A DNA stretch of 64,000 bases from Mesorhizobium sp. 131-2-1 (GTDB taxonomy: Bacteria; Pseudomonadota; Alphaproteobacteria; Rhizobiales; Rhizobiaceae): positions 5,394,501 through 5,458,500 of the forward strand of contig NZ_AP023247.1 of the NCBI RefSeq assembly GCF_016756535.1. Direction: 5' to 3'. Below are positions 1 to 64,000 of the stretch, piece by piece. Both the position numbers and the translations under genes were made by a program. Positions within the stretch are counted from its first letter, which is position 1; each line of letters begins with the position of its first letter. Below the pieces are notes generated by a model. It saw only the letters and a program-made list of their open reading frames with translations. It had not been told where the DNA came from and made no database searches.

Positions 1-542
1 TAGCCGATGACGCCGACGGTCATCTCGCTGAGCTCGCGGCCGGTGCGGTCGGCGCGGTAGAGATCGCCGCGCCATTCGCCCTTGCGCAAGGCCTCGTGGC
101 CGACGCGGATTAGTCGGGTCTCGGCCAGGATGGCGCCGATGGTGAACTCGGCGACGGCGCTCGCGTTGCGGCCGGGAACGTTGACCACACGGATGTCGTG
201 AGCCTTGGCGGCCGCCATGTCGATGTTGATCGGACCGCCGCGCGACACGGCGACCAGCTTAAGCCCCGGCAGGCGCCCCATCATTGCTTCGGAGAGCGGC
301 GCGAGCTGGGTGACCAGGATCTCGGCGTCACCGATGAAATCGACCACCTCGTCCGGGTGGCCGAAATACTCCTTCACCTTGTCGAGGCCGAGCGCGGCGT
401 TGCCGAATTCCATCGGCTCGTCGGGCCATGCTGTCTCCAGCGTGCGGATATCGAGGCTGTTGCCGCAAGCTTTCTCGATCTGCGTCCGAAAAACCTCCGG
501 AAGCATGAAACGGTCGCCGATGATCGCAATTTTCCTGTGCAT
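1..542 (-). CDS. 2-hydroxyacid dehydrogenase, partial (C-terminal half beyond window)
   Basis: NAD-dependent D-2-hydroxyacid dehydrogenase (SerA/phosphoglycerate dehydrogenase-like), about 180 N-terminal residues visible. It begins MHRKIAIIGDRFMLPEVF. The substrate-domain motif VSRGGPINID carries the arginine typical of the family, followed by NVPGRNASAVAEF. The sequence runs off the window at VGVIGY, where the nucleotide-binding Rossmann motif would start. It lies 10 nt after the kinase stop and is the last visible gene of the polyol operon, so it probably acts on an intermediate of that pathway. The family is clear from motifs; the substrate is unknown. Confidence 0.85.
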   Translation of the reverse strand, partial: MHRKIAIIGDRFMLPEVFRTQIEKACGNSLDIRTLETAWPDEPMEFGNAALGLDKVKEYFGHPDEVVDFIGDAEILVTQLAPLSEAMMGRLPGLKLVAVSRGGPINIDMAAAKAHDIRVVNVPGRNASAVAEFTIGAILAETRLIRVGHEALRKGEWRGDLYRADRTGRELSEMTVGVIG

Positions 543-552
543 GCTCGACTTC

Positions 553-2106
553 TCAATTTGCCTTCGTCGCGGCCATCGACCGCCAGACCGGACGCAGCGC
601 CTCATGCGCCATTGTGTAGGATGGCGCCATTTTGTCGTAGATGGCGGCGAGTTCCGGGTCGCTCGGCTCAGCCTCGCCAAGCAGGGGCGTGACCCATTCG
701 GCGACGCAATCGTCCATCGACCGGTAGAGGCCGAGGCAGACCGCCGCGATCATCGCGGCACCCGCAGCGCCCGCCTCCTCGCGCTCGCTGGTGCGCGTGG
801 CGGCGCCGACGGCGGCGCCGAGGATCTTGCGCAAGGCCGGGCTGCGCGCCGCGCCGCCGGTAAGGCGGATCTCGCGCGGCAGCGGGCCCATGGCGGCGTA
901 GCAATCGCGCGAAGCGAAGGCTAATCCCTCGAAGACGGCGCGTACCATGTCGGCATAGCCGTGGCGCGAGGAAATGCCGACGAAGCCCGCCCTGGCATTG
1001 GCATCGACGAAGGGGCCACGCTCGCCGGCCTCCGACACATAGGGCTGGTAGATCAGCGACGCCGGCTTCGACGACGATATCCAGCCGTCGACCAGCGCGA
1101 TCATCTCGCCGTTCGAGCGCGAGATGCCTTGCGAGGCAAGGATGCCGGAGGCGAGGCCGAGCACCCAGTCGATGTTGAGCGTCGCCGCCATGTTGGATTG
1201 TAGCTGTGCGAAGACGCCGGGCGCCGGCATGGTCATGGTGTAGCCGGTCTTGGCCTCATTGAGCTGCACCTCGTCCGGCGTCTCGGCAAGCCGCATATGC
1301 ATGCCAGTGGAGCCGATGATGGTGCAGCCAGGCTTGTTTTTTCGGTCGAACAGGCCGGCGCCGAGCGCGGTGCAGACGACGTCGACATAGGTCAGCACGA
1401 CCGGCGTGCCGGCGGTGAGCCCGGTCGCGTCGGCCGCAGCCTTCGACAAGCCGGCACTGTGCCTGGTGCCGTCGACGATCGGCGGCAGCAGATGCCTGAG
1501 GTCGGCGACGCCGAGCACATCGAGCACCTCGTCGCTGTAGTCGCGCGTGCGGAAATCGCCGAAGGTGAACGTCCCTTCCGACGGGTCGGTGGCGCGCTCG
1601 CCGGTCAGCTTGAAATACAGCCAGTCCTTGCAGTGGAACGCCGTCGCGGCCCTCGCAAGCATGGCCGGCATGTTGCGCTTCATGAAAACGAACTGCGATC
1701 CCTGCTGGCAGGCGGCGAGCCCGCTGCCGGTCTTTTCGAAACGCAGCCGGTCCTCCGGCCGGGCGCGCATCTCCTCGACGATGTTGGCGGCGCGTGCGTC
1801 GAGCCACAACCAGCCCTTGGCAACCGGCTCGCCAGCCTTGTCGATCAGCCAGGTGCCGTCGCCCTGCCCGGTCACGGCAATGGCGATCACCCTATCGGCG
1901 AGGTTCGGCACCTTGTCGGCCAGCTGGCGCAAAGTGGTCGCCGCGTCGACCCAGGTGCGCGCCAGATCCTGCTCGGCGCCGCCGCCCGGCAGCGTCTCGT
2001 AGCGGTTCGGCAGCGCGGCGGCCGCAATCTGCCGGCCCGCCCTGTCGAAGGCGACGGACTTGATGACAGACGTGCCGGCGTCGACGCCGATCAGCACATC
2101 CCGCAT
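553..2106 (-). CDS. FGGY-family carbohydrate (polyol) kinase, EryA-like
   Basis: 517-residue sugar kinase of the FGGY family. It should phosphorylate a polyol or sugar brought in by the adjacent ABC importer, using ATP in the cytoplasm. The N-terminal phosphate loop is DAGTSVIKSVAFD (about residues 8-20). GQGDGTWLID, GSTGMHMRL and the C-terminal LTGGAARSPALRKILG complete the actin-like ATPase fold. Length and N-terminal sequence resemble erythritol kinase EryA as I remember it, and the operon regulator resembles EryD, so a tetritol is a reasonable guess. The eryB and eryC partners are not visible. The start overlaps the upstream ATPase stop (ATGA), and I chose it over in-frame upstream codons for that reason. 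Confidence 0.87.
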   Translation of the reverse strand: MRDVLIGVDAGTSVIKSVAFDRAGRQIAAAALPNRYETLPGGGAEQDLARTWVDAATTLRQLADKVPNLADRVIAIAVTGQGDGTWLIDKAGEPVAKGWLWLDARAANIVEEMRARPEDRLRFEKTGSGLAACQQGSQFVFMKRNMPAMLARAATAFHCKDWLYFKLTGERATDPSEGTFTFGDFRTRDYSDEVLDVLGVADLRHLLPPIVDGTRHSAGLSKAAADATGLTAGTPVVLTYVDVVCTALGAGLFDRKNKPGCTIIGSTGMHMRLAETPDEVQLNEAKTGYTMTMPAPGVFAQLQSNMAATLNIDWVLGLASGILASQGISRSNGEMIALVDGWISSSKPASLIYQPYVSEAGERGPFVDANARAGFVGISSRHGYADMVRAVFEGLAFASRDCYAAMGPLPREIRLTGGAARSPALRKILGAAVGAATRTSEREEAGAAGAAMIAAVCLGLYRSMDDCVAEWVTPLLGEAEPSDPELAAIYDKMAPSYTMAHEALRPVWRSMAATKAN

Positions 2107-3230
2107 CAGGCAAGCTCCATCCCGTGCGAAATCGCCTTGCCGTCGGCCTGGTCGAAGACGTGCAGGTTCTTCGGATCGATGCTGACATTGATCGGCTGGC
2201 CGAGCTCGAGGCGGGTGCGGTCGTGCTCGACCAGCACCAGCGAGCCGCCAGCGAAATCGGCGGCAATATGCGTCTGGTCGCCGAGCCATTGATTGGCGGA
2301 GACGGTGGCCGGCACGCCGTCCTTCGAGCGTCGCACGGCATAAGGCCTGACGCCGATGACAACGCGCTCGCGGGCAAGCAGCTGGTCGCGCACCGGGCCG
2401 CTGAAGGCGTCCTTGTCGTAGTCGAGCGACAGGCCGTCCGGGAGCCTCAGGCTGATTTTGCCGGCGGCCGAGCCGACAAAGGCCTCGAACACATTCATCG
2501 GCGGCTCGCCGACGAAGGTGCCGGTGAACAGGTTCGCCGGCCGCCGCTTGATCATGTCGGGCGTGTCGAACTGCTGCAGCACGCCGCCCTCCATCACCGC
2601 GATGCGGTCGGCGAGCGCGTTGGCCTCGGTCTGGTCATGGGTGACGAGGATCGCGGTCAGGCCGCGCTCCTTGATGAAGTGCTTGATGCGGCCGCGCAGC
2701 ACGGCGCGCAGCTGCGGCTCGAGCTGGCCCATCGGCTCGTCGAGCAGATGCAGGTCGGCATTGCGGATCAGCGCCCGGCCGAGGCTGGCGCGCTGCTGCT
2801 GGCCACCGGAGATCGAACTCGGATAGCGCTCGAGGATGTCCTCGATCTCGAGCAGCTTGGCGATGCTGGCGACCTTGGCGTCGACGTCGCTCTTCGAAAG
2901 CCTGGCCGCCTTCAGCGCGAAGGCCATGTTCTCGCGCACGGTGAGCGGCGGATAGAGCGAATAGCCCTCGAAGGCCATCGCCACGTTGCGCTTGACCGGC
3001 GCCAGCGTGTGCACCTTGCGGCCGGCGACCGAGATCGCGCCGCGCGAGACCTCCTCGAAGCCGGCGATCATGCGCAGCGTCGAGGTCTTGCCGCAGCCCG
3101 ACGAGCCGAGCAGCGCCACGATCTCGCCCCTGGCGATGTCCATCGTCAGCTGCTTGACCGCATGCACGCCGCGGTCGATCGGGCCGTAGAACTTGTCGAC
3201 GCCGGAAATGGTGAGGGCGGTGGCGCTCAT
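2106..3230 (-). CDS. ABC importer ATP-binding protein 1 (catalytically complete-looking subunit)
   Basis: 374-residue MalK/UgpC-like ATPase of a CUT1-type importer, cytoplasmic side. Walker A is GSSGCGKTS, the signature ISGGQQQRAS, Walker B plus catalytic Glu is HLLDEP, and the H-switch is VTHD. A TOBE/MOP-like C-terminal region follows. The Q-loop position reads AFEGYSLYPP, so the usual Gln is Glu, and the D-loop is GQLEP. It overlaps its neighbours on both sides by ATGA. With the second, different ATPase it probably forms a heterodimer, as in the rhizobial GlpS/GlpT glycerol importers. Confidence 0.9.
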   Translation of the reverse strand: MSATALTISGVDKFYGPIDRGVHAVKQLTMDIARGEIVALLGSSGCGKTSTLRMIAGFEEVSRGAISVAGRKVHTLAPVKRNVAMAFEGYSLYPPLTVRENMAFALKAARLSKSDVDAKVASIAKLLEIEDILERYPSSISGGQQQRASLGRALIRNADLHLLDEPMGQLEPQLRAVLRGRIKHFIKERGLTAILVTHDQTEANALADRIAVMEGGVLQQFDTPDMIKRRPANLFTGTFVGEPPMNVFEAFVGSAAGKISLRLPDGLSLDYDKDAFSGPVRDQLLARERVVIGVRPYAVRRSKDGVPATVSANQWLGDQTHIAADFAGGSLVLVEHDRTRLELGQPINVSIDPKNLHVFDQADGKAISHGMELA

Positions 3231-4345
3231 GCCGCTTCTCCGCTGCGCAAGTTGACGACCTTGTTGGCGCCGATGCGCTCGCCGCTCGCACGATCGAACA
3301 GCAGCGCGCTCTTGCCATCGACGGCGATGTCCGCCTTGCCCTCGGCCTGGCCCGGCGTTCCAGCCGGGCGGGAGACCAGGATTTCGCGGCCGCGCACGGT
3401 GCGCACCAAAGTGACGATCTTTTCGTTGAGTGGAGTCTCGGCCTCGACCGTCACCGGAACGGCGCCGGGCGTGCCCTCGCCGACGAAGCTCAGCGCCTCG
3501 GGCCGCAGACCGATGATGCAGTCGCGGCCGACCGCCGCCTCATAGGCGCCGGCAAGATGAACCTGGACGTTCGACAGGCCGACAAAGATGCCCTTGGCGT
3601 CACGGGCCGGCTTGACGTCGAGCAGGTTGATGGTCGGGTCGCCGAACAACCTGGCGATCTCGACGTTGGCCGGCTCGCCATAGATCTGCTCGGGCGTGCC
3701 GAGCTGCCGGATGACGCCCTGCGACATCACCGCGATGCGGTTGCCGAGCGCCATCGCCTCCTTGTAGTCCTGGGTGACGTAGACGACGGTCGCGCCGCGG
3801 TCATGCAGGAGCCGCGGCAGTTCGAGCCGCATCTCAAAGCGCAGTTTGGCATCGACGTTGCGCAGGGGATCGTCGAGCAGGAGCAGCGGCGGCGAACCGA
3901 CCAGCGCGCGGGCAAGCGCGGTGCGCTGCTTCTGGCCGTTGGACAGCGCGCGCGGCTTGTGGCTCAGCACATGGTCGATCTTGAGCAGCTTGGCGACGCT
4001 CTCGACGCCGGACTTGATCGTACCCTGCGAGGAATGCCTGGCCTCCAGCGGCGTTGCGATGTTGTCGAAGGCGGTCATATGCGGGAACAGCGCGAAATTC
4101 TGGAACGCCATGCCGACGCCGCGGAATTCGGCGTCGACGTCGGTCATGTCCTCGCCGCCGATCAGGATCTTGCCCTCGTCGGGGTCGATGACGCCGGCGA
4201 CCATGCGCAGCAGCACCGTCTTGCCGGCGCCGGAAGGTCCGAACAGCACCAGCGTTTCGCCGTCGGCGACGGTCAGCGACAGATTGTCGAGGACTGTCTG
4301 GCTCTTGTAGCGCTTGACGACATTCCTGAGTTCGAGGCTGGCCAT
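3227..4345 (-). CDS. ABC importer ATP-binding protein 2 (degenerate catalytic residues)
   Basis: 372-residue MalK-like ATPase, partner of the downstream ATPase. Walker A is GPSGAGKT and the Q-loop is intact (FQNFALFPH). Three normally conserved positions are changed: the signature is LSNGQ, the Walker B Glu is Asp (LLLLDDP), and the H-switch His is Gln (YVTQD). I checked these against the nucleotide sequence. The fold and TOBE-like C-terminus are kept, so this is probably a non-catalytic half of a heterodimer rather than a decaying gene. It starts 5 nt after the permease stop and overlaps the next gene by ATGA. Confidence 0.9.
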   Translation of the reverse strand: MASLELRNVVKRYKSQTVLDNLSLTVADGETLVLFGPSGAGKTVLLRMVAGVIDPDEGKILIGGEDMTDVDAEFRGVGMAFQNFALFPHMTAFDNIATPLEARHSSQGTIKSGVESVAKLLKIDHVLSHKPRALSNGQKQRTALARALVGSPPLLLLDDPLRNVDAKLRFEMRLELPRLLHDRGATVVYVTQDYKEAMALGNRIAVMSQGVIRQLGTPEQIYGEPANVEIARLFGDPTINLLDVKPARDAKGIFVGLSNVQVHLAGAYEAAVGRDCIIGLRPEALSFVGEGTPGAVPVTVEAETPLNEKIVTLVRTVRGREILVSRPAGTPGQAEGKADIAVDGKSALLFDRASGERIGANKVVNLRSGEAA

Positions 4346-4350
4346 CAGAG

Positions 4351-5208
4351 CTACCCTTTCACGGCGCCGAGCGAGAGGCCTTCGACGAGATAGCGCTGCG
4401 CGTAGAGCGCCAGCGCCAGCGTCGGCGTGATCGACAGCACGATCGCGGCCGAGATCTGGCCGTATTGAATGCCGGACGAGGTGATGAAGGCGAGCGCGCC
4501 CACCGTCACCGGCTGCTTGTCGGCGGAGGCGAGCACCAACGCGAAGACGAAATTGTTCCAGGCGAAGATGAAGGCGAGCAGGCCGGCGGCGGCGATGCCG
4601 GGGCCGGCAAGCGGCAGCGCGATCTTGCGGAAGGTGGCGAACCAGGAATGGCCCCCGATGCGATAGGCGTATTCGATGTCGGCCGGAATGTCCTCGAAAT
4701 AGCCGCGCACGATCCACAGGATGAGCGGCAGGCAGATCAACTGGTAGACCCAGATCAGCCCGATATAGGTGTTGGCGAGCCCGAGCTTCTGGAAATACAG
4801 GGTGAGCGGCAAAAGCACCAGCAGCGCCGGCGCGAAGCGGAACGACAGCAACGTGAAGGCGATGTCCTCCGAGCCGCGGAACTTGTGGCGGGCAAAGGCA
4901 TAGGCCGCGGGCACGCCGAGCACGAGCGCCAGCGCGACCGAGGTCACCGACAGGAATACCGAGTTCCAGAGGTTGCGCATGAAGGCGATGTCGAGCGTAC
5001 CGGCCGCCGTCACCAGCTTGCCGGTGATCAGCGCCGTGTAGTTGGCGAGCGTCGGCTCGAAGATCAGCTGCGGCGGGATGCGCAGGATCGTCTCGTTGGT
5101 CTGGAACGACATCATGAAGATCCAGACGATCGGGAACATGAAGAAGATCACCACCAGCGTCAGTGCTGCGCCGCGCAGGATGCGTTCGAGAAGCGAGGTG
5201 TGCTCCAT
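4351..5208 (-). CDS. ABC importer permease (MalG-like)
   Basis: 285-residue inner-membrane permease with about six hydrophobic segments, of the binding-protein-dependent MalG/UgpE class. The cytoplasmic coupling loop near residue 190 (EYAYRIGGHSWFATFRKIALP) corresponds to the EAA loop that docks on the ATPases. The ribosome binding site AGGAGG overlaps the stop codon of the preceding permease (TAGGAGG), so the two are translationally coupled. The substrate is probably a polyol or sugar. Confidence 0.9.
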   Translation of the reverse strand: MEHTSLLERILRGAALTLVVIFFMFPIVWIFMMSFQTNETILRIPPQLIFEPTLANYTALITGKLVTAAGTLDIAFMRNLWNSVFLSVTSVALALVLGVPAAYAFARHKFRGSEDIAFTLLSFRFAPALLVLLPLTLYFQKLGLANTYIGLIWVYQLICLPLILWIVRGYFEDIPADIEYAYRIGGHSWFATFRKIALPLAGPGIAAAGLLAFIFAWNNFVFALVLASADKQPVTVGALAFITSSGIQYGQISAAIVLSITPTLALALYAQRYLVEGLSLGAVKG

Positions 5209-5217
5209 CCCGGCCTC

Positions 5218-6138
5218 CTATGCCTGGCCGCGGGCGCGTTCGCGCAGCCGGAGCCAGTTCTTGATGAAGATGTTGGAGAGGAAATAGGTGATCGCCCACA
5301 GGATGATCATCAGCGCCGCCGAGCGGCCGACATTGGTCGACTGGAAGAAGTTGAGATAGGCCTCGACCTGGAACACGGTCAGCGTGTCGCCGGGCCCTCC
5401 CTGGGTCATCGCGTAGATGATGTCGAACTGCTGGATGGAATCGAGCAGGCGGAACAGCGTCGCCGTCAGGATGTAGGGCGTCAGCATCGGCAAAGTGATG
5501 CGGAAGAAGACGAAGCTCCTCGGCACGCCGTCAAGCGCGGCCGCCTCGAAGGGCTGCGTCGGCAGGCTGCGCAGGCCGGCGAGCAGAAGGATCATGATGA
5601 AGGGTGTGTAGACCCAGATGTCGACCAGCACGACGGTGAGCAGCGCCGTCGACGGCGAGGACGCCCAGCGGAAATCCTGCAAGCCGATGAGGCTGGCAAG
5701 ATAGCTCAGCACGCCGAAGCCCGGATTGGTCATCAGCTTCCACATCAAGGCGGCGAGCGCCGGCGCCGTCATCAGCGGCATCAACAGCATGATCGAGATG
5801 AAATTGTTCAGCGTCGAGCGCTTCTGCAACAGCATGGCGATGCCGAGGCCGAGCAGCAGCTCGAGCACGACGGTGATGCCGGCGTAGAGCAGCGACACCT
5901 CAAGCGTGTTCCAGAACTTCGGGTCGGTGAAGAAGGAGATGTAGTTGTCGCCCCAGTTGAACTGCCTGGCCCAGGGCTGGCTCAGCCGGTAACGCTGGAA
6001 GGAATAGACCACCGAGGTCAGGAACGGGATCAGGATGCCGATGCAGACCAGAAGCGCCGGCAGGCTGAGGAGATAGGGCAGCACCCGCTTGCTGATCCTG
6101 AAGCCGGAGGGTCTGTGGATTGTCGTCGCCGCGGTCAT
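5218..6138 (-). CDS. ABC importer permease (MalF-like)
   Basis: 306-residue inner-membrane permease of the MalF/UgpA class, with six or so transmembrane segments and the EAA loop EAAALDGVPRSFVFFRITLP. Longer in-frame extensions exist upstream, but the ATG giving MTAATTIHRPSGFRISKRV is preferred because the extension would run through the two stem-loops at 6173-6233. It pairs with the MalG-like permease just downstream. Confidence 0.9.
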   Translation of the reverse strand: MTAATTIHRPSGFRISKRVLPYLLSLPALLVCIGILIPFLTSVVYSFQRYRLSQPWARQFNWGDNYISFFTDPKFWNTLEVSLLYAGITVVLELLLGLGIAMLLQKRSTLNNFISIMLLMPLMTAPALAALMWKLMTNPGFGVLSYLASLIGLQDFRWASSPSTALLTVVLVDIWVYTPFIMILLLAGLRSLPTQPFEAAALDGVPRSFVFFRITLPMLTPYILTATLFRLLDSIQQFDIIYAMTQGGPGDTLTVFQVEAYLNFFQSTNVGRSAALMIILWAITYFLSNIFIKNWLRLRERARGQA

Positions 6139-6172
6139 CGCGCTGTTCCGTTCTCCCGGTTGCTCCGCCCTG

Positions 6173-6233
6173 CCGGCCGCCCAAGGGAGCAAGGCGGCCG
6201 GACGGGCGAGATGGCGGTGCCATCTGGCACCGC
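6173..6233 (-). promoter_or_regulatory. two stem-loops between binding protein and permease genes
   Basis: Two perfect inverted repeats lie in the 154-nt gap. Arms at 6173-6181 and 6193-6201 are CCGGCCGCC/GGCGGCCGG with an 11-nt loop. Arms at 6214-6222 and 6225-6233 are GCGGTGCCA/TGGCACCGC with a 2-nt loop. There is no T-run, so they are more likely to slow 3' decay or partly terminate the binding-protein mRNA, giving excess binding protein over permease, than to end transcription fully. Confidence 0.6.
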
Positions 6234-6292
6234 CTCGCGATTTTTGTCGAGATCGAGGCCGGCCCGCATTGCGAGCCGGCCGCCGTCCGCTA

Positions 6293-7738
6293 TCAGCCGA
6301 GCCCGGCTTCCTTGAGCTGGCCGTTGATGCTTTCGGCCAGCTTGTCGAGGCCTTCGTCGACCGGCACTTCCTTGGCCACCATCTTCTGCAGCGTCGCCGC
6401 CCATTCGGTGGTGAGGTCGAAGAACAGCGGCTGCGCCGTGAACTTGATACTGGCGCCGGGCGCCGAGGCGTCGAACATCTCGACATAGCCCGGATAGCTC
6501 TTGTTCAGCTTCTCACGGAACATCTCGTCCTTCCAGACCGACTGCCGGACCGGGTTGACGAAGTCCATCTTGGTGGCGCCGAACAGGCAGTGGTCGAGCC
6601 CGGAGGCCCACTGCATGAAGTACCAGGTGGCGTCCTTGTCCTTGGAGAAGTTGGACATCGACAGCGACCAGATCCAGATGTTGGGCGTCGGAGCCTTGGC
6701 CGCCGGATTGGCCTTGAAGCCGGCGAAGGCGAGCTGGCCGGCCATCTTGTTGGTGCCGCCATTCATGAAGTAGCCGAGGATGTCGGCGTCGAAGATCATC
6801 GCCGAGGCGCCGGCGCCGAGATCGGTGCCGACCTGGTACCAGGTGTAGGTCGACCAGTCCTTCGGACCGCTCTCCTGGATCATTTGCACCCACTGCTTGT
6901 GGAAGGCCTTGGATTCGGTGGTGTTCATTGCGGCGGACAGCTTGCCGTCGGCCGACACGTTCAGGTCCTTCTGGTCGAAATTGGCGTAGGCCGACAGGAA
7001 GCCCGGATGGATCGTCGCCCAGGAGCGCGAGCCACGCACGCCGATGCCGTAGACGCCGCCACCGACATCCTTGGTGAGCTTGGCGGCCGCGGCCACCATC
7101 TCGTCCATGCTGCCGGGAACCTTGACGCCGGCCTTGTCGAACATCGCCTTGTTATAGGTGATGTTGTTCTGCTCGAAGCCCCACGGAATGCACCACTGCT
7201 TGGCGTCCTCCGAACCCAGCGCCCCACCCGGCTTGCCGTTCCAGGCGCAGGAATTCTTGACGCCGGGCAGGAAGTCGTCCCAGGCATATTTCGGATTGGT
7301 CTTGGCCGGGTCCTTGATCCATTCGTTGAGGTCGGTGATCCAGCCGGCCGGGCCATAGGTCCAGGTCATGTACGCGCCGGTCATGAAGGCGTCGTATTCG
7401 GAGGAGCTGGCCGAGAGCGCCGCGGTGACCTTGTCGAAATAGACGTCCTCCGGGAACACGTCATAGACGACGTCCATGCCGGTCAGCTGCTTGAAGTTGT
7501 CGAGGTCGGCGATCATCGCATCAGCGTAGGGATGCTTGTTGAGCAAGAGCTTGATGGTCTTGCCCTTGTGCGCCTGCCAGTCGAAATCGGCGGCGAGCGC
7601 GCGCGTCTGGCCCAGATTGAGCAGAACACCAGCGGTGCTTGCGGCAAGGCCCATGGCGCCCAGCCCCCTGATCAGTCCACGGCGGTCGACTTGTCCACGC
7701 AAGAACGCGTCGATCAGGTCTTTTTCTTTCTCATGCAT
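6293..7738 (-). CDS. ABC importer extracellular solute-binding protein (family 1)
   Basis: 481-residue periplasmic binding protein. The N-terminus has a twin-arginine-like signal (VDRRGLIRGLG followed by a hydrophobic stretch ending near ALA-AD), so Tat export is likely. The body is a family 1 solute-binding protein (YKxxFD-type lobes, several Trp and Tyr such as TYTWYQVGTDLGAG). The start MHEKEKD at 7738 is chosen because GGAGGAGAAG lies just upstream; an in-frame codon 30 nt earlier has no better signal. It delivers substrate to the two permeases downstream. Confidence 0.9.
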   Translation of the reverse strand: MHEKEKDLIDAFLRGQVDRRGLIRGLGAMGLAASTAGVLLNLGQTRALAADFDWQAHKGKTIKLLLNKHPYADAMIADLDNFKQLTGMDVVYDVFPEDVYFDKVTAALSASSSEYDAFMTGAYMTWTYGPAGWITDLNEWIKDPAKTNPKYAWDDFLPGVKNSCAWNGKPGGALGSEDAKQWCIPWGFEQNNITYNKAMFDKAGVKVPGSMDEMVAAAAKLTKDVGGGVYGIGVRGSRSWATIHPGFLSAYANFDQKDLNVSADGKLSAAMNTTESKAFHKQWVQMIQESGPKDWSTYTWYQVGTDLGAGASAMIFDADILGYFMNGGTNKMAGQLAFAGFKANPAAKAPTPNIWIWSLSMSNFSKDKDATWYFMQWASGLDHCLFGATKMDFVNPVRQSVWKDEMFREKLNKSYPGYVEMFDASAPGASIKFTAQPLFFDLTTEWAATLQKMVAKEVPVDEGLDKLAESINGQLKEAGLG

Positions 7739-7783
7739 GTCCTCTTCTCCTCCACAGGGTAGTTTCAACCAAAGCGGTGCCGG

Positions 7784-8758
7784 CTACCCGACCGGCGTCT
7801 GTTCCACGAGCGATCGCGCCGTCCGCTCGTCGGTTATCAGGCCCTTGAGATACCGGCCCTCCAGCACTGACTTGATGGCGCGAACCTTCACCTTGCCGCC
7901 GGCGACGGCGACGATCCTGCGGTTGGCAATGTCCTCGCGGGCGAGCGCCAGGGCGCGGCTGGAAACCGTGGTCGCCACCGGCTTGCCGGCCTCATCGAAG
8001 AAATGGCCGAGCAGTTCGCCGACGGCGCCGTTGCGGCGGGTCTCCTCCATCTCGCCCTTGTCGATCATGCCGGTGGCGACCAGCGAGGCTTCCTGCTCGG
8101 CCGTGCCGATGCCGGCCAGCAGCAGGTCGGCGGACTTGGCGAGATCGAAGACCTCGCTAACGCCCTTCTGGCCGAGCAGCACGGCGCGGTCCTCGACCGT
8201 GTTGGCGAACATCGGCACCGGCATGACATAGGCTTCGGCGCCGGTGCGCTCGGCAAGGCGGTGGATGACGTCGTGCGGATTGGCCGAGAACTTGCGCGTC
8301 AGGCCGCCGAGCAGCGAGACGAAGCGGATTCCGTCGGCCGAGATGCGCGGCAGGTATTCGACGCAGGCGGCAAGCGTGCGGCCATGGCCAACGCCGATGA
8401 GGGTGCCCTCGCCGCGCTCGATCTCGCGCTTGAGGAATTGCGCGCCGGCGATGCCCAGCGCCTTGAGCGGCAGGTCCTCCGGATCGAAGTCCGGCACCAC
8501 TTCGCAATAGTCGAGACCGTAGCGGCCGGACAGCTCGTCCTCCAGCGCCACGCATTCGGAAATCTCGCCGTCGATATAGACCTTAACCAGCCCTTCCTGG
8601 TTGGCCTTGGTGATGAGGCGGTGCGCCTTGAGGCTGGTCAGCCCGAGCCGCTTGGCGACCTCCGCCTGGGTCAGGCCGCCGGCATAGTGAAGCCAGGCGG
8701 CGCGGGCGGCCATGCTGGTCTCATCGTCGCGCAGGAGGCCGTTGCCCAATCCAACCAT
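7784..8758 (-). CDS. SorC/DeoR-type sugar-binding transcriptional regulator, EryD-like
   Basis: 324-residue regulator. The N-terminal helix-turn-helix (RAAWLHYAGGLTQAEVAKRLGL) is followed by a SorC sugar-binding domain with GVGHGRTLAACV, FVSLLGGLTRKF and the C-terminal TDERTA. The whole pattern closely recalls Brucella EryD, the erythritol repressor. It is the first gene of the importer-kinase operon and ends 45 nt before the binding-protein gene. I prefer the ATG at 8758, with AGGG five bases upstream. A GTG at 8803 would add 15 residues but would read through an operator-like palindrome. Confidence 0.85.
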   Translation of the reverse strand: MVGLGNGLLRDDETSMAARAAWLHYAGGLTQAEVAKRLGLTSLKAHRLITKANQEGLVKVYIDGEISECVALEDELSGRYGLDYCEVVPDFDPEDLPLKALGIAGAQFLKREIERGEGTLIGVGHGRTLAACVEYLPRISADGIRFVSLLGGLTRKFSANPHDVIHRLAERTGAEAYVMPVPMFANTVEDRAVLLGQKGVSEVFDLAKSADLLLAGIGTAEQEASLVATGMIDKGEMEETRRNGAVGELLGHFFDEAGKPVATTVSSRALALAREDIANRRIVAVAGGKVKVRAIKSVLEGRYLKGLITDERTARSLVEQTPVG

Positions 8759-8769
8759 TTCCGCCCTTT

Positions 8770-8783
8770 TGATATTTTTATCA
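8770..8783. promoter_or_regulatory. 14-bp palindrome upstream of SorC regulator, candidate operator
   Basis: TGATA-TTTT-TATCA is a perfect inverted repeat 12-25 nt upstream of the chosen ATG, in an unusually AT-rich stretch (8766-8805). A second, looser pair (TTTCACAAG near 8799 and CTTGTGTGAAA near 8829) flanks it. Position and symmetry fit autoregulation by the downstream regulator. The rest of 8784-9007 shows no gene. Confidence 0.45.
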
Positions 8784-9007
8784 GTTGCTGCAAAATTTTT
8801 CACAAGGCTTGGCCGGAGTCAAGCGGCGCTTGTGTGAAATCGCATTGCAGGAGCGAACGGCAGGCAGGCTCCGCGCTTCTCGTCACGCACGGTTGGAAAC
8901 AGCCCGAGGCGGTCCGGCCTTCAGCGGAAGCGCCGGATTGGTTGCGAGGTGGAACAGTTTGGGCAGGTAGGCGGAAAGGCGTCCCAGGCGACGGCCCGAC
9001 AGGGCGG

Positions 9008-10243
9008 CTACTCGCCCGCCTTGAGCGCTTCGCTGTCGGCCCGGATCAGCTTGATATCGGCCCCCGCCGCCCAGGAGGCGATATCCTCCCGGCGCAGAGC
9101 CGCTGCCATCATGTCGGGAAAATGATCCGGCGTGCATGCAAAGACCGGAATGCCGAGCGAAGCGACCGAGCCGGCCATCGCGGGATCATAGCCGGGACGG
9201 CCCTGATCGGTCAGCGCCAGCAGCACGACGACATTGACGCCCGAGCGGACCAGCGCGGCCAGCCGCTGCAGAAGCTCCTGGCCGTTGCCGCCTTCGTAGA
9301 GGTCGGTGATCAAAATGAAATGCGCCTTGGTCGGCCGTTCGATCCGCTCGGCGCAATAGGCGACCGCCTGGTTGATGTCTGTACCGCCGCCAAGCTGGAC
9401 GCCGAACAGCACCTCGACCGGATCGCTGAGCTCCTCCGTCAGGTCGACGATCGCCGTGTCGAAGCAGACCAGCTTGGTGCGCACCACCGGCAGCGAAGCC
9501 ATCACGGCGGCGAAGATCGAAGCGTAGATGACCGAGCTTGCCATCGAGCCCGACTGGTCGACGCACAGGACGACTTCGTCGAGATCGATCAGCCGGCGCT
9601 GGCGGCGCATGAAGCCGACCAGCCTTTCCGGCACGACGGTCTTGTGGTCCGGCTGATAATGGCGAAGGTTCGCCGTGATGGTGCGCGGCCAGTCGATGTC
9701 GCGCTGCCGCGGCCGGTTGGTGCGCCGCGACCGGTCGAGCGCGCCGCGGATCGCCTCGGCGGTCTTCTGCTCGAGGCGCTGCATCAGCTTGGCGACGATG
9801 TCGGAGATGATCGAGCGGGCGATGTCCTTGGTCTTGTCCGGCATCGCCGAACGCAGCGAGATCAGATCGGCGACGAGATTGACGTCCGCCTCGATCGCCT
9901 TAAGGAATTCCGGCTCCATCAGCATCTGCTTCAGGTTCAGCCGCTCGAATGCGTCCTTCTGCACGACCTGGACGACCTGTTCGGGAAAGAACGAGCGGAT
10001 ATCGCCCATCCATTGCGCGACACGCGGCGCCGAGCGGCCGAGACCACCGCGCCGCTTGCGCTGGTCGGCGGCCGTTTCGCCGCTGCCGTCGCCGTAAAGC
10101 GCGTCGAGCGCCGCCGAAAGCCGCCGATCCTCCGCCGACATGGCCGATGATGTTTCATCGTCGGCGCCGATCGCCAGCCGCCAACGGCGTTCCCGTTCGT
10201 CTCCCGTGGGAGCGAGGTCCGGCCCGATCGGTTCATCATCCAT
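9008..10243 (-). CDS. VWA-domain protein (CoxE-like) of the MoxR cluster
   Basis: 411-residue cytoplasmic protein. An N-terminal helical region rich in Arg and Gln is followed from about residue 222 by a von Willebrand A domain with complete metal-site motifs: DQSGS (residues 229-233), GGTD (T288, D289) and LITDLYEGG (D314). Such proteins work with MoxR AAA+ ATPases to remodel or load client proteins. The start at 10243 overlaps the stop of the upstream DUF5682 gene by 8 nt, so the two are coupled. It is the last gene of the five-gene operon. Confidence 0.88.
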   Translation of the reverse strand: MDDEPIGPDLAPTGDERERRWRLAIGADDETSSAMSAEDRRLSAALDALYGDGSGETAADQRKRRGGLGRSAPRVAQWMGDIRSFFPEQVVQVVQKDAFERLNLKQMLMEPEFLKAIEADVNLVADLISLRSAMPDKTKDIARSIISDIVAKLMQRLEQKTAEAIRGALDRSRRTNRPRQRDIDWPRTITANLRHYQPDHKTVVPERLVGFMRRQRRLIDLDEVVLCVDQSGSMASSVIYASIFAAVMASLPVVRTKLVCFDTAIVDLTEELSDPVEVLFGVQLGGGTDINQAVAYCAERIERPTKAHFILITDLYEGGNGQELLQRLAALVRSGVNVVVLLALTDQGRPGYDPAMAGSVASLGIPVFACTPDHFPDMMAAALRREDIASWAAGADIKLIRADSEALKAGE

Positions 10244-12494
10244 GGCTGGGCTCCCCGGCGAGCAGCTTCCCGAGGAGACCAAAATGCCTGCGCCAGGCCT
10301 CACCACCATCAGGCGCCGGCGTCAGCCCGGCGGGCAGGCTCGCTCTTTTGCCCAGCACGGCCTCGATCAGGCGCCGGCGCTCCATGCTGTCGAGGTTGGA
10401 GAAGACGCGGCGCAGCAAGGGCAGATGGGCGACGAAGGCCTTTTCGTCGAGTGAGGCCAGCCACGCATCGACGGCGCCACGCAGCCCCTCGTCATAGATC
10501 AGTTTTTGACCGGCGCCGCTGAAGAAGCCCTCGAAGAAGGCGGCCGCGTCGATGACCGGCGTCCCAGGCGACAGGCGCCTTGCCAAAAGGTTGGCTGCGC
10601 CCTCTGCGGACAGCCGCCCGGCCTCGTAGAGCAGATGCGCGGCGCAACCGGCAACGAGCGCCGTCGAGCGCGACGACTCGAGCACGGCTGCCAGGCCGCC
10701 GCGCCAAGCATCCACGACATCCTCGCCCGGCTCCACCAGCTTGATCGCCTCGTCGGCCTTGCGCAGCGCGCCCATCAGCGCCGCTGCGGCCTGCGCGTCG
10801 AGATCGCGCGCGGCGTAAGGCAGCGCGATCGAGCCTTCGATGATCAGCCGTTCCAGCAGGCCGGCAAGGCGCTCGGTTTCGGTCTTGCGCGCTTCGCCAT
10901 AGCGAATGATGTCGGCGAGCGGCGGCACCGAGGCCAGGAGCTCCAAACACTCGCTGCTGTGTGCCGCCTTTTCCTCGAGGGCAGCAAGGCCAGCCGCCGA
11001 TGCCTCGCTCAGCGCTGCCGTAATCGCGCTCTGGACCAGCGTGGCCAGGGTATCGAGCGAAGGGGCGGCGCCGATCATCTGGACCAGGCGGCCATTCGCG
11101 GCTTTCTCGATGGTCGGCCCGTAGACCAGGTTCTCGACCAGGCGAACCGCATATTCGGGCTGCCAGGCCAGCATCCACCGCTCTCGGAAAGTGCCGCGGC
11201 TGCGGCCAACATCGGTCAGCCTGCCCCAGTTGACGCCAAGCACGTTCAGCCGGTGCAGCAGCGTCGAGCGGAAGAGCCCGCTCTCGCTGCGCAGGTCGAC
11301 GGAAAGTTCCCGCTCGAGCGCTTCGGGCTTCAGCCGCGCCGCCCTCTGATTCCGCTGCAGATCGTCGATCAGCGGCGCAAGGGGCGTGTCGGGCGGAATT
11401 TCGCCTACATCGGCGCCGAGCAGCAGTTCGGCTTCGACCATCTTCCACAGCAGGGCCTCGCCGTTGAAGAGGGCTGAAATCGAGGCGTCGCGCAGTTCCT
11501 CGAAGCCCGGCTTCGGCCGTTCGCGGATGGCGGCGAGCGCGCGCGCCAGACGCTCTGCCTCGATCAGCGATGCGGTGGAAATCATGTGGCCCTTGGCGCG
11601 AAGCACCGCGGCGATACGCGCGAGCCACAGGATGGAGGAGTCACCCTCCCCGCGGGTCTGCCACAGATGCTTGCACCAGCCTGGCGCGACGACGCCGGCG
11701 CCATAGCCGTAGCCCAGCGCCAGGCGCGGCCCCGTCCACGGCGCGAAGGTCATCATGGTCTTACGCCGGCCGATGCCCTTGAGCAGCGCCTGGTCGCTCT
11801 TTTGCGTGTGCGCCGCCCGCAAAGCGGGCACATGCCACGCGCCGCAGACGACGGCCAGCGGCCCCTCGAACTCCTTTCGCGCGGCGGCGATCTCCAGCCG
11901 CATATGCGCCTCGCGCATCGCCTCGAACCTGCCGATCGACGTCTCGCCATCGCGCAGCGTCGTCATCGCGTCGGCGATGGCCGCGAATATCGGGCCGGGT
12001 TCGGGGTTCTGCTCGATGATATCCGACCACCAGCTTTCGCCATCCTCATAGCCGGCGGCGCGCGCCAAGGTGCCGATCGGATCGTGAATCCGCGAGGCTT
12101 CTTCGCCCTGCGCTTCCGTGACGTCTGCTTCGGCGGCATCGGTGTCTTCCGGGCCGTCGGGCGCCTTCTCGGCCAGCCGCGCGGCGGACGGAAGATCGAT
12201 GAAGCGCAGCGCCGCCTTGTTGGCGACGGCCCACAGGGCCGCCTGGTATTCGGGTGAGAATTCGGCGAAGGGCCAGAAGCTGGTCGAGGCCGGATCGTCC
12301 TCCGGATAGCAAAGCAGCGCCACCGGCGGCTTCATCTCGGCGCTGGCAAGCAGCGGCAGCAGCGGCGAGGCATCCACCGGCCCTTCGATCAGCACCGCGA
12401 CAGGCTGCAATTCCTGCAACGCCTTGACCAGGCTCTCGGCGGAGCCTGGTCCATGGTGGCGAATGCCGAAATAGCTGATGCCGGCCTGCGTCAT
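10236..12494 (-). CDS. DUF5682 family protein with TraB/TIKI-like motifs
   Basis: 752-residue protein, recognised as DUF5682 from its context and N-terminus. The first 230 residues carry YFGIRHHGPGSAESL (residues 8-22), VLIEGP (E37) and VVCGAWHVPALR (about 215-226). These resemble the GxxH...E...GxxH pattern of the TraB/TIKI/ChaN superfamily, some members of which are metal-dependent hydrolases. The remaining 500 residues are helical with no motif I recognise. No signal peptide. It starts 3 nt after the MoxR stop. The enzymatic role is an inference. Confidence 0.8.
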   Translation of the reverse strand: MTQAGISYFGIRHHGPGSAESLVKALQELQPVAVLIEGPVDASPLLPLLASAEMKPPVALLCYPEDDPASTSFWPFAEFSPEYQAALWAVANKAALRFIDLPSAARLAEKAPDGPEDTDAAEADVTEAQGEEASRIHDPIGTLARAAGYEDGESWWSDIIEQNPEPGPIFAAIADAMTTLRDGETSIGRFEAMREAHMRLEIAAARKEFEGPLAVVCGAWHVPALRAAHTQKSDQALLKGIGRRKTMMTFAPWTGPRLALGYGYGAGVVAPGWCKHLWQTRGEGDSSILWLARIAAVLRAKGHMISTASLIEAERLARALAAIRERPKPGFEELRDASISALFNGEALLWKMVEAELLLGADVGEIPPDTPLAPLIDDLQRNQRAARLKPEALERELSVDLRSESGLFRSTLLHRLNVLGVNWGRLTDVGRSRGTFRERWMLAWQPEYAVRLVENLVYGPTIEKAANGRLVQMIGAAPSLDTLATLVQSAITAALSEASAAGLAALEEKAAHSSECLELLASVPPLADIIRYGEARKTETERLAGLLERLIIEGSIALPYAARDLDAQAAAALMGALRKADEAIKLVEPGEDVVDAWRGGLAAVLESSRSTALVAGCAAHLLYEAGRLSAEGAANLLARRLSPGTPVIDAAAFFEGFFSGAGQKLIYDEGLRGAVDAWLASLDEKAFVAHLPLLRRVFSNLDSMERRRLIEAVLGKRASLPAGLTPAPDGGEAWRRHFGLLGKLLAGEPSHG

Positions 12495-12497
12495 GGC

Positions 12498-13577
12498 TCA
12501 GACGGCCGCGTTTAGCGCCGCGTAATAGCCGGCATAGTCCGGCCGCTTCTTCAGCACCGTCTCCAGATATTCCTCGAGCACGACCTTGTCCTGGACCGGA
12601 TCCTTGACGATCGCGCCGACAAGGCTGGGCGCCAGGCCTTCGGCGCCAAGCTTGCCGCCGTCGAACCATGCCGCCTGGCTGAGGCCGCTGATGACGGTTG
12701 CGATCGCTTCAGCGGTGGACAGCGAACCCGACGGCGTCTTCAGCGTCACCTTGCCGTCGGCGGTCGCGCCGGAGCGCAGCTCGCGGAAAATGGTGAGCAC
12801 GCGGGCGATCTCCTCGCCGACATTCTTCGGCACCGGCAGGTCCAGTCCGCCGGCCATCTCGCCGACGCGCCTGGAGACGATGGAGACTTCTTCCGCCATG
12901 TCCTCGGGCAGAGGCAGCACCACGACGTTGAAGCGGCGCTTCAACGCCGAGGAGAGTTCGTTGACACCCTTGTCGCGATTGTTGGCGGTGGCGATGATAT
13001 TGAAGCCGCGCTGCGCGTAGATCGAGGTGTTCAGCTCCGGCACCGGCATCATCTTTTCCGACAGCACGGTGATCAAGGTGTCCTGCACGTCGGAGCCCAT
13101 GCGCGTCAGCTCTTCCAGGCGGCAGAGCTTGCCCTCCTGCATGGCGCGGTAGAGCGGGGTCGGCACCAGCGCCTCCTGGCTCGGACCCTTCGCCAGCAGC
13201 TGGGCGTAGTTCCAGCCGTAGCGGATCTGGTTCTCGTCGGTGCCGGCGGTGCACTGCACGATCAGCGTCGAGTTTCCCATGATGGCCGCGGCAAGATGCT
13301 CCGAGACCCAGGATTTCGCTGTTCCGGGAACGCCGAGCAGCAGCAGCGCACGATCAGTCGCGAGCGTGGCGACCGCGGTTTCCATCAATTGCCGTCGGCC
13401 GACATATTTGGGCGTGACAAGCGTGCCGTCGCCCGCCTTGCCGCCCATCAGATAGGTCAGCACGGCCTTGGGCGACAGGCTCCAGCCGGCGGGTTTCTGG
13501 CGGTCGTCGCCGCGCGCAAGCGCTTGCAGTTCGGAGGCATAGACCTGCTCGGCCGGGAGGCGGATGGCTGCGTTCAT
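12498..13577 (-). CDS. MoxR-like AAA+ ATPase
   Basis: 359-residue AAA+ ATPase. Walker A is GVPGTAKS (residues 82-89). The Walker B region reads LCRLEEL (151-157), with Glu where Asp is usual. Sensor 1 is IIATANNRD, followed by SALKRRFN with the arginine-finger region. GGAGAAG precedes the ATG. MoxR ATPases pair with VWA proteins as chaperones or remodelling machines; here the VWA partner is two genes downstream. Confidence 0.9.
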   Translation of the reverse strand: MNAAIRLPAEQVYASELQALARGDDRQKPAGWSLSPKAVLTYLMGGKAGDGTLVTPKYVGRRQLMETAVATLATDRALLLLGVPGTAKSWVSEHLAAAIMGNSTLIVQCTAGTDENQIRYGWNYAQLLAKGPSQEALVPTPLYRAMQEGKLCRLEELTRMGSDVQDTLITVLSEKMMPVPELNTSIYAQRGFNIIATANNRDKGVNELSSALKRRFNVVVLPLPEDMAEEVSIVSRRVGEMAGGLDLPVPKNVGEEIARVLTIFRELRSGATADGKVTLKTPSGSLSTAEAIATVISGLSQAAWFDGGKLGAEGLAPSLVGAIVKDPVQDKVVLEEYLETVLKKRPDYAGYYAALNAAV

Positions 13578-13596
13578 GCGATCTTCTCCGGGTTGA

Positions 13597-15042
13597 TCAT
13601 CTGTCAGATTGGGAAGGATTTTCGGTCAGTGCCGCGTTGAGCCGCAGCAGGCCGAGCGATGGGGATGCCGGCGGCAGGCCCGCGGCGACGACGTCGCCGA
13701 TCAGTTTTTCCGCCGTCGCGGGCGTGGCGAGAAAGCCCATGGCCTCGAGATACTGTTCGGCGCTTCGTTTCATGACGTCGTTATCTCCAGCGACTGCGGA
13801 GCGCAGCGCCGAAAGCGTCTTGCCCTGTGTCAGGTCGTCCCATTCCAGCCAGCCTGCTTCCGCGCCTTCGACCAGGTTGAGTACGGCCAGATTTTGCGCA
13901 TCTTTGAGAATCTGCCTGAACAGGAGACGCTTCCTGCCGCTGTCCAAACGCAACATTAGCTGAAGGACGAGAAGCGCCGGTTTGCCGCCTTCGGCGATAA
14001 GTATATCCGCCAAACAGGCCACCGCCGCATCGCTGCCGGACACCGAGACCATTAGAACGAGAAAACGATCGGCATTGTCATCGACGCCGAACTGCCATGC
14101 GCCGATGAAATCGGGCTCTGTCTTACCGAAATGGGCAGTGAGATCGCCGAAAAAGCAGGATGCGAACAAGTCGGCGCGACGGGCTTGTTGCGCCGGCGAC
14201 TTGAGTTTTATCGGTGCGTAGGTGGTGCGGCGACGAATGAAGCCGGACTTACCTTCCTCGATGAAAGCGGCGAGCTCGGCTGTCGGATCTTGCGACCCAC
14301 CATCCGCCGGATTGCCATGCTCCCCCAACCTTGCCAGGAGCCGACCGGCCATTTCGCGCACCTTGCCGGAGCGATCGGCGGACAGGCTCTTCAGGAACGG
14401 CACGTCATCGGCACCCAGGCCGAAGCGCAAGAGTTCAATAAGCGCAAGCCTGACCTCGGCGGGCTCGCTTGCCCCTTTTGTCTCGATAAGAGTCCTCGCC
14501 AAGGCAGGCATGGTGCGCCTTAGATCGACCAAAGCAGTACGGCGCGCCGCGGGATAGAAATCATCCCAGGTCTCCGCCGTCAGTTGCTCGCGTCGGGACT
14601 GCTTTTCGCCATCCGCGCCTGCCTGCCAGTCGACCCAGAGAGCATAGACCTCCGGACTTTCCGGATATGACGCGGCGGGCATCCAATCCATCGGATGCAG
14701 CGCGAAGCCGCGGCTGGCGACGAGCGTGGCCACCCGTGTCTTGAGCCTCGCATCGGCTGCATACTTCAGTGCCCCGCGCAGCAACGGCCGCAGCCGCTCG
14801 GGGAGCGTCGGCAAAGCCAACACCGGTAGCGGCGGACGGCGTTTCAAGGTTTTCGGCGCTGCCGGCCGAAGCGCGACATCGAGCGCCTGCGCGGCAATCG
14901 CCAACAGCCGCCGTTCCTGCTCGTCCGCGTCGGCGCCTGCGGCGATATCCTTCCACTCGACAGGCGCCAGTTCAAAAGCGGGGCCGCCCGAAATCCAGCC
15001 GTCGCGCAATCTCGCCAGCCCTGCCTGCTCGAGTTCGTTCAT
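13597..15042 (-). CDS. DUF5691 family protein
   Basis: 481-residue protein that regularly sits beside SWIM, MoxR, DUF5682 and VWA genes. It is rich in Leu, Ala and Arg helices (for example LARTLIETKGASEPAEVRLALIELLRFG) and may form a HEAT-like scaffold. There is no catalytic motif I recognise and no signal peptide. The start overlaps the stop of the SWIM gene (ATGA). A longer in-frame reading runs back to 15918, but the overlap start gives the family-like N-terminus MNELEQAGLARLRDGW. Confidence 0.82.
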   Translation of the reverse strand: MNELEQAGLARLRDGWISGGPAFELAPVEWKDIAAGADADEQERRLLAIAAQALDVALRPAAPKTLKRRPPLPVLALPTLPERLRPLLRGALKYAADARLKTRVATLVASRGFALHPMDWMPAASYPESPEVYALWVDWQAGADGEKQSRREQLTAETWDDFYPAARRTALVDLRRTMPALARTLIETKGASEPAEVRLALIELLRFGLGADDVPFLKSLSADRSGKVREMAGRLLARLGEHGNPADGGSQDPTAELAAFIEEGKSGFIRRRTTYAPIKLKSPAQQARRADLFASCFFGDLTAHFGKTEPDFIGAWQFGVDDNADRFLVLMVSVSGSDAAVACLADILIAEGGKPALLVLQLMLRLDSGRKRLLFRQILKDAQNLAVLNLVEGAEAGWLEWDDLTQGKTLSALRSAVAGDNDVMKRSAEQYLEAMGFLATPATAEKLIGDVVAAGLPPASPSLGLLRLNAALTENPSQSDR

Positions 15043-16439
15043 GACAGGTCGAGCCTCCCCATGTTGCTCTGCGACGCAAGAAGCTCGAGCCTGGCGCCGT
15101 TCCAGAGCGCCGCCGTGGCCGCGAGGTCGAGACCGAGCAAGGTCTGGTTGACCGAGCCCGCGAGAGGCAGAGCGATGCCATGCGGATCGCCTGCTGCCTG
15201 CCACCAGGCGCCGTCCTTCTCGTCCAGCGCGATCACGCCAGCCGGCAGGATCACCGGGCAATCCGAGAGCCATGGCGCGCCATCCTGGAAAGCGGCATAG
15301 GCGGCAAGCGGATCGCCGGCAGTCTGCCCGGTGAAGGCCGGCCAAGCGGCGGCTGCCGCATCGCCGAGCCGCTCCGCGACCAGGGCCCGCAGCGGATTGC
15401 GCGATGGATAGAATACGAGCCTGGCCTTGAAGCGATCTCCCGGCGCGAAGGCGCCGGACCGCCGCCCGGCCGAAGCCGGGAAGAAATCGAGCAGGACGGC
15501 AAATCGCGGCGTCGGGCTCTTCAGATCGAGCAGCCATGTCGCATGGCTGACGAGACCGTCGCGGCGGGTTTCGATCTTTTCGCCGAGTACCTCCCAGTCG
15601 CTTTCGACCTGAACGGCATCGGGGTTGGCGAGGGCCTGCTCGCGAGTCTCCGATGTCGACACAAGTCGTTTCAGCTCGGCATCGTCGGGCGTGGCGCGCC
15701 AGGCCTTGGCGAGCAGCACCAGCTTGCCCAGCTCGCGGATCGCGGCATCCGGCTTCTCCTCGCCGCGCAGCGCCATCAGCCGTGCCGGCAGCTCGTCGAT
15801 GCGGCCGGCGAGCGCGGTCGCCTTGAGGTCGACCAGCCTGGCTGCGATCCGCCGGCAGCGCTCGCTGCAGGCGTCGACGAATCCGGCAAGGCCGAGCCGA
15901 AGCTGGTCGGCTATCCACTGGTCGAGCTCATCGAGCGCCGCCGAGACGGCGCTGCGCGTGTCCTCTGCGCGCTTGCGCTGTGCCGCCTCGCGGCGTTCGG
16001 CGGCCGCGGCGTCCTCGACCGGGGCGCTTTCCTCCGGCCGCGCCGCCTCGTCGATGCTTTTGCCTTCCGCACGTGCTGGTGCTTGTGCCGGCGGCTGCCC
16101 CGGCTTGCGGCGCCGGCCAAGCCAGTCGTTGACCCAGTCCGGTGTCTGATCGACGCGATCGAAGCTGGCCGGCGCCGTGGCGCCGATCCACATCAGCCCA
16201 AGTATGTGCTTGCACGGGAATTTTCGCGACGGACAGGTGCATTTGTAGCCATGGTCGCCGGTATCGAATGCGACACGATAGGGATTCGATCCCGAGCCCT
16301 GGCATTCGCCCCAGATGAGCCCCAGTTGCTCATTTGTCTCGAGCCGTGGCCAGTTCGACCGCTTGGTCAGCTTGGAGGCGGCGCTGAGCGAGGCCTGGTC
16401 AGGGGCAAGCGCTTCAATGGTTTTCAGGTCCAGTTGCAA
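15039..16439 (-). CDS. SWIM zinc-finger protein of the MoxR cluster
   Basis: 466-residue protein and first gene of the operon. A SWIM motif CxCx6CxH is formed by C67, C69, C76 and H78 (KCTCPSRKFPCKH), predicted to bind zinc and interact with nucleic acid or protein. A charged Ala/Glu/Arg linker follows at about 110-170, then a domain with YPSRNPLRALVAERL. The gene order SWIM, DUF5691, MoxR, DUF5682, VWA with overlaps or gaps of 20 nt or less argues for one machine. Its biological target is unknown to me. Confidence 0.85.
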   Translation of the reverse strand: MQLDLKTIEALAPDQASLSAASKLTKRSNWPRLETNEQLGLIWGECQGSGSNPYRVAFDTGDHGYKCTCPSRKFPCKHILGLMWIGATAPASFDRVDQTPDWVNDWLGRRRKPGQPPAQAPARAEGKSIDEAARPEESAPVEDAAAAERREAAQRKRAEDTRSAVSAALDELDQWIADQLRLGLAGFVDACSERCRRIAARLVDLKATALAGRIDELPARLMALRGEEKPDAAIRELGKLVLLAKAWRATPDDAELKRLVSTSETREQALANPDAVQVESDWEVLGEKIETRRDGLVSHATWLLDLKSPTPRFAVLLDFFPASAGRRSGAFAPGDRFKARLVFYPSRNPLRALVAERLGDAAAAAWPAFTGQTAGDPLAAYAAFQDGAPWLSDCPVILPAGVIALDEKDGAWWQAAGDPHGIALPLAGSVNQTLLGLDLAATAALWNGARLELLASQSNMGRLDLS

Positions 16440-16599
16440 GCCGCGCCTCTCATGATCCCCGAAGCATGATTCCGCGACGATAGATAACCGTTTGCGGCGC
16501 GCTGGTGTAGCTCCAGCCGCTGCAAAGTTGATGACTTGTCTAACGTTCCGTTTTCCTGATCCTCTACCCTACGACCATGCTGGGACTGTGGTGGCGGCC

Positions 16600-17988
16600 T
16601 CAAACGACGCCCGCGCCGCGGACGAGGTCGACGAAGCGGCCGAAGATCTCCGTATGGCGGTCGACGTCAGCCTGCGAGGTCGCCGGGCACGTCAGGAACA
16701 TGGTGTGGAACGGCGTCACCAGTATGCCCTCGTTCATGTAGAAGGCATGCAGCAGCGTTTCGAGATCGCCGCGCCGGCCGGCAATGACGTCGGCGCCGGT
16801 TTTCGGCGGCGCGGGCATGAACATGATCTCGGCGCGGGCGCCGATCTGCGTCACATGCCAGGGCAATTTGTTGTCGCTGATGATCCCGCGCGCCGCTTCT
16901 GCCAAACGCGAGGCGTTGGCGATCATGACCTCGAAATTGGCCGGGGTGAGCACCTCCTCCAGCACCGCGCGCATGGTGGCGACGGTGAGCGCATTGCCGG
17001 CCAGCGTGCCGCCGATGCCGAGATGCGCCGACTGGCGCACGCGCGGATTGACCATCGGCACGATCGCCCACAGCCGCTCGGCGATCTCCCGCGAAACGCC
17101 GAAGATACCGGCCGGAATGCCGCCGGCGATCGCCTTTCCCGCCACCAGAATATCCGGCGCCAGCCCGTGCTGAGCGGTATAGCCGCCGGGCCCGCTGGAG
17201 ATGGTGTGGGTCTCGTCGATGATCAGGACCGTGCCGGTGCGGCGCGTGATCTCGCGCAATGCCTGGTGAAAACCGTCGGCGACCGGGATCATGCCGAAAT
17301 TGGTCATCAGCGGCTCGGTCAGCACGCAGGCGACATCGCCATGCGAAAGCGCCTCATCGAGCGCGGCAACGTCGTTGAACTCGACCACCCTGGAGACGCT
17401 GGAATGGTCGACGCCATTGGGATGGATCATGTTGCGCATGCCGACGCGGCCGTCGCGGATCTCGACATGCGCCTCCTCGACACCGCCATGGTAACAGCCA
17501 GAGAACACCAGCACCTTGTCGCGGCCGGTGATCATGCGCGCGATGCGGATGGCGCCGCGATTGGCGTCGGTGGCCGAGGTGGTGAGCGTCCAGTAAGGCA
17601 AGCCGAAGCGGCGCGCGAGTTCGGCGCCAACCCAGAGACTGTCCTCGGTCGGCAGCATCATGGTGGCGCCGTTCTGCAATTGGCGAAGCGCGGCGCGGGT
17701 CACCGCTTCCGGCGCGTGGCCGCACATGCCGCCGGTATCGCCAAGCGCGAAGTCGACATAGTCGTGGCCGTCGATGTCAATGATGTGGGCGCCGCTGGCC
17801 GAGTCGACATAGACGGGGAAGCCGCCGGCCCAGCGCCGCATCCAGTGCGATGGCCCGCCATAGAGGAAGTGCTTCTTGCCCTCTTCCCACGCCGCCGCCG
17901 AGCGCGGACGCCTCTCGAGGAAGCGCTGCTGCTCGTGGTCGAGCAGATCGCCGATTGTCGTTGAATGCAAAGCGTTTTTGGCAGCCAT
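16600..17988 (-). CDS. class III aminotransferase (glutamate-semialdehyde aminomutase-like)
   Basis: 462-residue PLP enzyme, aspartate aminotransferase superfamily fold type I, class III. TTSATDANRGAIRIAR, the cofactor-site LIIDETHT, and VAGKAIAGGIPAG with the Schiff-base lysine are all present. It is divergent from an IclR regulator at 18149, which probably controls it. I use the ATG at 17988; a GTG one codon upstream is also possible. The substrate is unknown. The locus resembles the amine catabolism region at 48-57 kb in regulator and promoter sequence. Confidence 0.88.
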   Translation of the reverse strand: MAAKNALHSTTIGDLLDHEQQRFLERRPRSAAAWEEGKKHFLYGGPSHWMRRWAGGFPVYVDSASGAHIIDIDGHDYVDFALGDTGGMCGHAPEAVTRAALRQLQNGATMMLPTEDSLWVGAELARRFGLPYWTLTTSATDANRGAIRIARMITGRDKVLVFSGCYHGGVEEAHVEIRDGRVGMRNMIHPNGVDHSSVSRVVEFNDVAALDEALSHGDVACVLTEPLMTNFGMIPVADGFHQALREITRRTGTVLIIDETHTISSGPGGYTAQHGLAPDILVAGKAIAGGIPAGIFGVSREIAERLWAIVPMVNPRVRQSAHLGIGGTLAGNALTVATMRAVLEEVLTPANFEVMIANASRLAEAARGIISDNKLPWHVTQIGARAEIMFMPAPPKTGADVIAGRRGDLETLLHAFYMNEGILVTPFHTMFLTCPATSQADVDRHTEIFGRFVDLVRGAGVV

Positions 17989-18047
17989 CACGAAGCGAAG
18001 TCTCCCTTGTGTGCCGTCTGTTGGGCACGAGATGGTTTTCGTCTCGG

Positions 18048-18135
18048 TTCACTATTTGAACCATCGTTTTGTATGTTATAGACAAACTGAAGACAGGATC
18101 GGCCGCCGTCAAGTTATTTCACACGCGAAGTATCT
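18048..18135. promoter_or_regulatory. divergent control region shared with the 52.5-kb IclR locus
   Basis: Two blocks here recur upstream of the second IclR gene. Block 1, 18048-18083, begins TTCACTATTTG, ends ATAGAC and aligns with 52496-52528. Block 2, 18108-18135, matches 52550-52577 at 24 of 28 positions (GTCAAGTTA at one end, AAGTATCT at the other). They lie 14-101 nt upstream of the IclR ATG and between divergent genes, as expected for IclR operators and core promoters. Confidence 0.7.
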
Positions 18136-18148
18136 TTGGGAGCGCACA

Positions 18149-18895
18149 ATGAGCACAGTCGGCAAGGCGGTTTCGCTGCTGGAGCTGTTTACGCTCGACG
18201 AACCGGAGATCGGCCTGTCAGAACTTGCCCGCAAGGCCGGCCTCGACAAGGCCACCGCCCGGCGGCTGCTGGTGGCGCTGGCCGCGCACCGGCTGATCGA
18301 GCAGGAACCGCAGAGCCGCCGCTACCGGCTGGGCGCCGGCCTGTCGCGGCTCGCCCGCATCCGCGACGCGCATTTCCCCTTCGTGCGCGTGGCGGCGCCG
18401 GTGCTGCGTGACCTTGCGCTCGAAACCGGCGAGACCGTGCATCTGTCGGAGTTCAGCGCCGGCGCGCTGCTCACCGTGCATGTCGAGCTGTCGGCGAAGG
18501 CCAACCGCGTCAATGTCGATGTCGGCCAGATCCTGCCGCTGCATGGCACGGCCTCCGGCATCGCCTTCCTCGCCGCCTCGCGACTGGAGGCGGTCGGCGC
18601 CTATCTCGAAAGGCCGTTGCAGGCCTTCACCGCGCATACGATGACGCAGCCGAGCGAGTTGGCAAAGGCAATCGCCCTTGCCGCGGCAAGCGGCTATTCG
18701 CGCAGCTCACAGGGCTATGAGGAAGGCGTGCACAGCATCGGCGTCGCGATCCCCGGCGCCGGCGGCCAGCCGATCGGCGCGCTGGCGATCGCCTCTCCCG
18801 TCTCGCGCGTCGACGACCAGGTCGCGGCCAGCCAGGGCACGGCGGCGATCAGTGCGGCGCGGCTGATCACGGCGCGGCTGACCGGCGAGACTTAA
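18149..18895 (+). CDS. IclR-family transcriptional regulator
   Basis: 248-residue regulator. The N-terminal winged helix-turn-helix (AVSLLELFTLDEPEIGLSEL, then DKATARRLLVALAAHRLIEQ) is followed by the IclR effector domain with LPLHGTASGIAFLA and GYSRSSQGYEEGVHSIGVAIP. It is closely similar along its length to the second IclR protein at 52597. It starts 160 nt from the divergent aminotransferase gene, its likely target. The ATG giving MSTVGKAV matches MGTVGKAV in the paralogue, which decides the start. Confidence 0.92.
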   Translation: MSTVGKAVSLLELFTLDEPEIGLSELARKAGLDKATARRLLVALAAHRLIEQEPQSRRYRLGAGLSRLARIRDAHFPFVRVAAPVLRDLALETGETVHLSEFSAGALLTVHVELSAKANRVNVDVGQILPLHGTASGIAFLAASRLEAVGAYLERPLQAFTAHTMTQPSELAKAIALAAASGYSRSSQGYEEGVHSIGVAIPGAGGQPIGALAIASPVSRVDDQVAASQGTAAISAARLITARLTGET

Positions 18896-19022
18896 GTCGC
18901 CCCTATCGAGGCCCTCAATGGGGCCTTGCGCCTCGAATGACCTCAGGCACCAGGGTGCCGGAGATCAAATCCTGGCTGCATCACACCTCCCCTCTCGTCT
19001 CTACCAACGGGAACGGCACTTT

Positions 19023-19091
19023 TGAACGTTGTTCATTTTTCTCTTGAACGCCGTTCATAATGTGCTATGGTGCGATCGTGAACATCGTTCA
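19023..19091. promoter_or_regulatory. three copies of a 13-bp palindromic operator
   Basis: TGAAC-N3-GTTCA occurs at 19023-19035, 19045-19057 and 19079-19091, all with perfect 5-bp arms, centres 22 and 34 bp apart. Copy 2 overlaps a possible -35 (TTGAAC, 19044-19049) and copy 3 lies just after a possible -10 (TATGGT, 19066-19071, 16-nt spacer). This is the layout of a repressor-controlled promoter reading toward the Aas-like gene at 19449. The size and symmetry suit a TetR-type repressor, but no such gene lies nearby. Confidence 0.75.
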
Positions 19092-19224
19092 TGGAGGAAA
19101 CGAGGCTGACTGGAATACGGCGCCGCGCTGGAAGTCGCACGGCCACCAGGCCTGGCCAATTGTATCCGGCCTGAAACAGGCGCGCGCCGACCCAAACTAA
19201 CCCTGAAACGAAAGGACCATATCG

Positions 19225-19356
19225 ATGATCGCCGACAGCCATGCCCGCAACTGTTCAAGCGCACGCACGACCCGGAGACCAATCGCCGACAGCAGATACG
19301 AGGCGCCAAGAACAAGAAGCAAATGGATTGGAATCAACCGCAGTAACGAAGTTTAA
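19225..19356 (+). CDS. possible 43-residue small ORF in the leader of the Aas-like gene
   Basis: A short frame starting MIADSHARNCSSARTT, rich in Arg and Ser, with AAAGGA eight bases upstream of the ATG. It lies between the triple operator and the acyltransferase gene, so it would be in the 5' leader of that transcript. No family is recognised. It could be a leader peptide, a remnant, or chance. The rest of 18896-19448 shows no other convincing gene. Confidence 0.25.
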   Translation: MIADSHARNCSSARTTRRPIADSRYEAPRTRSKWIGINRSNEV

Positions 19357-19448
19357 CCGGCTCACGCTAAAACGGGGCTCAAACCGCGCAAGCGACCGCT
19401 GATCGATCCGCTTGGATTGCTCGATGTCCTTGCCCAATGGAACTAGCC

Positions 19449-22400
19449 ATGAACACCCATCTGATGATGTCGCGGCGCTTCGCGCCTCTTTTCTGGACGC
19501 AGTTCCTCTCCGCATTCAACGACAATTTCCTGAAGAACACGCTGGTGTTCCTGATCCTTTTCACGCTGGCGGCTGACCGGGCGGAGTCCCTGGTGACGCT
19601 GGCTGGCGCCATCTTCATGGCCCCCTTCCTGCTTTTGTCCGCGCTTGGCGGCGAGATCGCCGACCGCTTCGACAAGGCTTTCGTGGCGCGTAGGCTGAAG
19701 TTCGTCGAGATCGGCGCGGCCCTGCTCGCCGTGGTCGGCATCGCGCTCTCGTCCATTCCGGTGCTGCTCACGGCGCTGTTCCTGTTCGGCGTCATTTCGG
19801 CGCTGTTCGGCCCGATCAAATACGGCATCCTGCCGGATCACCTCGAGCGCAAGGAACTGCCGCGCGCCAACGCCTGGATCGAGTCGGCCACCTTCGCCGC
19901 CATCCTCGGCGGCACGATCGTCGGCGGCGTCGTCTCGGCCGACGGCATCGGCGTCGTCGTGTTCGGCCCGATGATGATGATCCTGGCGATCGGCTGCTGG
20001 ATCGTCAGCCGCTACATCCCGGCAACCGGCTCGGCGGCGCCGAATCTCGTGATCGACAGGAACATCTTGCGCTCCACCTGGCGTCTGGTCAGCGAGCTGC
20101 GCACGAACCAGCGCATCTGGCGCGCGGCGCTGATGGCGTCGTGGTTCTGGCTGGTCGGAGCCATCGTCCTTTCCATCCTGCCCCCTCTGGTCAAGAATTC
20201 GCTCGGCGGCACAGAGATCGCCGTGACCGCCTATCTAGCCGTCTTCGCGGTTGCCGTCGCCGTCGGCTCGGCCATCGCGGCATGGATGTCGCAAGGGCGC
20301 ATGGTGCTGTTGCCAGCACCGGTCGGCACGGCGCTGATGGCCGTGTTCGGGCTGGACCTCGCCTGGAGCGTGTGGGGCCTGCATAGCTCGGTCCAGGCCC
20401 AGACGCTCAGCGCCTTCTTTGCCGGCCAGAACACCATCCGCGTCGCCATCGATCTCGCCGGCCTGGCGATTGCCGGCGCCTTCCTCGTGGTGCCAACCTT
20501 CGCGGCCGTGCAGGCCTGGGCGCCGGAGGATCGCCGGGCCCGCGTCGTTGCCGCGGTCAACGTCGTCAGTGCCGGCTTCATGACCGTCGGCGGCGGCCTC
20601 GTCGCCGCCATCCAGGGCGCCGGCGTCTCCATCGCCGGCGTGCTGGCCGGCCTTGCCGTGGTCAATGCCGTAGCCGCCTGGCTGATGCTGAGATACCTGC
20701 CGACGAATGCTTTCCGCGATTTCGTCTCCATCCTGTTCCGCGCCTTCCATCATCTGGAAGTCGAGGGGCTGGAGAACCTCAAGGCCGCCGGTCCGGCGCC
20801 GATCCTGGCGCTCAACCATGTCAGCTTCCTCGACGGTCCGCTGGCCCTGACGCTGACCGACGAGGAACCGGTCTTCGCCATCGATTACACGATCGCCCAG
20901 GCCTGGTGGATGAAGCCGTTCATGAAGCTCGCCCGGGCGCTGCCGCTCAATCCGGCCAAGCCGATGTCGACCCGGACGCTGATCAAGATCGTGCAGGGCG
21001 GCGATCCGCTGGTCATCTTCCCCGAAGGCCGTATCACTGTCACCGGAGGCCTGATGAAGGTCTATGACGGCGCCGCCATGGTGGCCGACAAGACCGGCTC
21101 GATGGTGGTGCCGGTGCGCATCGACGGGCTGGAGAAGAGCTACTTCTCGCGGCTGACGTCCCAGCACGTGCGTCGCCGCCTGTTCCCGAAGGTCAAGGTG
21201 ACCATCCTGGAGCCGGTGAAGCTCGCGGTTCCGCAGGAGCTCAAGGGCCGCAAGCGCCGTGCCGCGGCGGGCGCCGCCCTCTATCAAGTCATGTCGGATC
21301 TCGTCTTCCGCACCGAGGACATCGACAAGACCGTGCTTGAAAAGATCATCCAGACCGCGAACGAGCGCGGCATGGGAGAGCTCGCCGTGCAGGATCCGGT
21401 TACCGGCTCGCTCAGCTACGGCAAGCTGCTGACGGCCGCCGCTGTCCTCGGCGAGACGTTCGAGCACCTCTATGCCGGCCAGCAGACGATTGGCATCATG
21501 CTGCCCAACGCCAACGGCGCCTGCGCGACGCTGCTCGGCGTCATGTCGGCCGGCAAGGTGCCGGCGATGCTCAACTTCACCGCGGGCGCGGCGAACATCC
21601 TCTCCGCCTGCAAGGCCGCCGAGGTGCGCACGGTACTCACGTCCCGCGCGTTTGTGGAACAGGCCAAGCTCGGCGCGGTGGTCGAGGAAATCGGCCGCTC
21701 GGTGGAGATCGTCTGGCTCGACGATCTGCGGGCCGGCATCGGCCTCAAGGACAAGCTGCTCGGCCTGCTGCGCAAGAGCACGCCGCGCGTCGCCCGCAAG
21801 CCCGACGATGCGGCGGTGATCCTGTTCACCTCCGGTTCCGAAGGCACGCCCAAGGGCGTGGTGCTCACCCACCGCAACATCCTGGCCAATGCCGCCCAGG
21901 CCGCCTCGCGCATCGACTTCCACTCGGGCGACAAGGTGTTCAACGTCCTGCCGATCTTCCATTCCTTCGGCATGACGGCGGGCATGGTGCTGCCGCTGAT
22001 CTCGGGCGTGCCGGTCTACTTCTACCCCTCGCCGCTGCATTATCGCATCGTGCCGGAACTGGTCTACGCGTCGAACGCGACGATCATCTTCGGCACCGAT
22101 ACGTTCCTGTCGGGCTATGCGCGCACGGCGCATCCTTACGACTTCCGCTCGGTGCGCTACTGCTTTGCCGGCGCGGAGCCGGTCAAGGCCGCGACGCGCA
22201 TGACCTATATGGAGAAGTTCGGCCTGCGCATCCTCGAAGGCTACGGCGTGACCGAGGCAGCGCCGGTGATCTCCATCAACACGCCGATGTACAACAGGTC
22301 CGGCAGCGTCGGCAAAATCATGCCGGGCATGGAGTATCGCCTGGATCCGGTGCCTGGCGTCGACGATGGCGGACGGCTCTTCGTACGCGGGCCCAATGTC

Positions 22401-22853
22401 ATGTCGGGCTATCTGCGGGCCGAGAAGCCGGGCGTGCTCGAGCCGCTGGAAGACGGCTGGCATGACACCGGCGACGTCGTCACCGTCGACGAGGCGGGCT
22501 TCATCACCATCCGCGGCCGCGCCAAGCGCTTCGCCAAGATCGGCGGCGAGATGATCTCGCTGGCTGCCGTCGAGGCCCTTGCCGGCGAACTGTGGAAGGG
22601 ATCGCTGTCGGCCGTCGCCACCGTGCCGGATGCCCGCAAGGGCGAGAAGCTGATCCTCATCACCGAGGCCGCCAACGCCACACGCGCCGAATTCCTGGCC
22701 TTCGCCAAGGCCAACAGCGCCATGGATCTGATGGTGCCGGCCGAGGTGCGCGTCGTGCCGAAGGTGCCGGTGCTCGGTTCCGGCAAGCTCGACTTCGCTG
22801 GCGTGACGAAAATGGTGCGCGGCGAGGAAGAGCTCAAGGTCAAGGCGGCCTGA
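19449..22853 (+). CDS. aas: acyl-[ACP]-phospholipid O-acyltransferase, MFS/PlsC/AMP-ligase fusion
   Basis: 1134-residue three-part protein. Residues 1 to about 420 form an LplT-like MFS transporter (FWTQFLSAFNDNFLKN at the start, many membrane segments). About 440-640 is a PlsC acyltransferase with NHVSFLDG (HX4D) and FPEGRIT. The rest is an AMP-forming acyl-ACP synthetase with ILFTSGSEGTPKGV, EGYGVTEAAP and the C-terminal lysine region GSGKLDF. It should take up lysophospholipids and re-acylate them in the inner membrane. An ATG 12 nt earlier is in frame, but neither start has a strong ribosome site. Triple palindromes lie 360-425 nt upstream. Confidence 0.88.
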   Translation: MNTHLMMSRRFAPLFWTQFLSAFNDNFLKNTLVFLILFTLAADRAESLVTLAGAIFMAPFLLLSALGGEIADRFDKAFVARRLKFVEIGAALLAVVGIALSSIPVLLTALFLFGVISALFGPIKYGILPDHLERKELPRANAWIESATFAAILGGTIVGGVVSADGIGVVVFGPMMMILAIGCWIVSRYIPATGSAAPNLVIDRNILRSTWRLVSELRTNQRIWRAALMASWFWLVGAIVLSILPPLVKNSLGGTEIAVTAYLAVFAVAVAVGSAIAAWMSQGRMVLLPAPVGTALMAVFGLDLAWSVWGLHSSVQAQTLSAFFAGQNTIRVAIDLAGLAIAGAFLVVPTFAAVQAWAPEDRRARVVAAVNVVSAGFMTVGGGLVAAIQGAGVSIAGVLAGLAVVNAVAAWLMLRYLPTNAFRDFVSILFRAFHHLEVEGLENLKAAGPAPILALNHVSFLDGPLALTLTDEEPVFAIDYTIAQAWWMKPFMKLARALPLNPAKPMSTRTLIKIVQGGDPLVIFPEGRITVTGGLMKVYDGAAMVADKTGSMVVPVRIDGLEKSYFSRLTSQHVRRRLFPKVKVTILEPVKLAVPQELKGRKRRAAAGAALYQVMSDLVFRTEDIDKTVLEKIIQTANERGMGELAVQDPVTGSLSYGKLLTAAAVLGETFEHLYAGQQTIGIMLPNANGACATLLGVMSAGKVPAMLNFTAGAANILSACKAAEVRTVLTSRAFVEQAKLGAVVEEIGRSVEIVWLDDLRAGIGLKDKLLGLLRKSTPRVARKPDDAAVILFTSGSEGTPKGVVLTHRNILANAAQAASRIDFHSGDKVFNVLPIFHSFGMTAGMVLPLISGVPVYFYPSPLHYRIVPELVYASNATIIFGTDTFLSGYARTAHPYDFRSVRYCFAGAEPVKAATRMTYMEKFGLRILEGYGVTEAAPVISINTPMYNRSGSVGKIMPGMEYRLDPVPGVDDGGRLFVRGPNVMSGYLRAEKPGVLEPLEDGWHDTGDVVTVDEAGFITIRGRAKRFAKIGGEMISLAAVEALAGELWKGSLSAVATVPDARKGEKLILITEAANATRAEFLAFAKANSAMDLMVPAEVRVVPKVPVLGSGKLDFAGVTKMVRGEEELKVKAA

Positions 22854-22867
22854 CGCGGATACGCGAA

Positions 22868-22892
22868 CGGGCCGGCGCAAAACGCCGGCCCG
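22868..22892 (+). terminator. GC-rich stem-loop after the Aas-like gene
   Basis: Perfect 10-bp arms CGGGCCGGCG (22868-22877) and CGCCGGCCCG (22883-22892) with loop CAAAA, 15 nt after the stop. No U-run follows, so intrinsic termination would be weak. A 3'-end stabilising or Rho-assisted role is also possible. Confidence 0.6.
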
Positions 22893-23013
22893 CCAAGGCT
22901 TCCGCCAGCGACCCAGGCCGCGCCGCTTTTCGCTAAGCAGCGTGAGCTCGGCCGTCCCGACATTGCATTTCTTTCATTTGCGCGAGTCGACGGGCAAGGC
23001 GTCGCGCTTCGGA

Positions 23014-24012
23014 CTAGCTTGCCCCTCCGCGCCTGAAGATTTTCTGCAGCACCAGCTTCAGCCTCTTGAATTCGTAGCGGCGCCGCAATTTGGCCAGGGC
23101 CGCCCGGTGAGCGGCGTCGATTTCGGGCAGCGAGTCCTGCGCCGTCGCCTGGGGCAGCGCGAGCAGCGCGTCGGCGTGGAGGTCGGCGAAAGGCTGCGGG
23201 TCGTAGGTGGCGAACGGCGTCGGCGGATCGCTGAGCACGGTCGGATTGCTGTTGATCTCGAACACCGTGAGCTTGCCGTCCGTCAGCGTGTAGTCGACGC
23301 GCCCGTACTGCATGCGGGCCTTTTCGAAGACCTGCATCAACTGCCCGGCATGCGGGTTCTCGGCGATGTAGGCCCTGATCTCGTCGACATGCGCCGGCAG
23401 GAGCTCCTGGTTCGAATTCTTGACGAACCACGATTTCGACATCGCAATATGCTGGGCGTAGGTCTTATCGCCGACCCGATAGGCGGCGAATTTCCGGTAG
23501 TATCCATCCGGCCATGGCGTGCCGGTCATCTCCACCACGATCGGCCGGGCCAGCCTGCGACCGTCCGGCCGGGCGAGTGCCGCGTCCAGCGCCGGCCGGT
23601 CGCGCAAAAGCGGCGGCTCCTCATAGAGCGCGCCCACCTCGTCGCGGATGAAGACGGGATAGCGGACCGTGTCATTGAGCTGGTCCGGCCTGAATGCGCG
23701 GAAATAATTGCCACCATCGTCGCGCAGCACGCGCAGCAGATCGAAGCGCTGCAGGCTGGCGGTCGGGTGGTTGAGCTGCGTCAAGCCCGTCTGCCGCGCC
23801 AGCTCGGCGCTCAGGTCGGCTGCCCGCTTCAGCTCCTCGGCGCTCAGCCGGTCCATGTCCGACCAGATCACCACACCAGCGCGGACGCCGCGCAGCAATC
23901 CGGCATCCTCATAGCGAACCAGTCGGAACGATGCTTGCAGATCTGTGCGGTGATAGAGAAGCACAACCGCATGGGTATAGGCGTGCTTTCTATGCGTAAC
24001 GTAGAATATCAA
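23014..24012 (-). CDS. ATP-grasp-like protein of unknown function
   Basis: 332-residue protein. N-terminus MIFYVTHRKHAYTHAVVLLY is read from a TTG at 24012 preceded by a GGGGGACG stretch. The C-terminal half has RVDYTLTDGKLTVFEINSNPTV, matching the metal- and ATP-binding end of ATP-grasp ligases. A Lys/Arg-rich tail follows (RRRYEFKRLKLVLQKIFRR). It is divergent from the GNAT-P450 pair with 104 nt between. It could join a carboxylate to an amine; the substrate is unknown. The ATP-grasp call rests on the FEINSNP motif and overall layout. Confidence 0.65.
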   Translation of the reverse strand: MIFYVTHRKHAYTHAVVLLYHRTDLQASFRLVRYEDAGLLRGVRAGVVIWSDMDRLSAEELKRAADLSAELARQTGLTQLNHPTASLQRFDLLRVLRDDGGNYFRAFRPDQLNDTVRYPVFIRDEVGALYEEPPLLRDRPALDAALARPDGRRLARPIVVEMTGTPWPDGYYRKFAAYRVGDKTYAQHIAMSKSWFVKNSNQELLPAHVDEIRAYIAENPHAGQLMQVFEKARMQYGRVDYTLTDGKLTVFEINSNPTVLSDPPTPFATYDPQPFADLHADALLALPQATAQDSLPEIDAAHRAALAKLRRRYEFKRLKLVLQKIFRRGGAS

Positions 24013-24116
24013 GTGATCGCGTCCCCCAATCCGCAGAATTGCAAACGGCGGTCTTGTTGACTAGCAAAAAGCTGCGACGCGCCCTATAGCGCGGGGGCAA
24101 GCCGGGTGGCCGAGAG

Positions 24117-24785
24117 ATGAACGTCGAGAGCAATGCGCTTCCAATCCGGAAGTTGGACGCGGACGACATGCCGCTGCTGATGGAGCTTGAAGCTGCGGCC
24201 TGGGCCGGCCCGCTGCAGGCCAGCGAGGCGACCATCCGCCGCCGGCTGGCGCTTGGCCACACCATGCTGGGGGCGATCGACGGTGACCTGCTTGCCGGCA
24301 CGCTCTGCTTCACCGAAACCAGCCAGGACCCGCTGGTGCGGGCCGACTTTCCCGCGGATTTCGATGCCTTTGCGTCGCTGCCGCGCAGCGAGCCGGTGCA
24401 CTCGCTGTATGCCTACAATCTCTGCGTCCGCCCCAGCCACCGTGGTGGCAACACGGCGATCCGGCTGCTGAAGGAAATGGAGCGCCATGGCCGCCGCCTC
24501 GGCGCCCGCTGGCTGATCGGCGACGGCCGCTGCTCGGCCTATGCCGGTTCATCCGGCGACGACGACGACCAGGTCAGGGCCGACCCGCAGTTTCGCGCCA
24601 CCATCGACCGCTGGAACGAGACCGGCATACGCCCGCCGCTGGAAGAGATCATCCGCGATCCGCTGCTGCGTCTGCACTACCGGGTCTACGACTGCGAATT
24701 CCTCTACGTGATGCCGGATTTCTTCCCGCAGGACGCCGCGTCCGGTGGTTTCCGGGTCATCTCGGCCAAGGATCTCAGGAAATGA
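24117..24785 (+). CDS. GNAT-family N-acyltransferase
   Basis: 222-residue acetyltransferase-like protein. The core acyl-CoA site is YNLCVRPSHRGGNTAIRLLKEM (V/R-x-x-x-x-RGG-x type), preceded by the beta strands of the fold. An Asp-rich loop, AYAGSSGDDDDQVRAD, follows the core. The stop lies one base before the P450 ATG, so the two are one transcript. It is probably soluble. The substrate is unknown; the P450 and ATP-grasp neighbours suggest a small-molecule pathway. Confidence 0.8.
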   Translation: MNVESNALPIRKLDADDMPLLMELEAAAWAGPLQASEATIRRRLALGHTMLGAIDGDLLAGTLCFTETSQDPLVRADFPADFDAFASLPRSEPVHSLYAYNLCVRPSHRGGNTAIRLLKEMERHGRRLGARWLIGDGRCSAYAGSSGDDDDQVRADPQFRATIDRWNETGIRPPLEEIIRDPLLRLHYRVYDCEFLYVMPDFFPQDAASGGFRVISAKDLRK

Positions 24786-24786
24786 T

Positions 24787-26007
24787 ATGCGAGCCGGCCG
24801 CGGCATGACGGCTCCGTTCTTCGACCCATTCGCGCTAGGCGACGACCCGTTCGCGCATTTTGCCCGGATGCGCGCTTCGGGCGGCATCGCGCGCGGCGCG
24901 GCGCCCTATCCAGAGCTTGCCGACGCGCATTACGTCTTCAGCCATGAGCTGGTGTCTCGCGTTCTGAAACATCCCGCCCTGCTGCAGGCGCCGCCCGGCA
25001 GGTATGAGGAGGTCCGCCGCAAGCTTGTCGATCAGGCGCCGATGGCGCTGCTCAGCCGATCGGTGCTGCTCGCCGATCCGCCGCAGCATGGCGAGCTGCG
25101 CCGGCCGGTCGCGGGCTTCCTCTCCAGATCCAGCACCGAGACGCTGACAGAGGGCCTGCGAACGCTGAGCCGCGAGCTGGTCGAGGGGGCGCTGGCGGAC
25201 GGCCGCATCGACGCCGTCGCCGGGCTCGCCGTGCCGGTCTCCTTCTGGCTGCTGCAGGAAATCCTCGGCACCGAGATCGAGGATCCGTGGGCGTTGAAAT
25301 CGGTGACCCGTCGCATGGCCGGCGCGTTCGACCTGCGAAAGGACCAGCCGTCGCCAGCCAGCGCCGAGGCCTATGGCGAATGCCGGGCCTTTGTCGAGGA
25401 GCGGCTGGCGCAACAAGCCTTCCGGCCGGGCGGAATGGTCGCCCGCATGGTGCGGGAAGTCGCCGAAGGCCGCTGGTCGCGCGAAGACATGGTGGCCAAT
25501 GTCGTGTTCATACTGTTTGCCGGACAGGAGACCGTCGTCGACGCTTTCGGCAACGCCATGGTCGCGCTGCACCACTTTCCAGAACAGCGCGCCCTGATCG
25601 AGCGCCGGGTCGTCGACTGGAGCAGCGCCGCCGCCGAACTGCTGCGCTATGGCGCCTCCGTGCAATACGCGGTTGCGCGCATTGCGGCCGAAGACATCGA
25701 GCTCGGCAACGTCGGGATCGCGAACGGCGAGGCGGTGGTAGCGGTGCTGGGCAGCGGCAACCGCGACGATGCGGTCTTCGCGGACGGTGACCGGCTGGAC
25801 CTGACGCGCTCGCCGGCCTTGTCGTTGACCTTCGGCACCGGCCTGCATGTCTGCCTCGGCCAGCATGTCGCCCGCATCGAGATCGCGGCGATGCTCGAGG
25901 CGCTGTTCACCCGTGCCCCCGGCTGGCGGCTTGATGCCGCCGGCGCCAGGCGCCGCCCGTCGCTGTCGTTCCACGGGATGAGCACCGCGCCGCTTATCCT
26001 CGCTTAG
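24787..26007 (+). CDS. cytochrome P450
   Basis: 406-residue soluble bacterial P450. The heme-ligand motif is FGTGLHVCLGQHVAR, with the cysteine near residue 357. The I-helix oxygen-activation motif is FILFAGQETVVD. The ERR-triad E-x-x-R appears as AAELLRYG, so the first Glu pairs with an Arg as AELLR. The ATG at 24787 has AGGA about seven bases upstream; a second ATG 18 nt later lacks one. No ferredoxin or reductase gene is adjacent, so electron partners must be encoded elsewhere. Confidence 0.93.
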   Translation: MRAGRGMTAPFFDPFALGDDPFAHFARMRASGGIARGAAPYPELADAHYVFSHELVSRVLKHPALLQAPPGRYEEVRRKLVDQAPMALLSRSVLLADPPQHGELRRPVAGFLSRSSTETLTEGLRTLSRELVEGALADGRIDAVAGLAVPVSFWLLQEILGTEIEDPWALKSVTRRMAGAFDLRKDQPSPASAEAYGECRAFVEERLAQQAFRPGGMVARMVREVAEGRWSREDMVANVVFILFAGQETVVDAFGNAMVALHHFPEQRALIERRVVDWSSAAAELLRYGASVQYAVARIAAEDIELGNVGIANGEAVVAVLGSGNRDDAVFADGDRLDLTRSPALSLTFGTGLHVCLGQHVARIEIAAMLEALFTRAPGWRLDAAGARRRPSLSFHGMSTAPLILA

Positions 26008-26029
26008 AAGGATCACGCGCCAGGCAACC

Positions 26030-26944
26030 TCAGTCAAGCCGTTGGAAAAGCGGCCGCGTCTGGTCGAGGATCGCCGGATCGAGCGACCTGACTATCTCCG
26101 CGACCTTGGCCCGCAGGACCTCGATCGCCGCATCGTCGAGCGGATCGAGAATGTCATTCTGATCCCTCGTCGCGATATACTCATCCAGGGAGGGCGCCTC
26201 GCTCGCCGGCGTGAAGCCTCCTCCGCGGGCATGCTTATTCAACAATTCCTGCCGCGACTTCACCGCATAGTGGCGAATCCAGCCGACTTTCCATTCCATC
26301 GGCATGGCGGCCGGATGCCTGTCGAGGGTCATGCCGTCGACCAGCGTCCTGCGCTGCCCGATCGGGAAGCCATGCGGATGTGCCATGAACTCCTTCGGGT
26401 TCCGCACCGCCTTCGGCAGGCATGACGCCACGCGCGCAAACGCCTTCTTCCAGCGCGCCGTCGAGGCATCATGCCTGCCGCGTCTCGGAAACCGCACGGT
26501 GACGAGCTCGTCGTCATAGGCCTCTCTGCCGTCGCTGCCGAAGTTCGCCCAGCGGAAGGCGACGCTGCGCACGCCGCGCCGGCTGAGCAGCGAGCGGACC
26601 AGCTCGGCTCCGCTCCAGGGCGGTCCGTCGAGCGGCTCGAGAAATTCGTCGGCGTCCAGGAAGCCGAGATAGCGATAGCCCTGGAGCAGCGCCCGCCAAT
26701 AGAGGTGCGAATAGGCCCGCCGCTGCGGCTGCTGCGGATCGTGCCGCCAATCGACCAGCTGGATCCAGCCGGCGTCGCGCAACGCCGAAAGCACCGCCGT
26801 CTGCGGCCCGGCGACGCAATTGTCGGCGATCATCAGATCGAAACCATGCAGCTTGTGCCACGCGGTCCACTCGATCACATAGGGCTGCTCCAGCTTCATG
26901 ATCGCACAGATCACGGGCCTGTCGACGGAAAGTGGAAATCTCAT
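26030..26944 (-). CDS. glycosyltransferase family 2-like protein
   Basis: 304-residue glycosyltransferase. CAIMKLEQPYVIEWTAWHKLHG at the N-terminus and the acid motif YLGFLDADEFLEP (DxD) indicate a GT-A fold of the GT2/GT92 kind that transfers sugar from a nucleotide sugar. RHYAVKSRQELLNKHARGG later is typical of this subgroup. No membrane segment is seen. It starts 10 nt after the stop of the GT11-like gene, so the two form an operon, probably for a surface polysaccharide. Confidence 0.85.
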   Translation of the reverse strand: MRFPLSVDRPVICAIMKLEQPYVIEWTAWHKLHGFDLMIADNCVAGPQTAVLSALRDAGWIQLVDWRHDPQQPQRRAYSHLYWRALLQGYRYLGFLDADEFLEPLDGPPWSGAELVRSLLSRRGVRSVAFRWANFGSDGREAYDDELVTVRFPRRGRHDASTARWKKAFARVASCLPKAVRNPKEFMAHPHGFPIGQRRTLVDGMTLDRHPAAMPMEWKVGWIRHYAVKSRQELLNKHARGGGFTPASEAPSLDEYIATRDQNDILDPLDDAAIEVLRAKVAEIVRSLDPAILDQTRPLFQRLD

Positions 26945-26954
26945 CGCAACTCTT

Positions 26955-27809
26955 TCATTGCGCTATTTGCCGGAGTTCGACCTGCCGAAACGCGATGGCA
27001 TCGCCATAGAAGGCCGCGAGCTGCTCGGCGGACGCCGTCCAGTCGCCGATGTCCAACTGATGGAAGCGGTAGCGTGCGTCGCCAGGCGGAAGCAGGTCGA
27101 CATCCGGCCTGATTGCAGGGTCGAAGATGCCGGCCACCGGCATGTGGATGGTGCGCGCCGACGACAGCCAGCAGGCCAGCCAGGAAAAGCTGCCGACCGA
27201 CGCGACGAGATGGCTTGCCCGGCGCAGCGTCTCGAAATCGGTCAATGGCGATGCCTTCGGCGCGAAGGCGGCATCGGGAAAGCGCTGGCGCAGGCGCCGG
27301 CAATAGTCGTTGTCGTCATGGACCTGCCCGACGAAGACCGGCTTGCGGCCGCTGTCCCGGATGAGGGTGTCATAGAAGGCGAACGGCATCGGGCAGTAGT
27401 TTCGGTGGGAGCCGTCGAGGATATCGCCGGCGCGCACATGGATGACGAGGAATTCGTCGCCATAGGTCGGCGCCTCGACCGCACGCCCGTCGAAAAACCT
27501 GGAGACCTCCGCCCGGTCGTAATAGCCCAACCTCTGCGCGAAGCCCTTGAACAGGATGCTCCGCGCGCGTTTCTCGCTGAACGCGGCAGCGATCGCGTCG
27601 AGGTCGTAGCGATGATAGCCTTCGACGCGAAGCGCCCGGTATCGCCACAGGAGAGGCGGCCGCAGCCTGGCGATGGACCATTCCGGCAGGTGGGCGTTGC
27701 AGACATAGCCGCCGGGAATGCGCCTGGCCAGCACATGGCTGAACATGTACTGGAACATCCTGTTTCCCATGCCGCCAAGCGGCCGCATGACGATCGGTAC
27801 ACGCCGCAT
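26955..27809 (-). CDS. GT11-like (alpha-1,2-fucosyltransferase-type) glycosyltransferase
   Basis: 284-residue protein. GGMGNRMFQYMFSHVLARR near residue 12 matches the GGxGNQMFQYA motif of family GT11, and VIHVRAGDILDG corresponds to its HVRRGD donor-site motif (the second Arg is Ala). ASVGSFSWLACWLS fits the later SSFSWW motif. It probably transfers a deoxyhexose to a glycan; the exact sugar is not certain. First gene of the two-gene glycosyltransferase operon. Confidence 0.75.
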   Translation of the reverse strand: MRRVPIVMRPLGGMGNRMFQYMFSHVLARRIPGGYVCNAHLPEWSIARLRPPLLWRYRALRVEGYHRYDLDAIAAAFSEKRARSILFKGFAQRLGYYDRAEVSRFFDGRAVEAPTYGDEFLVIHVRAGDILDGSHRNYCPMPFAFYDTLIRDSGRKPVFVGQVHDDNDYCRRLRQRFPDAAFAPKASPLTDFETLRRASHLVASVGSFSWLACWLSSARTIHMPVAGIFDPAIRPDVDLLPPGDARYRFHQLDIGDWTASAEQLAAFYGDAIAFRQVELRQIAQ

Positions 27810-27940
27810 CGAACCCTCATGAGGCCGGCACCGGATCGAGCCCGTCGACCGCGACCCGGCATTGTTCGCCGGAATAATCGCGTGAGGATCGTCCGATACG
27901 CAAGCCGTGCCTGTTGTCGCGTATCGGGGCCTGGTGCAGC

Positions 27941-28297
27941 CTAGGGATATTTCTGAACCGCGATCGCGTCCCGGGGATCGCTCTCCAGGTTCTTCGGCAG
28001 CGGCAGGCTCGAGCAGTTCAGGTGCACCTCGCGGGCGAACAGCTTTCGCTGCTTCTGCTCGTGCTCCTTGATGGCCGCGACGAGCCCCATACTGTAGGGG
28101 CCGAGCAGGACGCTGAAGCCCCAGCCGGGGTGCTCCTTTTCGCGAGCGACGTAGTTCGAGGCATCCATGCGGGCCTTCTGGCATTCCGGCGACGCCCATT
28201 TCGGGTCCTGCTGCGAAAGCGACGTTTCATAGTCGACCGGAGAAGTCACGCACCCGGCCAAAGTCGCCGCCAGCGCGACAAGCACTACAATTCTCAT
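27941..28297 (-). CDS. small predicted lipoprotein
   Basis: 118 residues starting MRIVVLVALAATLAGC, a lipoprotein signal with lipobox LAGC. The mature part is polar with several Lys and Gln (EHEQKQRKLFAREVHLNC) and no recognised domain. In-frame codons extend the reading upstream to 28390, but the signal sequence fixes the start at 28297. It is probably anchored in the envelope. Confidence 0.7.
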   Translation of the reverse strand: MRIVVLVALAATLAGCVTSPVDYETSLSQQDPKWASPECQKARMDASNYVAREKEHPGWGFSVLLGPYSMGLVAAIKEHEQKQRKLFAREVHLNCSSLPLPKNLESDPRDAIAVQKYP

Positions 28298-28628
28298 CCA
28301 CAAGCCTTTCCTAAAGCATCGCGGAGAAACCACAGAACGCTTGCTTCGACAAGCCATCGGGTCGGACAAGGCAGCGGGAAACAGGGTCATCGTCGTCGAT
28401 CGCCCGGCTCAGAACTTGCGGCTGAGATAAGGCGGGCCGGCAAGGCCAAAGCGCCATCGTGACCGGGCTCGGCGCTCATTGCCGGCAGGCACGCCTCGGA
28501 CGCGCCTTCAAGCGGTGTCGGCTGAAGATTGCGCTTCGTATGCATGACTGTTCTTGTCAGATGTAACATTCGAAGGCAGTGATATATTGCCCGCTTGGGC
28601 TGACGTTTCTTGAACGGGGGGTCATGGC
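28298..28628. other. intergenic, 331 nt, between lipoprotein and EamA genes
   Basis: Divergent promoter region. AT-richer sequence around 28550-28590 (including TGATATATTGC) probably holds the promoter for the EamA gene. I see no gene, repeat or clear operator. Confidence 0.5.
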
Positions 28629-29606
28629 ATGCAGGCAATACCGATATCCCATCCAGGAGACCGGCCCGCCGTCGAGCCGGTATCCTCCCCGGCCGGATCC
28701 TTCCCGACTTCATCCTTGACCGGCTATCCGGCCGCCGTGCTCTGCTGGCTGCTTTCGGCCGGCGTCTACATCGCGGCCAAATGGGTGGCCCCGGAAATGC
28801 CGCCCTGGGGCCTCTGCTTCTGGCGGCTTACGCTCGCCTGCGCCATCCTTGTGCCGATCGTGCATCGCCATCACGGCGCGATGATAGCGCTGCTCAAATC
28901 CCGCGCCGTCGAGATCGTCGCCGTCGGCGCGATCGGCCTGACGCTCTGCCAGGGCATGATCTACCACGGCCTCAACGACACCGACGCCACCACGGCCGGC
29001 ATCATCATGGCGCTGTCGCCGGTGATGACGATGGTGCTCGCCCGTTTCGTGCTCGGCGAGCCGCTCGGGCTCTGGAAGTCGCTCGGCGCGCTGGCGGCGC
29101 TTGCCGGGATGATGGTCATCGTCGCGCACGGCAACCTGACGGCGCTGCTTCAGCTCCGGTTCAATCCCGGCGAATTGTGGATCGTCGGCAGCGCGTTCTG
29201 CTGGGGGCTCTACACTGTGCTGCTGCGCCGTTCCAAATTCGGCCTCGAGCTGCTGCCGCTGGTCGTGCTGCTGCTCGGCGCCGGCGCGCTGGTCGCCCTG
29301 CCCTTCCATCTGTGGGAACTGTTCAACGACGAACGCTCGGCCATGACCTTCAACGGCCTGCTGGCGCTCGCCTATCTGGCGGGTCCGGGCGGCGCCCTGA
29401 TGTATTATCTCTACAACCGAAGCGTGGAAACGCTCGGCGCCAGCCGTGCGAGCATGCTGCTCTACCTGCAGACGGTGTTCGTGGCGATACTGGCCTATCT
29501 GCTGCTCGGCGAGAGCCTGCATGACTACGACCTGGTCGGTGCTGCCTTCATCGTCGCCGGCATCGTGCTCGCCACCGTGGTGAAGCCAATTCCGGGAAAA
29601 GCCTGA
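28629..29606 (+). CDS. EamA/DMT-family transporter
   Basis: 325-residue inner-membrane protein with about ten hydrophobic helices in two EamA halves. Motifs include GLTLCQGMIYHGLNDTDATTAGIIMALSP and, in the second half, SRASMLLYLQTVFVAILAYLLLGE. Members export amino acids or other metabolites. The first 25 residues form a polar tail. The last codons and stop lie inside a repeated palindromic element (29587-29628). Confidence 0.9.
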   Translation: MQAIPISHPGDRPAVEPVSSPAGSFPTSSLTGYPAAVLCWLLSAGVYIAAKWVAPEMPPWGLCFWRLTLACAILVPIVHRHHGAMIALLKSRAVEIVAVGAIGLTLCQGMIYHGLNDTDATTAGIIMALSPVMTMVLARFVLGEPLGLWKSLGALAALAGMMVIVAHGNLTALLQLRFNPGELWIVGSAFCWGLYTVLLRRSKFGLELLPLVVLLLGAGALVALPFHLWELFNDERSAMTFNGLLALAYLAGPGGALMYYLYNRSVETLGASRASMLLYLQTVFVAILAYLLLGESLHDYDLVGAAFIVAGIVLATVVKPIPGKA

Positions 29607-29628
29607 AGCGGTTTTCCGACCGGAATCG
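29587..29628. repeat. 42-nt palindromic repeat, copy 1 (overlaps EamA 3' end)
   Basis: Begins CAATTCCGGGAAAAG and ends CCGGAATCG. It is the same length as the element at 32860-32901 and identical at 36 of 42 positions. The outer arms are inverted repeats. It supplies roughly the last six codons and the stop of the EamA gene. Confidence 0.75.
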
Positions 29629-29760
29629 TGCGGAACACATGGCCGAGCCCCCGGGTTGTGCAGGATTTCACCTGAGCAGCGGGGAGTGGCCGTTCAGGAC
29701 ATTCGGTTGGTGCAAACCGGACATCATGAAACCTTCTGATTTGTAAGCCGTTGTCGGCTG

Positions 29761-31797
29761 ATGTCAGAAGTTCACGCGAGGCCGAAGCCGGCCGACGACG
29801 CCAAACGTCGGCCCCGGAAGCCACGCCCGGACAAACAGGGCGAAAAGAAGCCACGCCCAAAGGCGTCGGGCGAGGAAGAAGCCTTGGCTGCCAAGGCCGC
29901 GCCCGAGGTCAACGGCGAGGCCGCGCCGCCGCCGGAGGCGGTCGAGCCCGATCCGGGGCTGACGCCCGAAGAGGCCGAGCAGGCGCGCAGGAAATACCTG
30001 CTGACGCGCTTCTGGATCAGTGCCCGCGGCTATTGGAGCCGGCGCGGCGACAGGCTCGCCTGGCCGTTCACGATCGGGCTGTTGATCCTGATCTGCATCA
30101 ATGTCGGCGTCCAGTACGGCATCAATGTCTGGAACCGCTCGATCTTCGACGCCCTCGAGCAGCGCGACGCCCACACCGTCTATCTGCTCAGCGCCGTGTT
30201 CCTGCCGCTCGTGTTCGCCAACGGAAGCCTGGTCGTCGCGCAGGTCTACCTGCGCATGACGATCCAGCGCCGGTGGCGTTCCTGGCTGACCACGGCGGTC
30301 ATCTCGCGCTGGCTGGCCAACGGCCGCTACTATCAGCTCAACCTCGTCAGCGGCGACCACCAGAACCCCGAGGCCCGCATGACCGAGGATCTGCGCATCG
30401 CCACCGATTCGCCGGTCGATTTCATCTCAGGCGTCCTGGTGGCATTTCTGGCCGCCTCGACCTTCATCGTCGTGCTGTGGACGATCGGCGGCGCGCTCAC
30501 CTTGCCGATCGGCGGCGAGACCATCACCATTCCCGGCTTCCTGGTCATCGCCGCTGTCATCTATGCCGCGATCACCTCGACCTCGATGGTGGTCATCGGC
30601 CGCAACTTCGTCCAGCTCTCCGAGCGGAAGAACCAGGCGGAGGCCGAACTGCGCTACACGCTGACGCGGGTGCGCGAGAACGGCGAGAGCATTGCGCTGC
30701 TCGGCGGCGAGGACGAGGAGCGCAGCGGCATCGACAAGAATTTCGGCCATGTGCTGAAGCAATGGGCGCTGCTGACCGGCCAGCACATGCGCACCGCGCT
30801 GGTGTCGCAGGGGTCGAGCCTGTTTGCGCCGGTGGTGCCGATCCTGCTGTGCGCGCCGAAATTCCTCGAAGGCAACATGTCGCTTGGCGAGGTGATGCAG
30901 GCGGCGTCCGCCTTCGGCATCGTGCAAGGCGCGTTCGGCTGGCTGGTCGACAACTACCCGCGTCTTGCCGACTGGAACGCCTGCGCGCGCCGCGTCGCCT
31001 CGCTGATGATGTCGCTCGACGGGCTGGAGCGCGCCGAACAGAGCGACACCTTCGGCCGCATCCAGCGCGGCGAGACCGGAGACGGCGCCATGCTCAGCCT
31101 CGACAATCTCTCGGTGACGCTCGACGACGGCACCTCCGTGGTCAAGGAGACCGAGGTCGCGATCGAGCCGGGCGAGCGGGTGTTGGTGGCCGGCGAATCC
31201 GGCTCGGGCAAGTCGACGCTGGTGCGCGCCGTCGCCGGCCTCTGGCCATGGGGCGGCGGCAGCGTCAATTTCCACGCCGACAGGCGGCTGTTCATGCTGC
31301 CGCAGCGCCCCTACATCCCCTTCGGCACGCTGCGCCGCGCCGTCGCCTATCCCGCTCCCGCAGACAACTGGACGATCGAGGAGATCAACGCCGCCCTCGA
31401 CAAGGTCGGCCTCGCCTATCTCACCGCCAGGATCGAGGAAGATGCGCCGTGGGACCAGACGCTGTCGGGCGGCGAAAAGCAGCGCCTCGCCTTCGCGCGC
31501 CTGCTGCTGCACACGCCCGATATCATCGTGCTGGACGAGGCGACGTCGGCGCTCGACGAGAAGAGCCAGGACAGGATGATGCAGACCATCATCCACGAAC
31601 TGCCGAAGATCACCATCATCAGCGTGGCGCACCGCGCCGAGCTGGAAGCTTTTCATAGCCGCAAGATCACCCTGGAGCGCCGCAAGGGCGGCGCGAAACT
31701 GGTCAGTGACATCGAGCTCGTCCCGCGCAAGGGCAAACGGAGCCTGGTGGCACGGGCGCTGTGGGGGAGTGGCACGCGGGGCGGGACGGTTGGGTGA
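29761..31797 (+). CDS. ABC transporter with fused membrane domain, SbmA/BacA-related
   Basis: 678-residue ABC protein. An unusual Lys/Pro/Glu-rich cytoplasmic tail of about 75 residues precedes an SbmA/BacA-type membrane domain (RFWISARGYW, QRRWRSWLT, ARMTEDLRIATD). The C-terminal ATPase has GESGSGKST, LSGGEKQRLAFAR and IIVLDEATSALDE. Relatives (YddA, rhizobial BclA) move peptides, very long chain fatty acids or vitamin B12-like compounds across the inner membrane. In legume symbionts this class helps resist plant NCR peptides; whether this copy does so is inference. Confidence 0.88.
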   Translation: MSEVHARPKPADDAKRRPRKPRPDKQGEKKPRPKASGEEEALAAKAAPEVNGEAAPPPEAVEPDPGLTPEEAEQARRKYLLTRFWISARGYWSRRGDRLAWPFTIGLLILICINVGVQYGINVWNRSIFDALEQRDAHTVYLLSAVFLPLVFANGSLVVAQVYLRMTIQRRWRSWLTTAVISRWLANGRYYQLNLVSGDHQNPEARMTEDLRIATDSPVDFISGVLVAFLAASTFIVVLWTIGGALTLPIGGETITIPGFLVIAAVIYAAITSTSMVVIGRNFVQLSERKNQAEAELRYTLTRVRENGESIALLGGEDEERSGIDKNFGHVLKQWALLTGQHMRTALVSQGSSLFAPVVPILLCAPKFLEGNMSLGEVMQAASAFGIVQGAFGWLVDNYPRLADWNACARRVASLMMSLDGLERAEQSDTFGRIQRGETGDGAMLSLDNLSVTLDDGTSVVKETEVAIEPGERVLVAGESGSGKSTLVRAVAGLWPWGGGSVNFHADRRLFMLPQRPYIPFGTLRRAVAYPAPADNWTIEEINAALDKVGLAYLTARIEEDAPWDQTLSGGEKQRLAFARLLLHTPDIIVLDEATSALDEKSQDRMMQTIIHELPKITIISVAHRAELEAFHSRKITLERRKGGAKLVSDIELVPRKGKRSLVARALWGSGTRGGTVG

Positions 31798-31875
31798 CCG
31801 GATGGCCACCTTGACGTCGCCCGACGCCCCAGTCTGTAATCGCCGCGGGCCCGGCCGACAGGGAGGACGCCACCC

Positions 31876-32850
31876 ATGGAAAAGATCATCCTGGATTGCG
31901 ATCCGGGCCACGATGACGCGATCGCCATCCTGCTTGCGGCCGGCAACCCGAACATCGACCTTCTCGGCATCACGACGGTTTCGGGCAACCACAATGTCGA
32001 GAACACCACGCGCAATGCGCTTTCGGTCTGCACGGCCTACGGCATCAAGGTGCCGGTCGCGAAGGGCTCTCCCGGCCCGCTCATCATCGATCAGGTGCTG
32101 GCTGTCGAGATCCACGGCGAAACCGGGCTCGACGGCCCCGTACTGCCGCCGGCCTCGTTCGACCTCGACAAGCGCCATGCCGTCGACTTCATCATCGACA
32201 CGGTCATGGCGCATGAGCCGAAAACCGTCACCCTCGTGCCGGTCGGTCCCTACACCAACATCGCGCTCGCCATCCGCAAGGAACCGCGCATCGTCGAGCG
32301 GGTGAAGCGGGTCGTCGCGATGGGCGGCAGCTACACGCGCGGCAACATCACGCCCGCGGCGGAGTTCAACGTCTATGCCGACCCGGAAGCCGCCGACGTG
32401 GTGTTCCGGGCCGATTGGGACGTCACCATGGTGGGGCTCGACCTGACGCACCAGGCGCAGGCCACCCCGGACCTGCAGGACAGGGTGCGCGCCGTCGGCG
32501 GCCCGATCGCCAGGTTCATCCTCGATATCTGGGAGTTCATAGCGACCACGCATGGCGGCCTCCTGCAGATCGCGTATCCTGCTGTGCATGACGCATGCTG
32601 CGTTGCGGCCATGATCGACGGAAGTGTCTTCACCACCGAGAAGGCCGATATCCGCGTCGAGATTGCCGGCCGGTGGACCAAGGGCATGACGGTCTGCAAT
32701 TTCGAGAAGATGGGTGGCATGCACCATTTCGGCGGCACGGCGAGCGAGCAGGTCGACTTCCGCCACACCGTGGCGATGCAGCTCGACCATCCGAAATTCT
32801 GCAACCTGATCGTCGATGCGCTCGAGCGCCTCGCCGGGCAAAAGGCGTGA
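31876..32850 (+). CDS. inosine/uridine-preferring nucleoside hydrolase family protein
   Basis: 324-residue cytoplasmic hydrolase. The N-terminal calcium-site motif DCDPGHDDA (residues 7-15) defines the family. VPVGPYTNIALAI, AEFNVYADPEAADVVF and a late YPAVHDACCVAA with the His-Asp pair complete the site. It cleaves the N-glycosidic bond of ribonucleosides. It starts 78 nt after the ABC transporter; a GGGAGGA site precedes the ATG. Confidence 0.92.
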   Translation: MEKIILDCDPGHDDAIAILLAAGNPNIDLLGITTVSGNHNVENTTRNALSVCTAYGIKVPVAKGSPGPLIIDQVLAVEIHGETGLDGPVLPPASFDLDKRHAVDFIIDTVMAHEPKTVTLVPVGPYTNIALAIRKEPRIVERVKRVVAMGGSYTRGNITPAAEFNVYADPEAADVVFRADWDVTMVGLDLTHQAQATPDLQDRVRAVGGPIARFILDIWEFIATTHGGLLQIAYPAVHDACCVAAMIDGSVFTTEKADIRVEIAGRWTKGMTVCNFEKMGGMHHFGGTASEQVDFRHTVAMQLDHPKFCNLIVDALERLAGQKA

Positions 32851-32859
32851 GCCGCCTGG

Positions 32860-32901
32860 CAATTCCGGGAAAAGTGCGAAGCGGTTTTGCGTCCGGAATT
32901 G
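32860..32901. repeat. 42-nt palindromic repeat, copy 2
   Basis: Perfect outer arms CAATTCCGG (32860-32868) and CCGGAATTG (32893-32901) flank a core with GAAAAG and CGGTTTTG. It lies 9 nt after the nucleoside hydrolase stop. A decayed, related stretch is at 57631-57657. It may be transcribed as a hairpin between the two genes. Confidence 0.75.
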
Positions 32902-32946
32902 CTTTACATCGAAGCGGCGCTGCAATCATCGAAGGGGAGCATCGAG

Positions 32947-33363
32947 ATGAACGAAAACGCCAGTCCAAGGCCGATCGCGGAGATCGCCAGCTATCACGCC
33001 CATATCTACCATGACGGGCCGGCCGAGCGGCAGCACGCCGAATGGCTGCGCCTGCGCATCGGCGAACGTTTCCGCGTGCGTCTCGGCAACTGGCGCGACG
33101 AGGCGGTCGGCCCGCACCAGCAGGCGATGTACCAGGTCTCGTTCGCCAACGAGATTTTCGCCACGCTGGTGCCATGGCTGATGCTGAACCACGGGGGCTT
33201 AAGCATCCTCATCCACCCCAACACCACCAACCCCAAGCGCGACCATCTGATCGACCCGGTCTGGATCGGGCGGGCGCTGGCGGTGAAGGGGGAAATCCTC
33301 GGCGAGGAGGATGAGGCGGAAGAAGCGCTGGAGGTGAATACGGAGCCGACGCTGGGGGCTTAG
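32947..33363 (+). CDS. DOPA 4,5-dioxygenase family protein
   Basis: 138-residue protein. SYHAHIYHD near the N-terminus and [16 protein letters not shown] carry the His residues of the DOPA dioxygenase family, small extradiol-type iron enzymes. The acidic tail ([16 protein letters not shown]) is variable. GGGAG lies just before the ATG. No pigment or betalain-like pathway is near, so the natural substrate is unknown. Confidence 0.85.
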
Positions 33364-33717
33364 GGCGGCGTCAGTCCGACAGAGGGCAGGTCTGGTTGAA
33401 CAAGATCGCCGGGCTCATGTTCGTTGGCTTTGGCGCTTAGGCTGGCGACGTCGCATCGTTAAGACGCAGCACGCGCTGCTGCTTTGGCTGCAGCCTCGCA
33501 GCTTTTTGGCGGAATCGCCGACCCGCTTCGAGCATTTGCCTTGACGCAATTCAGATCGAAACCGCTGCGCTTTCTGGAATTTTTTTAAAATGCTTCTTCG
33601 GTCTCAGTATACCCCTTTCGGCTTAGTCCATTTGAGATAGATGCTGGCCATCGACTCACGCGCGAGTCAGGCCAATACTTCACGCTCGTAAATTGAGCGA
33701 AGCGGGGGCTCGCAAAC
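33364..33717. other. intergenic, 354 nt, AT-richer than surroundings
   Basis: Contains a run of T residues followed by AAAATGC near 33580-33592 and stretches of lower GC than the flanking genes. I see no gene, clear hairpin or tRNA. It marks the left edge of the AT-richer segment that runs to about 43 kb. Confidence 0.5.
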
Positions 33718-33894
33718 ATGGATTCCGATATCATCACGGGAATAGCTGTTACTTCGATTGTCGTCGGCCTCGCCGGTCAAGCCGTTTTGCTTTGGATCGC
33801 ATGGCGCGACCTTGGGTGGACGCCGGCGATAGTTGTCGCGAGCAACCGAAGAGCCCGCATCGCCGATGGCCGGAATGGCTCGTCGCGCCGATGA
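33718..33894 (+). CDS. possible 58-residue membrane protein
   Basis: Short frame starting MDSDIITGIAVTSIVV. One hydrophobic helix spans about residues 6-28, and the tail is Arg-rich (NRRARIADGRNGSSRR). There is no good ribosome site and no recognised family. It ends 85 nt before the convergent broken hydrolase. It could be a small inner-membrane protein or chance. Confidence 0.3.
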   Translation: MDSDIITGIAVTSIVVGLAGQAVLLWIAWRDLGWTPAIVVASNRRARIADGRNGSSRR

Positions 33895-33979
33895 ATCGGC
33901 GCCGCAGGACTTGCGGCATGCGGACAGCTCCCTTTGCCTAAAGGTGCAACCGATCGCGCCGGGACTATGCGACCGCCGA

Positions 33980-34839
33980 TTACGCTTCCTGAAAGGTACG
34001 GACATGGCTTACGAACAATTCGTCATACTGAAACAGAGCGCCGTGGCCGGAATCGGGATAGAGGATCAGCTGGGCGTTCCTTAGAGCCTTGAACATTGCG
34101 TAGGCGTTGTCCGCCGGCAGCATGGTGTCGTGGCTGCCGCTGACCACAAGGGCGGGCTGGCGGATGGCGCGCAGAATGGCGTGCTCGGGATCAGGTGTGG
34201 CGCACCAGGTAATAAGCGCCTTGGCCTGCGGATCAGTCACCGCGCCGCCATTATCGGTATCCCGATCTTCCGTGCGCACCTTCGCCCGCTCGAGGAACGC
34301 CAGGCCGGCCGACTGGCTGGCGGACGACTTCGTGAAGAATAGCGGCAGGCGGAGGTCCGGCGCGTCGGTTTGGGAAAACGCGTCCTGGAGAACCGCCAAC
34401 AGATGCTCCTCTCCGCCTCTCGGAGCCGTGCCGACGAGGATGAGCTGCGGACCAGCCGTCCGTGCTCGGCAGCGATCTGCTGGGCGACGCAGCCGCCGAG
34501 CGAAAAGCCAAGAAGGTCGACTTCGGAGAGGCCGAGCAGTTTAATAAACGCGACCGCGTCTCGGGCCATCGCCGCGACATTGTCGGGCGTTTGGCCTGTC
34601 GAGCGGCCGACCCCGGCGTTATCGAAAGCGATCACCGGTCGATCGGCGGCCAGGGCATTCACGACGGCAGGGTCCCACGCATCGATGTTGCCCGAGAAAT
34701 GCTGCAAGAGGACTAGCGCCGTTCCGGTCGATGGGCCGAGGCGGCGATAGGCGAAGCGGATTCCGCTGCCTTCGATGTAGCGGGTGGGCGCCGTTTCCAG
34801 CGTGGCGGCTTCCTGGTTCGCGGTGTCGAATTCAGTCAC
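33980..34839 (-). pseudogene. alpha/beta hydrolase, frameshifted
   Basis: Two frames together make one alpha/beta hydrolase. The first, from a GTG at 34839 (GGAGGATGAC upstream), encodes RYIEGSGIRFAYRRLG, HFSGN and the nucleophile elbow GFSLGG, then derails after HGRLV. The second frame continues exactly where homologues would, with LILVGTAPRGGEEHLLAVLQ, and ends with the catalytic Asp and His regions (SGSHDTMLPAD, PDSGHGALF). One base is missing near 34444-34450. It is either a real pseudogene or a sequencing error. Confidence 0.85.
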
Positions 34840-34946
34840 GTCATCCTCCGGATGCTGGGCATAAAATAGTCGAGTGGGAGCAGGCGTTCCGTAGTCCGCC
34901 GAGCACGCGTGGTGCTCCCGGCACGAAAGTGCCGGGAGCGGTATCG

Positions 34947-35717
34947 TCACTTCTCGAGTGCGGCCTTTTCAATCACTGCGGCGACTTCCTTCGCGTGGAC
35001 GACGAGGGAGGCATGGCTGCCGGCGACCTCCGTCGTCTGGGCCTTCATCCTGTTGGCGAATATCTTCTGGACCTCGGGTGCGATGACCTTGTCCTTCGTG
35101 CTGATCACATAGAACGTCGGCTTATCGTGCCAAGCTGCCTCGTCGACGGGAGCCTCGAACGCCGTGTGGTTCAACGGGAGCTGATGGTTTGCCAAGGATT
35201 CGGCGATCTCCGGAGGAAGGTCAGCCGCGACAGCCGAAGGAAACACTTTGGGATCGATGTAGAGGTTACCCTTTTCGTCGGGATGAATCGCCACGGCGCC
35301 TTCGGTTGCCGGACCGCTCTTGGCCAGGATCGCCAGAGATTCTCCCACGTCGGGCGCGAATGCGGAGACGTAGACGAGCGCCGAGACGTTTGGATCGTCA
35401 CCTGCCTGCGTGATGACCACACCGCCCCAAGAGTGGCCAACGAGAACGGTCTTGCCGCTCTGCTTCGCAAGCGCCTGTTTGGTGGCATCGACGTCGGCTG
35501 CGAGGGAGGTGAGCGGGTTTTCGACGAGCGTTACGTTGTAGCCCTTCTTCGTGAGGATATCGGCAACCGGCTTCCAACTCGTCTGGTCGACCAATGCGCC
35601 ATGGACGAGCACGATGTTGTGAGCCGCCCCCTTGGGCAGTTGAGCTGATTGGGCGGGGGCGGCAACTGTTGCTCCGGCCATGAGGACAGCGGCGACTGAG
35701 AGTAGAAGATTTCGCAT
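34947..35717 (-). CDS. secreted alpha/beta hydrolase
   Basis: 256 residues with a Sec signal peptide (MRNLLLSVAAVLMAGATVAAPAQSA). The nucleophile elbow is VGHSWGG. VLVHGALVDQTSW forms the oxyanion loop, and the Asp and His come from VISTKDKVIAP and AGSHASLVV. It resembles EstA/salicylate-esterase-type hydrolases of unknown substrate, acting in the periplasm. It is divergent from an AraC regulator, its likely controller. Confidence 0.88.
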   Translation of the reverse strand: MRNLLLSVAAVLMAGATVAAPAQSAQLPKGAAHNIVLVHGALVDQTSWKPVADILTKKGYNVTLVENPLTSLAADVDATKQALAKQSGKTVLVGHSWGGVVITQAGDDPNVSALVYVSAFAPDVGESLAILAKSGPATEGAVAIHPDEKGNLYIDPKVFPSAVAADLPPEIAESLANHQLPLNHTAFEAPVDEAAWHDKPTFYVISTKDKVIAPEVQKIFANRMKAQTTEVAGSHASLVVHAKEVAAVIEKAALEK

Positions 35718-35924
35718 TCATTGCTCCTGTTGAGATGACGGACGACGCGGGTCCGCAGGCGTGTCGGCAAAAAGTCGCGGTTCTCCCATCTGCCGTTTGC
35801 GTGATGGTTTGCCGCGCGACCCGTTGGCTCGACTTGAGATCAGTTAGTACGTGGAGCACTTGGACGTTAGGCCTCAATCGTCCGAATATTGTGTCTGACC
35901 GTCCGTCGTATTAACATTGGGAGG

Positions 35925-36881
35925 ATGGACATCCTCGCCCAAGTGCTCGATCGCGTCCGTCTCGGTGGGACTCTGCTCTTCCACTTCGAGCTCGGCCATC
36001 CATGGAATCTGGCATTGCCAGCGCGCCCCTACGCCCTGTTCCATTATCTCAGCCGTGGCTCAGCCACGCTCGCGCTCGACGAGGGACGAGAACTCCACAT
36101 GACCGCGGGCGACTTTGTCGTCATCACACGCGGCGAGCCTCACTTGATTTATTCGGATCGCCGGACGAAGCCGTTACCGATCCCGGACCTCGATCGACTG
36201 CCCGGACGTCTTGGCGTCGTTCGTCATGGAGGCAACGCGCAGCCGCTCTCGACGATGATCTGTGGCAATTTCACTGTGGAGCGGCCCTCGCGCGGCAGCG
36301 TGTTAGAGTTACTTCCGCCCCTGCTTCTCTTGAAGCCGACGGAAGACGGCGGATGGCTCGAGGCTATCCTGCAACGCATGGTGAGCGAGTCGGCGCTTGC
36401 GCGCCCCGGCCAAGGCGTCGCACTCTCTCGACTGACAGAAGTGCTCTTCGTTGAGGTGTTGCGAAGCTGGATCAAGTCTCTCCGTTCCGGAGAAGGCGGT
36501 TGGCTGGGGGCGATGGCGGACCCGCACATAGGACCGGCGCTTCAGTTGATCCACGAACGACCGGATCAACCCTGGACCCTTGGCGACCTAGGGCAGCGCG
36601 TGGGGCTCGGTCGATCGGCGTTTTCAGCTCGCTTCACCAACCTCGTCGGCCAGTCCATGTACCGCTATTTGATCGCGCGCCGGATGTCGGAGGCTGCGTT
36701 TCTGCTCGAAACAAGCGACGAGGGGATTGCACGGATTGCGACCCGTGTCGGCTACGAGACCGCGGCCGCGTTTTCGAAGCTATTCCATAGACATCATGGC
36801 CTATCGCCTGGCCGTTATCGAGCAGTTCGCCGGTCTGACGGTGGCCGAGGGGCCGTTCTGGAAGCAGAAGTCGCCGACTGA
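35925..36881 (+). CDS. AraC-family transcriptional regulator
   Basis: 318-residue regulator. The N-terminal cupin-like sensor (GTLLFHFELGHPWNLALP, then LHMTAGDFVVITRGEPHLI) belongs to the AraC_binding_2/cupin_6 type. The C-terminal pair of helix-turn-helices contains WTLGDLGQRVGLGRSAFSARF and GIARIATRVGYETAAAFSKLFHR. The ATG at 35925 directly follows GGGAGG, which is tight; a TTG at 35889 would add 12 residues. It is divergent from the intact hydrolase gene. Confidence 0.87.
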   Translation: MDILAQVLDRVRLGGTLLFHFELGHPWNLALPARPYALFHYLSRGSATLALDEGRELHMTAGDFVVITRGEPHLIYSDRRTKPLPIPDLDRLPGRLGVVRHGGNAQPLSTMICGNFTVERPSRGSVLELLPPLLLLKPTEDGGWLEAILQRMVSESALARPGQGVALSRLTEVLFVEVLRSWIKSLRSGEGGWLGAMADPHIGPALQLIHERPDQPWTLGDLGQRVGLGRSAFSARFTNLVGQSMYRYLIARRMSEAAFLLETSDEGIARIATRVGYETAAAFSKLFHRHHGLSPGRYRAVRRSDGGRGAVLEAEVAD

Positions 36882-37142
36882 CCTCGATAGAGCTGGCTTC
36901 TGGAAGGTCTGGCTATGGGCGCAGGGCGTCACCGGCGGAAGCAGACTGAAGGAACCCAAGCGCAAGCATTCGCCGAGGGCCGCTGAATCAAGGCATCAAC
37001 CTTATCGCTGAGGTTCGCTGTTCTGACGTCGGTCGGATCGTAGTCCGCGCTACCCCAACAGCTTGTCGCAACGTGTGCGGTACTCCCCGAATAACCCGTT
37101 CCGTAGTATGGCGAATCGACATTGAAAAATTTGGAGATTCCA

Positions 37143-37733
37143 TTGCTTCGCCGCAGTCTTATTGCCTTTGTCGCTGTCGCTCTTACCGCTTGCACCACGT
37201 CCTCCATCGATCCGCAGAGCAAGGCCTCCATAGGCCTCGTCTACGTGGAGCCTGTGCAGTTATCAAAAGCCACTGTCTTTGCGCCAAATCTAAGTGAGGC
37301 AAATGAAAGTTCCGGGAAAGTGCCCGCCACGGTGGCAGAGGCTACTTCCCGTCTTCAAGAGGTCGTGGATACGCGCACCAACCTCCGCGAGCTCATCGAG
37401 AGTCAGGCGAAGGAAGACCTCATTGCCAAGGGATATCGCCTGACAGACGCGGCATCAGGCGCCTCCGCCACGCTGAAGATCAACGTGTACCACGCATTGA
37501 GCGTACCAATTGGCGATGGGCGAGGGATTGCAATGACCGTCAGCGCTGAGATGGTTCGTTCATCGGACGGTAAACGGTTGATGTTCGCAGGCGCCAGCCA
37601 AATCAAGGATTCAGAAGCGAAGGGAGTTCGCGTGGCACCCTATGCCGAATGGTTCACCAATGATGATTTCGTCGTAGAGCAGTACCGCTTGGTAGCTCGG
37701 CTGCTGACTGCTCAGGCCCTTGCGGGCCTGTAG
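37143..37733 (+). CDS. predicted lipoprotein
   Basis: 196 residues from a TTG start: MLRRSLIAFVAVALTAC, with lipobox LTAC. GGAG sits six bases before this TTG, so I prefer it to the TTG at 37122, which would add seven residues. The mature protein (about 175 residues) has TLKINVYHALSVPIGDGRGIAMTVSAEMVR but no family I recognise. It lies tail-to-tail with the adenylate cyclase gene. Its GC content seems lower than most of the window. 36882-37142 upstream shows nothing else. Confidence 0.72.
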   Translation: MLRRSLIAFVAVALTACTTSSIDPQSKASIGLVYVEPVQLSKATVFAPNLSEANESSGKVPATVAEATSRLQEVVDTRTNLRELIESQAKEDLIAKGYRLTDAASGASATLKINVYHALSVPIGDGRGIAMTVSAEMVRSSDGKRLMFAGASQIKDSEAKGVRVAPYAEWFTNDDFVVEQYRLVARLLTAQALAGL

Positions 37734-37849
37734 GGACGTAAAAACTCGGTGGTCGACTGCTTCGCGCACCGCAGCGGACACTCGAAACGACGATGTTTGA
37801 CTAGCTTGAGGTGCAATGCGCTCCAGGGTCGGCATCGCCAAGCGGCAAA

Positions 37850-38920
37850 TCAGGCAGGGAGCCGCCACATTCGCACACGACCTGTGCCACGCAATTCCGT
37901 TTCCCCGAGCGGCTCGCAAGCGAAATCCGGCCCGAGCAATTGGCGGGTTGCATCCGAAATGCGGATTTCATCTGGCTCCGCGGCCTTTTGAAGGCGCGCG
38001 GCGAGATTAACGGTGTCGCCCCACAGGTCATAGACAAACCGCCTTTTGCCTATGACGCCCGCCACGATCGGTCCGGAGTGAATTCCAATTCTGAGACTTA
38101 GCGGTTCGCCCGCGAAGCGCTCTCGCCTGGCCGCCTCCCGCAGCTCAAGCGCATAGTCCACTAGGGCTTGCGCATGATCGGATCGCGCGACGGGCAGGCC
38201 AGCGACCGCCATGACACAATCGCCGATGGTCTTGATCTTTTCGCAGCCGTATTGTTCCGAGAGCTGATCCGCCGCCTTGAAGAAGTAATTCAGGATAGCG
38301 ATCGTCGTCGCGGCTCCGACGCTGCGCGCTCTTTCCGTAAAACCGACGATGTCGGCAAAAAGCACACTGACCTCCGCGTGGTTGTCTGCAATTTGCTCGT
38401 CCGCTTTCAGCCGCTCCGCGATCGACGCCGGAAGTATGTTGAGGAGCAAGGATTCGGCGCGCCGGTATTCGCGCGACAAACCCTCCTGGCTCTCCCTCAA
38501 TGCCTCGTTCGTCGATTGCAGCTTCGCATTGAGTTGACGCTCCCTCTCCTGCAGGAGCGTCATGTCATAAGCCTTCTGTTGAAGCCGCTGCTGGTTGTCG
38601 TGTTCGGGAGTGGCGTCGAGAAAGACCAGCCACACCGAACCGCCTTCGCCAAAGAGATGAAGGTCCGCGACACGCCCGCCGGGCAGTTCCATCATGGGCA
38701 TATGGAATGGAAGCTCCGGGCAAGGCAGCAGGCCTTCCATGAATTCAAGCTGATCGGCAACAGGCTTGCCAATGCGAAGCGACGAGAGTCCGTAATGTTC
38801 AATGTTGCCGCCCTTCGCGGCCACGCATTGCCGGGCGTCAATTTTCAGATATGCGGCAGATCGCTCAGTATAGAAGAAATCGTAAATCCAGCTTCTGACT
38901 TCTTTCGGCACTCTGGGCAT
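37850..38920 (-). CDS. class III adenylate cyclase
   Basis: 356 residues. An N-terminal sensor-like region (about 1-110), with VWLVFLDATPEHDNQQ at its end, is followed by a coiled coil (QERERQLNAKLQSTNEALRESQ) and a CYC domain. Both metal Asp residues (FADIVGFT, TIGDCVMA), the adenine-selecting Lys and Asp (EKIKTIG, VYDLWGD) and the transition-state Asn and Arg (VNLAAR) are present, so it should make cAMP. No membrane span. It is the last gene of the GTPase operon, 3 nt after the GTPase stop. Confidence 0.92.
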   Translation of the reverse strand: MPRVPKEVRSWIYDFFYTERSAAYLKIDARQCVAAKGGNIEHYGLSSLRIGKPVADQLEFMEGLLPCPELPFHMPMMELPGGRVADLHLFGEGGSVWLVFLDATPEHDNQQRLQQKAYDMTLLQERERQLNAKLQSTNEALRESQEGLSREYRRAESLLLNILPASIAERLKADEQIADNHAEVSVLFADIVGFTERARSVGAATTIAILNYFFKAADQLSEQYGCEKIKTIGDCVMAVAGLPVARSDHAQALVDYALELREAARRERFAGEPLSLRIGIHSGPIVAGVIGKRRFVYDLWGDTVNLAARLQKAAEPDEIRISDATRQLLGPDFACEPLGETELRGTGRVRMWRLPA

Positions 38921-38923
38921 GGT

Positions 38924-39418
38924 CTATTTTGCGACCATCGAGGCAAGCTGACGAAAGGCATCGTCAACATGTTCGCCCGAAAGCGCGCTTGTCAGATAGA
39001 TTTGCCATCCACGTTGCTTCAGTTCGTCAATCTCACCATCCGATATAGCCCACCGATCAGCCAGATCGGATTTGTTGAACAGCAATACGAACGGCATGGC
39101 GCCGAATTCGGCCTCGACCCGCTCGCGCAGCGTGAGCGCCACGGCAAGAGTAGCTGGCCGGGTTCCATCGACGACAAGCACGAGCCCGGTCGAACCTCGC
39201 ACATAGCTGACGCGGAAGGAGCCGATGTCGTCCTCGCCGGCCAAATCCCACAAAATCAGATCCACGGTTTTGTCCGCAAGTGCGACGCTCTTCTTGTCGA
39301 TCTTCACTCCCACCGTGGTCAAATAGGTATCTGAAAAGATGCTTTGCACGAACCTGCGTACCAGACTCGTCTTTCCGACGGCAAACCCGCCCAACATGCA
39401 GATCTTTTTTTGCAACAT
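38924..39418 (-). CDS. Ras/Rab-like small GTPase
   Basis: 164 residues. G1 is GGFAVGKTS (11-19), G2 includes the Thr of YLTTVG, G3 is WDLAGEDD, G4 is NKSD, and G5 is SALSG. It is a compact prokaryotic member of the Ras superfamily. The G3 position equivalent to Ras Gln61 is Glu, so intrinsic hydrolysis may be slow or need a partner. No lipid-attachment motif is seen. It lies between the OmpA-domain and cyclase genes, with gaps of 14 and 3 nt. Confidence 0.88.
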   Translation of the reverse strand: MLQKKICMLGGFAVGKTSLVRRFVQSIFSDTYLTTVGVKIDKKSVALADKTVDLILWDLAGEDDIGSFRVSYVRGSTGLVLVVDGTRPATLAVALTLRERVEAEFGAMPFVLLFNKSDLADRWAISDGEIDELKQRGWQIYLTSALSGEHVDDAFRQLASMVAK

Positions 39419-39432
39419 CCTAGGCCCCGCCC

Positions 39433-42093
39433 CTAGTCCAGGTTTACCGTAAACGAAACCCGGCGATTGGTGGAGCTCCCAGTTTTACTATTTTCAGGCA
39501 CCGCCGGCTCAAAGGTGCCCGCGCCCCGGACCAGCAGCAGTTCCGGAGCGACGCCGCGCTTGTTGAGAAGCGCACGAACTGTCTCGGCGCGGGCCGCGCT
39601 GATCGACGCGTTGGCTGTCTCACGGCCCGTGGTGTCCGAATGGCCGGTCAGCATGAACCGCGCTGTTACGCCTGCCTTGCGGGCATTCTCGGCGAATTCC
39701 TTTATTTGATCCGCCAATCTGTCGAGAACCGGCGTCTGCTCCGGTCCCGGCACAACTTTGCCGGAAGAGAAGAAAATATCGGTCGTCTGGATGGCCTCTC
39801 TCAAATAATTAAGTTCTGCAAGGTTCAGCTCACGCAGCTGCGAGACATCCAGAACCACTCCGTCCGCCGAAAGTTGGTCGGCGGCCGCCTGCGCCCGGCT
39901 GATCCAGCCGGCGGGAGCCTCACCCATGACAACGATGCGACCCTGGACGATCGAAAGCCGAACCGATTTCGGCGGGGACAGCGACGCCGTCAGCCGCTTC
40001 ACCACGAACTTCGGATCAAGACTCTGATAGAATTGCCACTGTGAATGAACGCGGGCGGGATCAACCTGCGTTCCGGACAGCAGAGCTTGCGGGTCGGCAG
40101 CAAGCGGGTCTCTCAGACCGGAAATGTAGAAATGTCCGCCCCTCGTCGTTTGTTGGGCGACGATGATTCCCGATTGGGCCTCAAGTCGCGACACATAATA
40201 CTGCCAATGCTCCGCCGCGCGTGCATCGGGGCTTACATCACGAACCTTGGAGATGTCGAACTCCGGTCCGCCTGCCGAAAGCTGTCGAGCCGCTGCGCGC
40301 GCCCGATCTATCCAGGTGTCGGGAGCCTCACCCTCGGCAACGATGCGGTCATTGACGATCGAAAGCCGTACTGTATCCGGCGGATACAGCGACGCCGTCA
40401 ACCGCTTCAACACGAACTCCGGCTCAAGGCTCTGATAGAATTGCCACTGTGAATGAACGCGGGCGGGATCGAGCTGCGTTCCCGACAACAGCGACTGCGG
40501 GTCGGCGGCAAGCGGGTCTCTCAGGCCGGCAATATAGAATTGGCCATCGCGCACCTTTTGTTCGGAAACAACGACGCCCGGCTGGGTCCCCAGTCGCGAC
40601 ACATAGGCCTGCCAGCGTTCCGCCTCGCGTTCCTCGGGGCTCATCACATCGCGGACCCCGGCGATATCGAATACCGGTCCGCCTGCCGAAAGTTGCTGGG
40701 CGGCGGCCCGCGCCAGGTCGATCCACGTGGCAGTAGCCTCGCCCTCGGCAACGATGCGATCATTGACGATCGAAAGTCGTACTGAATTCGGCGGAGCCAA
40801 CGACGCCGTCAGCCGCTTCAGCACGAACTCCGGCTCAAGGCTCTGATAGAATTGCCAGTTTGAATGAACGCGAGCCGGATCGACCTGCGTTCCCGACAAC
40901 AGCGACTGCGGGTCGGCGGCGAGCGGGTCTCTCAGCCCGGCAACATAGAATTGGCCGCCGCGCACTTTTTGTTCGGCAACGATGATGCCCGGTTGAGCCT
41001 CCAGTCGCGACACATAGGCCTGCCAGCGCTGCCCGGATTGCCAGGAAAGGAAGAACCAACCGCCTGCCGGAATCAAAATCAGCAGGGCTGCAGCAACCAC
41101 CAGCCACGGAAATCCCTCGTTTGAATCCTCCTGCTTCAGTTCAACACAGGTCTGCAACTGCGTCTCTACGCCGGCCAACTGCGAACTGTCGCCGTCAAAC
41201 TCCTCTAAAGCCTGTGAGGATTCCTCATGGAGGCGAAGCGATACATCGCGAATTATTTCATGGAGTTCCTCTGGCGGATTTCCCCGGATCACCGCGACCA
41301 AGGTCGCAAACGGTCCAACTTCCGACCAGAGACGAAGCTCGCCGAACCGGATGGTGTCCAGGCCGCTTTGTTCTTTCTCGTTGAACGAGTCCCTCACAAA
41401 ATCCTGAATGGCGCTGAGCATCGAGGAAATCAGCTGAGGGTCTTCGCTGGTTGCGTTTTCGGCCGTTACATGGGCGATCAGAAGCCCGGAACTGCGGCTG
41501 ATGAGAAAGACATGCTCTACGCGATAGACAAGAGAATGCTTAAGAACAACCTCCGAGAAGCTTACTCCAGTTCTCCAAGCTTCAAATCTCCACTTAAGTC
41601 CATGCCAGGTAAATATATGTCTTAAAGATTCATTCAGGGACTGAAAGGTCTGGTCGATCTTTTCGCCGATCGACTTGCGAATTGCCGGCAGAAACACCGG
41701 GTATAATATATCCGTCAGCGTGCGCGGGTTCTTCTGGATGGACCGTTGCGCGGCCCTCTCGACAGCCGGGGCAAGGGCATCGCCGAGTTGCGCATGAGCC
41801 GCGCGCGCGGCTGCATCGGGCAGAACGTTGCCCACTGCGGCTGCAAGCTGCTCGGGTTCATCGAGCAGGTGCGTAACTCGTGAAAGTTCCGATATTTCGC
41901 CGCCAACGAGCAACTGGCGAAGCTTTTCCAGCCGATGATCGGCGGTTGGAATTCCTTCGTAAAGCGCATGGTGGTCCGGATCGACGTTCCGGGCAATTTC
42001 CACCAACAGGCGGGCCAAAGCCTCGCGATCAATCTTGGTATCGCTCGAAGCTGTTTTTTGGGGAAGGCTGATTGGTTCGACGGTCGACGTCAA
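39433..42093 (-). CDS. membrane protein with three internal repeats and OmpA-like domain
   Basis: 886 residues from a TTG start. Residues 1-327 are cytoplasmic. Within them, about 190-300 (VEHVFLISRSSGLLIAHV, SSMLSAIQDFVRDSF, ALEEFDGD) looks like a sensor domain of roadblock/longin type. A single membrane segment is at 328-350. Three repeats start at 356, 493 and 629 with W-Q-x-Y-V-S-R-L. About 765-886 is a peptidoglycan-binding OmpA domain (TGHSDTTGRETANASISAAR). It should span from cytoplasm to cell wall. The preceding coiled-coil gene ends 7 nt upstream. Confidence 0.85.
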   Translation of the reverse strand: MTSTVEPISLPQKTASSDTKIDREALARLLVEIARNVDPDHHALYEGIPTADHRLEKLRQLLVGGEISELSRVTHLLDEPEQLAAAVGNVLPDAAARAAHAQLGDALAPAVERAAQRSIQKNPRTLTDILYPVFLPAIRKSIGEKIDQTFQSLNESLRHIFTWHGLKWRFEAWRTGVSFSEVVLKHSLVYRVEHVFLISRSSGLLIAHVTAENATSEDPQLISSMLSAIQDFVRDSFNEKEQSGLDTIRFGELRLWSEVGPFATLVAVIRGNPPEELHEIIRDVSLRLHEESSQALEEFDGDSSQLAGVETQLQTCVELKQEDSNEGFPWLVVAAALLILIPAGGWFFLSWQSGQRWQAYVSRLEAQPGIIVAEQKVRGGQFYVAGLRDPLAADPQSLLSGTQVDPARVHSNWQFYQSLEPEFVLKRLTASLAPPNSVRLSIVNDRIVAEGEATATWIDLARAAAQQLSAGGPVFDIAGVRDVMSPEEREAERWQAYVSRLGTQPGVVVSEQKVRDGQFYIAGLRDPLAADPQSLLSGTQLDPARVHSQWQFYQSLEPEFVLKRLTASLYPPDTVRLSIVNDRIVAEGEAPDTWIDRARAAARQLSAGGPEFDISKVRDVSPDARAAEHWQYYVSRLEAQSGIIVAQQTTRGGHFYISGLRDPLAADPQALLSGTQVDPARVHSQWQFYQSLDPKFVVKRLTASLSPPKSVRLSIVQGRIVVMGEAPAGWISRAQAAADQLSADGVVLDVSQLRELNLAELNYLREAIQTTDIFFSSGKVVPGPEQTPVLDRLADQIKEFAENARKAGVTARFMLTGHSDTTGRETANASISAARAETVRALLNKRGVAPELLLVRGAGTFEPAVPENSKTGSSTNRRVSFTVNLD
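39802..41028 (-). repeat. three tandem in-gene repeats of 408-411 nt
   Basis: Repeat units are 40618-41028, 40210-40617 and 39802-40209, encoding 137, 136 and 136 residues. Units 1 and 2 are nearly the same in protein and DNA; unit 3 is more diverged (HWQYYVSRL, RGGHFYISGL). The shared core is GLRDPLAADPQ-LLSGTQ-DPARVHS-WQFYQSL. Units 1 and 2 look recently duplicated. Confidence 0.9.
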
Positions 42094-42100
42094 GTTCCGA

Positions 42101-42766
42101 TCAACTCACTTTCCAGCCACGCTCCGAATTGCCCTTGCTGCCGACGGGGTCCTGATTGAGACATTTCGCGACCTCGACGAACAGGCCGGCCAAAAGATTT
42201 CGGTCGGTCTTGACGTTGCTGAGATCAGAAAAGATCTTCTCCATCAGCATTTGAGCGCTTTCGTTCTTTTGCTTGATTTCCTCGCGCAGCAAATGGTCGC
42301 TTCTGTTCATGCGATCCGCTATTTCGCGCTCAAGCTCGCTCAATTGATCCGACAACGCGCGCACCTGCTTTTCGAGCGCCTGATTCTGATCGCGAAGGGT
42401 GCGGTCGATCTCCTTGTCGGCCTCGGCTCGCGCATCTTTTTCGTTGCGCAACTGCGTCGCCAGCGAGTCAACCTGCTTCTTCGCATTCGACTCATAGGTT
42501 TCAAGATTGCGCTTGGCTTCGGATTCGACATCCTTGAAGCGTTGCAGGAACCGCTCTTCAAGCTTGGAGAAGCGGCGGTCATAGTCCTGCATCTGATTGC
42601 CGAACAACAGGTCGCGTATCTTGTCAACGCCTGGAGCGTCAGTGCCGGCCCCGCTATCGCGAGCCTGGGCGGCCATGAAGTTCAGCCCGTTGCCCTCTGC
42701 ATTTCCTATCAGATTTGCGTCCGCTTTACTTGCTGAAGAAGCGGTATTCGAAGAGTCTTTTGCCAT
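42101..42766 (-). CDS. coiled-coil protein, first gene of GTPase operon
   Basis: 221 residues. A disordered N-terminus of about 50 residues is followed by a long predicted coiled coil (about 65-190; RRFSKLEERFLQRFKDVESEAKRN and similar heptads rich in Glu, Lys, Arg). A short hydrophobic-amphipathic tail ends RNLLAGLFVEVAKCLNQ. No catalytic motif, signal or membrane segment. It probably scaffolds the GTPase or the cytoplasmic part of the OmpA-domain protein. Function not recognised. Confidence 0.75.
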   Translation of the reverse strand: MAKDSSNTASSASKADANLIGNAEGNGLNFMAAQARDSGAGTDAPGVDKIRDLLFGNQMQDYDRRFSKLEERFLQRFKDVESEAKRNLETYESNAKKQVDSLATQLRNEKDARAEADKEIDRTLRDQNQALEKQVRALSDQLSELEREIADRMNRSDHLLREEIKQKNESAQMLMEKIFSDLSNVKTDRNLLAGLFVEVAKCLNQDPVGSKGNSERGWKVS

Positions 42767-43131
42767 CCTTACACCCCATCGCCCAATGAGAAATTCGGAA
42801 ACGAGAATTTATGTCAGACAAATACCCGGGCCGCAAGCCGGAATCCTGTTGGCCTTAAGTCGATTCGTGCGTCCTCGGTTCGTCTCTTTGACCAGTAACA
42901 AATGCACCAGTTCCGATTGGTCTCGCTCTTGTACGGCAGTCGCGCCGACGGTGCAGACAGCACCGACAGCGGCCACGGTCTCGCGAGTGACGATGGCGAC
43001 CGCAGCAACATCCGGTAGTCGCCGCTGCCTTGGGGCCTTGGTCCTAAGATAAAATCTACGCCGAAAACGTGCTAGGGTGGCCGCCGCAGGGCGCGGCTTG
43101 CAGCGCTTCAAGTCGGTCAGGAACGATCGTC
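42767..43131. other. intergenic, 365 nt, divergent control region
   Basis: Lies between the coiled-coil gene and the HD-domain gene, so it should hold both promoters. A 100-residue minus frame at 42809-43111 has no ribosome site or family resemblance and I do not call it. No clear operator is seen. Confidence 0.5.
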
Positions 43132-44019
43132 ATGCTCAATCCAATCTCCATCATGGCCGACCGGCTCGGCGACTATCTGTCGGAACTCTATCTCCAGTAT
43201 TTCTCGCATCGCAATCCGGAATATGCGGCCTACATGGGCGGGGCGGCGCGCCTTGTCCTGGAGCGCATCGGCAATTCGAACGCGCTCTATCACAACATCG
43301 AGCATACACTGATGGTTACGCTCGCCGGCCAGCAGATCATCCGCGGACGGCTGCTTTCGGAATCCCTGACCCCCGATGACTGGCTGCACTATACCTGCGC
43401 GCTGCTTGTCCACGACATCGGCATGGTGCACGGCGTGTGCGAGGGCGACACCCAGGACAGCTTCGTCATCAACGAGGCCGGCGACCGCTATACGCCACCG
43501 CGCGGCGCCTCCGACGCGGTGCTTGCGCCCTATCATATCGAGCGCGCCAAGATCTATGCGCGCCAACGTTTTGCGGCCTCGAAGTTCATCAACGAGGAGC
43601 GCATCGTCGAGGCGATCGAGATGACGCGCTTTCCGGTGCCGGACGACCCGGCCTACCAGGTCACCAACACCGAGCCTGCGTTGGTCAGGGCCGCGGACCT
43701 GATCGGCCAGCTCGCTGATCCCTTCTACCACCGCAAGCTGCCGGCGCTGTTTGCCGAATTCTCTGAGACCGGGATGGTGGAAAAGCTCGGCTGCAGGACC
43801 GCCGCCGATCTCGGCGCCCTCTTTACCGATTTCTTCACGCTGCAGGTCGAGCCCTATATCGGCGACGCGATCCGCTATCTGGAGCTGACGACGGAAGGCA
43901 AGCAATGGATCGCCAACCTCCACAGCAACCTCTTCCAGGCCGGGCATCGCCCGGCCAAGATCGGGCCGTTCCCCGGCTTGTTGCAGCCGACCTCGGCGAG
44001 CCTTTCGGTGGTGACCTAA
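43132..44019 (+). CDS. HD-domain metal-dependent phosphohydrolase
   Basis: 295-residue cytoplasmic protein. The HD signature is complete: His in NIEHTLMVT, the His-Asp pair in LLVHDIGMVHG, and a later Asp in RAADLIGQLADP. AGGA lies about nine bases before the ATG. HD proteins hydrolyse phosphate esters, nucleotides or cyclic dinucleotides. It is divergent from the GTPase-cyclase operon, so a link to nucleotide signalling is possible but not shown. Confidence 0.82.
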   Translation: MLNPISIMADRLGDYLSELYLQYFSHRNPEYAAYMGGAARLVLERIGNSNALYHNIEHTLMVTLAGQQIIRGRLLSESLTPDDWLHYTCALLVHDIGMVHGVCEGDTQDSFVINEAGDRYTPPRGASDAVLAPYHIERAKIYARQRFAASKFINEERIVEAIEMTRFPVPDDPAYQVTNTEPALVRAADLIGQLADPFYHRKLPALFAEFSETGMVEKLGCRTAADLGALFTDFFTLQVEPYIGDAIRYLELTTEGKQWIANLHSNLFQAGHRPAKIGPFPGLLQPTSASLSVVT

Positions 44020-44138
44020 GAGCCGGGGGATAGTTTCCTTTTTTCCGCCGGTGCCAAGCCGGCAGAAGGGCAGGTTCTGACCCGAGCACTCGTCGGCCGG
44101 TCAGGCATTGTCCTTGGGCCTGCATATGCCGTGGTCGG

Positions 44139-44384
44139 TTACCCCCCCGCCAACCGCGGCAGCAGGAAAATCTCCGCCCCCTCCGGCAGTTCCTTCGACC
44201 AGGTATCGCGGTAGATCGTGCCGTCGATCGCCACAGCAATGCCGCGGTCGATCCAGGGCTCGAGGCCGGGATACTGTTCAGCCAGCTTCCTGAACAGCTC
44301 CCTGATGTCCTTGGCCTCGACCTCGACCTTGCTCTTGCCTCCGGCAAGCTGGCCGAGCGCTCCCCAGAGGGTGACTTCGACCAT
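44139..44384 (-). CDS. MoaD/ThiS-like sulfur carrier protein
   Basis: 81 residues with a ubiquitin-like beta-grasp pattern and a C-terminal RLAGG. The Gly-Gly end is where MoaD or ThiS is thiocarboxylated. It follows the molybdopterin-binding subunit gene by 15 nt, so it is probably the last gene of that operon and may supply sulfur for its cofactor. A separate general moaD should exist elsewhere in the genome. Confidence 0.82.
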   Translation of the reverse strand: MVEVTLWGALGQLAGGKSKVEVEAKDIRELFRKLAEQYPGLEPWIDRGIAVAIDGTIYRDTWSKELPEGAEIFLLPRLAGG

Positions 44385-44399
44385 TGCCGCAGGACTCCC

Positions 44400-46664
44400 C
44401 TAGCCTTCCCGTTCAGCCTCGATGGCCGCCAGGATGCGCGGCGGCGACATCGGGATGTGGGTCATGCGCACGCCGGCGGCGTTCGACACCGCATTGGCGA
44501 TCGCCGCCAGTGGCGGCACGATCGAGGTTTCACCGACGCCGCGCACCCCGTAGGGGTGGTTGGGGTTGGGGATCTCGAGGATCTGCGTGTCGATCATCGG
44601 CAGGTCGGAGCAGACCGGGATGCGGTAGTCGAGGAAGCCGGGGTTCTGCAGCCGCCCGTCCTTGCCGTAGATATACTCCTCGTTGAGCGCCCAGCCGATG
44701 CCTTGCGCCGCACCGCCCTGGTACTGGCCCTCGACATAGGTCGGGTGCACTGCCTTGCCGGCGTCCTGCACCACGGTGTAGCGGATGACCCTGGTGGCGC
44801 CGGTCTCGGGGTCGACCTCGATGTCGCAGATATGGGTGGCGAAGGAGACGCCGGCGCCGTCGGCGACCAGCTCGCTGTGGCCGGCGATCGGCCCGCCGGT
44901 CTTGCCGGAATCGGCCGCGATCTCCTTCAGCGACAGTTTTCCCAGATTGCCGTGCTTCTCGCCCTTGGCGACCGCATGGCCCTTTTCCCAGGCGACGTCG
45001 TCGACCGAGATGTCCCACATCTGCGCGGCGCGCTCGCGCAGGATCTTGATCGCGTTGCGGGCGGCCGAGATGGTCGCCATCGAGGAGGAGAAGGTGCCGC
45101 GGCTGCCGTCGGTCATGTCGTTGTAGCCGAGGCTCGACGTGTCGGCGACGATCGCCTTGACCTGCGAATAGTCGATGCCGAGCTCCTCCGCCGCCACCAG
45201 CGACAGCGAGGCGCGGGAACCACCGACGTCGACCGTGCCGACGGCAAGCGAGACCGAGCCGTCCATGCCGATGTTGAGGTCGGTGCAGGTCTGGCCGCCG
45301 AAGTTGAACCAGAAGCCGCAGGCCATGCCCCTGCCCTGGTTCTCCTTGAGCGGCGCCCTCATGTGCGGATGGTTCTTCACCGCTTCCAGCGTCGGGCCGA
45401 TGCCGATCGGGCCGTAGACCGGGCCGTAGGAGGAGCGTGTGCCCTCCTGGGCCGCATTCTTGATGCGGAAGTCGACCGGGTCGATGCCGATCTCCTTGGC
45501 CAGCTCGTCGACGGCGCTTTCCACGGCGAAGGCCGCCATCGGCGCCGAGGGCGCGCGATAGGCCGCGGTCTTCGGCCGGTTCACCAGCACCTCGTAGCCG
45601 ACGGTCTTGACGTTTTCGAGCTTGTAGCAGGCGAACGCCGTCATGGCGCCGATCTCGGCCCACATGCCGGCATAGGGGCCGCACGAATAGCGCAGCGTCG
45701 CCTCGGCGGCGGTGATGGTGCCGTCCTTGCGGGCGCCTATTCTGACGTCGATCGAAGTGGCGCTGGTCGGGCCGGAGGCGCGGAACACCTCGTCGCGGGT
45801 CATCACCAGCTTCACCGGCCGTCCGGCCTTGCGCGACAGAGCGAGCGCCACCGGCTCGGCCCAGACATGGGTCTTGCCGCCGAAACCGCCGCCTATCTCC
45901 GAAGAGGTGACGCGCAGCTTCGAAGCTTCCATGCCGAGCAGCTGGGCGCAATGCTGGCGATAGACGAAATGGCCCTGCGTGCAGACCCAGAGGTCGGCGG
46001 TGCCGTCGGACGACACGCTCGCCACGCAGGCATGCGGCTCGATATAGCCCTGGTGCGTCTGCTCGGTCTTGAAGGAGCGTTCGACGACGAAATCGGCCTG
46101 GCCAAAACCCGCATGGACGTCGCCATGGCCGTATTGCGTGCGCTTGGTGACGTTGGACGGCTTTACCGGCTTCTCCTCGAGGCCTTCGGTGAAGATGGCG
46201 TCGTTGATCAGCGGGGCGGAGTGCTTCATCGCCTCGTCGACATCGGTCACATGCGGCAGCACCTCGTATTCGATCTCGATCAGCTTCAGCGCCTGCCGGG
46301 CGGTGCGAGCGTCGATCGCCGCGACCGCGGCCACCGCATGGCCGTCATAGAGCGCCTTGGTGCGCGCCATGCAGTTGTCGAGGATGTCGTACATGGCGGC
46401 ATCGCCGTCGGTCAGGTCCGGGAGGTCGGCGGCGGTGATCACCGCCTTCACGCCGGCGAGTTTTTCCGCTTTCGAGGTGTCGATCTTCTTGATGATCGCA
46501 TGCGCGTGCGGGCTGCGCAGCACGCGGCCCACCAGTTGCCCCGCCATGTTGAAGTCGGCGCCGTAGCGGGCGCGGCCTGTCACCTTGTCGACGCCGTCGG
46601 GACGGATGGGACGCGTGCCGACGGAAGAGAAATTGCGTCCGGAGTAGCGCGGATCGAAATTCAT
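44400..46664 (-). CDS. xanthine dehydrogenase-family molybdopterin-binding subunit
   Basis: 754-residue large subunit of a molybdenum hydroxylase. GGGFGGKTHVWAEP and TAAYRAPSAPMAAFAVES match the cofactor-binding regions, and the near C-terminal GVGETS carries the catalytic Glu. It should hydroxylate an aldehyde or N-heterocycle. No Tat signal is seen, so it is probably cytoplasmic with the 2Fe-2S and FAD subunits upstream. Substrate unknown; an amidohydrolase and amine genes are upstream. Confidence 0.92.
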   Translation of the reverse strand: MNFDPRYSGRNFSSVGTRPIRPDGVDKVTGRARYGADFNMAGQLVGRVLRSPHAHAIIKKIDTSKAEKLAGVKAVITAADLPDLTDGDAAMYDILDNCMARTKALYDGHAVAAVAAIDARTARQALKLIEIEYEVLPHVTDVDEAMKHSAPLINDAIFTEGLEEKPVKPSNVTKRTQYGHGDVHAGFGQADFVVERSFKTEQTHQGYIEPHACVASVSSDGTADLWVCTQGHFVYRQHCAQLLGMEASKLRVTSSEIGGGFGGKTHVWAEPVALALSRKAGRPVKLVMTRDEVFRASGPTSATSIDVRIGARKDGTITAAEATLRYSCGPYAGMWAEIGAMTAFACYKLENVKTVGYEVLVNRPKTAAYRAPSAPMAAFAVESAVDELAKEIGIDPVDFRIKNAAQEGTRSSYGPVYGPIGIGPTLEAVKNHPHMRAPLKENQGRGMACGFWFNFGGQTCTDLNIGMDGSVSLAVGTVDVGGSRASLSLVAAEELGIDYSQVKAIVADTSSLGYNDMTDGSRGTFSSSMATISAARNAIKILRERAAQMWDISVDDVAWEKGHAVAKGEKHGNLGKLSLKEIAADSGKTGGPIAGHSELVADGAGVSFATHICDIEVDPETGATRVIRYTVVQDAGKAVHPTYVEGQYQGGAAQGIGWALNEEYIYGKDGRLQNPGFLDYRIPVCSDLPMIDTQILEIPNPNHPYGVRGVGETSIVPPLAAIANAVSNAAGVRMTHIPMSPPRILAAIEAEREG

Positions 46665-46665
46665 C

Positions 46666-47142
46666 TCAGGCTCCCTTCATCACGTTTGCGGCGTCCTGGA
46701 CGGCGCGCACGATCTTGTCATAGCCGGTGCAGCGGCAGAGGTTGCCGGCCAGGCCGAAGCGGATTTCCTCCTCGGTCGGGTCGGGATTCTTGGCGAGCAG
46801 GTCCTTGGCCGCGATCAGGAAGCCCGGCGTGCAGATGCCGCATTGCAAGGCGGCGTGCTCGAGGAATTTCTGCTGCAGCGGATGCAGCTGATCGCCATGC
46901 GCCATGCCCTCGACGGTTTCGATGCGCCGGCCTTCCGCCTCGGCGCCCAGCACCAGGCAGGAACAGACCAGCCGGTCGTCGAGGATGATGCTGCAGGCGC
47001 CGCAGTCGCCGGTGCCGCAGCCTTCCTTGGCGCCGGTCAGCCCCAGGCGGTCGCGCAAAACGTCGAGCAGCGTCTCGTCCGGCTGGCACAGGTATTCGAC
47101 GTGATCGCCATTGATTGTCGTTGAAACCGCTACACCGGCCAT
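46666..47142 (-). CDS. xanthine dehydrogenase-family 2Fe-2S subunit
   Basis: 158 residues. The N-terminal plant-type cluster has its cysteines in [10 protein letters not shown] and the later VCSC. The C-terminal helical domain carries the second cluster in CGICTPG and CRCTG. It moves electrons from the molybdenum site to FAD. The ATG overlaps the FAD subunit stop (ATGA), and the large-subunit gene starts 1 nt after its stop. Confidence 0.93.
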
Positions 47143-48002
47143 CACTTGCCTCCTGCACGCTGATAGGCGGTCGTGGCGGCTCTCCTGGCCAGCACACCCG
47201 CGACTTTCCGTCTGAACTCGATGGTGCCCCGCTTGTCGTCGATCGGGCGGCAGGCGCCCGCGCAGACCTTGGCGAGCCGCTCGAGCGCGGCCTCGTCGAG
47301 CGTCCTGCCGATAAGCGCCTCGGCGGCCTCTTCGACCAGCAGCACCGTGGGTGCCGCGGCGCCCAGCGCCACGCGGGCGGCCTTGACGACGCCCTGCTCG
47401 TCGAGCGTCAGGTTGACGCCGGCGCTGACCACAGCGATGTCCATCTCGGTGCGCGGAATGAAGCGCAGATAGGCATCGCCCGAACGCGGCGCGCGCTTGT
47501 CGAGCAGGATCGCGTCGATGATCTCGCCCTTGGCGAGCGAGGTCCTGCCCGGCCCGGTCGGCACGGCCTCCACGGCAATCGTGCGGCGGCCACCCGGCCC
47601 GGCAATCGATGCCCTGGCGCCGGCGGCCACCAGCGCCGGCACGCTGTCGGCGGCCGGCGAGGCGTTGCAGAGATTGCCGACGATGGTGCAGCGTCCCTGC
47701 ACCTGCTTGGAGCCGATCAGCTTGGCCGCCTCGACGACGCCCGGCCATGCCTTCCTGACGGAAGCGTTCTCGCCCAGAACGGCGCAGGGCACGGCGGCGC
47801 CGATGCTGAAGCCTTCGGCGGATTCGCGGATTTCGCTCAGGCCGTCGATGGCCTTGATGTCGACAATCAGGTCGGGTTCGATGAAGCCGCCCTTCATCCT
47901 TACCAGGAGGTCGCTGCCTCCGGCGAGGATGGCGGCCGTGCCGGACGACCCGGCCAGCAGGCCAACGGCGTCGTCGATTGAATGCGGACGTATGTAGCGC
48001 AT
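47142..48002 (-). CDS. xanthine dehydrogenase-family FAD-binding subunit
   Basis: 286 residues. FAD-binding motifs are ILAGGSDLLVRMK (about 25-37) and TIVGNLCNASPAADSVPAL. First gene of the molybdoenzyme operon. The start at 48002 has GAGGAGACG immediately upstream; an upstream extension to 48098 would lack this. Gene order FAD, 2Fe-2S, Mo subunit is that of CoxMSL/CODH-like hydroxylases. Confidence 0.92.
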   Translation of the reverse strand: MRYIRPHSIDDAVGLLAGSSGTAAILAGGSDLLVRMKGGFIEPDLIVDIKAIDGLSEIRESAEGFSIGAAVPCAVLGENASVRKAWPGVVEAAKLIGSKQVQGRCTIVGNLCNASPAADSVPALVAAGARASIAGPGGRRTIAVEAVPTGPGRTSLAKGEIIDAILLDKRAPRSGDAYLRFIPRTEMDIAVVSAGVNLTLDEQGVVKAARVALGAAAPTVLLVEEAAEALIGRTLDEAALERLAKVCAGACRPIDDKRGTIEFRRKVAGVLARRAATTAYQRAGGK

Positions 48003-48169
48003 CGTCTCCTCATGTTTATCGCAATTTCGTCGACCGTTATAAAGGGTCTCCTCATAATGGCCATCCTCTTCCGCACCGGCGGCGATTGGGCCAGCCACTG
48101 CAAAATTAGGTCCAAGGCGGCAACCGACATGTGCCAGCGCCGGCGCGCCGCACGAGGATGTCCTTGCAC

Positions 48170-49318
48170 TCAGCCCAGCAAATTGCGCGCCGCGCGCATG
48201 AATATTTTCGAGCCGACCGGGATCAGGTCGTCCGGGAAGTCGTAATCCGGGTTGTGCAGCGAAGGGTACCGCTCGCCGGCGCCGAGGAAGAACATGGCCG
48301 ACCTGGCATTGTGGCCAAAGATGCCGAAATCCTCCGAGGCGCGCATCGGCAGGCCTTCCTCGCCGCGCGGCACGCCCTCTTCATCGAGAGCGCGGGTCAG
48401 ATGCTCCACCGCGTCCGGCGCGTTGACGCTGGCGACGAATATCTCGTGATAGTCGCAACTGACGGCAAGGCGGTGCTCGTCCGCGATCCTAGTGGCCAGC
48501 GCTTCCGCGCCCGCGACGAGCTCCGCCATGCGGTCGTCGCGCCGGGTGCGCAGCGTCGCCCACACCTCGGCATGGGCGGGCGCGATGCCGAACACCGCCT
48601 CGCCCATCGCGGCATGGGTGACGGTCACCATACTGAACTCGTCGTCGGCGAAGGTTCCGCGCCCGAGCGCCGGAAGCTGCGGCATGAGCTGGCTAACCGC
48701 CAGCATCGGCGAGACGCCGGTTTCGGGCATCGAGGAATGCGCGGTCTTGCCCTCCAGCACGATGCGCATGCCGCGCGAGGCGCAGTTGACCACGCCGGGC
48801 TTGACCCGCACTTCGCCGAACGGCACGCCAGGCAGATTGTGCAGCGAGAAGGCGAAGTCCGGCGCGATCTCGCCGAAGCGCGGATCGGCGACGACGCCGG
48901 CCGCGCCGTTGCCGGTTTCCTCGGCCGGCTGGAACATCAGCACGACGCGGCCGCGGGCGGGCCGTTCGCGCCCAAGCTGGCGGCCGAGCGCCGCGAGGAT
49001 CGCAGTGTGGCCGTCATGGCCGCACATATGCGACTTGCCCGGCACCTGCGAAGCATGTTCGACGCCCGAAAGCTCATGGATCGGCAGCGCGTCGAGCTCC
49101 GAGCGGAACAGCACCGTCGGCCCTGCCGTGCCGCTGTCATAGACCGCCGCCACGCCATGGCCGCCGAGGCCGGTCAGCACTTTGTCCGGCCCGGTGTCGG
49201 CGAGGAAGTCGACGACCTCCTTGGCCGTCCTCTCCTCCTCGTTGGAGATTTCCGGCTGCTGATGCAGCCTACGGCGCCATGCCGTAAGCTCGACAATGTC
49301 TCGATTGGTCAGGGTCAC
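48170..49318 (-). CDS. M20-family amidohydrolase (hippurate hydrolase-like)
   Basis: 382-residue cytoplasmic zinc peptidase-fold enzyme. Metal ligands lie in MCGHDGHTA, QPAEETGNGA and a late LHNPDYDF. It removes acyl groups from N-acyl amino acids or related amides. It starts with GTG after GGAAGAC. It is the third gene after the APC permease and aldehyde dehydrogenase, with gaps of 74 and 91 nt, which suggests uptake and breakdown of an acylated amine or amino acid. Confidence 0.88.
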   Translation of the reverse strand: MTLTNRDIVELTAWRRRLHQQPEISNEEERTAKEVVDFLADTGPDKVLTGLGGHGVAAVYDSGTAGPTVLFRSELDALPIHELSGVEHASQVPGKSHMCGHDGHTAILAALGRQLGRERPARGRVVLMFQPAEETGNGAAGVVADPRFGEIAPDFAFSLHNLPGVPFGEVRVKPGVVNCASRGMRIVLEGKTAHSSMPETGVSPMLAVSQLMPQLPALGRGTFADDEFSMVTVTHAAMGEAVFGIAPAHAEVWATLRTRRDDRMAELVAGAEALATRIADEHRLAVSCDYHEIFVASVNAPDAVEHLTRALDEEGVPRGEEGLPMRASEDFGIFGHNARSAMFFLGAGERYPSLHNPDYDFPDDLIPVGSKIFMRAARNLLG

Positions 49319-49409
49319 GTCTTCCGGCTCCGCTTGGCTGGGCGGTCTTCATAGCACGCGACGCTGTCCTGGTGAGCCAGAAACTCGACGGTTTCCCCCT
49401 GAGGGACGA

Positions 49410-50900
49410 CTATCCGAGCGCGATCCAGGCGGTCTTGAGATCGACGTATTTCTCGATGGCGTGCAGCGACTTGTCGCGGCCGAAGCCGGACTGCTTGACG
49501 CCGCCGAGCGGCACCGTGATGTCGGCGCCGCCATAGGTGTTGACGTGGACGACGCCGGCATTGATGGCGCGCACCATGCGGTGCGCCGTCGATAGGTTCG
49601 AGGTCCACACGGCGGAAGCCAGGCCATAGACGGTCGAGTTGGCGAGCCGCACCGCCTCCGCCTCGGTGTCGAAGCGCATGACGCCGAGAACCGGTCCGAA
49701 GACCTCCTCGCGGGCGAGCTGCATCCTTTCGGTGACGTTTTCGAAGATGGTCGGCGCCATGTAGCTGCCGCCGGTCTCGGCCAGGATGCGGTCGCCGCCG
49801 GTGACGAGGCGGCCGCCCTCCTCCGCCGCCCTGGCGACGAAGCCGAGATTCTTGTCGAGCTGCTCGGCGCTCGACACCGCGCCGATGTCGCTCGCGAGAT
49901 CAAGCGGATCGCCGACCTTGAGCTTCGTGGTTGCGTTCAGGAGTTCGTCCATGAAGCGGTCGTAGACCGACGACTGGACGAGCATGCGGGAGCCGGCGAC
50001 ACAGACCTGTCCGGAGTTGCGGAAAATGCCGTTGGCCGAGACGGTCGCCGCCTGCTTCAGGTCGGGCGCATCGGCGAAGACGATGTTGGGCGACTTGCCG
50101 CCGAGCTCGAGGAAGACGCGCTTCAGGTTGGAGCGCGCGGAATATTCGAGCAGCCGGCGGCCGACCGGCCCCGAGCCGGTGAAGGCGATGGCGTCGACAT
50201 CCATATGCAGGCCGAGCGCCTCGCCGGCAACGGCGCCACGGCCGGTGACGACGTTGAGCACTCCGGCGGGAAGTCCGGCCTCGGCGGCGAGTTCCGCCAG
50301 CCGCAAAAGCGTCAGCGAGGCGATCTCCGGCGGCTTGACGACGATCGAGTTGCCGGCGGCGAGCGCCGGCGCGATCTTCCAGGCGCCGATCATCAGCGGG
50401 AAATTCCAGGGCACGATGACGCCGACGACGCCGAGCGGCTCCTTGTGGATCAGCCCAAGCACGTTGTCGGCCGTCGGTGCGATCTCGCCATAGATCTTGT
50501 CGATCGCCTCGGCGTAGTAGCGGATGGTGCCGGCCGCCGACAGCGGCTCGGCCTTGTAGGCCATGCCGATCTCGGTGCCGTTGTCGCGCACGCCGAGCAC
50601 GGCGAGCTCGTCGGCGTGCTTCTCGACCAGCTCGGCGAGCTTCGTCAGCACCTTCTTGCGAGAGGCCGGTGCAGCGCACGACCAGGAACCCTTCTCGAAG
50701 GCCTTGCGGGCAGCGAGCACCGCGCGATCGATGTCGGCGGCATTGCCGTCGGCGATGCTGGCGAACGGACGCCCGTCGATCGGCGAGATCACCGACAATG
50801 TGGCGCCAGTCGCGCCCGCCGTCTGGACGCCATCGATGAACAGGTTTTGCGCGCCGATCTCGGCCTTGCGCAGCGTGTCGATGGTGGTCTGGCTGATCAT
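49410..50900 (-). CDS. aldehyde dehydrogenase
   Basis: 496 residues. NAD(P)-dependent class with VVPWNFPLM, the Glu in LELGGKSP and the catalytic Cys in NSGQVCVAGS. Similar to PuuC-type gamma-aminobutyraldehyde or betaine-aldehyde dehydrogenases, which take aldehydes released by aminotransferases. Two class III aminotransferases occur in linked loci (16600 and 55329). Cytoplasmic. Confidence 0.9.
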   Translation of the reverse strand: MISQTTIDTLRKAEIGAQNLFIDGVQTAGATGATLSVISPIDGRPFASIADGNAADIDRAVLAARKAFEKGSWSCAAPASRKKVLTKLAELVEKHADELAVLGVRDNGTEIGMAYKAEPLSAAGTIRYYAEAIDKIYGEIAPTADNVLGLIHKEPLGVVGVIVPWNFPLMIGAWKIAPALAAGNSIVVKPPEIASLTLLRLAELAAEAGLPAGVLNVVTGRGAVAGEALGLHMDVDAIAFTGSGPVGRRLLEYSARSNLKRVFLELGGKSPNIVFADAPDLKQAATVSANGIFRNSGQVCVAGSRMLVQSSVYDRFMDELLNATTKLKVGDPLDLASDIGAVSSAEQLDKNLGFVARAAEEGGRLVTGGDRILAETGGSYMAPTIFENVTERMQLAREEVFGPVLGVMRFDTEAEAVRLANSTVYGLASAVWTSNLSTAHRMVRAINAGVVHVNTYGGADITVPLGGVKQSGFGRDKSLHAIEKYVDLKTAWIALG

Positions 50901-50974
50901 TGGCTAGCGGCTCCGAAGGCAACGTGAAGGGTGGTTCGAGAAGGGCGGCGCCGGGCGCCGCCCCTCTGTCAGTC

Positions 50975-52420
50975 TCAATCCTTCAGAGGCACACCGAGAT
51001 TTTCGAAGGCGACCGGATCGCGGCCCTTCAGCGCGCCCGCCAGCAACAGGCCGACCACGGCGGCGATCAGCACCAGTAGCGGCAGGAACACGCCGAGGAA
51101 GCCGCCCGCGCCCGACAGGCTGCCGAAATTGATGACGATCAGGTAGATGATGACGACAAAGGCGATGAAGGTAAGCCCCGGCAGGACGGTGGTCTTCAGC
51201 GCGTTTTCCTGGGCGGACGGATGGGCGCGGAAGTACATCACGACGGCCAGCGAGGCCACCGCCATCATCACGATGACGCCGAGCGTGGCGACGTTGGTCA
51301 GCCACGAAAACAGCGCCAGCACCGGATCGAGGCCGAGCACGGCGAAGAGCCCGACGACAACGGCCGCAAGCACGCTCTGGATGACCGAGGCGACATGCGG
51401 GCTCTGGTGCACCGAATGGGTCACGCCGATGGTCTGCGGCAGAAGCTTCTCGCGGCCGGCGACGTAGATGTAGCGGGCAACCGCGTTGTGGAATGCCAGC
51501 ACGCCGGCGAACAGGCTCGACACGAACAGGATGCTCATGGCGTGGGTGAGCAGCGTTCCGGAATAGCGGTCGGACAGGCCGAACAGGAAGGTGGTCGGAT
51601 CCTGGAGGCCCTGCAGGGCCGGCAGCAGCTTGTCGACGCCGGCGCCGACCGCCATCAGCCAGGCGGTGACCATGTAGAACAGGCCGATCAGGATGACGGA
51701 AAAGTAGGTGGCGCGCGGAATGGTGACCTTGGGGTCGCGCGCCTCCTCGGCATAGATGGTTGTCGCCTCGAAGCCGATAAATGCGGCAAAGCAGAACAGG
51801 ATGGCGATCGCCGGCGCGCCGCTGGTGATCTGGCTCCAGCTGAACGGCGCGGCCGACAGGCCGCTGTCGCCGCCGGTCCTAAGGATCGTCAGGTCGAGGA
51901 TCAGCACCACCACATATTCGGCAAGCACCAGCACGGTCAGGATCTTGGCCGACAGGTCGACCTGGCGGTAGCCGAGCACGGCGACGATGGCGATGGCGAT
52001 GAAGCTCCACACCCACCAGGGCAGAGCGATGCCCCAGCCGGCGAACAGGCCGGCGGTGGCGGCGCCGAGCAGGCCCATGACGCCGATCTGCATGGCATTG
52101 TAGGACAGGATGGCGATCAACGCCGTGGCGCCGCCGGCGAGGCCGCCGAGCCCGCGCGCCGCATAGGCATAGAAGGCGCCCGCATTGCCGACATGGCGCG
52201 ACATGGCGACGTAGCCGACCGCGAACAGCAGCAGCAGCACCGTCACGATGAGATAGGTGCCGGCAAAACCGGCACCGTTGCCCATCAGCATGCCGAGCGG
52301 CGTGCCACCCGCCACAGCCGTGAGCGGCGCCGCGGCCGAGATCACCATGAAGGTGATGGCGCCAACGCCAAGGCTGTTCTTCCTTAGCCGGTTCGCTTCG
52401 CCGGCTTCAATTGTCGTCAT
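50975..52420 (-). CDS. APC-family amino acid/amine permease
   Basis: 481 residues, about 12 hydrophobic helices. The first helix has GVGAITFMVISAAAPLTAVAGG and a later one FAAFIGFEATTIYAEEARDP, typical of the amino acid-polyamine-organocation superfamily. The ATG at 52420 follows GGAGGGAAAG. It is divergent from an IclR regulator with 176 nt between, and is the first gene of a permease, aldehyde dehydrogenase and amidohydrolase set. Confidence 0.92.
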   Translation of the reverse strand: MTTIEAGEANRLRKNSLGVGAITFMVISAAAPLTAVAGGTPLGMLMGNGAGFAGTYLIVTVLLLLFAVGYVAMSRHVGNAGAFYAYAARGLGGLAGGATALIAILSYNAMQIGVMGLLGAATAGLFAGWGIALPWWVWSFIAIAIVAVLGYRQVDLSAKILTVLVLAEYVVVLILDLTILRTGGDSGLSAAPFSWSQITSGAPAIAILFCFAAFIGFEATTIYAEEARDPKVTIPRATYFSVILIGLFYMVTAWLMAVGAGVDKLLPALQGLQDPTTFLFGLSDRYSGTLLTHAMSILFVSSLFAGVLAFHNAVARYIYVAGREKLLPQTIGVTHSVHQSPHVASVIQSVLAAVVVGLFAVLGLDPVLALFSWLTNVATLGVIVMMAVASLAVVMYFRAHPSAQENALKTTVLPGLTFIAFVVIIYLIVINFGSLSGAGGFLGVFLPLLVLIAAVVGLLLAGALKGRDPVAFENLGVPLKD

Positions 52421-52495
52421 CTTTCCCTCCAGATCCGCGCTCGCGGAAACCAAGTGTCCCTGAAATGCCGGGGCCTTCTGCGGGCCATTTATCGT

Positions 52496-52577
52496 TTCAC
52501 TATTTGGAACGACATTTCGAATATAGACTTGCAAAGGAATCGACTTGCTGTCAAGTTAATTCGCACGTTAAGTATCT
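52496..52577. promoter_or_regulatory. divergent control region shared with the 18-kb IclR locus
   Basis: Block 1 at 52496-52528 (TTCACTATTTGG at one end, ATATAGAC at the other) and block 2 at 52550-52577 (GTCAAGTTA to AAGTATCT) match 18048-18083 and 18108-18135. Both lie in the same order and close to the same distance from an IclR start. TTTGGAACGACATTTCGAA within block 1 is an imperfect palindrome of the kind IclR proteins bind. Confidence 0.7.
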
Positions 52578-52596
52578 GATGGAGGATCAGACCGGG

Positions 52597-53361
52597 ATGG
52601 GCACGGTAGGCAAAGCCGTTTCACTGCTGGAAATGCTCGGTCGCGGCGCGCCCGAGACGGCGCTGGCCGACCTCGCCAGGCGCGCCGGCTTCGACAAGGC
52701 GACGACGCGGCGGCTGCTGGTCTCGCTCATCGAGCACGGGCTGGTGGAGCAGGATGAAACCACGCGGCTTTACCGGCTGGGCGCCGGCGTCGCGCGGTTG
52801 GCGCTGATGCGCGAGGTGCAGTTTCCGTTCCTGCGCATGGCGGTGCCGGTGGTCGAGCACCTGGCGGCCGAGACCGGCGAGACCGTGCATCTCTCCGAAT
52901 ATTCGAAGCGCGGCCTGATCTCCGTCCATGTCATCGAATCGGCCAAGGCCAACCGCGTCAGCGTGCAGCTTGGCGAGGTGCTGCCTATGCATGCGACAGC
53001 TTCCGGCATCGCCTTCCTGGCGTTCACCGAAGAGCATGTCCGCGCCGGCGTCCTCGCCGGACCGCTGCCGGCCTTCACCCCCTACACGATCGGCGATGCC
53101 GAAACGCTTGCTGAACACATCGCCGCCGCCCGCGCGCGCGGGCATTCGACCGGCTCGCAAGGCTATGAGGAAGGCGTGCTCAGCGTCGCGGCGCCGATCC
53201 TCGGCGCCGACGGCTTGGCCATCGGCACCATCGCGGTCGCAGCACCCAGGGTGCGAATCCAGAAGGGCGACATCGAGCGCCATGGCGCCAGCGTCGCGGC
53301 CGCGGCGCGCGGCATCAGCGAGCGGCTTTTCGGCGGCCTGCCGGGCCGCAAGCGGGCATGA
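52597..53361 (+). CDS. IclR-family transcriptional regulator (paralogue of 18149)
   Basis: 254 residues. Helix-turn-helix DKATTRRLLVSLIEHGLVEQ, then an IclR effector domain with LPMHATASGIAFLA and GHSTGSQGYEEGVLSVAAP. The start at 52597 (MGTVGKAVSLLE) matches the paralogue and has GGAGGA upstream; an ATG at 52579 is in frame but would put that site inside the gene. It overlaps the next gene by ATGA, so it heads the operon it probably controls. Confidence 0.92.
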   Translation: MGTVGKAVSLLEMLGRGAPETALADLARRAGFDKATTRRLLVSLIEHGLVEQDETTRLYRLGAGVARLALMREVQFPFLRMAVPVVEHLAAETGETVHLSEYSKRGLISVHVIESAKANRVSVQLGEVLPMHATASGIAFLAFTEEHVRAGVLAGPLPAFTPYTIGDAETLAEHIAAARARGHSTGSQGYEEGVLSVAAPILGADGLAIGTIAVAAPRVRIQKGDIERHGASVAAAARGISERLFGGLPGRKRA

Positions 53362-54644
53362 CAACAACGACATTGCAGGGAGAACCGACTGTGGAGGAAA
53401 CACGCCGTATCCTGGTTATCGGCACCGGCGACACCAAGGCCGACGAGCTTCTGTTCATGCGCGAGCGCATCGAGGCCGTCGGCGGTGTCGCCGTGATGAT
53501 GGATGTCAGCGTGCTTGGCGACCCGCCCTACCGGCCGGCCTATGACAGGCATGCCGTGGCCAGCGCCGCCGACACGACGATCGAGGCGATCATCGCCAGC
53601 GGCGACGAGAATTCGGCGATGACCTTGATGGCGCTCGGCGCCTCGCGGCTGGCGCGGGCTCTGCACGACAAGGGCGAGATCGACGGCGTCATCGCGCTCG
53701 GCGGCTCGATGGGCACCGACCTTGCGCTCGACGTGGCGCTGGCGCTGCCGCTCGGCGTGCCGAAATTCGTCGTCTCGACGATCGCCTATTCGCACCTGCT
53801 GCCGCCCGAGCGCATCGCCACCGACCTGATGATGATCCTGTGGGCGGGCGGGCTCTATGGGCTGAACAGCGCCTGCAAGGCGGTGCTGTCGCAGGCCTGC
53901 GGCGCGGTGGTGGGCGCGGTGCGCGCCGTCGTCAAACCGGACGAGGCCAAGCCGCGGATCGGCATGAGCTCGCTCGGCAAAAGCTGCCTGCAGTACATGG
54001 TGACGCTGAAGCCGGAGCTCGAAAAGCGCGGCTACGAGGTGATCGTCTTCCATACCACCGGGATGGGCGGACGGGCGCTGGAGGCGATCGCCGCGCAGAA
54101 GGGCTTTGTCGCGGTGATGGATTTCAGCCTGCAGGAGCTCGCCAACCAGCTCACCGGCTCGGTGGTGAATTCCGGCACCGACCGGCTGGAGAATGCCGGG
54201 CGGCAAGGCATCCCGCAGATCGTCGCGCCCGGCGCCATCGACATGGTCGATTTCCCGACCTGGCAAGCGGTGCCAGCCCGCTTCAACGAACGGCCCTACC
54301 ATGCGCACAACCGCCTGCTCGCCTCGGTGACCTCGGACGGCGCGACCCGCAGGGAGATCGCGCGCGCCATCGGCGACAAGCTCGCTGCAGCGACAGGCCC
54401 GACCGCTTTCATCCTGCCCGCCGGCGGCATCCAGCAATGGGATCAGGAGGGCGAACCGTTGCATGAACCGGAAGCGCTGTCGGCCTTCATCGACGAGATG
54501 CGTTCGAGCGTGCCCGCCAATACCGAGCTGCACGAGATAGCCGGGCACATCAATGACGCCGCCTTCAGCGCCAAGGCGCTGGAGATCTTCGACCGCTGGG
54601 TCGCAGACGGCATCGTTCCGCCCGGCCGGAGGCATGCCGCATGA
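53358..54644 (+). CDS. Tm-1-like ATP-binding domain protein (UPF0261)
   Basis: 428 residues. VIGTGDTKADELLFMRERI at the N-terminus and ALGGSMGTDLAL, then KPRIGMSSLGKSCLQYM define the Tm-1-like/UPF0261 family. The plant relative Tm-1 binds ATP and a viral protein; bacterial members often sit in catabolic operons with uncharacterised enzymes. The role here is unknown. Overlaps the regulator and HAD genes by ATGA. Confidence 0.88.
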   Translation: MTTTTLQGEPTVEETRRILVIGTGDTKADELLFMRERIEAVGGVAVMMDVSVLGDPPYRPAYDRHAVASAADTTIEAIIASGDENSAMTLMALGASRLARALHDKGEIDGVIALGGSMGTDLALDVALALPLGVPKFVVSTIAYSHLLPPERIATDLMMILWAGGLYGLNSACKAVLSQACGAVVGAVRAVVKPDEAKPRIGMSSLGKSCLQYMVTLKPELEKRGYEVIVFHTTGMGGRALEAIAAQKGFVAVMDFSLQELANQLTGSVVNSGTDRLENAGRQGIPQIVAPGAIDMVDFPTWQAVPARFNERPYHAHNRLLASVTSDGATRREIARAIGDKLAAATGPTAFILPAGGIQQWDQEGEPLHEPEALSAFIDEMRSSVPANTELHEIAGHINDAAFSAKALEIFDRWVADGIVPPGRRHAA

Positions 54645-55336
54645 GCAGGTCCTTGCCAAAGGCGCTGGTGCTCGATTTCGGCGGCGTCGTCACCCGCACG
54701 CTATTCGAGACGCACGCCCTGACCGAACGCGCGCTGGGGCTGGCGCCGGGCACGCTTGCCTGGCGCGGCCCATTCGACCCGGCCTCCGACCCCCTGTGGC
54801 GCGCCATGCAAGCGGACGAGATCAGCGAGCGCGACTATTGGAGGACGCGCACCCGCGAGGTCGGCCAGCTGGTCGGCGAGGACTGGCGGGATATGTCGAC
54901 CTTCGTGCAGCGGGCGCGCGGCGCCGACCCGCAGGCGGTGGTGCGGCCTGAGGCCGAGCAGGCGATCCGGGCGGCGCATGCGGCCGGCGTCAGGCTCGCC
55001 ATTCTCTCCAACGAGCTCGACCTGTTCTACGGCAAGAGCTTTCGCCAGCGGCTGCCGCTGCTGTCGCTGTTCGAGACGATCGTCGACGCCACCTACACGC
55101 ATATCCTCAAGCCCGACCGCCGGGCCTATGCGATGCTCGGCGAGGCGCTGGAGCTGCCGCCTGGCGAGTGCGTCTTCGTCGACGACCAGCAGCGCAACAT
55201 CGACGGCGCCAACGCCGCCGGCATGCTCACCGTGCATTTCGACGTCGCCCAGCCGGCGCAAAGCTACGCCGAGGCGCTTGGCCATTTCGGCCTCGCCCTC
55301 TCCCAATCGGAAACCGGAGTCTCCACCGATGCGTGA
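54641..55336 (+). CDS. HAD-superfamily hydrolase
   Basis: 231 residues. Motif I is LDFGGVV, with the nucleophile Asp but Gly in place of the second Asp. Motif II is LAILSNE. The Lys is in HILKPDRRAY and motif IV is VFVDDQQRNIDGA. This variant occurs in the epoxide-hydrolase-N-domain/YihX branch of HAD-IA. It overlaps the aminotransferase start by 8 nt. Likely a phosphatase of a pathway intermediate. Confidence 0.85.
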   Translation: MSRSLPKALVLDFGGVVTRTLFETHALTERALGLAPGTLAWRGPFDPASDPLWRAMQADEISERDYWRTRTREVGQLVGEDWRDMSTFVQRARGADPQAVVRPEAEQAIRAAHAAGVRLAILSNELDLFYGKSFRQRLPLLSLFETIVDATYTHILKPDRRAYAMLGEALELPPGECVFVDDQQRNIDGANAAGMLTVHFDVAQPAQSYAEALGHFGLALSQSETGVSTDA

Positions 55337-56686
55337 CATCAACTTCCTCACCGAGAACAATGCCAAGCCGATCTGGCATCCGATGGCACATCCGGCCGAG
55401 ATGCGGGCGACGCCGCCGAAGATCATCATGAAGGGCGACGGCGTGTCGGTGACAGATGCCGACGGCCGCACCGTGCTCGACGCGGTCGGAGGCTTGTGGA
55501 ACGTCAACCTCGGCTACAGCTGCGACCCGATCAAGAAGGCGATCGCATCGCAGCTCGACGCACTGCCATATTATTCCGGCTTTCGCGGCACCTCGACCGG
55601 ACCGTCGATCGAGCTCGCCTACGAGCTTTGCGAATGGTTTGCCCCGGAGGGCATGGTGAGGGCCTTCTTCACCTCGGGCGGTTCGGATTCGGTCGAGACG
55701 GCGCTGCGGCTTGCCCGGCAATACTGGAAGATCAGGAGCCAGGGCGACCGGACGAAATTCCTGGCGCTGAAGAAGGGCTATCACGGCACGCATTTCGGCG
55801 GCGCCTCGGTCAACGGCAACGCCAATTTCCGCCGCAACTACGAGCCGCTGCTGCCCGGCGTCTTCCACACGCCGGCGCCGTGGACCTACCGCAATCCGTT
55901 CGACGAGACCGATCCGGCGAGGCTGGCGAAGCTCTGCGCGCGGGCGATCGAGGACGAGATCGCCTTCCAGGGCGCCGACACGATCGCGGCCTTCATCATG
56001 GAGCCGGTGCTCGGCGCCGGCGGCGTCATCGTTCCGCATGAGAGCTTCATGCCGCTGGTCCGCGCCATCTGCGACCGCCACGACATCCTTTTGATCGCCG
56101 ACGAGGTGGTGACCGGCTTCGGCCGCACCGGGGCCTGGTCTGGCTCGCGGCTCTCTGGCGTCAAGCCCGATTTCATGACCATCGCCAAGGCGATCACGTC
56201 GGGTTATTTCCCGCTCGGCGCCACGCTGATCGGCGCCAAGGTCGCCGACGTGTTCGAGGCCGACAAGACGAGTTTCGGCGCCATCGGGCACGGCTACACC
56301 TATTCCGGCCACCCGGTCGGCTGCGCGGCAGGACTGGCGGCGCTCGCCGAAACAAGACGGCTTGCCGTCAACGAGAACGCCGCCGCCCGCGGCATCGAGC
56401 TCGGCAAGGCGCTGGAGGCGCTGAAGGCGAAGCATCAACTGGTCGGCGACGTCCGCTATCAGGGCCTGATGGCGGCGCTGGAGCTGGTTTCCGACCGCGC
56501 CGCCAAGAAGCCGGCCGACAAGAAGACCCTGGCCGTGGTGGCCGAAGCCGCCTACCAGGCCGGCGTCATGCTGCGCGTCTCCGGCAACACCATCATCCTG
56601 TCGCCGCCGCTGGTCATCTCGGCGGCCGATGTGGCGAAGATCGGCGAGGCACTTGATGCGGGGCTGAGGGCCGCTGACGCGGCCTA

Positions 56687-56687
<1 letters not shown>
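55329..56687 (+). CDS. class III aminotransferase (omega-amino acid type)
   Basis: 452 residues. FTSGGSDSVETALRLARQYW, the PLP Asp in LIADEVVTGFGRTG, and the Schiff-base Lys in TIAKAITSGYFPLG are present. Similar to beta-alanine/gamma-aminobutyrate:pyruvate aminotransferases. Last gene of the IclR-Tm-1-HAD operon. With the permease, aldehyde dehydrogenase and amidohydrolase on the other strand it would take an amine to an acid. Substrate not certain. Confidence 0.9.
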
Positions 56688-57627
<940 letters not shown>

Positions 57628-57721
57628 GGCTTTCCGGAAAAAGTCCAAGTGGTTTTGGTGTTTCGTCCATAAACCATTGCACCGCTTCGGGCTACTCTCC
57701 AACAATCAAGGGAGGATCATG

Positions 57722-59266
57722 ATGCGATCGGAAGATTTCCGGGCCGACACGAAACGGCCGTTCACAGGCGCCGAATATCTCGAAAGCCTGCGCGACGGGC
57801 GCGCGGTCTATATCAATGGCGAGCGGGTGGCCGACGTCACCAGCCATCCGGCGATGCGCAACTCGGCGCGCTCGCTGGCACGCCTCTACGACGCGCTCCA
57901 CGATCCCAACCGACAGGCGGTGCTGACCTCGCCGACCGACACCGGATCGGGCGGCTACACGCACAAATATTTCCGCGTCGCGCATTCGGCCGCCGACCTT
58001 GCCCAGCAGCAGACGGCGATCGCCGACTGGTCGCGCATGTCCTATGGCTGGATGGGGCGCACGCCTGACTACAAGGCGGCGCTGATGAACACGCTCGGCG
58101 CCAATGCCGAATGGTACGGCCCGTTCAAGGACAATGCGCTGGCCTGGCACAAGCGTGCCCAGGAAGCGGTGCTGTTCATGAACCACGCCATCGTCAACCC
58201 GCCGATCGACCGCCACAAGCCGGCCGAGCAGGTGAAGGACGTGTTCGTCCACATCACCAAGGAGAACGATGCCGGCATCTGGGTGTCCGGCGCCAAGGTG
58301 GTGGCGACGTCGTCGGCGCTCACGCATTACAATTTCCTGGCGCAGAGCTCGGCGACGGTGACCGAGGACCCGTCGCTGTCGGTGATGTTCATCGTGCCAA
58401 TGAACGCGCCGGGGATAAAGATGTTCTGCCGCGTCTCCTACGAGCAGACGGCCAACACGGTCGGCCAGCCCTTCGACTATCCGCTGTCGTCGCGCTTCGA
58501 CGAGAACGACGCGATCCTGGTGCTGGACAACGTCTTCATCCCCTGGGAGGACGTGCTGGTGCTGCGCGACGCGCAGAAGATCCTATCCTTCCATCCGGCG
58601 TCCGGCTTCATGCATGGCTACTGCTTCCAAGGCTGCACGCGCTTTGCCGTCAAGCTCGACTTCCTCTGCGGCCTGCTCGCCAAGGCGCTGCGCGCCACCG
58701 GCGGCGATGCCTTCCGCGGCAACCAGGCAGCACTCGGCGAGGTGATTGCGCTGCGCCACATGTTCTGGAGTTTTTCCAACGCGATGGCGCACAATCCGAT
58801 CCCGTGGGCCAGCGGCGCGGTGCTGCCCAATCTCGAAGCGGCGCTCGCCTACCGCACCTTCATGTCGGAGGCCTATCCACGTGTCATCGACACGGTGCGC
58901 CGGGTGATCGCCTCGGGGCTGATCTACCTGCCGTCCTCGGCCAAGGATTTCGACAATCCGGAGATCGACCGCTACCTCGCGCAATATGTGCGCGGCTCGA
59001 ACGACATGGGCCATGTCGAGCGCATTAAGATCATGAAACTGTTGTGGGACGCGACCGGAACCGAATTCGGCGGCCGCCATGCGCTCTACGAGCTCAACTA
59101 TGCCGGCGCGCCGGAAGAGGTGCGGCTGCAGGTGCTGAAGGGCGCCGAGCGCGGCGGCCGGCTGAAGCAAATGGAGGAACTGGTCGACGCCTGCATGGCC
59201 GACTATGACGAAAAGGGCTGGACCGGCGACACCTGGCTGCCGCCGCTCTCGGCCGCGGCAAGCTGA
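57722..59266 (+). CDS. hpaB: 4-hydroxyphenylacetate 3-monooxygenase, oxygenase component
   Basis: 514 residues. FADH2-using hydroxylase that makes 3,4-dihydroxyphenylacetate (homoprotocatechuate). RPFTGAEYLESLRDGRAVYINGERV is the family N-terminus. RMSYGWMGRTPDYKAAL, FVHITKENDAGIWVSGAKVVAT and the FAD-site Arg in SSRFDENDAI are typical. GGAGGA five bases before the second of two adjacent ATGs favours 57722. The reductase gene follows after 11 nt. Confidence 0.95.
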   Translation: MRSEDFRADTKRPFTGAEYLESLRDGRAVYINGERVADVTSHPAMRNSARSLARLYDALHDPNRQAVLTSPTDTGSGGYTHKYFRVAHSAADLAQQQTAIADWSRMSYGWMGRTPDYKAALMNTLGANAEWYGPFKDNALAWHKRAQEAVLFMNHAIVNPPIDRHKPAEQVKDVFVHITKENDAGIWVSGAKVVATSSALTHYNFLAQSSATVTEDPSLSVMFIVPMNAPGIKMFCRVSYEQTANTVGQPFDYPLSSRFDENDAILVLDNVFIPWEDVLVLRDAQKILSFHPASGFMHGYCFQGCTRFAVKLDFLCGLLAKALRATGGDAFRGNQAALGEVIALRHMFWSFSNAMAHNPIPWASGAVLPNLEAALAYRTFMSEAYPRVIDTVRRVIASGLIYLPSSAKDFDNPEIDRYLAQYVRGSNDMGHVERIKIMKLLWDATGTEFGGRHALYELNYAGAPEEVRLQVLKGAERGGRLKQMEELVDACMADYDEKGWTGDTWLPPLSAAAS

Positions 59267-59277
59267 GGAGCCCGGCC

Positions 59278-59787
59278 ATGGAGGCGCAGGTCTCGAGGCT
59301 GGAATTCCGGGACGCCATGGCGCGGGTCTGCGCGCCGGTCAACATCGTCACCACGGACGGCCCGGCGGGGCGCGGCGGCTTCACCGCGACCGCCATGTGC
59401 AGCGTTTCCGACGATCCGCCGACGCTCTTGGTGTGCATGAACGAACGTTCGACGCAGACCGGCCTGTTCCTCGCCAACCAGCGCTTCTGCGTCAACGTTC
59501 TCACCCAGTCGCATATGCATCTGGCGGGAAAGTTCGCCGGCGCGATCCGCGACATGGCCGAGCGCTACAATGCGGCGCGGTGGCAGACCATGCCGTCCGG
59601 CATGCCGGCCCTGCTCGACGCCATCGTCAGCTTCGACTGCGAGATCGGCGCGGTGAACAAGGTCGGCACACACAATGTCATGTTCGGCCGCGTCGTCGAC
59701 ATCCGCCATGGCAGCGACGAGGCGGCGCTGCTCTACGTCGGCCGCAACTACATGCAGCCGAGCGCGGTCGGCAGTTTTGGCGGGTGA
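59278..59787 (+). CDS. hpaC: flavin reductase component of 4-hydroxyphenylacetate monooxygenase
   Basis: 169 residues. NAD(P)H:FAD reductase that supplies FADH2 to HpaB. GFTATAMCSVSDDPPTLLVCMN is the flavin-binding core, and RFCVNVLTQSHMHLAGKFAG follows. The late IRHGSD and LLYVGRNY end is typical. It lies directly after hpaB and is convergent with hpaR, 6 nt from its stop. Confidence 0.93.
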   Translation: MEAQVSRLEFRDAMARVCAPVNIVTTDGPAGRGGFTATAMCSVSDDPPTLLVCMNERSTQTGLFLANQRFCVNVLTQSHMHLAGKFAGAIRDMAERYNAARWQTMPSGMPALLDAIVSFDCEIGAVNKVGTHNVMFGRVVDIRHGSDEAALLYVGRNYMQPSAVGSFGG

Positions 59788-59793
59788 ACGCCG

Positions 59794-60237
59794 TCAGGTC
59801 TGGTTCTCGGACGACTCCGACTGGATCAGGCCCTCGAGCATATCGAGCAGCCGCTCGTGCTGCTCGGCGCCGTAGCGCTGCTCGATCGCCTCGTAGATGG
59901 CGATGCGCTCGGGCGCCAGGTCCTCGATCAGCGCCAGGCCGGCCGGGCTGATGGCAAGCAGCGCGCGGCGGCCGTCATCCTTGACCTTGTTGCGGGTGAT
60001 GAACTCGCGCTCCTCCATCGCCTTGATGATGCGGGTCAGGCTCGGCGGCAGGATCGAGGCGCGGTTGGCGAGCTCGGTCGCTTCCAGCGGACCAGTTTCG
60101 GCAAGCACGCGCAGCACGCGCCATTGCTGCTCGGTGATGTCGTGGCGGGCGAGCATCGGCCGGAAATGCGCCATGATCACCTCGCGGGCTCGCAGAAGCG
60201 CCATGGGCAAGGAACGGCGGGTGCTGGGCGGTAGCAA
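59794..60237 (-). CDS. hpaR: MarR-family regulator of homoprotocatechuate degradation
   Basis: 147 residues from a TTG start giving MLPPSTRRSLPMALLRARE, with GGAG eight bases upstream. A longer frame to 60390 exists but has no such N-terminus. DITEQQWRVLRVLAETGP and SILPPSLTRIIKAMEEREF form the winged helix. HpaR-type proteins repress the ring-cleavage genes and respond to the aromatic substrate. It is divergent from hpaF with 180 nt between. Confidence 0.9.
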   Translation of the reverse strand: MLPPSTRRSLPMALLRAREVIMAHFRPMLARHDITEQQWRVLRVLAETGPLEATELANRASILPPSLTRIIKAMEEREFITRNKVKDDGRRALLAISPAGLALIEDLAPERIAIYEAIEQRYGAEQHERLLDMLEGLIQSESSENQT

Positions 60238-60360
60238 GGTCAGGTCTCCGGCAAATCCAGTTCGACTCGCGCATAAGGCTCGGATCGCAGCTATATCCGC
60301 GATTTTGCCGGGAGCGGCAATCCCGCCGCCCGGATGCGCGATCCCTATAGAGAACGACGC

Positions 60361-60401
60361 TTGACATTCGATCGTCAAGATGTAATTCACACGTTAATTA
60401 A
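60361..60401. promoter_or_regulatory. candidate promoter and operator for hpaF-E-D
   Basis: TTGACA (60361-60366) and TAATTC (60383-60388) are a plausible -35 and -10 with 16 nt between. The -35 lies in an 18-bp imperfect palindrome, TTGAC-N8-GTCAA (60361-60378). A second perfect palindrome TTAATTAA is at 60394-60401. Both are well placed for repression by the divergent MarR protein. Confidence 0.5.
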
Positions 60402-60417
60402 AAGGTGGAGGAAACCT

Positions 60418-60804
60418 TTGCCCCATATGGCGATCGAATATTCCGCGAATCTCGACGCGAAGGTCGACATGGGCGCGCTTTGCGAACTCGTCTCGCGCAC
60501 CATCCTCGAAACCGGCCTGTTCGAGCCGGGCGCGGTCCGGGTGCGCGCCTTCCGCGCCGAGGCTTATGCGATCGCCGACCGCCTGCCCGAGAACGGCTTC
60601 ATCGACATGAACTTCCGCATCGGCAAAGGCCGCAGCACTGATGAGAAGAAGCGCGCCGGCGAAGCGATCTTCGCCGCGGTGTCCGAGCATCTGGCGTCGT
60701 TGCTCACGACACCGCACTTCGCGCTGTCGCTGGAGATCCGCGAAATCGACGCCGAGCTGAGCTGGAAGAAGAACGCCATCCACCCGCGGCTCCGCGGCAA
60801 GTGA
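60418..60804 (+). CDS. hpaF: 5-carboxymethyl-2-hydroxymuconate delta-isomerase
   Basis: 128 residues from a TTG start: MPHMAIEYSANL. GGAGG lies six bases before this TTG. This start puts Pro at position 2, the position of the catalytic N-terminal proline of the tautomerase superfamily after Met removal. The ATG three codons later would remove it. IGKGRSTDEKKRAGEAIF follows. It isomerises the acid made by HpaE. Also called hpcD. First gene of the plus-strand ring-cleavage operon. Confidence 0.92.
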   Translation: MPHMAIEYSANLDAKVDMGALCELVSRTILETGLFEPGAVRVRAFRAEAYAIADRLPENGFIDMNFRIGKGRSTDEKKRAGEAIFAAVSEHLASLLTTPHFALSLEIREIDAELSWKKNAIHPRLRGK

Positions 60805-60831
60805 CTGGTGCTAGAGAACAGGAAAGACCCC

Positions 60832-62349
60832 ATGGCGACACTGGACGACAATCTGCGCAAGGCAGAGGCCTATCTGGAGCGCTTCAGGAAGGATGGCGTG
60901 CTCAACCAGATCGGCGGCGAGGCGGTGCCTTCCGCCGACGGCTCGACGTATGAGACGATCTCGCCGATCGACCTGAAGCCGATCGCCAGGGTGGCGCGCG
61001 GCAAGCCCGCCGACATCGACCGCGCCGCCAAGGCAGCGAAAGCCGCCTTCAAGGAATGGGCGGCGATATCGGGCGACGCCCGCAAGAAGCTGCTGCACAA
61101 AATCGCCGACGCCATCGTTGCGCGGGCCGAGGAGATCGCCTTCGTCGAATGCGTGGACACCGGCCAATCGCTGAAGTTCATGGCCAAGGCTGCCCTGCGC
61201 GGCGCCGAGAATTTTCGCTTCTATGCCGACCGCGCGCCATTGGCCCGCGACGGCCAGACGATCCGCGCGCCGAACCAGGTCAATATGACGACGCGTGTGC
61301 CGATCGGCCCGGTCGGTGTGATCACGCCGTGGAACACGCCGTTCATGCTGTCGACCTGGAAGATCGCGCCGGCGCTCGCCGCCGGCTGCACGATCGTCCA
61401 CAAGCCGGCCGAACTGTCGCCGCTGACGGCGCGGCTGCTGGTCGAGATCGCCGAGCAGGCCGGCCTGCCCAAAGGCGTGTGGAACCTCGTCAACGGCTTC
61501 GGCGAGGACGCCGGCCGGGCGCTGACCGAGCATCCCGACATCAAGGCTATCGGCTTCGTCGGCGAAAGCCGCACCGGCTCGATGATCATGAAGCAGGGCG
61601 CCGAGACGCTGAAGCGCGTGCATTTCGAGCTCGGCGGCAAGAACCCGGTGATCGTCTTCGCCGACGCCGATCTCGAACGCGCCGCCGACGCCGCCGTCTT
61701 CATGATCTATTCGCTGAACGGCGAGCGCTGCACCTCATCGTCGCGCCTGCTGGTCGAGGAAGGCATCTATGACAAGTTCACCGCGCTTGTCGCGGAGAAG
61801 GCGAAGCGTATCAGGATCGGCCATCCGCTCGACCCCGAAACGGTGGTCGGGCCGCTGATCCATCCGGTGCACGAGGAAAAGGTCCTGTCCTACATCGACA
61901 TCGGCAAGTCGGAAGGCGCGGTCGTCGCCGCCGGCGGCGGCAAGTTCGCCGGGCCGGGCGGCGGCTGCTACGTCAGCCCGACGCTGTTTGTCGGCGCCAC
62001 CAACAAGATGCGCATCGCCCAGGAAGAGATCTTCGGGCCGGTGCTGACCGCGATCTCGTTCAAGGACGAGGCCGATGCGCTGGCTTTGGCCAACGACACC
62101 CAATACGGCCTGACCGGCTACCTCTGGACCTCGGACGTCACCCGCGCCTTCCGCTTCACCGACGCGCTTGAGGCCGGCATGATCTGGGTCAACTCCGAGA
62201 ATGTGCGCCACCTGCCGACGCCGTTCGGCGGCGCAAAGAGCTCGGGCATCGGCCGCGATGGCGGCGACTGGTCGTTCGATTTCTACATGGAAACCAAGAA
62301 CATCGCGTTCGCCACGGCGCCGCATTCCATCCAGAAGCTCGGCGGCTGA
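60832..62349 (+). CDS. hpaE: 5-carboxymethyl-2-hydroxymuconate-semialdehyde dehydrogenase
   Basis: 505 residues. NAD-dependent aldehyde dehydrogenase. VITPWNTPFMLSTWK, the Glu in HFELGGKNP and the catalytic Cys in NGERCTSSSR are clear. It oxidises the ring-cleavage semialdehyde produced by HpaD. The ATG at 60832 follows AGGAAAG; a GTG at 60808 is less likely. It lies between hpaF and hpaD. Confidence 0.95.
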   Translation: MATLDDNLRKAEAYLERFRKDGVLNQIGGEAVPSADGSTYETISPIDLKPIARVARGKPADIDRAAKAAKAAFKEWAAISGDARKKLLHKIADAIVARAEEIAFVECVDTGQSLKFMAKAALRGAENFRFYADRAPLARDGQTIRAPNQVNMTTRVPIGPVGVITPWNTPFMLSTWKIAPALAAGCTIVHKPAELSPLTARLLVEIAEQAGLPKGVWNLVNGFGEDAGRALTEHPDIKAIGFVGESRTGSMIMKQGAETLKRVHFELGGKNPVIVFADADLERAADAAVFMIYSLNGERCTSSSRLLVEEGIYDKFTALVAEKAKRIRIGHPLDPETVVGPLIHPVHEEKVLSYIDIGKSEGAVVAAGGGKFAGPGGGCYVSPTLFVGATNKMRIAQEEIFGPVLTAISFKDEADALALANDTQYGLTGYLWTSDVTRAFRFTDALEAGMIWVNSENVRHLPTPFGGAKSSGIGRDGGDWSFDFYMETKNIAFATAPHSIQKLGG

Positions 62350-62364
62350 CCGGAGACCCCAAAG

Positions 62365-63345
62365 ATGCCCCTGCCCCAACCCAATCTCTACCCGGAATTC
62401 AACATCGTGCGGCTCTCCCATGTCGAGCTCGCCGTCACCGACCTCGCCAAGTCCCGCGCCTTCTATGTCGACACGCTCGGCCTGCAGGTGACCGACGAGA
62501 CCAGCGACGCGATCTATCTGCGCGCGCTCGAAGAACGTGGCCATCACTGCATCGTGCTCAGGAAGGGCCCGGTCGCGGAAGCGCGCGACCTCGGCTTCAA
62601 GCTGTTCTCGGAGGAGGATCTCGACAAGGCCGCGCATTTCTTCAAGGCCAAGGGCCTGCCGGTGGAGTGGGTCGAGCGGCCGTACCAGTCGCGCACCTTC
62701 CGCACACGCGATCCGCACGGCATTCCGCTGGAATTCTATTCCAGGATGGAACGGCTGCCGCCGATCCATCAAAAATACGCGCTGTACAAGGGCGTGAAGC
62801 CGCTGCGCATCGACCACTTCAACTGCTTTTCGCCGAACGTCGATGAATCGGTGGCGTTCTACAACGAGCTCGGCTTCCGCGTCACCGAATACACCGAGGA
62901 TGCAGAAACCGGCAGGCTGTGGGCCGCCTGGACGCATCGCAAGGGCGGCGTCCACGACATCGCCTTCACCAACGGCCTCGGGCCGCGGCTGCACCATGTC
63001 GCCTTCTGGGTGCCGACGCCGCTCAACATCATCGACCTGCTCGACCTGATGGCGACCACCGGCTGGCTAGCGAACATCGAGCGCGGCCCCGGCCGGCACG
63101 GCATCTCCAACGCCTTCTTCCTCTACATCCGCGACCCCGACAACCACCGCATCGAGATCTACTGCTCCGACTACCAGACGGTCGACCCCGATCTCGAGCC
63201 GATCAAATGGGACCTCAAGGACCCGCAGCGCCAGACGCTGTGGGGCGCGCCGGCGCCGAGGAGCTGGTTCGAGGAAGGCAGCGTCTTCGCCGGCGTCAAG
63301 CCGCGCCCGTCCGACCTGGCGGCGTCGCCGATCGTGGCGCCTTAG
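62365..63345 (+). CDS. hpaD: 3,4-dihydroxyphenylacetate 2,3-dioxygenase (type I extradiol)
   Basis: 326 residues with two vicinal-oxygen-chelate halves. Metal ligands are the His in RIDHFNCF, the second His in RLHHVAFW and the Glu in HRIEIYCSDY. It opens the ring of homoprotocatechuate next to the hydroxyls (meta cleavage). It starts 15 nt after hpaE. Type I (VOC) rather than the LigB-type hpaD of E. coli. Confidence 0.95.
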   Translation: MPLPQPNLYPEFNIVRLSHVELAVTDLAKSRAFYVDTLGLQVTDETSDAIYLRALEERGHHCIVLRKGPVAEARDLGFKLFSEEDLDKAAHFFKAKGLPVEWVERPYQSRTFRTRDPHGIPLEFYSRMERLPPIHQKYALYKGVKPLRIDHFNCFSPNVDESVAFYNELGFRVTEYTEDAETGRLWAAWTHRKGGVHDIAFTNGLGPRLHHVAFWVPTPLNIIDLLDLMATTGWLANIERGPGRHGISNAFFLYIRDPDNHRIEIYCSDYQTVDPDLEPIKWDLKDPQRQTLWGAPAPRSWFEEGSVFAGVKPRPSDLAASPIVAP

Positions 63346-63370
63346 TCTCGCGATGACAGCGATCCTTCGC

Positions 63371-63420
63371 GCCCCCCTCTGTCCTGCCGGACATCTCCCC
63401 CACGAGGGGGGAGAGCGGCC
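63371..63420. repeat. rhizobial-type intergenic palindromic repeat
   Basis: Begins GCCCCCCTCTGTCCTG. It has two hairpins: GTCC-N4-GGAC at 63381-63392, and arms TCTCCCCC (63394-63401) and GGGGGAGA (63407-63414). I recognise this as a family common between genes in Mesorhizobium and relatives. It separates hpaD from the next hpa gene and may affect the transcript. Confidence 0.75.
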
Positions 63421-63438
63421 ATTCACCGGAGTTTCAGC

Positions 63439-64000
63439 ATGAGCGCGGCACGCCTCGCCACCTTCACGGTCGGCGGCAGGACGCGCTACGGCGCGATCAC
63501 CGGCAAGGGCGTCGTCGATCTCTCGGCGCGCCACGGCCAATGGCCGACGCTGCGCGAGGTGATCGAGGCCGGCGCCTTGCTACGGCTGGCCGAGGAAGCA
63601 GATGCTTTCGCACCCGACTTCAAGGTGGAGGACATCGCCTACGAGATCCCGGTCCCTTCGCCGGAAAAGATCATCTGCGTCGGCGTCAACTACCCGGACC
63701 GCAACGAGGAGTACAAGGACGGGCAGGCGGCGCCCTCCAACCCGTCGCTGTTCATCCGCTTCCCGCGTTCCTTCGTCGGCCACGGCGCGCCGCTGGTGCG
63801 GCCGCCGGAATCGCCGCAGCTCGACTATGAGGGCGAGATCGTCATCGTCATCGGCAAGGCCGGCAGGCGCATCGCCGAAGCCGACGCGCTCGGCCATATC
63901 GCCGCGCTTTCGCTATGCAACGAAGGCACGCTCCGCGACTGGGTGCGCCACGCCAAGTTCAACGTCACCCAGGGCAAGAATTTCGACCGCTCCGGTTCGA
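63439..64000 (+). CDS. fumarylacetoacetate hydrolase-family protein, partial (hpaG-like)
   Basis: 187 residues visible before the window edge. The N-terminus TFTVGGRTRYGAITGKG and KIICVGVNYPDRNEEYKD, then LDYEGEIVIVIGKAG carry the metal-ligand acids of the FAH family. In this context it should be the decarboxylase/isomerase step (HpaG, 5-oxopent-3-ene-1,2,5-tricarboxylate decarboxylase). Confirmation needs the rest of the gene; hpaH and hpaI are probably beyond the edge. Confidence 0.82.
   Translation, partial: MSAARLATFTVGGRTRYGAITGKGVVDLSARHGQWPTLREVIEAGALLRLAEEADAFAPDFKVEDIAYEIPVPSPEKIICVGVNYPDRNEEYKDGQAAPSNPSLFIRFPRSFVGHGAPLVRPPESPQLDYEGEIVIVIGKAGRRIAEADALGHIAALSLCNEGTLRDWVRHAKFNVTQGKNFDRSGS

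What the first reader, a model, noticed from the sequence alone, without database searches (positions are those of the whole stretch)
37850..42766. Small GTPase, OmpA-repeat membrane protein, coiled-coil protein and adenylate cyclase in one operon
Four minus-strand genes with gaps of 7, 14 and 3 nt encode a coiled-coil protein, an 886-residue one-pass membrane protein reaching the cell wall, a Ras/Rab-like GTPase and a catalytically complete adenylate cyclase. The layout suggests that cell-wall state is read by the OmpA-repeat part, passed through the GTPase, and answered with cAMP. I know no described system with this set. The functional chain is inference; the gene set and motifs are in the sequence.
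Basis: partly seen in the sequence, partly recalled or inferred. Interest (0 to 1): 0.85.

Follow-up and report, generated by a model that had tools for sequence, protein, structure and literature searches.

The report
Rab-like GTPase switch with cAMP output
Four adjacent bacterial genes form a predicted relay in which a cell-wall-anchored protein, carrying a domain shaped like those that control Rab switches in our own cells, works with a small Ras/Rab-type switch that is wired here to an enzyme making the messenger cAMP, and in other bacteria to very different enzymes.

Summary
In detail: four minus-strand genes (gaps 7, 14, 3 nt) encode a coiled-coil protein, a one-pass OmpA protein, a Rab-like GTPase and a complete class III adenylate cyclase. 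'No described system' is wrong: PMC4316618 (2014) describes this layout as Group 1 Rup systems and names a Mesorhizobium loti GTPase. Its typical outputs are c-di-GMP enzymes or histidine kinases.

New here:
(1) The output is a class III cyclase; on a core tree it sits inside a clade with SpoIIE-type outputs.
(2) The same core precedes seven kinds of output. Six share a PAS-like N-terminal domain with a Gln kept in 82 of 87 aligned rows; the GTPases lack their catalytic Gln in 108 of 108.
(3) The OmpA protein's 'unknown domain' is predicted to have a longin fold (VAMP7, Sec22b, Fuzzy, TRAPP, Mon1-Ccz1, then MglB). Sequence searches do not support homology.
(4) In 99 genomes of the genus, that PAS-like domain and this OmpA type occur in the same 56 genomes, 53 of 57 copies within 3.7 kb.

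Likely mechanism: a wall-tethered longin receptor sets a Rab-like GTPase that gates cAMP synthesis. The chain is inferred; parts and pairing are shown.

The parts
42101..42766 (-). CC: cytosolic coiled-coil protein, 221 aa, first gene of the operon
   Evidence: ORF; family found beside the OmpA gene in 109 of 111 testable loci; family consensus of 119 rows has an N-terminal DqiRdiLFGxQmrdyexRfxxLeer motif and a C-terminal KtdRxxLAxlxxExaxrL motif
42149..42211 (-). CC C-terminal motif (residues 186-206)
   Evidence: family consensus; 10 of 21 residues identical to the stretch near the OmpA protein's N-terminus (read)
39433..42093 (-). OMP: 886-aa protein with predicted longin domain, TM, repeats and OmpA domain
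   Evidence: ORF, Pfam OmpA, TM, fold
41974..42036 (-). OMP residues 20-40, resembling the CC C-terminal motif
   Evidence: read; also present in L051 and L057
41533..41937 (-). OMP residues 53-187, helical region before the longin domain, with conserved P132, N154, R169, G176
   Evidence: AlphaFold2 model; conservation in 70 rows
41125..41529 (-). OMP residues 189-323, predicted longin-fold domain
41047..41103 (-). OMP transmembrane segment, residues 331-349
   Evidence: hydropathy
39799..41025 (-). three tandem ~136-aa repeats (residues 357-765)
39463..39744 (-). OmpA peptidoglycan-binding domain (residues 784-877)
   Evidence: PF00691 E 2.3e-11
38924..39418 (-). Group 1 Rup small GTPase, 164 aa; G1 GGFAVGKT, G3 DLAGEDD (Glu62 where Ras has Gln61), G4 NKSD, G5 TSA
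37850..38920 (-). AC: 356-aa PAS-like domain, signalling helix and class III adenylate cyclase
38612..38863 (-). AC residues 20-103, PAS-like domain shared by outputs of several kinds
   Evidence: no Pfam PAS match in this protein
38576..38578 (-). AC Gln115, nearly invariant across output proteins
   Evidence: 82 of 87 aligned outputs; codon placed by residue number
37859..38386 (-). AC residues 179-354, class III cyclase catalytic domain

Best explanation
This is a Group 1 Rup signalling operon whose output is cAMP. Most likely mechanism: the OmpA protein is held in peptidoglycan by its C-terminal domain and crosses the inner membrane once. In the cytosol it presents a longin-fold domain, after a conserved helical region, that binds the Rab-like GTPase and sets its nucleotide state (GEF- or GAP-like); the coiled-coil protein assembles the complex. 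The GTPase in one nucleotide state engages the PAS-like domain and the start of the signalling helix of the cyclase, around Gln115, and so turns cAMP synthesis up or down. Gln115 may also complete GTP hydrolysis, since the GTPase lacks the usual catalytic Gln. Shown: gene set, order, co-occurrence, motif patterns and predicted folds. Inferred: every binding event, the direction of control and the wall signal.
For: Gene set and order conserved: CC 109/111, GTPase 104/110 testable loci. Literature match to Group 1 Rup. G3 Gln absent in 108 of 108 GTPases that have the position; this one has Glu. Output Gln present in 82 of 87 aligned N-terminal regions that precede unrelated catalytic domains. 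GTPase and output genes overlap by 4 nt in 53 of 104 loci (start codons chosen by script). The genome has 33 class III cyclase matches but one match to the output N-terminal domain, and that one is here. It has one small free-standing Ras-like GTPase (the other three PF00071 matches lie in frames of 476-861 aa) and no Pfam Roadblock match. In 99 genomes of the genus the output domain (57 copies) and this OMP type (57 copies) occur in the same 56 genomes, 53 pairs within 2.2-3.7 kb and 4 on different contigs. Longin fold: pLDDT blocks 90-96 in residues 251-320 and 76-94 in 191-250; the 50 listed rows are, by title, longin, roadblock or adaptor/coat proteins, 15 of them RabGEF complexes and 5 MglB. 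The GTPase's nearest solved relatives by sequence are Rab23, E 4.7e-24. The cyclase N-terminus is modelled in PAS order, its coil matches Pfam HNOBA (E 3e-05, just over the cut-off), and several soluble guanylate cyclase chains align from residue 20 to the end.
Against: No complex was modelled, so no interface is shown. Longin similarity is by predicted fold only. Profile comparison with bacterial Roadblock domains was not significant (P 0.051 and 0.013, probability 1.1 and 3.4%) and no better than a control, Roadblock against the GTPase profile (P 0.019). Pfam longin and Roadblock hits were sub-threshold in 2 of 70 rows each, and unrelated families scored alike (Ku_PK_bind 5 rows, RPC3_helical 3). 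The PDB profile search gave nothing below E 2.4. The model also has a helix (179-187) just before the first strand, as Roadblocks do. Many longin domains do not bind GTPases. The whole-chain match to guanylate cyclase has rmsd of 12-27 A, and no Pfam PAS model matches. Five outputs lack the aligned Gln, and six loci have a PP2C phosphatase without the N-terminal domain. A second OMP type, in 11 of 99 genomes, comes without that domain. Nothing shows that cAMP changes with wall state.
Confidence: 0.58

Rival explanations
1. The longin domain is only a docking platform. The OmpA protein anchors the GTPase at a place in the envelope, and nucleotide exchange and hydrolysis are controlled elsewhere, e.g. 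by the coiled-coil protein and the output Gln.
For: Longin and roadblock domains are described as platforms for small GTPases (passages of PMC10933270 and PMC3521125). The output Gln, 82/87, could be the GAP element, as PMC4316618 suggested.
Against: None direct. The conserved longin-region residues (M225, L226, D231, F232, D235, G251, G271) fit platform and regulator alike.
Confidence: 0.25
2. The GTPase is controlled by the output rather than the reverse: the cyclase (like the histidine kinase of conservons) is the sensor through its PAS-like domain, and the GTPase acts on the envelope through the OmpA protein.
For: The output Gln is a candidate GAP element. PMC4316618 posits that in conservons the GTPase is the output (passage).
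Against: The exchangeable end of the module is the catalytic domain: seven kinds on one core, as expected of outputs rather than sensors.
Confidence: 0.13
3. The four genes are neighbours without one function; the cyclase is just one of 33 class III cyclase domains of the genome.
For: 33 class III cyclase matches in this genome.
Against: Only this cyclase carries the output N-terminal domain, which occurs in the same 56 of 99 genomes as the OMP, 53 of 57 copies beside it; the layout recurs in many phyla.
Confidence: 0.04

Closest known systems
Group 1 Rup GTPase systems (Wuichet and Søgaard-Andersen 2014, PMC4316618; passages read)
   Same: Rab/Ras-like small GTPase without the G3 Gln; coiled-coil protein; unknown domain-TM-OmpA protein; fourth gene a signalling output with an N-terminal region holding an invariant Gln; a Mesorhizobium loti member named.
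   Different: Output here is a class III adenylate cyclase (the passages say typically GGDEF/EAL-type fusion or histidine kinase). The OmpA protein's unknown domain is predicted here to be longin-like. The survey adds cyclase, SpoIIE, PP2C, HD-GYP and sigma-54 activator types. The paper's supplementary table, which could not be read, may already list some of these.
MglA-MglB (Myxococcus, Thermus)
   Different: GTPase is Rab/Rup-like, not MglA-like; the partner is membrane-anchored, closer to longins than to MglB in Z, with no significant sequence similarity to Roadblock; no Pfam Roadblock match in the genome.
Longin-type RabGEFs: Fuzzy-Inturned (Rab23), Mon1-Ccz1 (Rab7/Ypt7), TRAPP (Rab1/Ypt1)
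   Different: Bacterial, one longin in a peptidoglycan-anchored one-pass protein; 6-17% identity in the listed rows; no GEF activity shown.
Yeast Ras-Cyr1 and mammalian Gs-adenylyl cyclase (recalled)
   Same: A GTPase paired with a class III adenylyl cyclase.
   Different: Control here would act through a PAS-like domain shared with unrelated outputs; not tested.
Soluble guanylate cyclase (PAS-coil-cyclase)
   Same: Same order of PAS-like domain, long helix and class III catalytic domain; several chains align over residues 20-356; Pfam HNOBA match on the coil.
   Different: rmsd of 12-27 A over the whole chain (domain arrangement differs); adenylate-type residues; no H-NOX domain found.

Membership tests
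Group 1 Rup system | Small single-domain Ras-superfamily GTPase under 240 aa | tested here: met
   164 aa, PF00071 E 9.9e-28
Group 1 Rup system | No conserved Gln in G3 | tested here: met
   DLAGEDD; Glu62
Group 1 Rup system | Neighbouring coiled-coil gene and unknown domain-TM-OmpA gene | tested here: met
Group 1 Rup system | Neighbouring signal-output gene with an N-terminal region holding an invariant Gln | tested here: met
   AC Gln115; 82 of 87 outputs. That this is the paper's own Gln is inferred; its figure was not seen
Group 1 Rup system | Not coupled to MglB | tested here: met
   no PF03259 match at E <= 0.001 in the genome
Group 1 Rup system | Placement in the published Group 1 clade with its own sequences | not tested
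   published sequences and supplement not available here; mll3243 not retrieved
Longin-fold domain (OMP 189-323) | beta-beta-alpha-beta-beta-beta-alpha-alpha topology | tested here: met
   predicted model: E191-199 E205-210 H219-237 E247-250 E253-259 E263-270 H275-291 (H293-297) H309-323; a helix 179-187 precedes the first strand
Longin-fold domain (OMP 189-323) | Structural match to solved longin domains | tested here: met
Longin-fold domain (OMP 189-323) | Sequence-level homology to longin or Roadblock families | tested here: inconclusive
   sub-threshold Pfam hits in 2 of 70 rows each, no better than unrelated families; hhalign with Roadblock no better than a control
Longin-fold domain (OMP 189-323) | Binds or regulates a small GTPase | not testable with these tools
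   no complex prediction
Class III adenylate cyclase | Two metal Asp, adenine Lys/Asp, transition-state Asn/Arg | tested here: met
   D190, D234, K230, D298, N305, R309; roles recalled
MglA/MglB or conservon | Adjacent Pfam Roadblock (MglB/CvnB) gene | tested here: not met
   no PF03259 match in the whole genome
Pycsar anti-phage system | PycC-type cyclase with an adjacent cyclic-nucleotide effector gene | tested here: inconclusive
   cyclase domain hits PycC models (best PDLC00734 E 1.3e-15), none of the other three genes has a Pycsar-effector match; genes outside the four were not scanned with PADLOC

The most novel reading that the evidence does not exclude
Bacteria of many phyla carry a true Rab-longin signalling pair. 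The wall-anchored OmpA protein is a transmembrane longin-domain exchange or activating factor for a Rab-like GTPase, and the GTPase works through a common PAS-like 'Rup-binding' adaptor that evolution has fused to cyclases, kinases, SpoIIE phosphatases, c-di-GMP enzymes and sigma-54 activators. The Gln missing from the GTPase is supplied by that adaptor, so these outputs would also be GAPs. If the longins are homologous to those of eukaryotic RabGEFs, the Rab-longin partnership is older than, or was shared outside, the archaeal-eukaryote line.
Probability: 0.33. Interest if true: 0.88.

Novelty: new variant of a known kind. Interest (0 to 1): 0.67.

Why it matters
The 2014 paper says no Rup GTPase had been experimentally characterised, beyond transcription of one in Nostoc punctiforme (passage). 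In the open-access library, of 32 papers holding at least one of five Rup/bacterial-small-GTPase terms (30 listed), only that paper's row shows counts for 'Rup GTPase' or 'Group 1 Rup'; 'longin' + 'OmpA' + 'GTPase' gives one paper, unrelated by its title and abstract. So a functional study may exist elsewhere, but none was seen. The parts found here give a testable wiring: which domain should touch the GTPase on each side, which Gln to change, and a simple readout (cAMP) in a genetically tractable root symbiont. A longin-fold partner beside a Rab-like GTPase in Bacteria also bears on where eukaryotic Rab regulation came from; PMC3521125 derives longins from Roadblock/MglB-type domains and PMC10933270 discusses longins of Asgard archaea (passages). 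In the related rhizobium Sinorhizobium meliloti, cAMP made by adenylate cyclases contributes to control of root infection (abstract starts in a search listing), so a wall-coupled cyclase could matter for symbiosis (inference).

Tried and rejected
Roadblock homology by sequence: hhalign of the longin-region profile with 24 bacterial Roadblock domains (25 taken; L182 unreadable in the frame I cut, dropped) gave P 0.051 and 0.013 in the two directions; the control Roadblock-GTPase pair gave 0.019, so this shows nothing, although one alignment is co-linear over 64 columns. PDB profile search with the OMP N-terminal alignment: one hit at E 2.4 only. Fusion of GTPase with its neighbours as proof of contact: long GTPase-containing ORFs, e.g. 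in L105, L108, L117, L122, L154 and L173, overlap the OMP gene on the same strand and look like over-extended starts; not taken as fusions. Anti-phage defence: PADLOC gives PycC cyclase-domain, MotB-like and coiled-coil hits, no effector among the other three genes; not pursued. PMC7159879, which came up for the gene set, concerns other systems (two passages). Promoter and terminator scan: no excess. Foldseek E-values for the longin model could not be had; VIA-align is a second look at Foldseek's own ranking. Prevalence in other phyla by the genome search failed (need a G handle).

The 40 other context loci were picked by hand from search hits. Loci L001-L050 and L091-L100 were not used in the counts. 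L065 and L102 are the same record, and related rows are not independent. GTPase misses: L070, L079, L141, L145, L147, L150 (in L145 and L147 a GTPase lies on the other strand). Before the Gln115 count I dropped 18 of 104 next-gene ORFs (L052, L054, L055, L062, L063, L127, L128, L130, L133, L134, L136, L138, L139, L143, L147, L163, L165, L178): ORFs that I took for wrong-frame, N-domain-less PP2C genes or stubs. The five without Gln are L058, L059, L129, L148 and L177. In one search I set the labels of L057 (SpoIIE; Pfam only 0.0059, its frame ends early) and L075 (cyclase; contig end) by hand. Of 104 next genes 20 stayed unclassified.
Full report
WHAT IS THERE. Searches confirm four minus-strand genes at 37850-42766 with gaps of 7, 14 and 3 nt: a 221-aa coiled-coil protein (CC), an 886-aa OmpA protein (OMP), a 164-aa Ras/Rab-like GTPase and a 356-aa class III cyclase (AC). 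OMP has one clear membrane span at residues 331-349, three tandem ~136-aa repeats after it and a C-terminal OmpA domain. The cyclase has the six residues expected of an adenylate-specific enzyme (roles recalled).

IT IS A DESCRIBED LAYOUT. Wuichet and Søgaard-Andersen 2014 (PMC4316618; passages read) define Group 1 Rup GTPases, which lack the G3 Gln. They are encoded with a coiled-coil protein, a protein with a conserved unknown domain often followed by a TM helix and OmpA, and an output protein whose N-terminal region has an invariant Gln. They name a Mesorhizobium loti member. The paper gives diguanylate cyclase/phosphodiesterase fusions or histidine kinases as typical outputs; its text holds 'cyclase' once, in 'diguanylate cyclase'. 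Its supplementary table could not be read, so the M. loti cyclase neighbour may be listed there.

CONSERVATION. With 40 loci chosen from genomes of the window's phylum, CC lies beside OMP in 109 of 111 loci with enough sequence and the GTPase follows in 104 of 110 (the two CC misses, L117 and L119, look like over-extended OMP starts that swallow the CC hit). GTPase and output overlap by 4 nt in 53 of 104 loci. In the window's class the OMP domain is sparse: 9 of 337 sampled genomes; in its phylum 50 of 398, more than half of these from one family.

GENUS TEST. In 99 genomes of the genus the output N-terminal domain occurs 57 times in 56 genomes, and the OMP type of this window 57 times in the same 56 genomes; 53 pairs lie 2.2-3.7 kb apart and 4 are on different contigs. 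The window's genome has 33 class III cyclase matches but one match to that N-terminal domain, one small free-standing Ras-like GTPase and no Pfam Roadblock match. A second, distant OMP type is present in 11 of the 99 genomes; one of these (G002) also has the first type, and the other ten have no match to the output domain.

OUTPUTS. For 104 loci the gene after the GTPase was classed by comparison with Pfam-checked examples: histidine kinase with receiver 28, without 8, class III cyclase 20, sigma-54 activator 8, SpoIIE phosphatase 6, PP2C without the N-terminal domain 6, GGDEF-EAL 4, HD-GYP 4, unclassified 20 (10 of them with the N-terminal domain). A profile grown from the window's AC residues 1-145 alone reached 64 ORFs; a wider profile built from the outputs themselves, hence partly circular, finds the domain in 88 of 109 GTPase loci. 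On a quick tree of OMP-N + GTPase (106 rows, SH-aLRT only, two labels set by hand) output type needs at least 12 changes, and the seven Mesorhizobium cyclase rows sit inside a 15-row clade (support 100) whose other eight members are labelled SpoIIE, one of them by hand (L057), apart from L051, a cyclase. So the catalytic domain was probably swapped while the core was kept. L051 (same class) has a different-looking cyclase: Arg where this one has Lys230.

MISSING AND SUPPLIED GLUTAMINE. At the G3 position none of 108 GTPases has Gln (Glu 49, Arg 19, Lys 17, Asp 12, others 11). At AC Gln115, 82 of 87 aligned outputs have Gln, although the catalytic domains behind it are unrelated; 18 of 104 next-gene ORFs were dropped before this count (listed under Tried and rejected). 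In the model it lies near the start of the 59-residue helix (104-162) that leaves the PAS-like domain. The 2014 authors speculated on Gln supply in trans; this widens the support but does not prove it. Hybrid-kinase and PP2C loci have Lys or Arg at the GTPase position in the motifs listed, while cyclase, SpoIIE and nearly all sigma-54 loci have Glu, GGDEF-EAL loci Ile, Ala or Val, and plain-kinase loci are mixed (top motifs per type).

HOW IT MOST LIKELY WORKS. Wall-held OMP presents a longin platform at the membrane; CC, whose C-terminal motif resembles the OMP N-terminus in this clade (10 of 21 residues identical, read), assembles the complex; the GTPase cycles on the longin platform and in one state acts on the PAS-like domain of AC; cAMP changes. 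The order of events and the signal are inference.

VERDICT. A real, widespread signalling chassis for which no experimental study was seen, of which this is a cAMP-output variant. Known kind, new variant. The longin prediction and the output-swapping adaptor are the parts worth following.

Noticed in passing
window 39799-41025; lengths: Copy number of the repeat seems to vary: Mesorhizobium homologues come in lengths near 749, 885 and 1021 aa, steps of 136 aa, i.e. about 2, 3 or 4 units (lengths only; units were aligned in the window alone).
   Followed up: partly
window 42149-42211 and 41974-42036: The C-terminal motif of CC (KTDRNLLAGLFVEVAKCLNQD) resembles a stretch near the N-terminus of OMP (KIDREALARLLVEIARNVDPD), also in L051 and L057; a possible shared docking helix.
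   Followed up: partly
L052, L054, L055, L056 (same genus): A second, distant CC-OMP-GTPase locus without an output gene carrying the shared N-terminal domain; the OMP type is found in 11 of 99 genomes of the genus.
   Followed up: partly
L057:8810-9667: A second locus in G027 whose output has the shared N-terminal domain and a weak match to the beginning of a SpoIIE domain (E 0.0059), then ends early.
   Followed up: partly
L051-L180 GTPase G3: Residue after DxxG is Lys/Arg in hybrid-kinase and PP2C loci and Glu in cyclase, SpoIIE and most sigma-54 loci; possibly a marker of output type.
   Followed up: partly
L127, L133, L134, L138, L139, L165: Gemmatimonadota (five) and Thermoanaerobaculia (L165) loci where a stand-alone PP2C phosphatase without the N-terminal domain follows the GTPase.
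   Followed up: partly
window 43069-44019 (+): Divergent gene for a protein with a weak HD-domain match (HD-CE, below cut-off), facing the operon across about 300 bp.
   Followed up: no
window 44139-44384 (-) and 44400-48098 (-): ThiS/MoaD-like protein (PF02597) beside what reads like a molybdenum hydroxylase operon (recognised from the sequence, no search run).
   Followed up: no
G288, G326, G450, G075, G321, G428: Six OMP matches run through one or two stop codons near the start; in L034 and L048 the translation shows a CC-like end motif before the stops, in keeping with the shared motif.
   Followed up: partly
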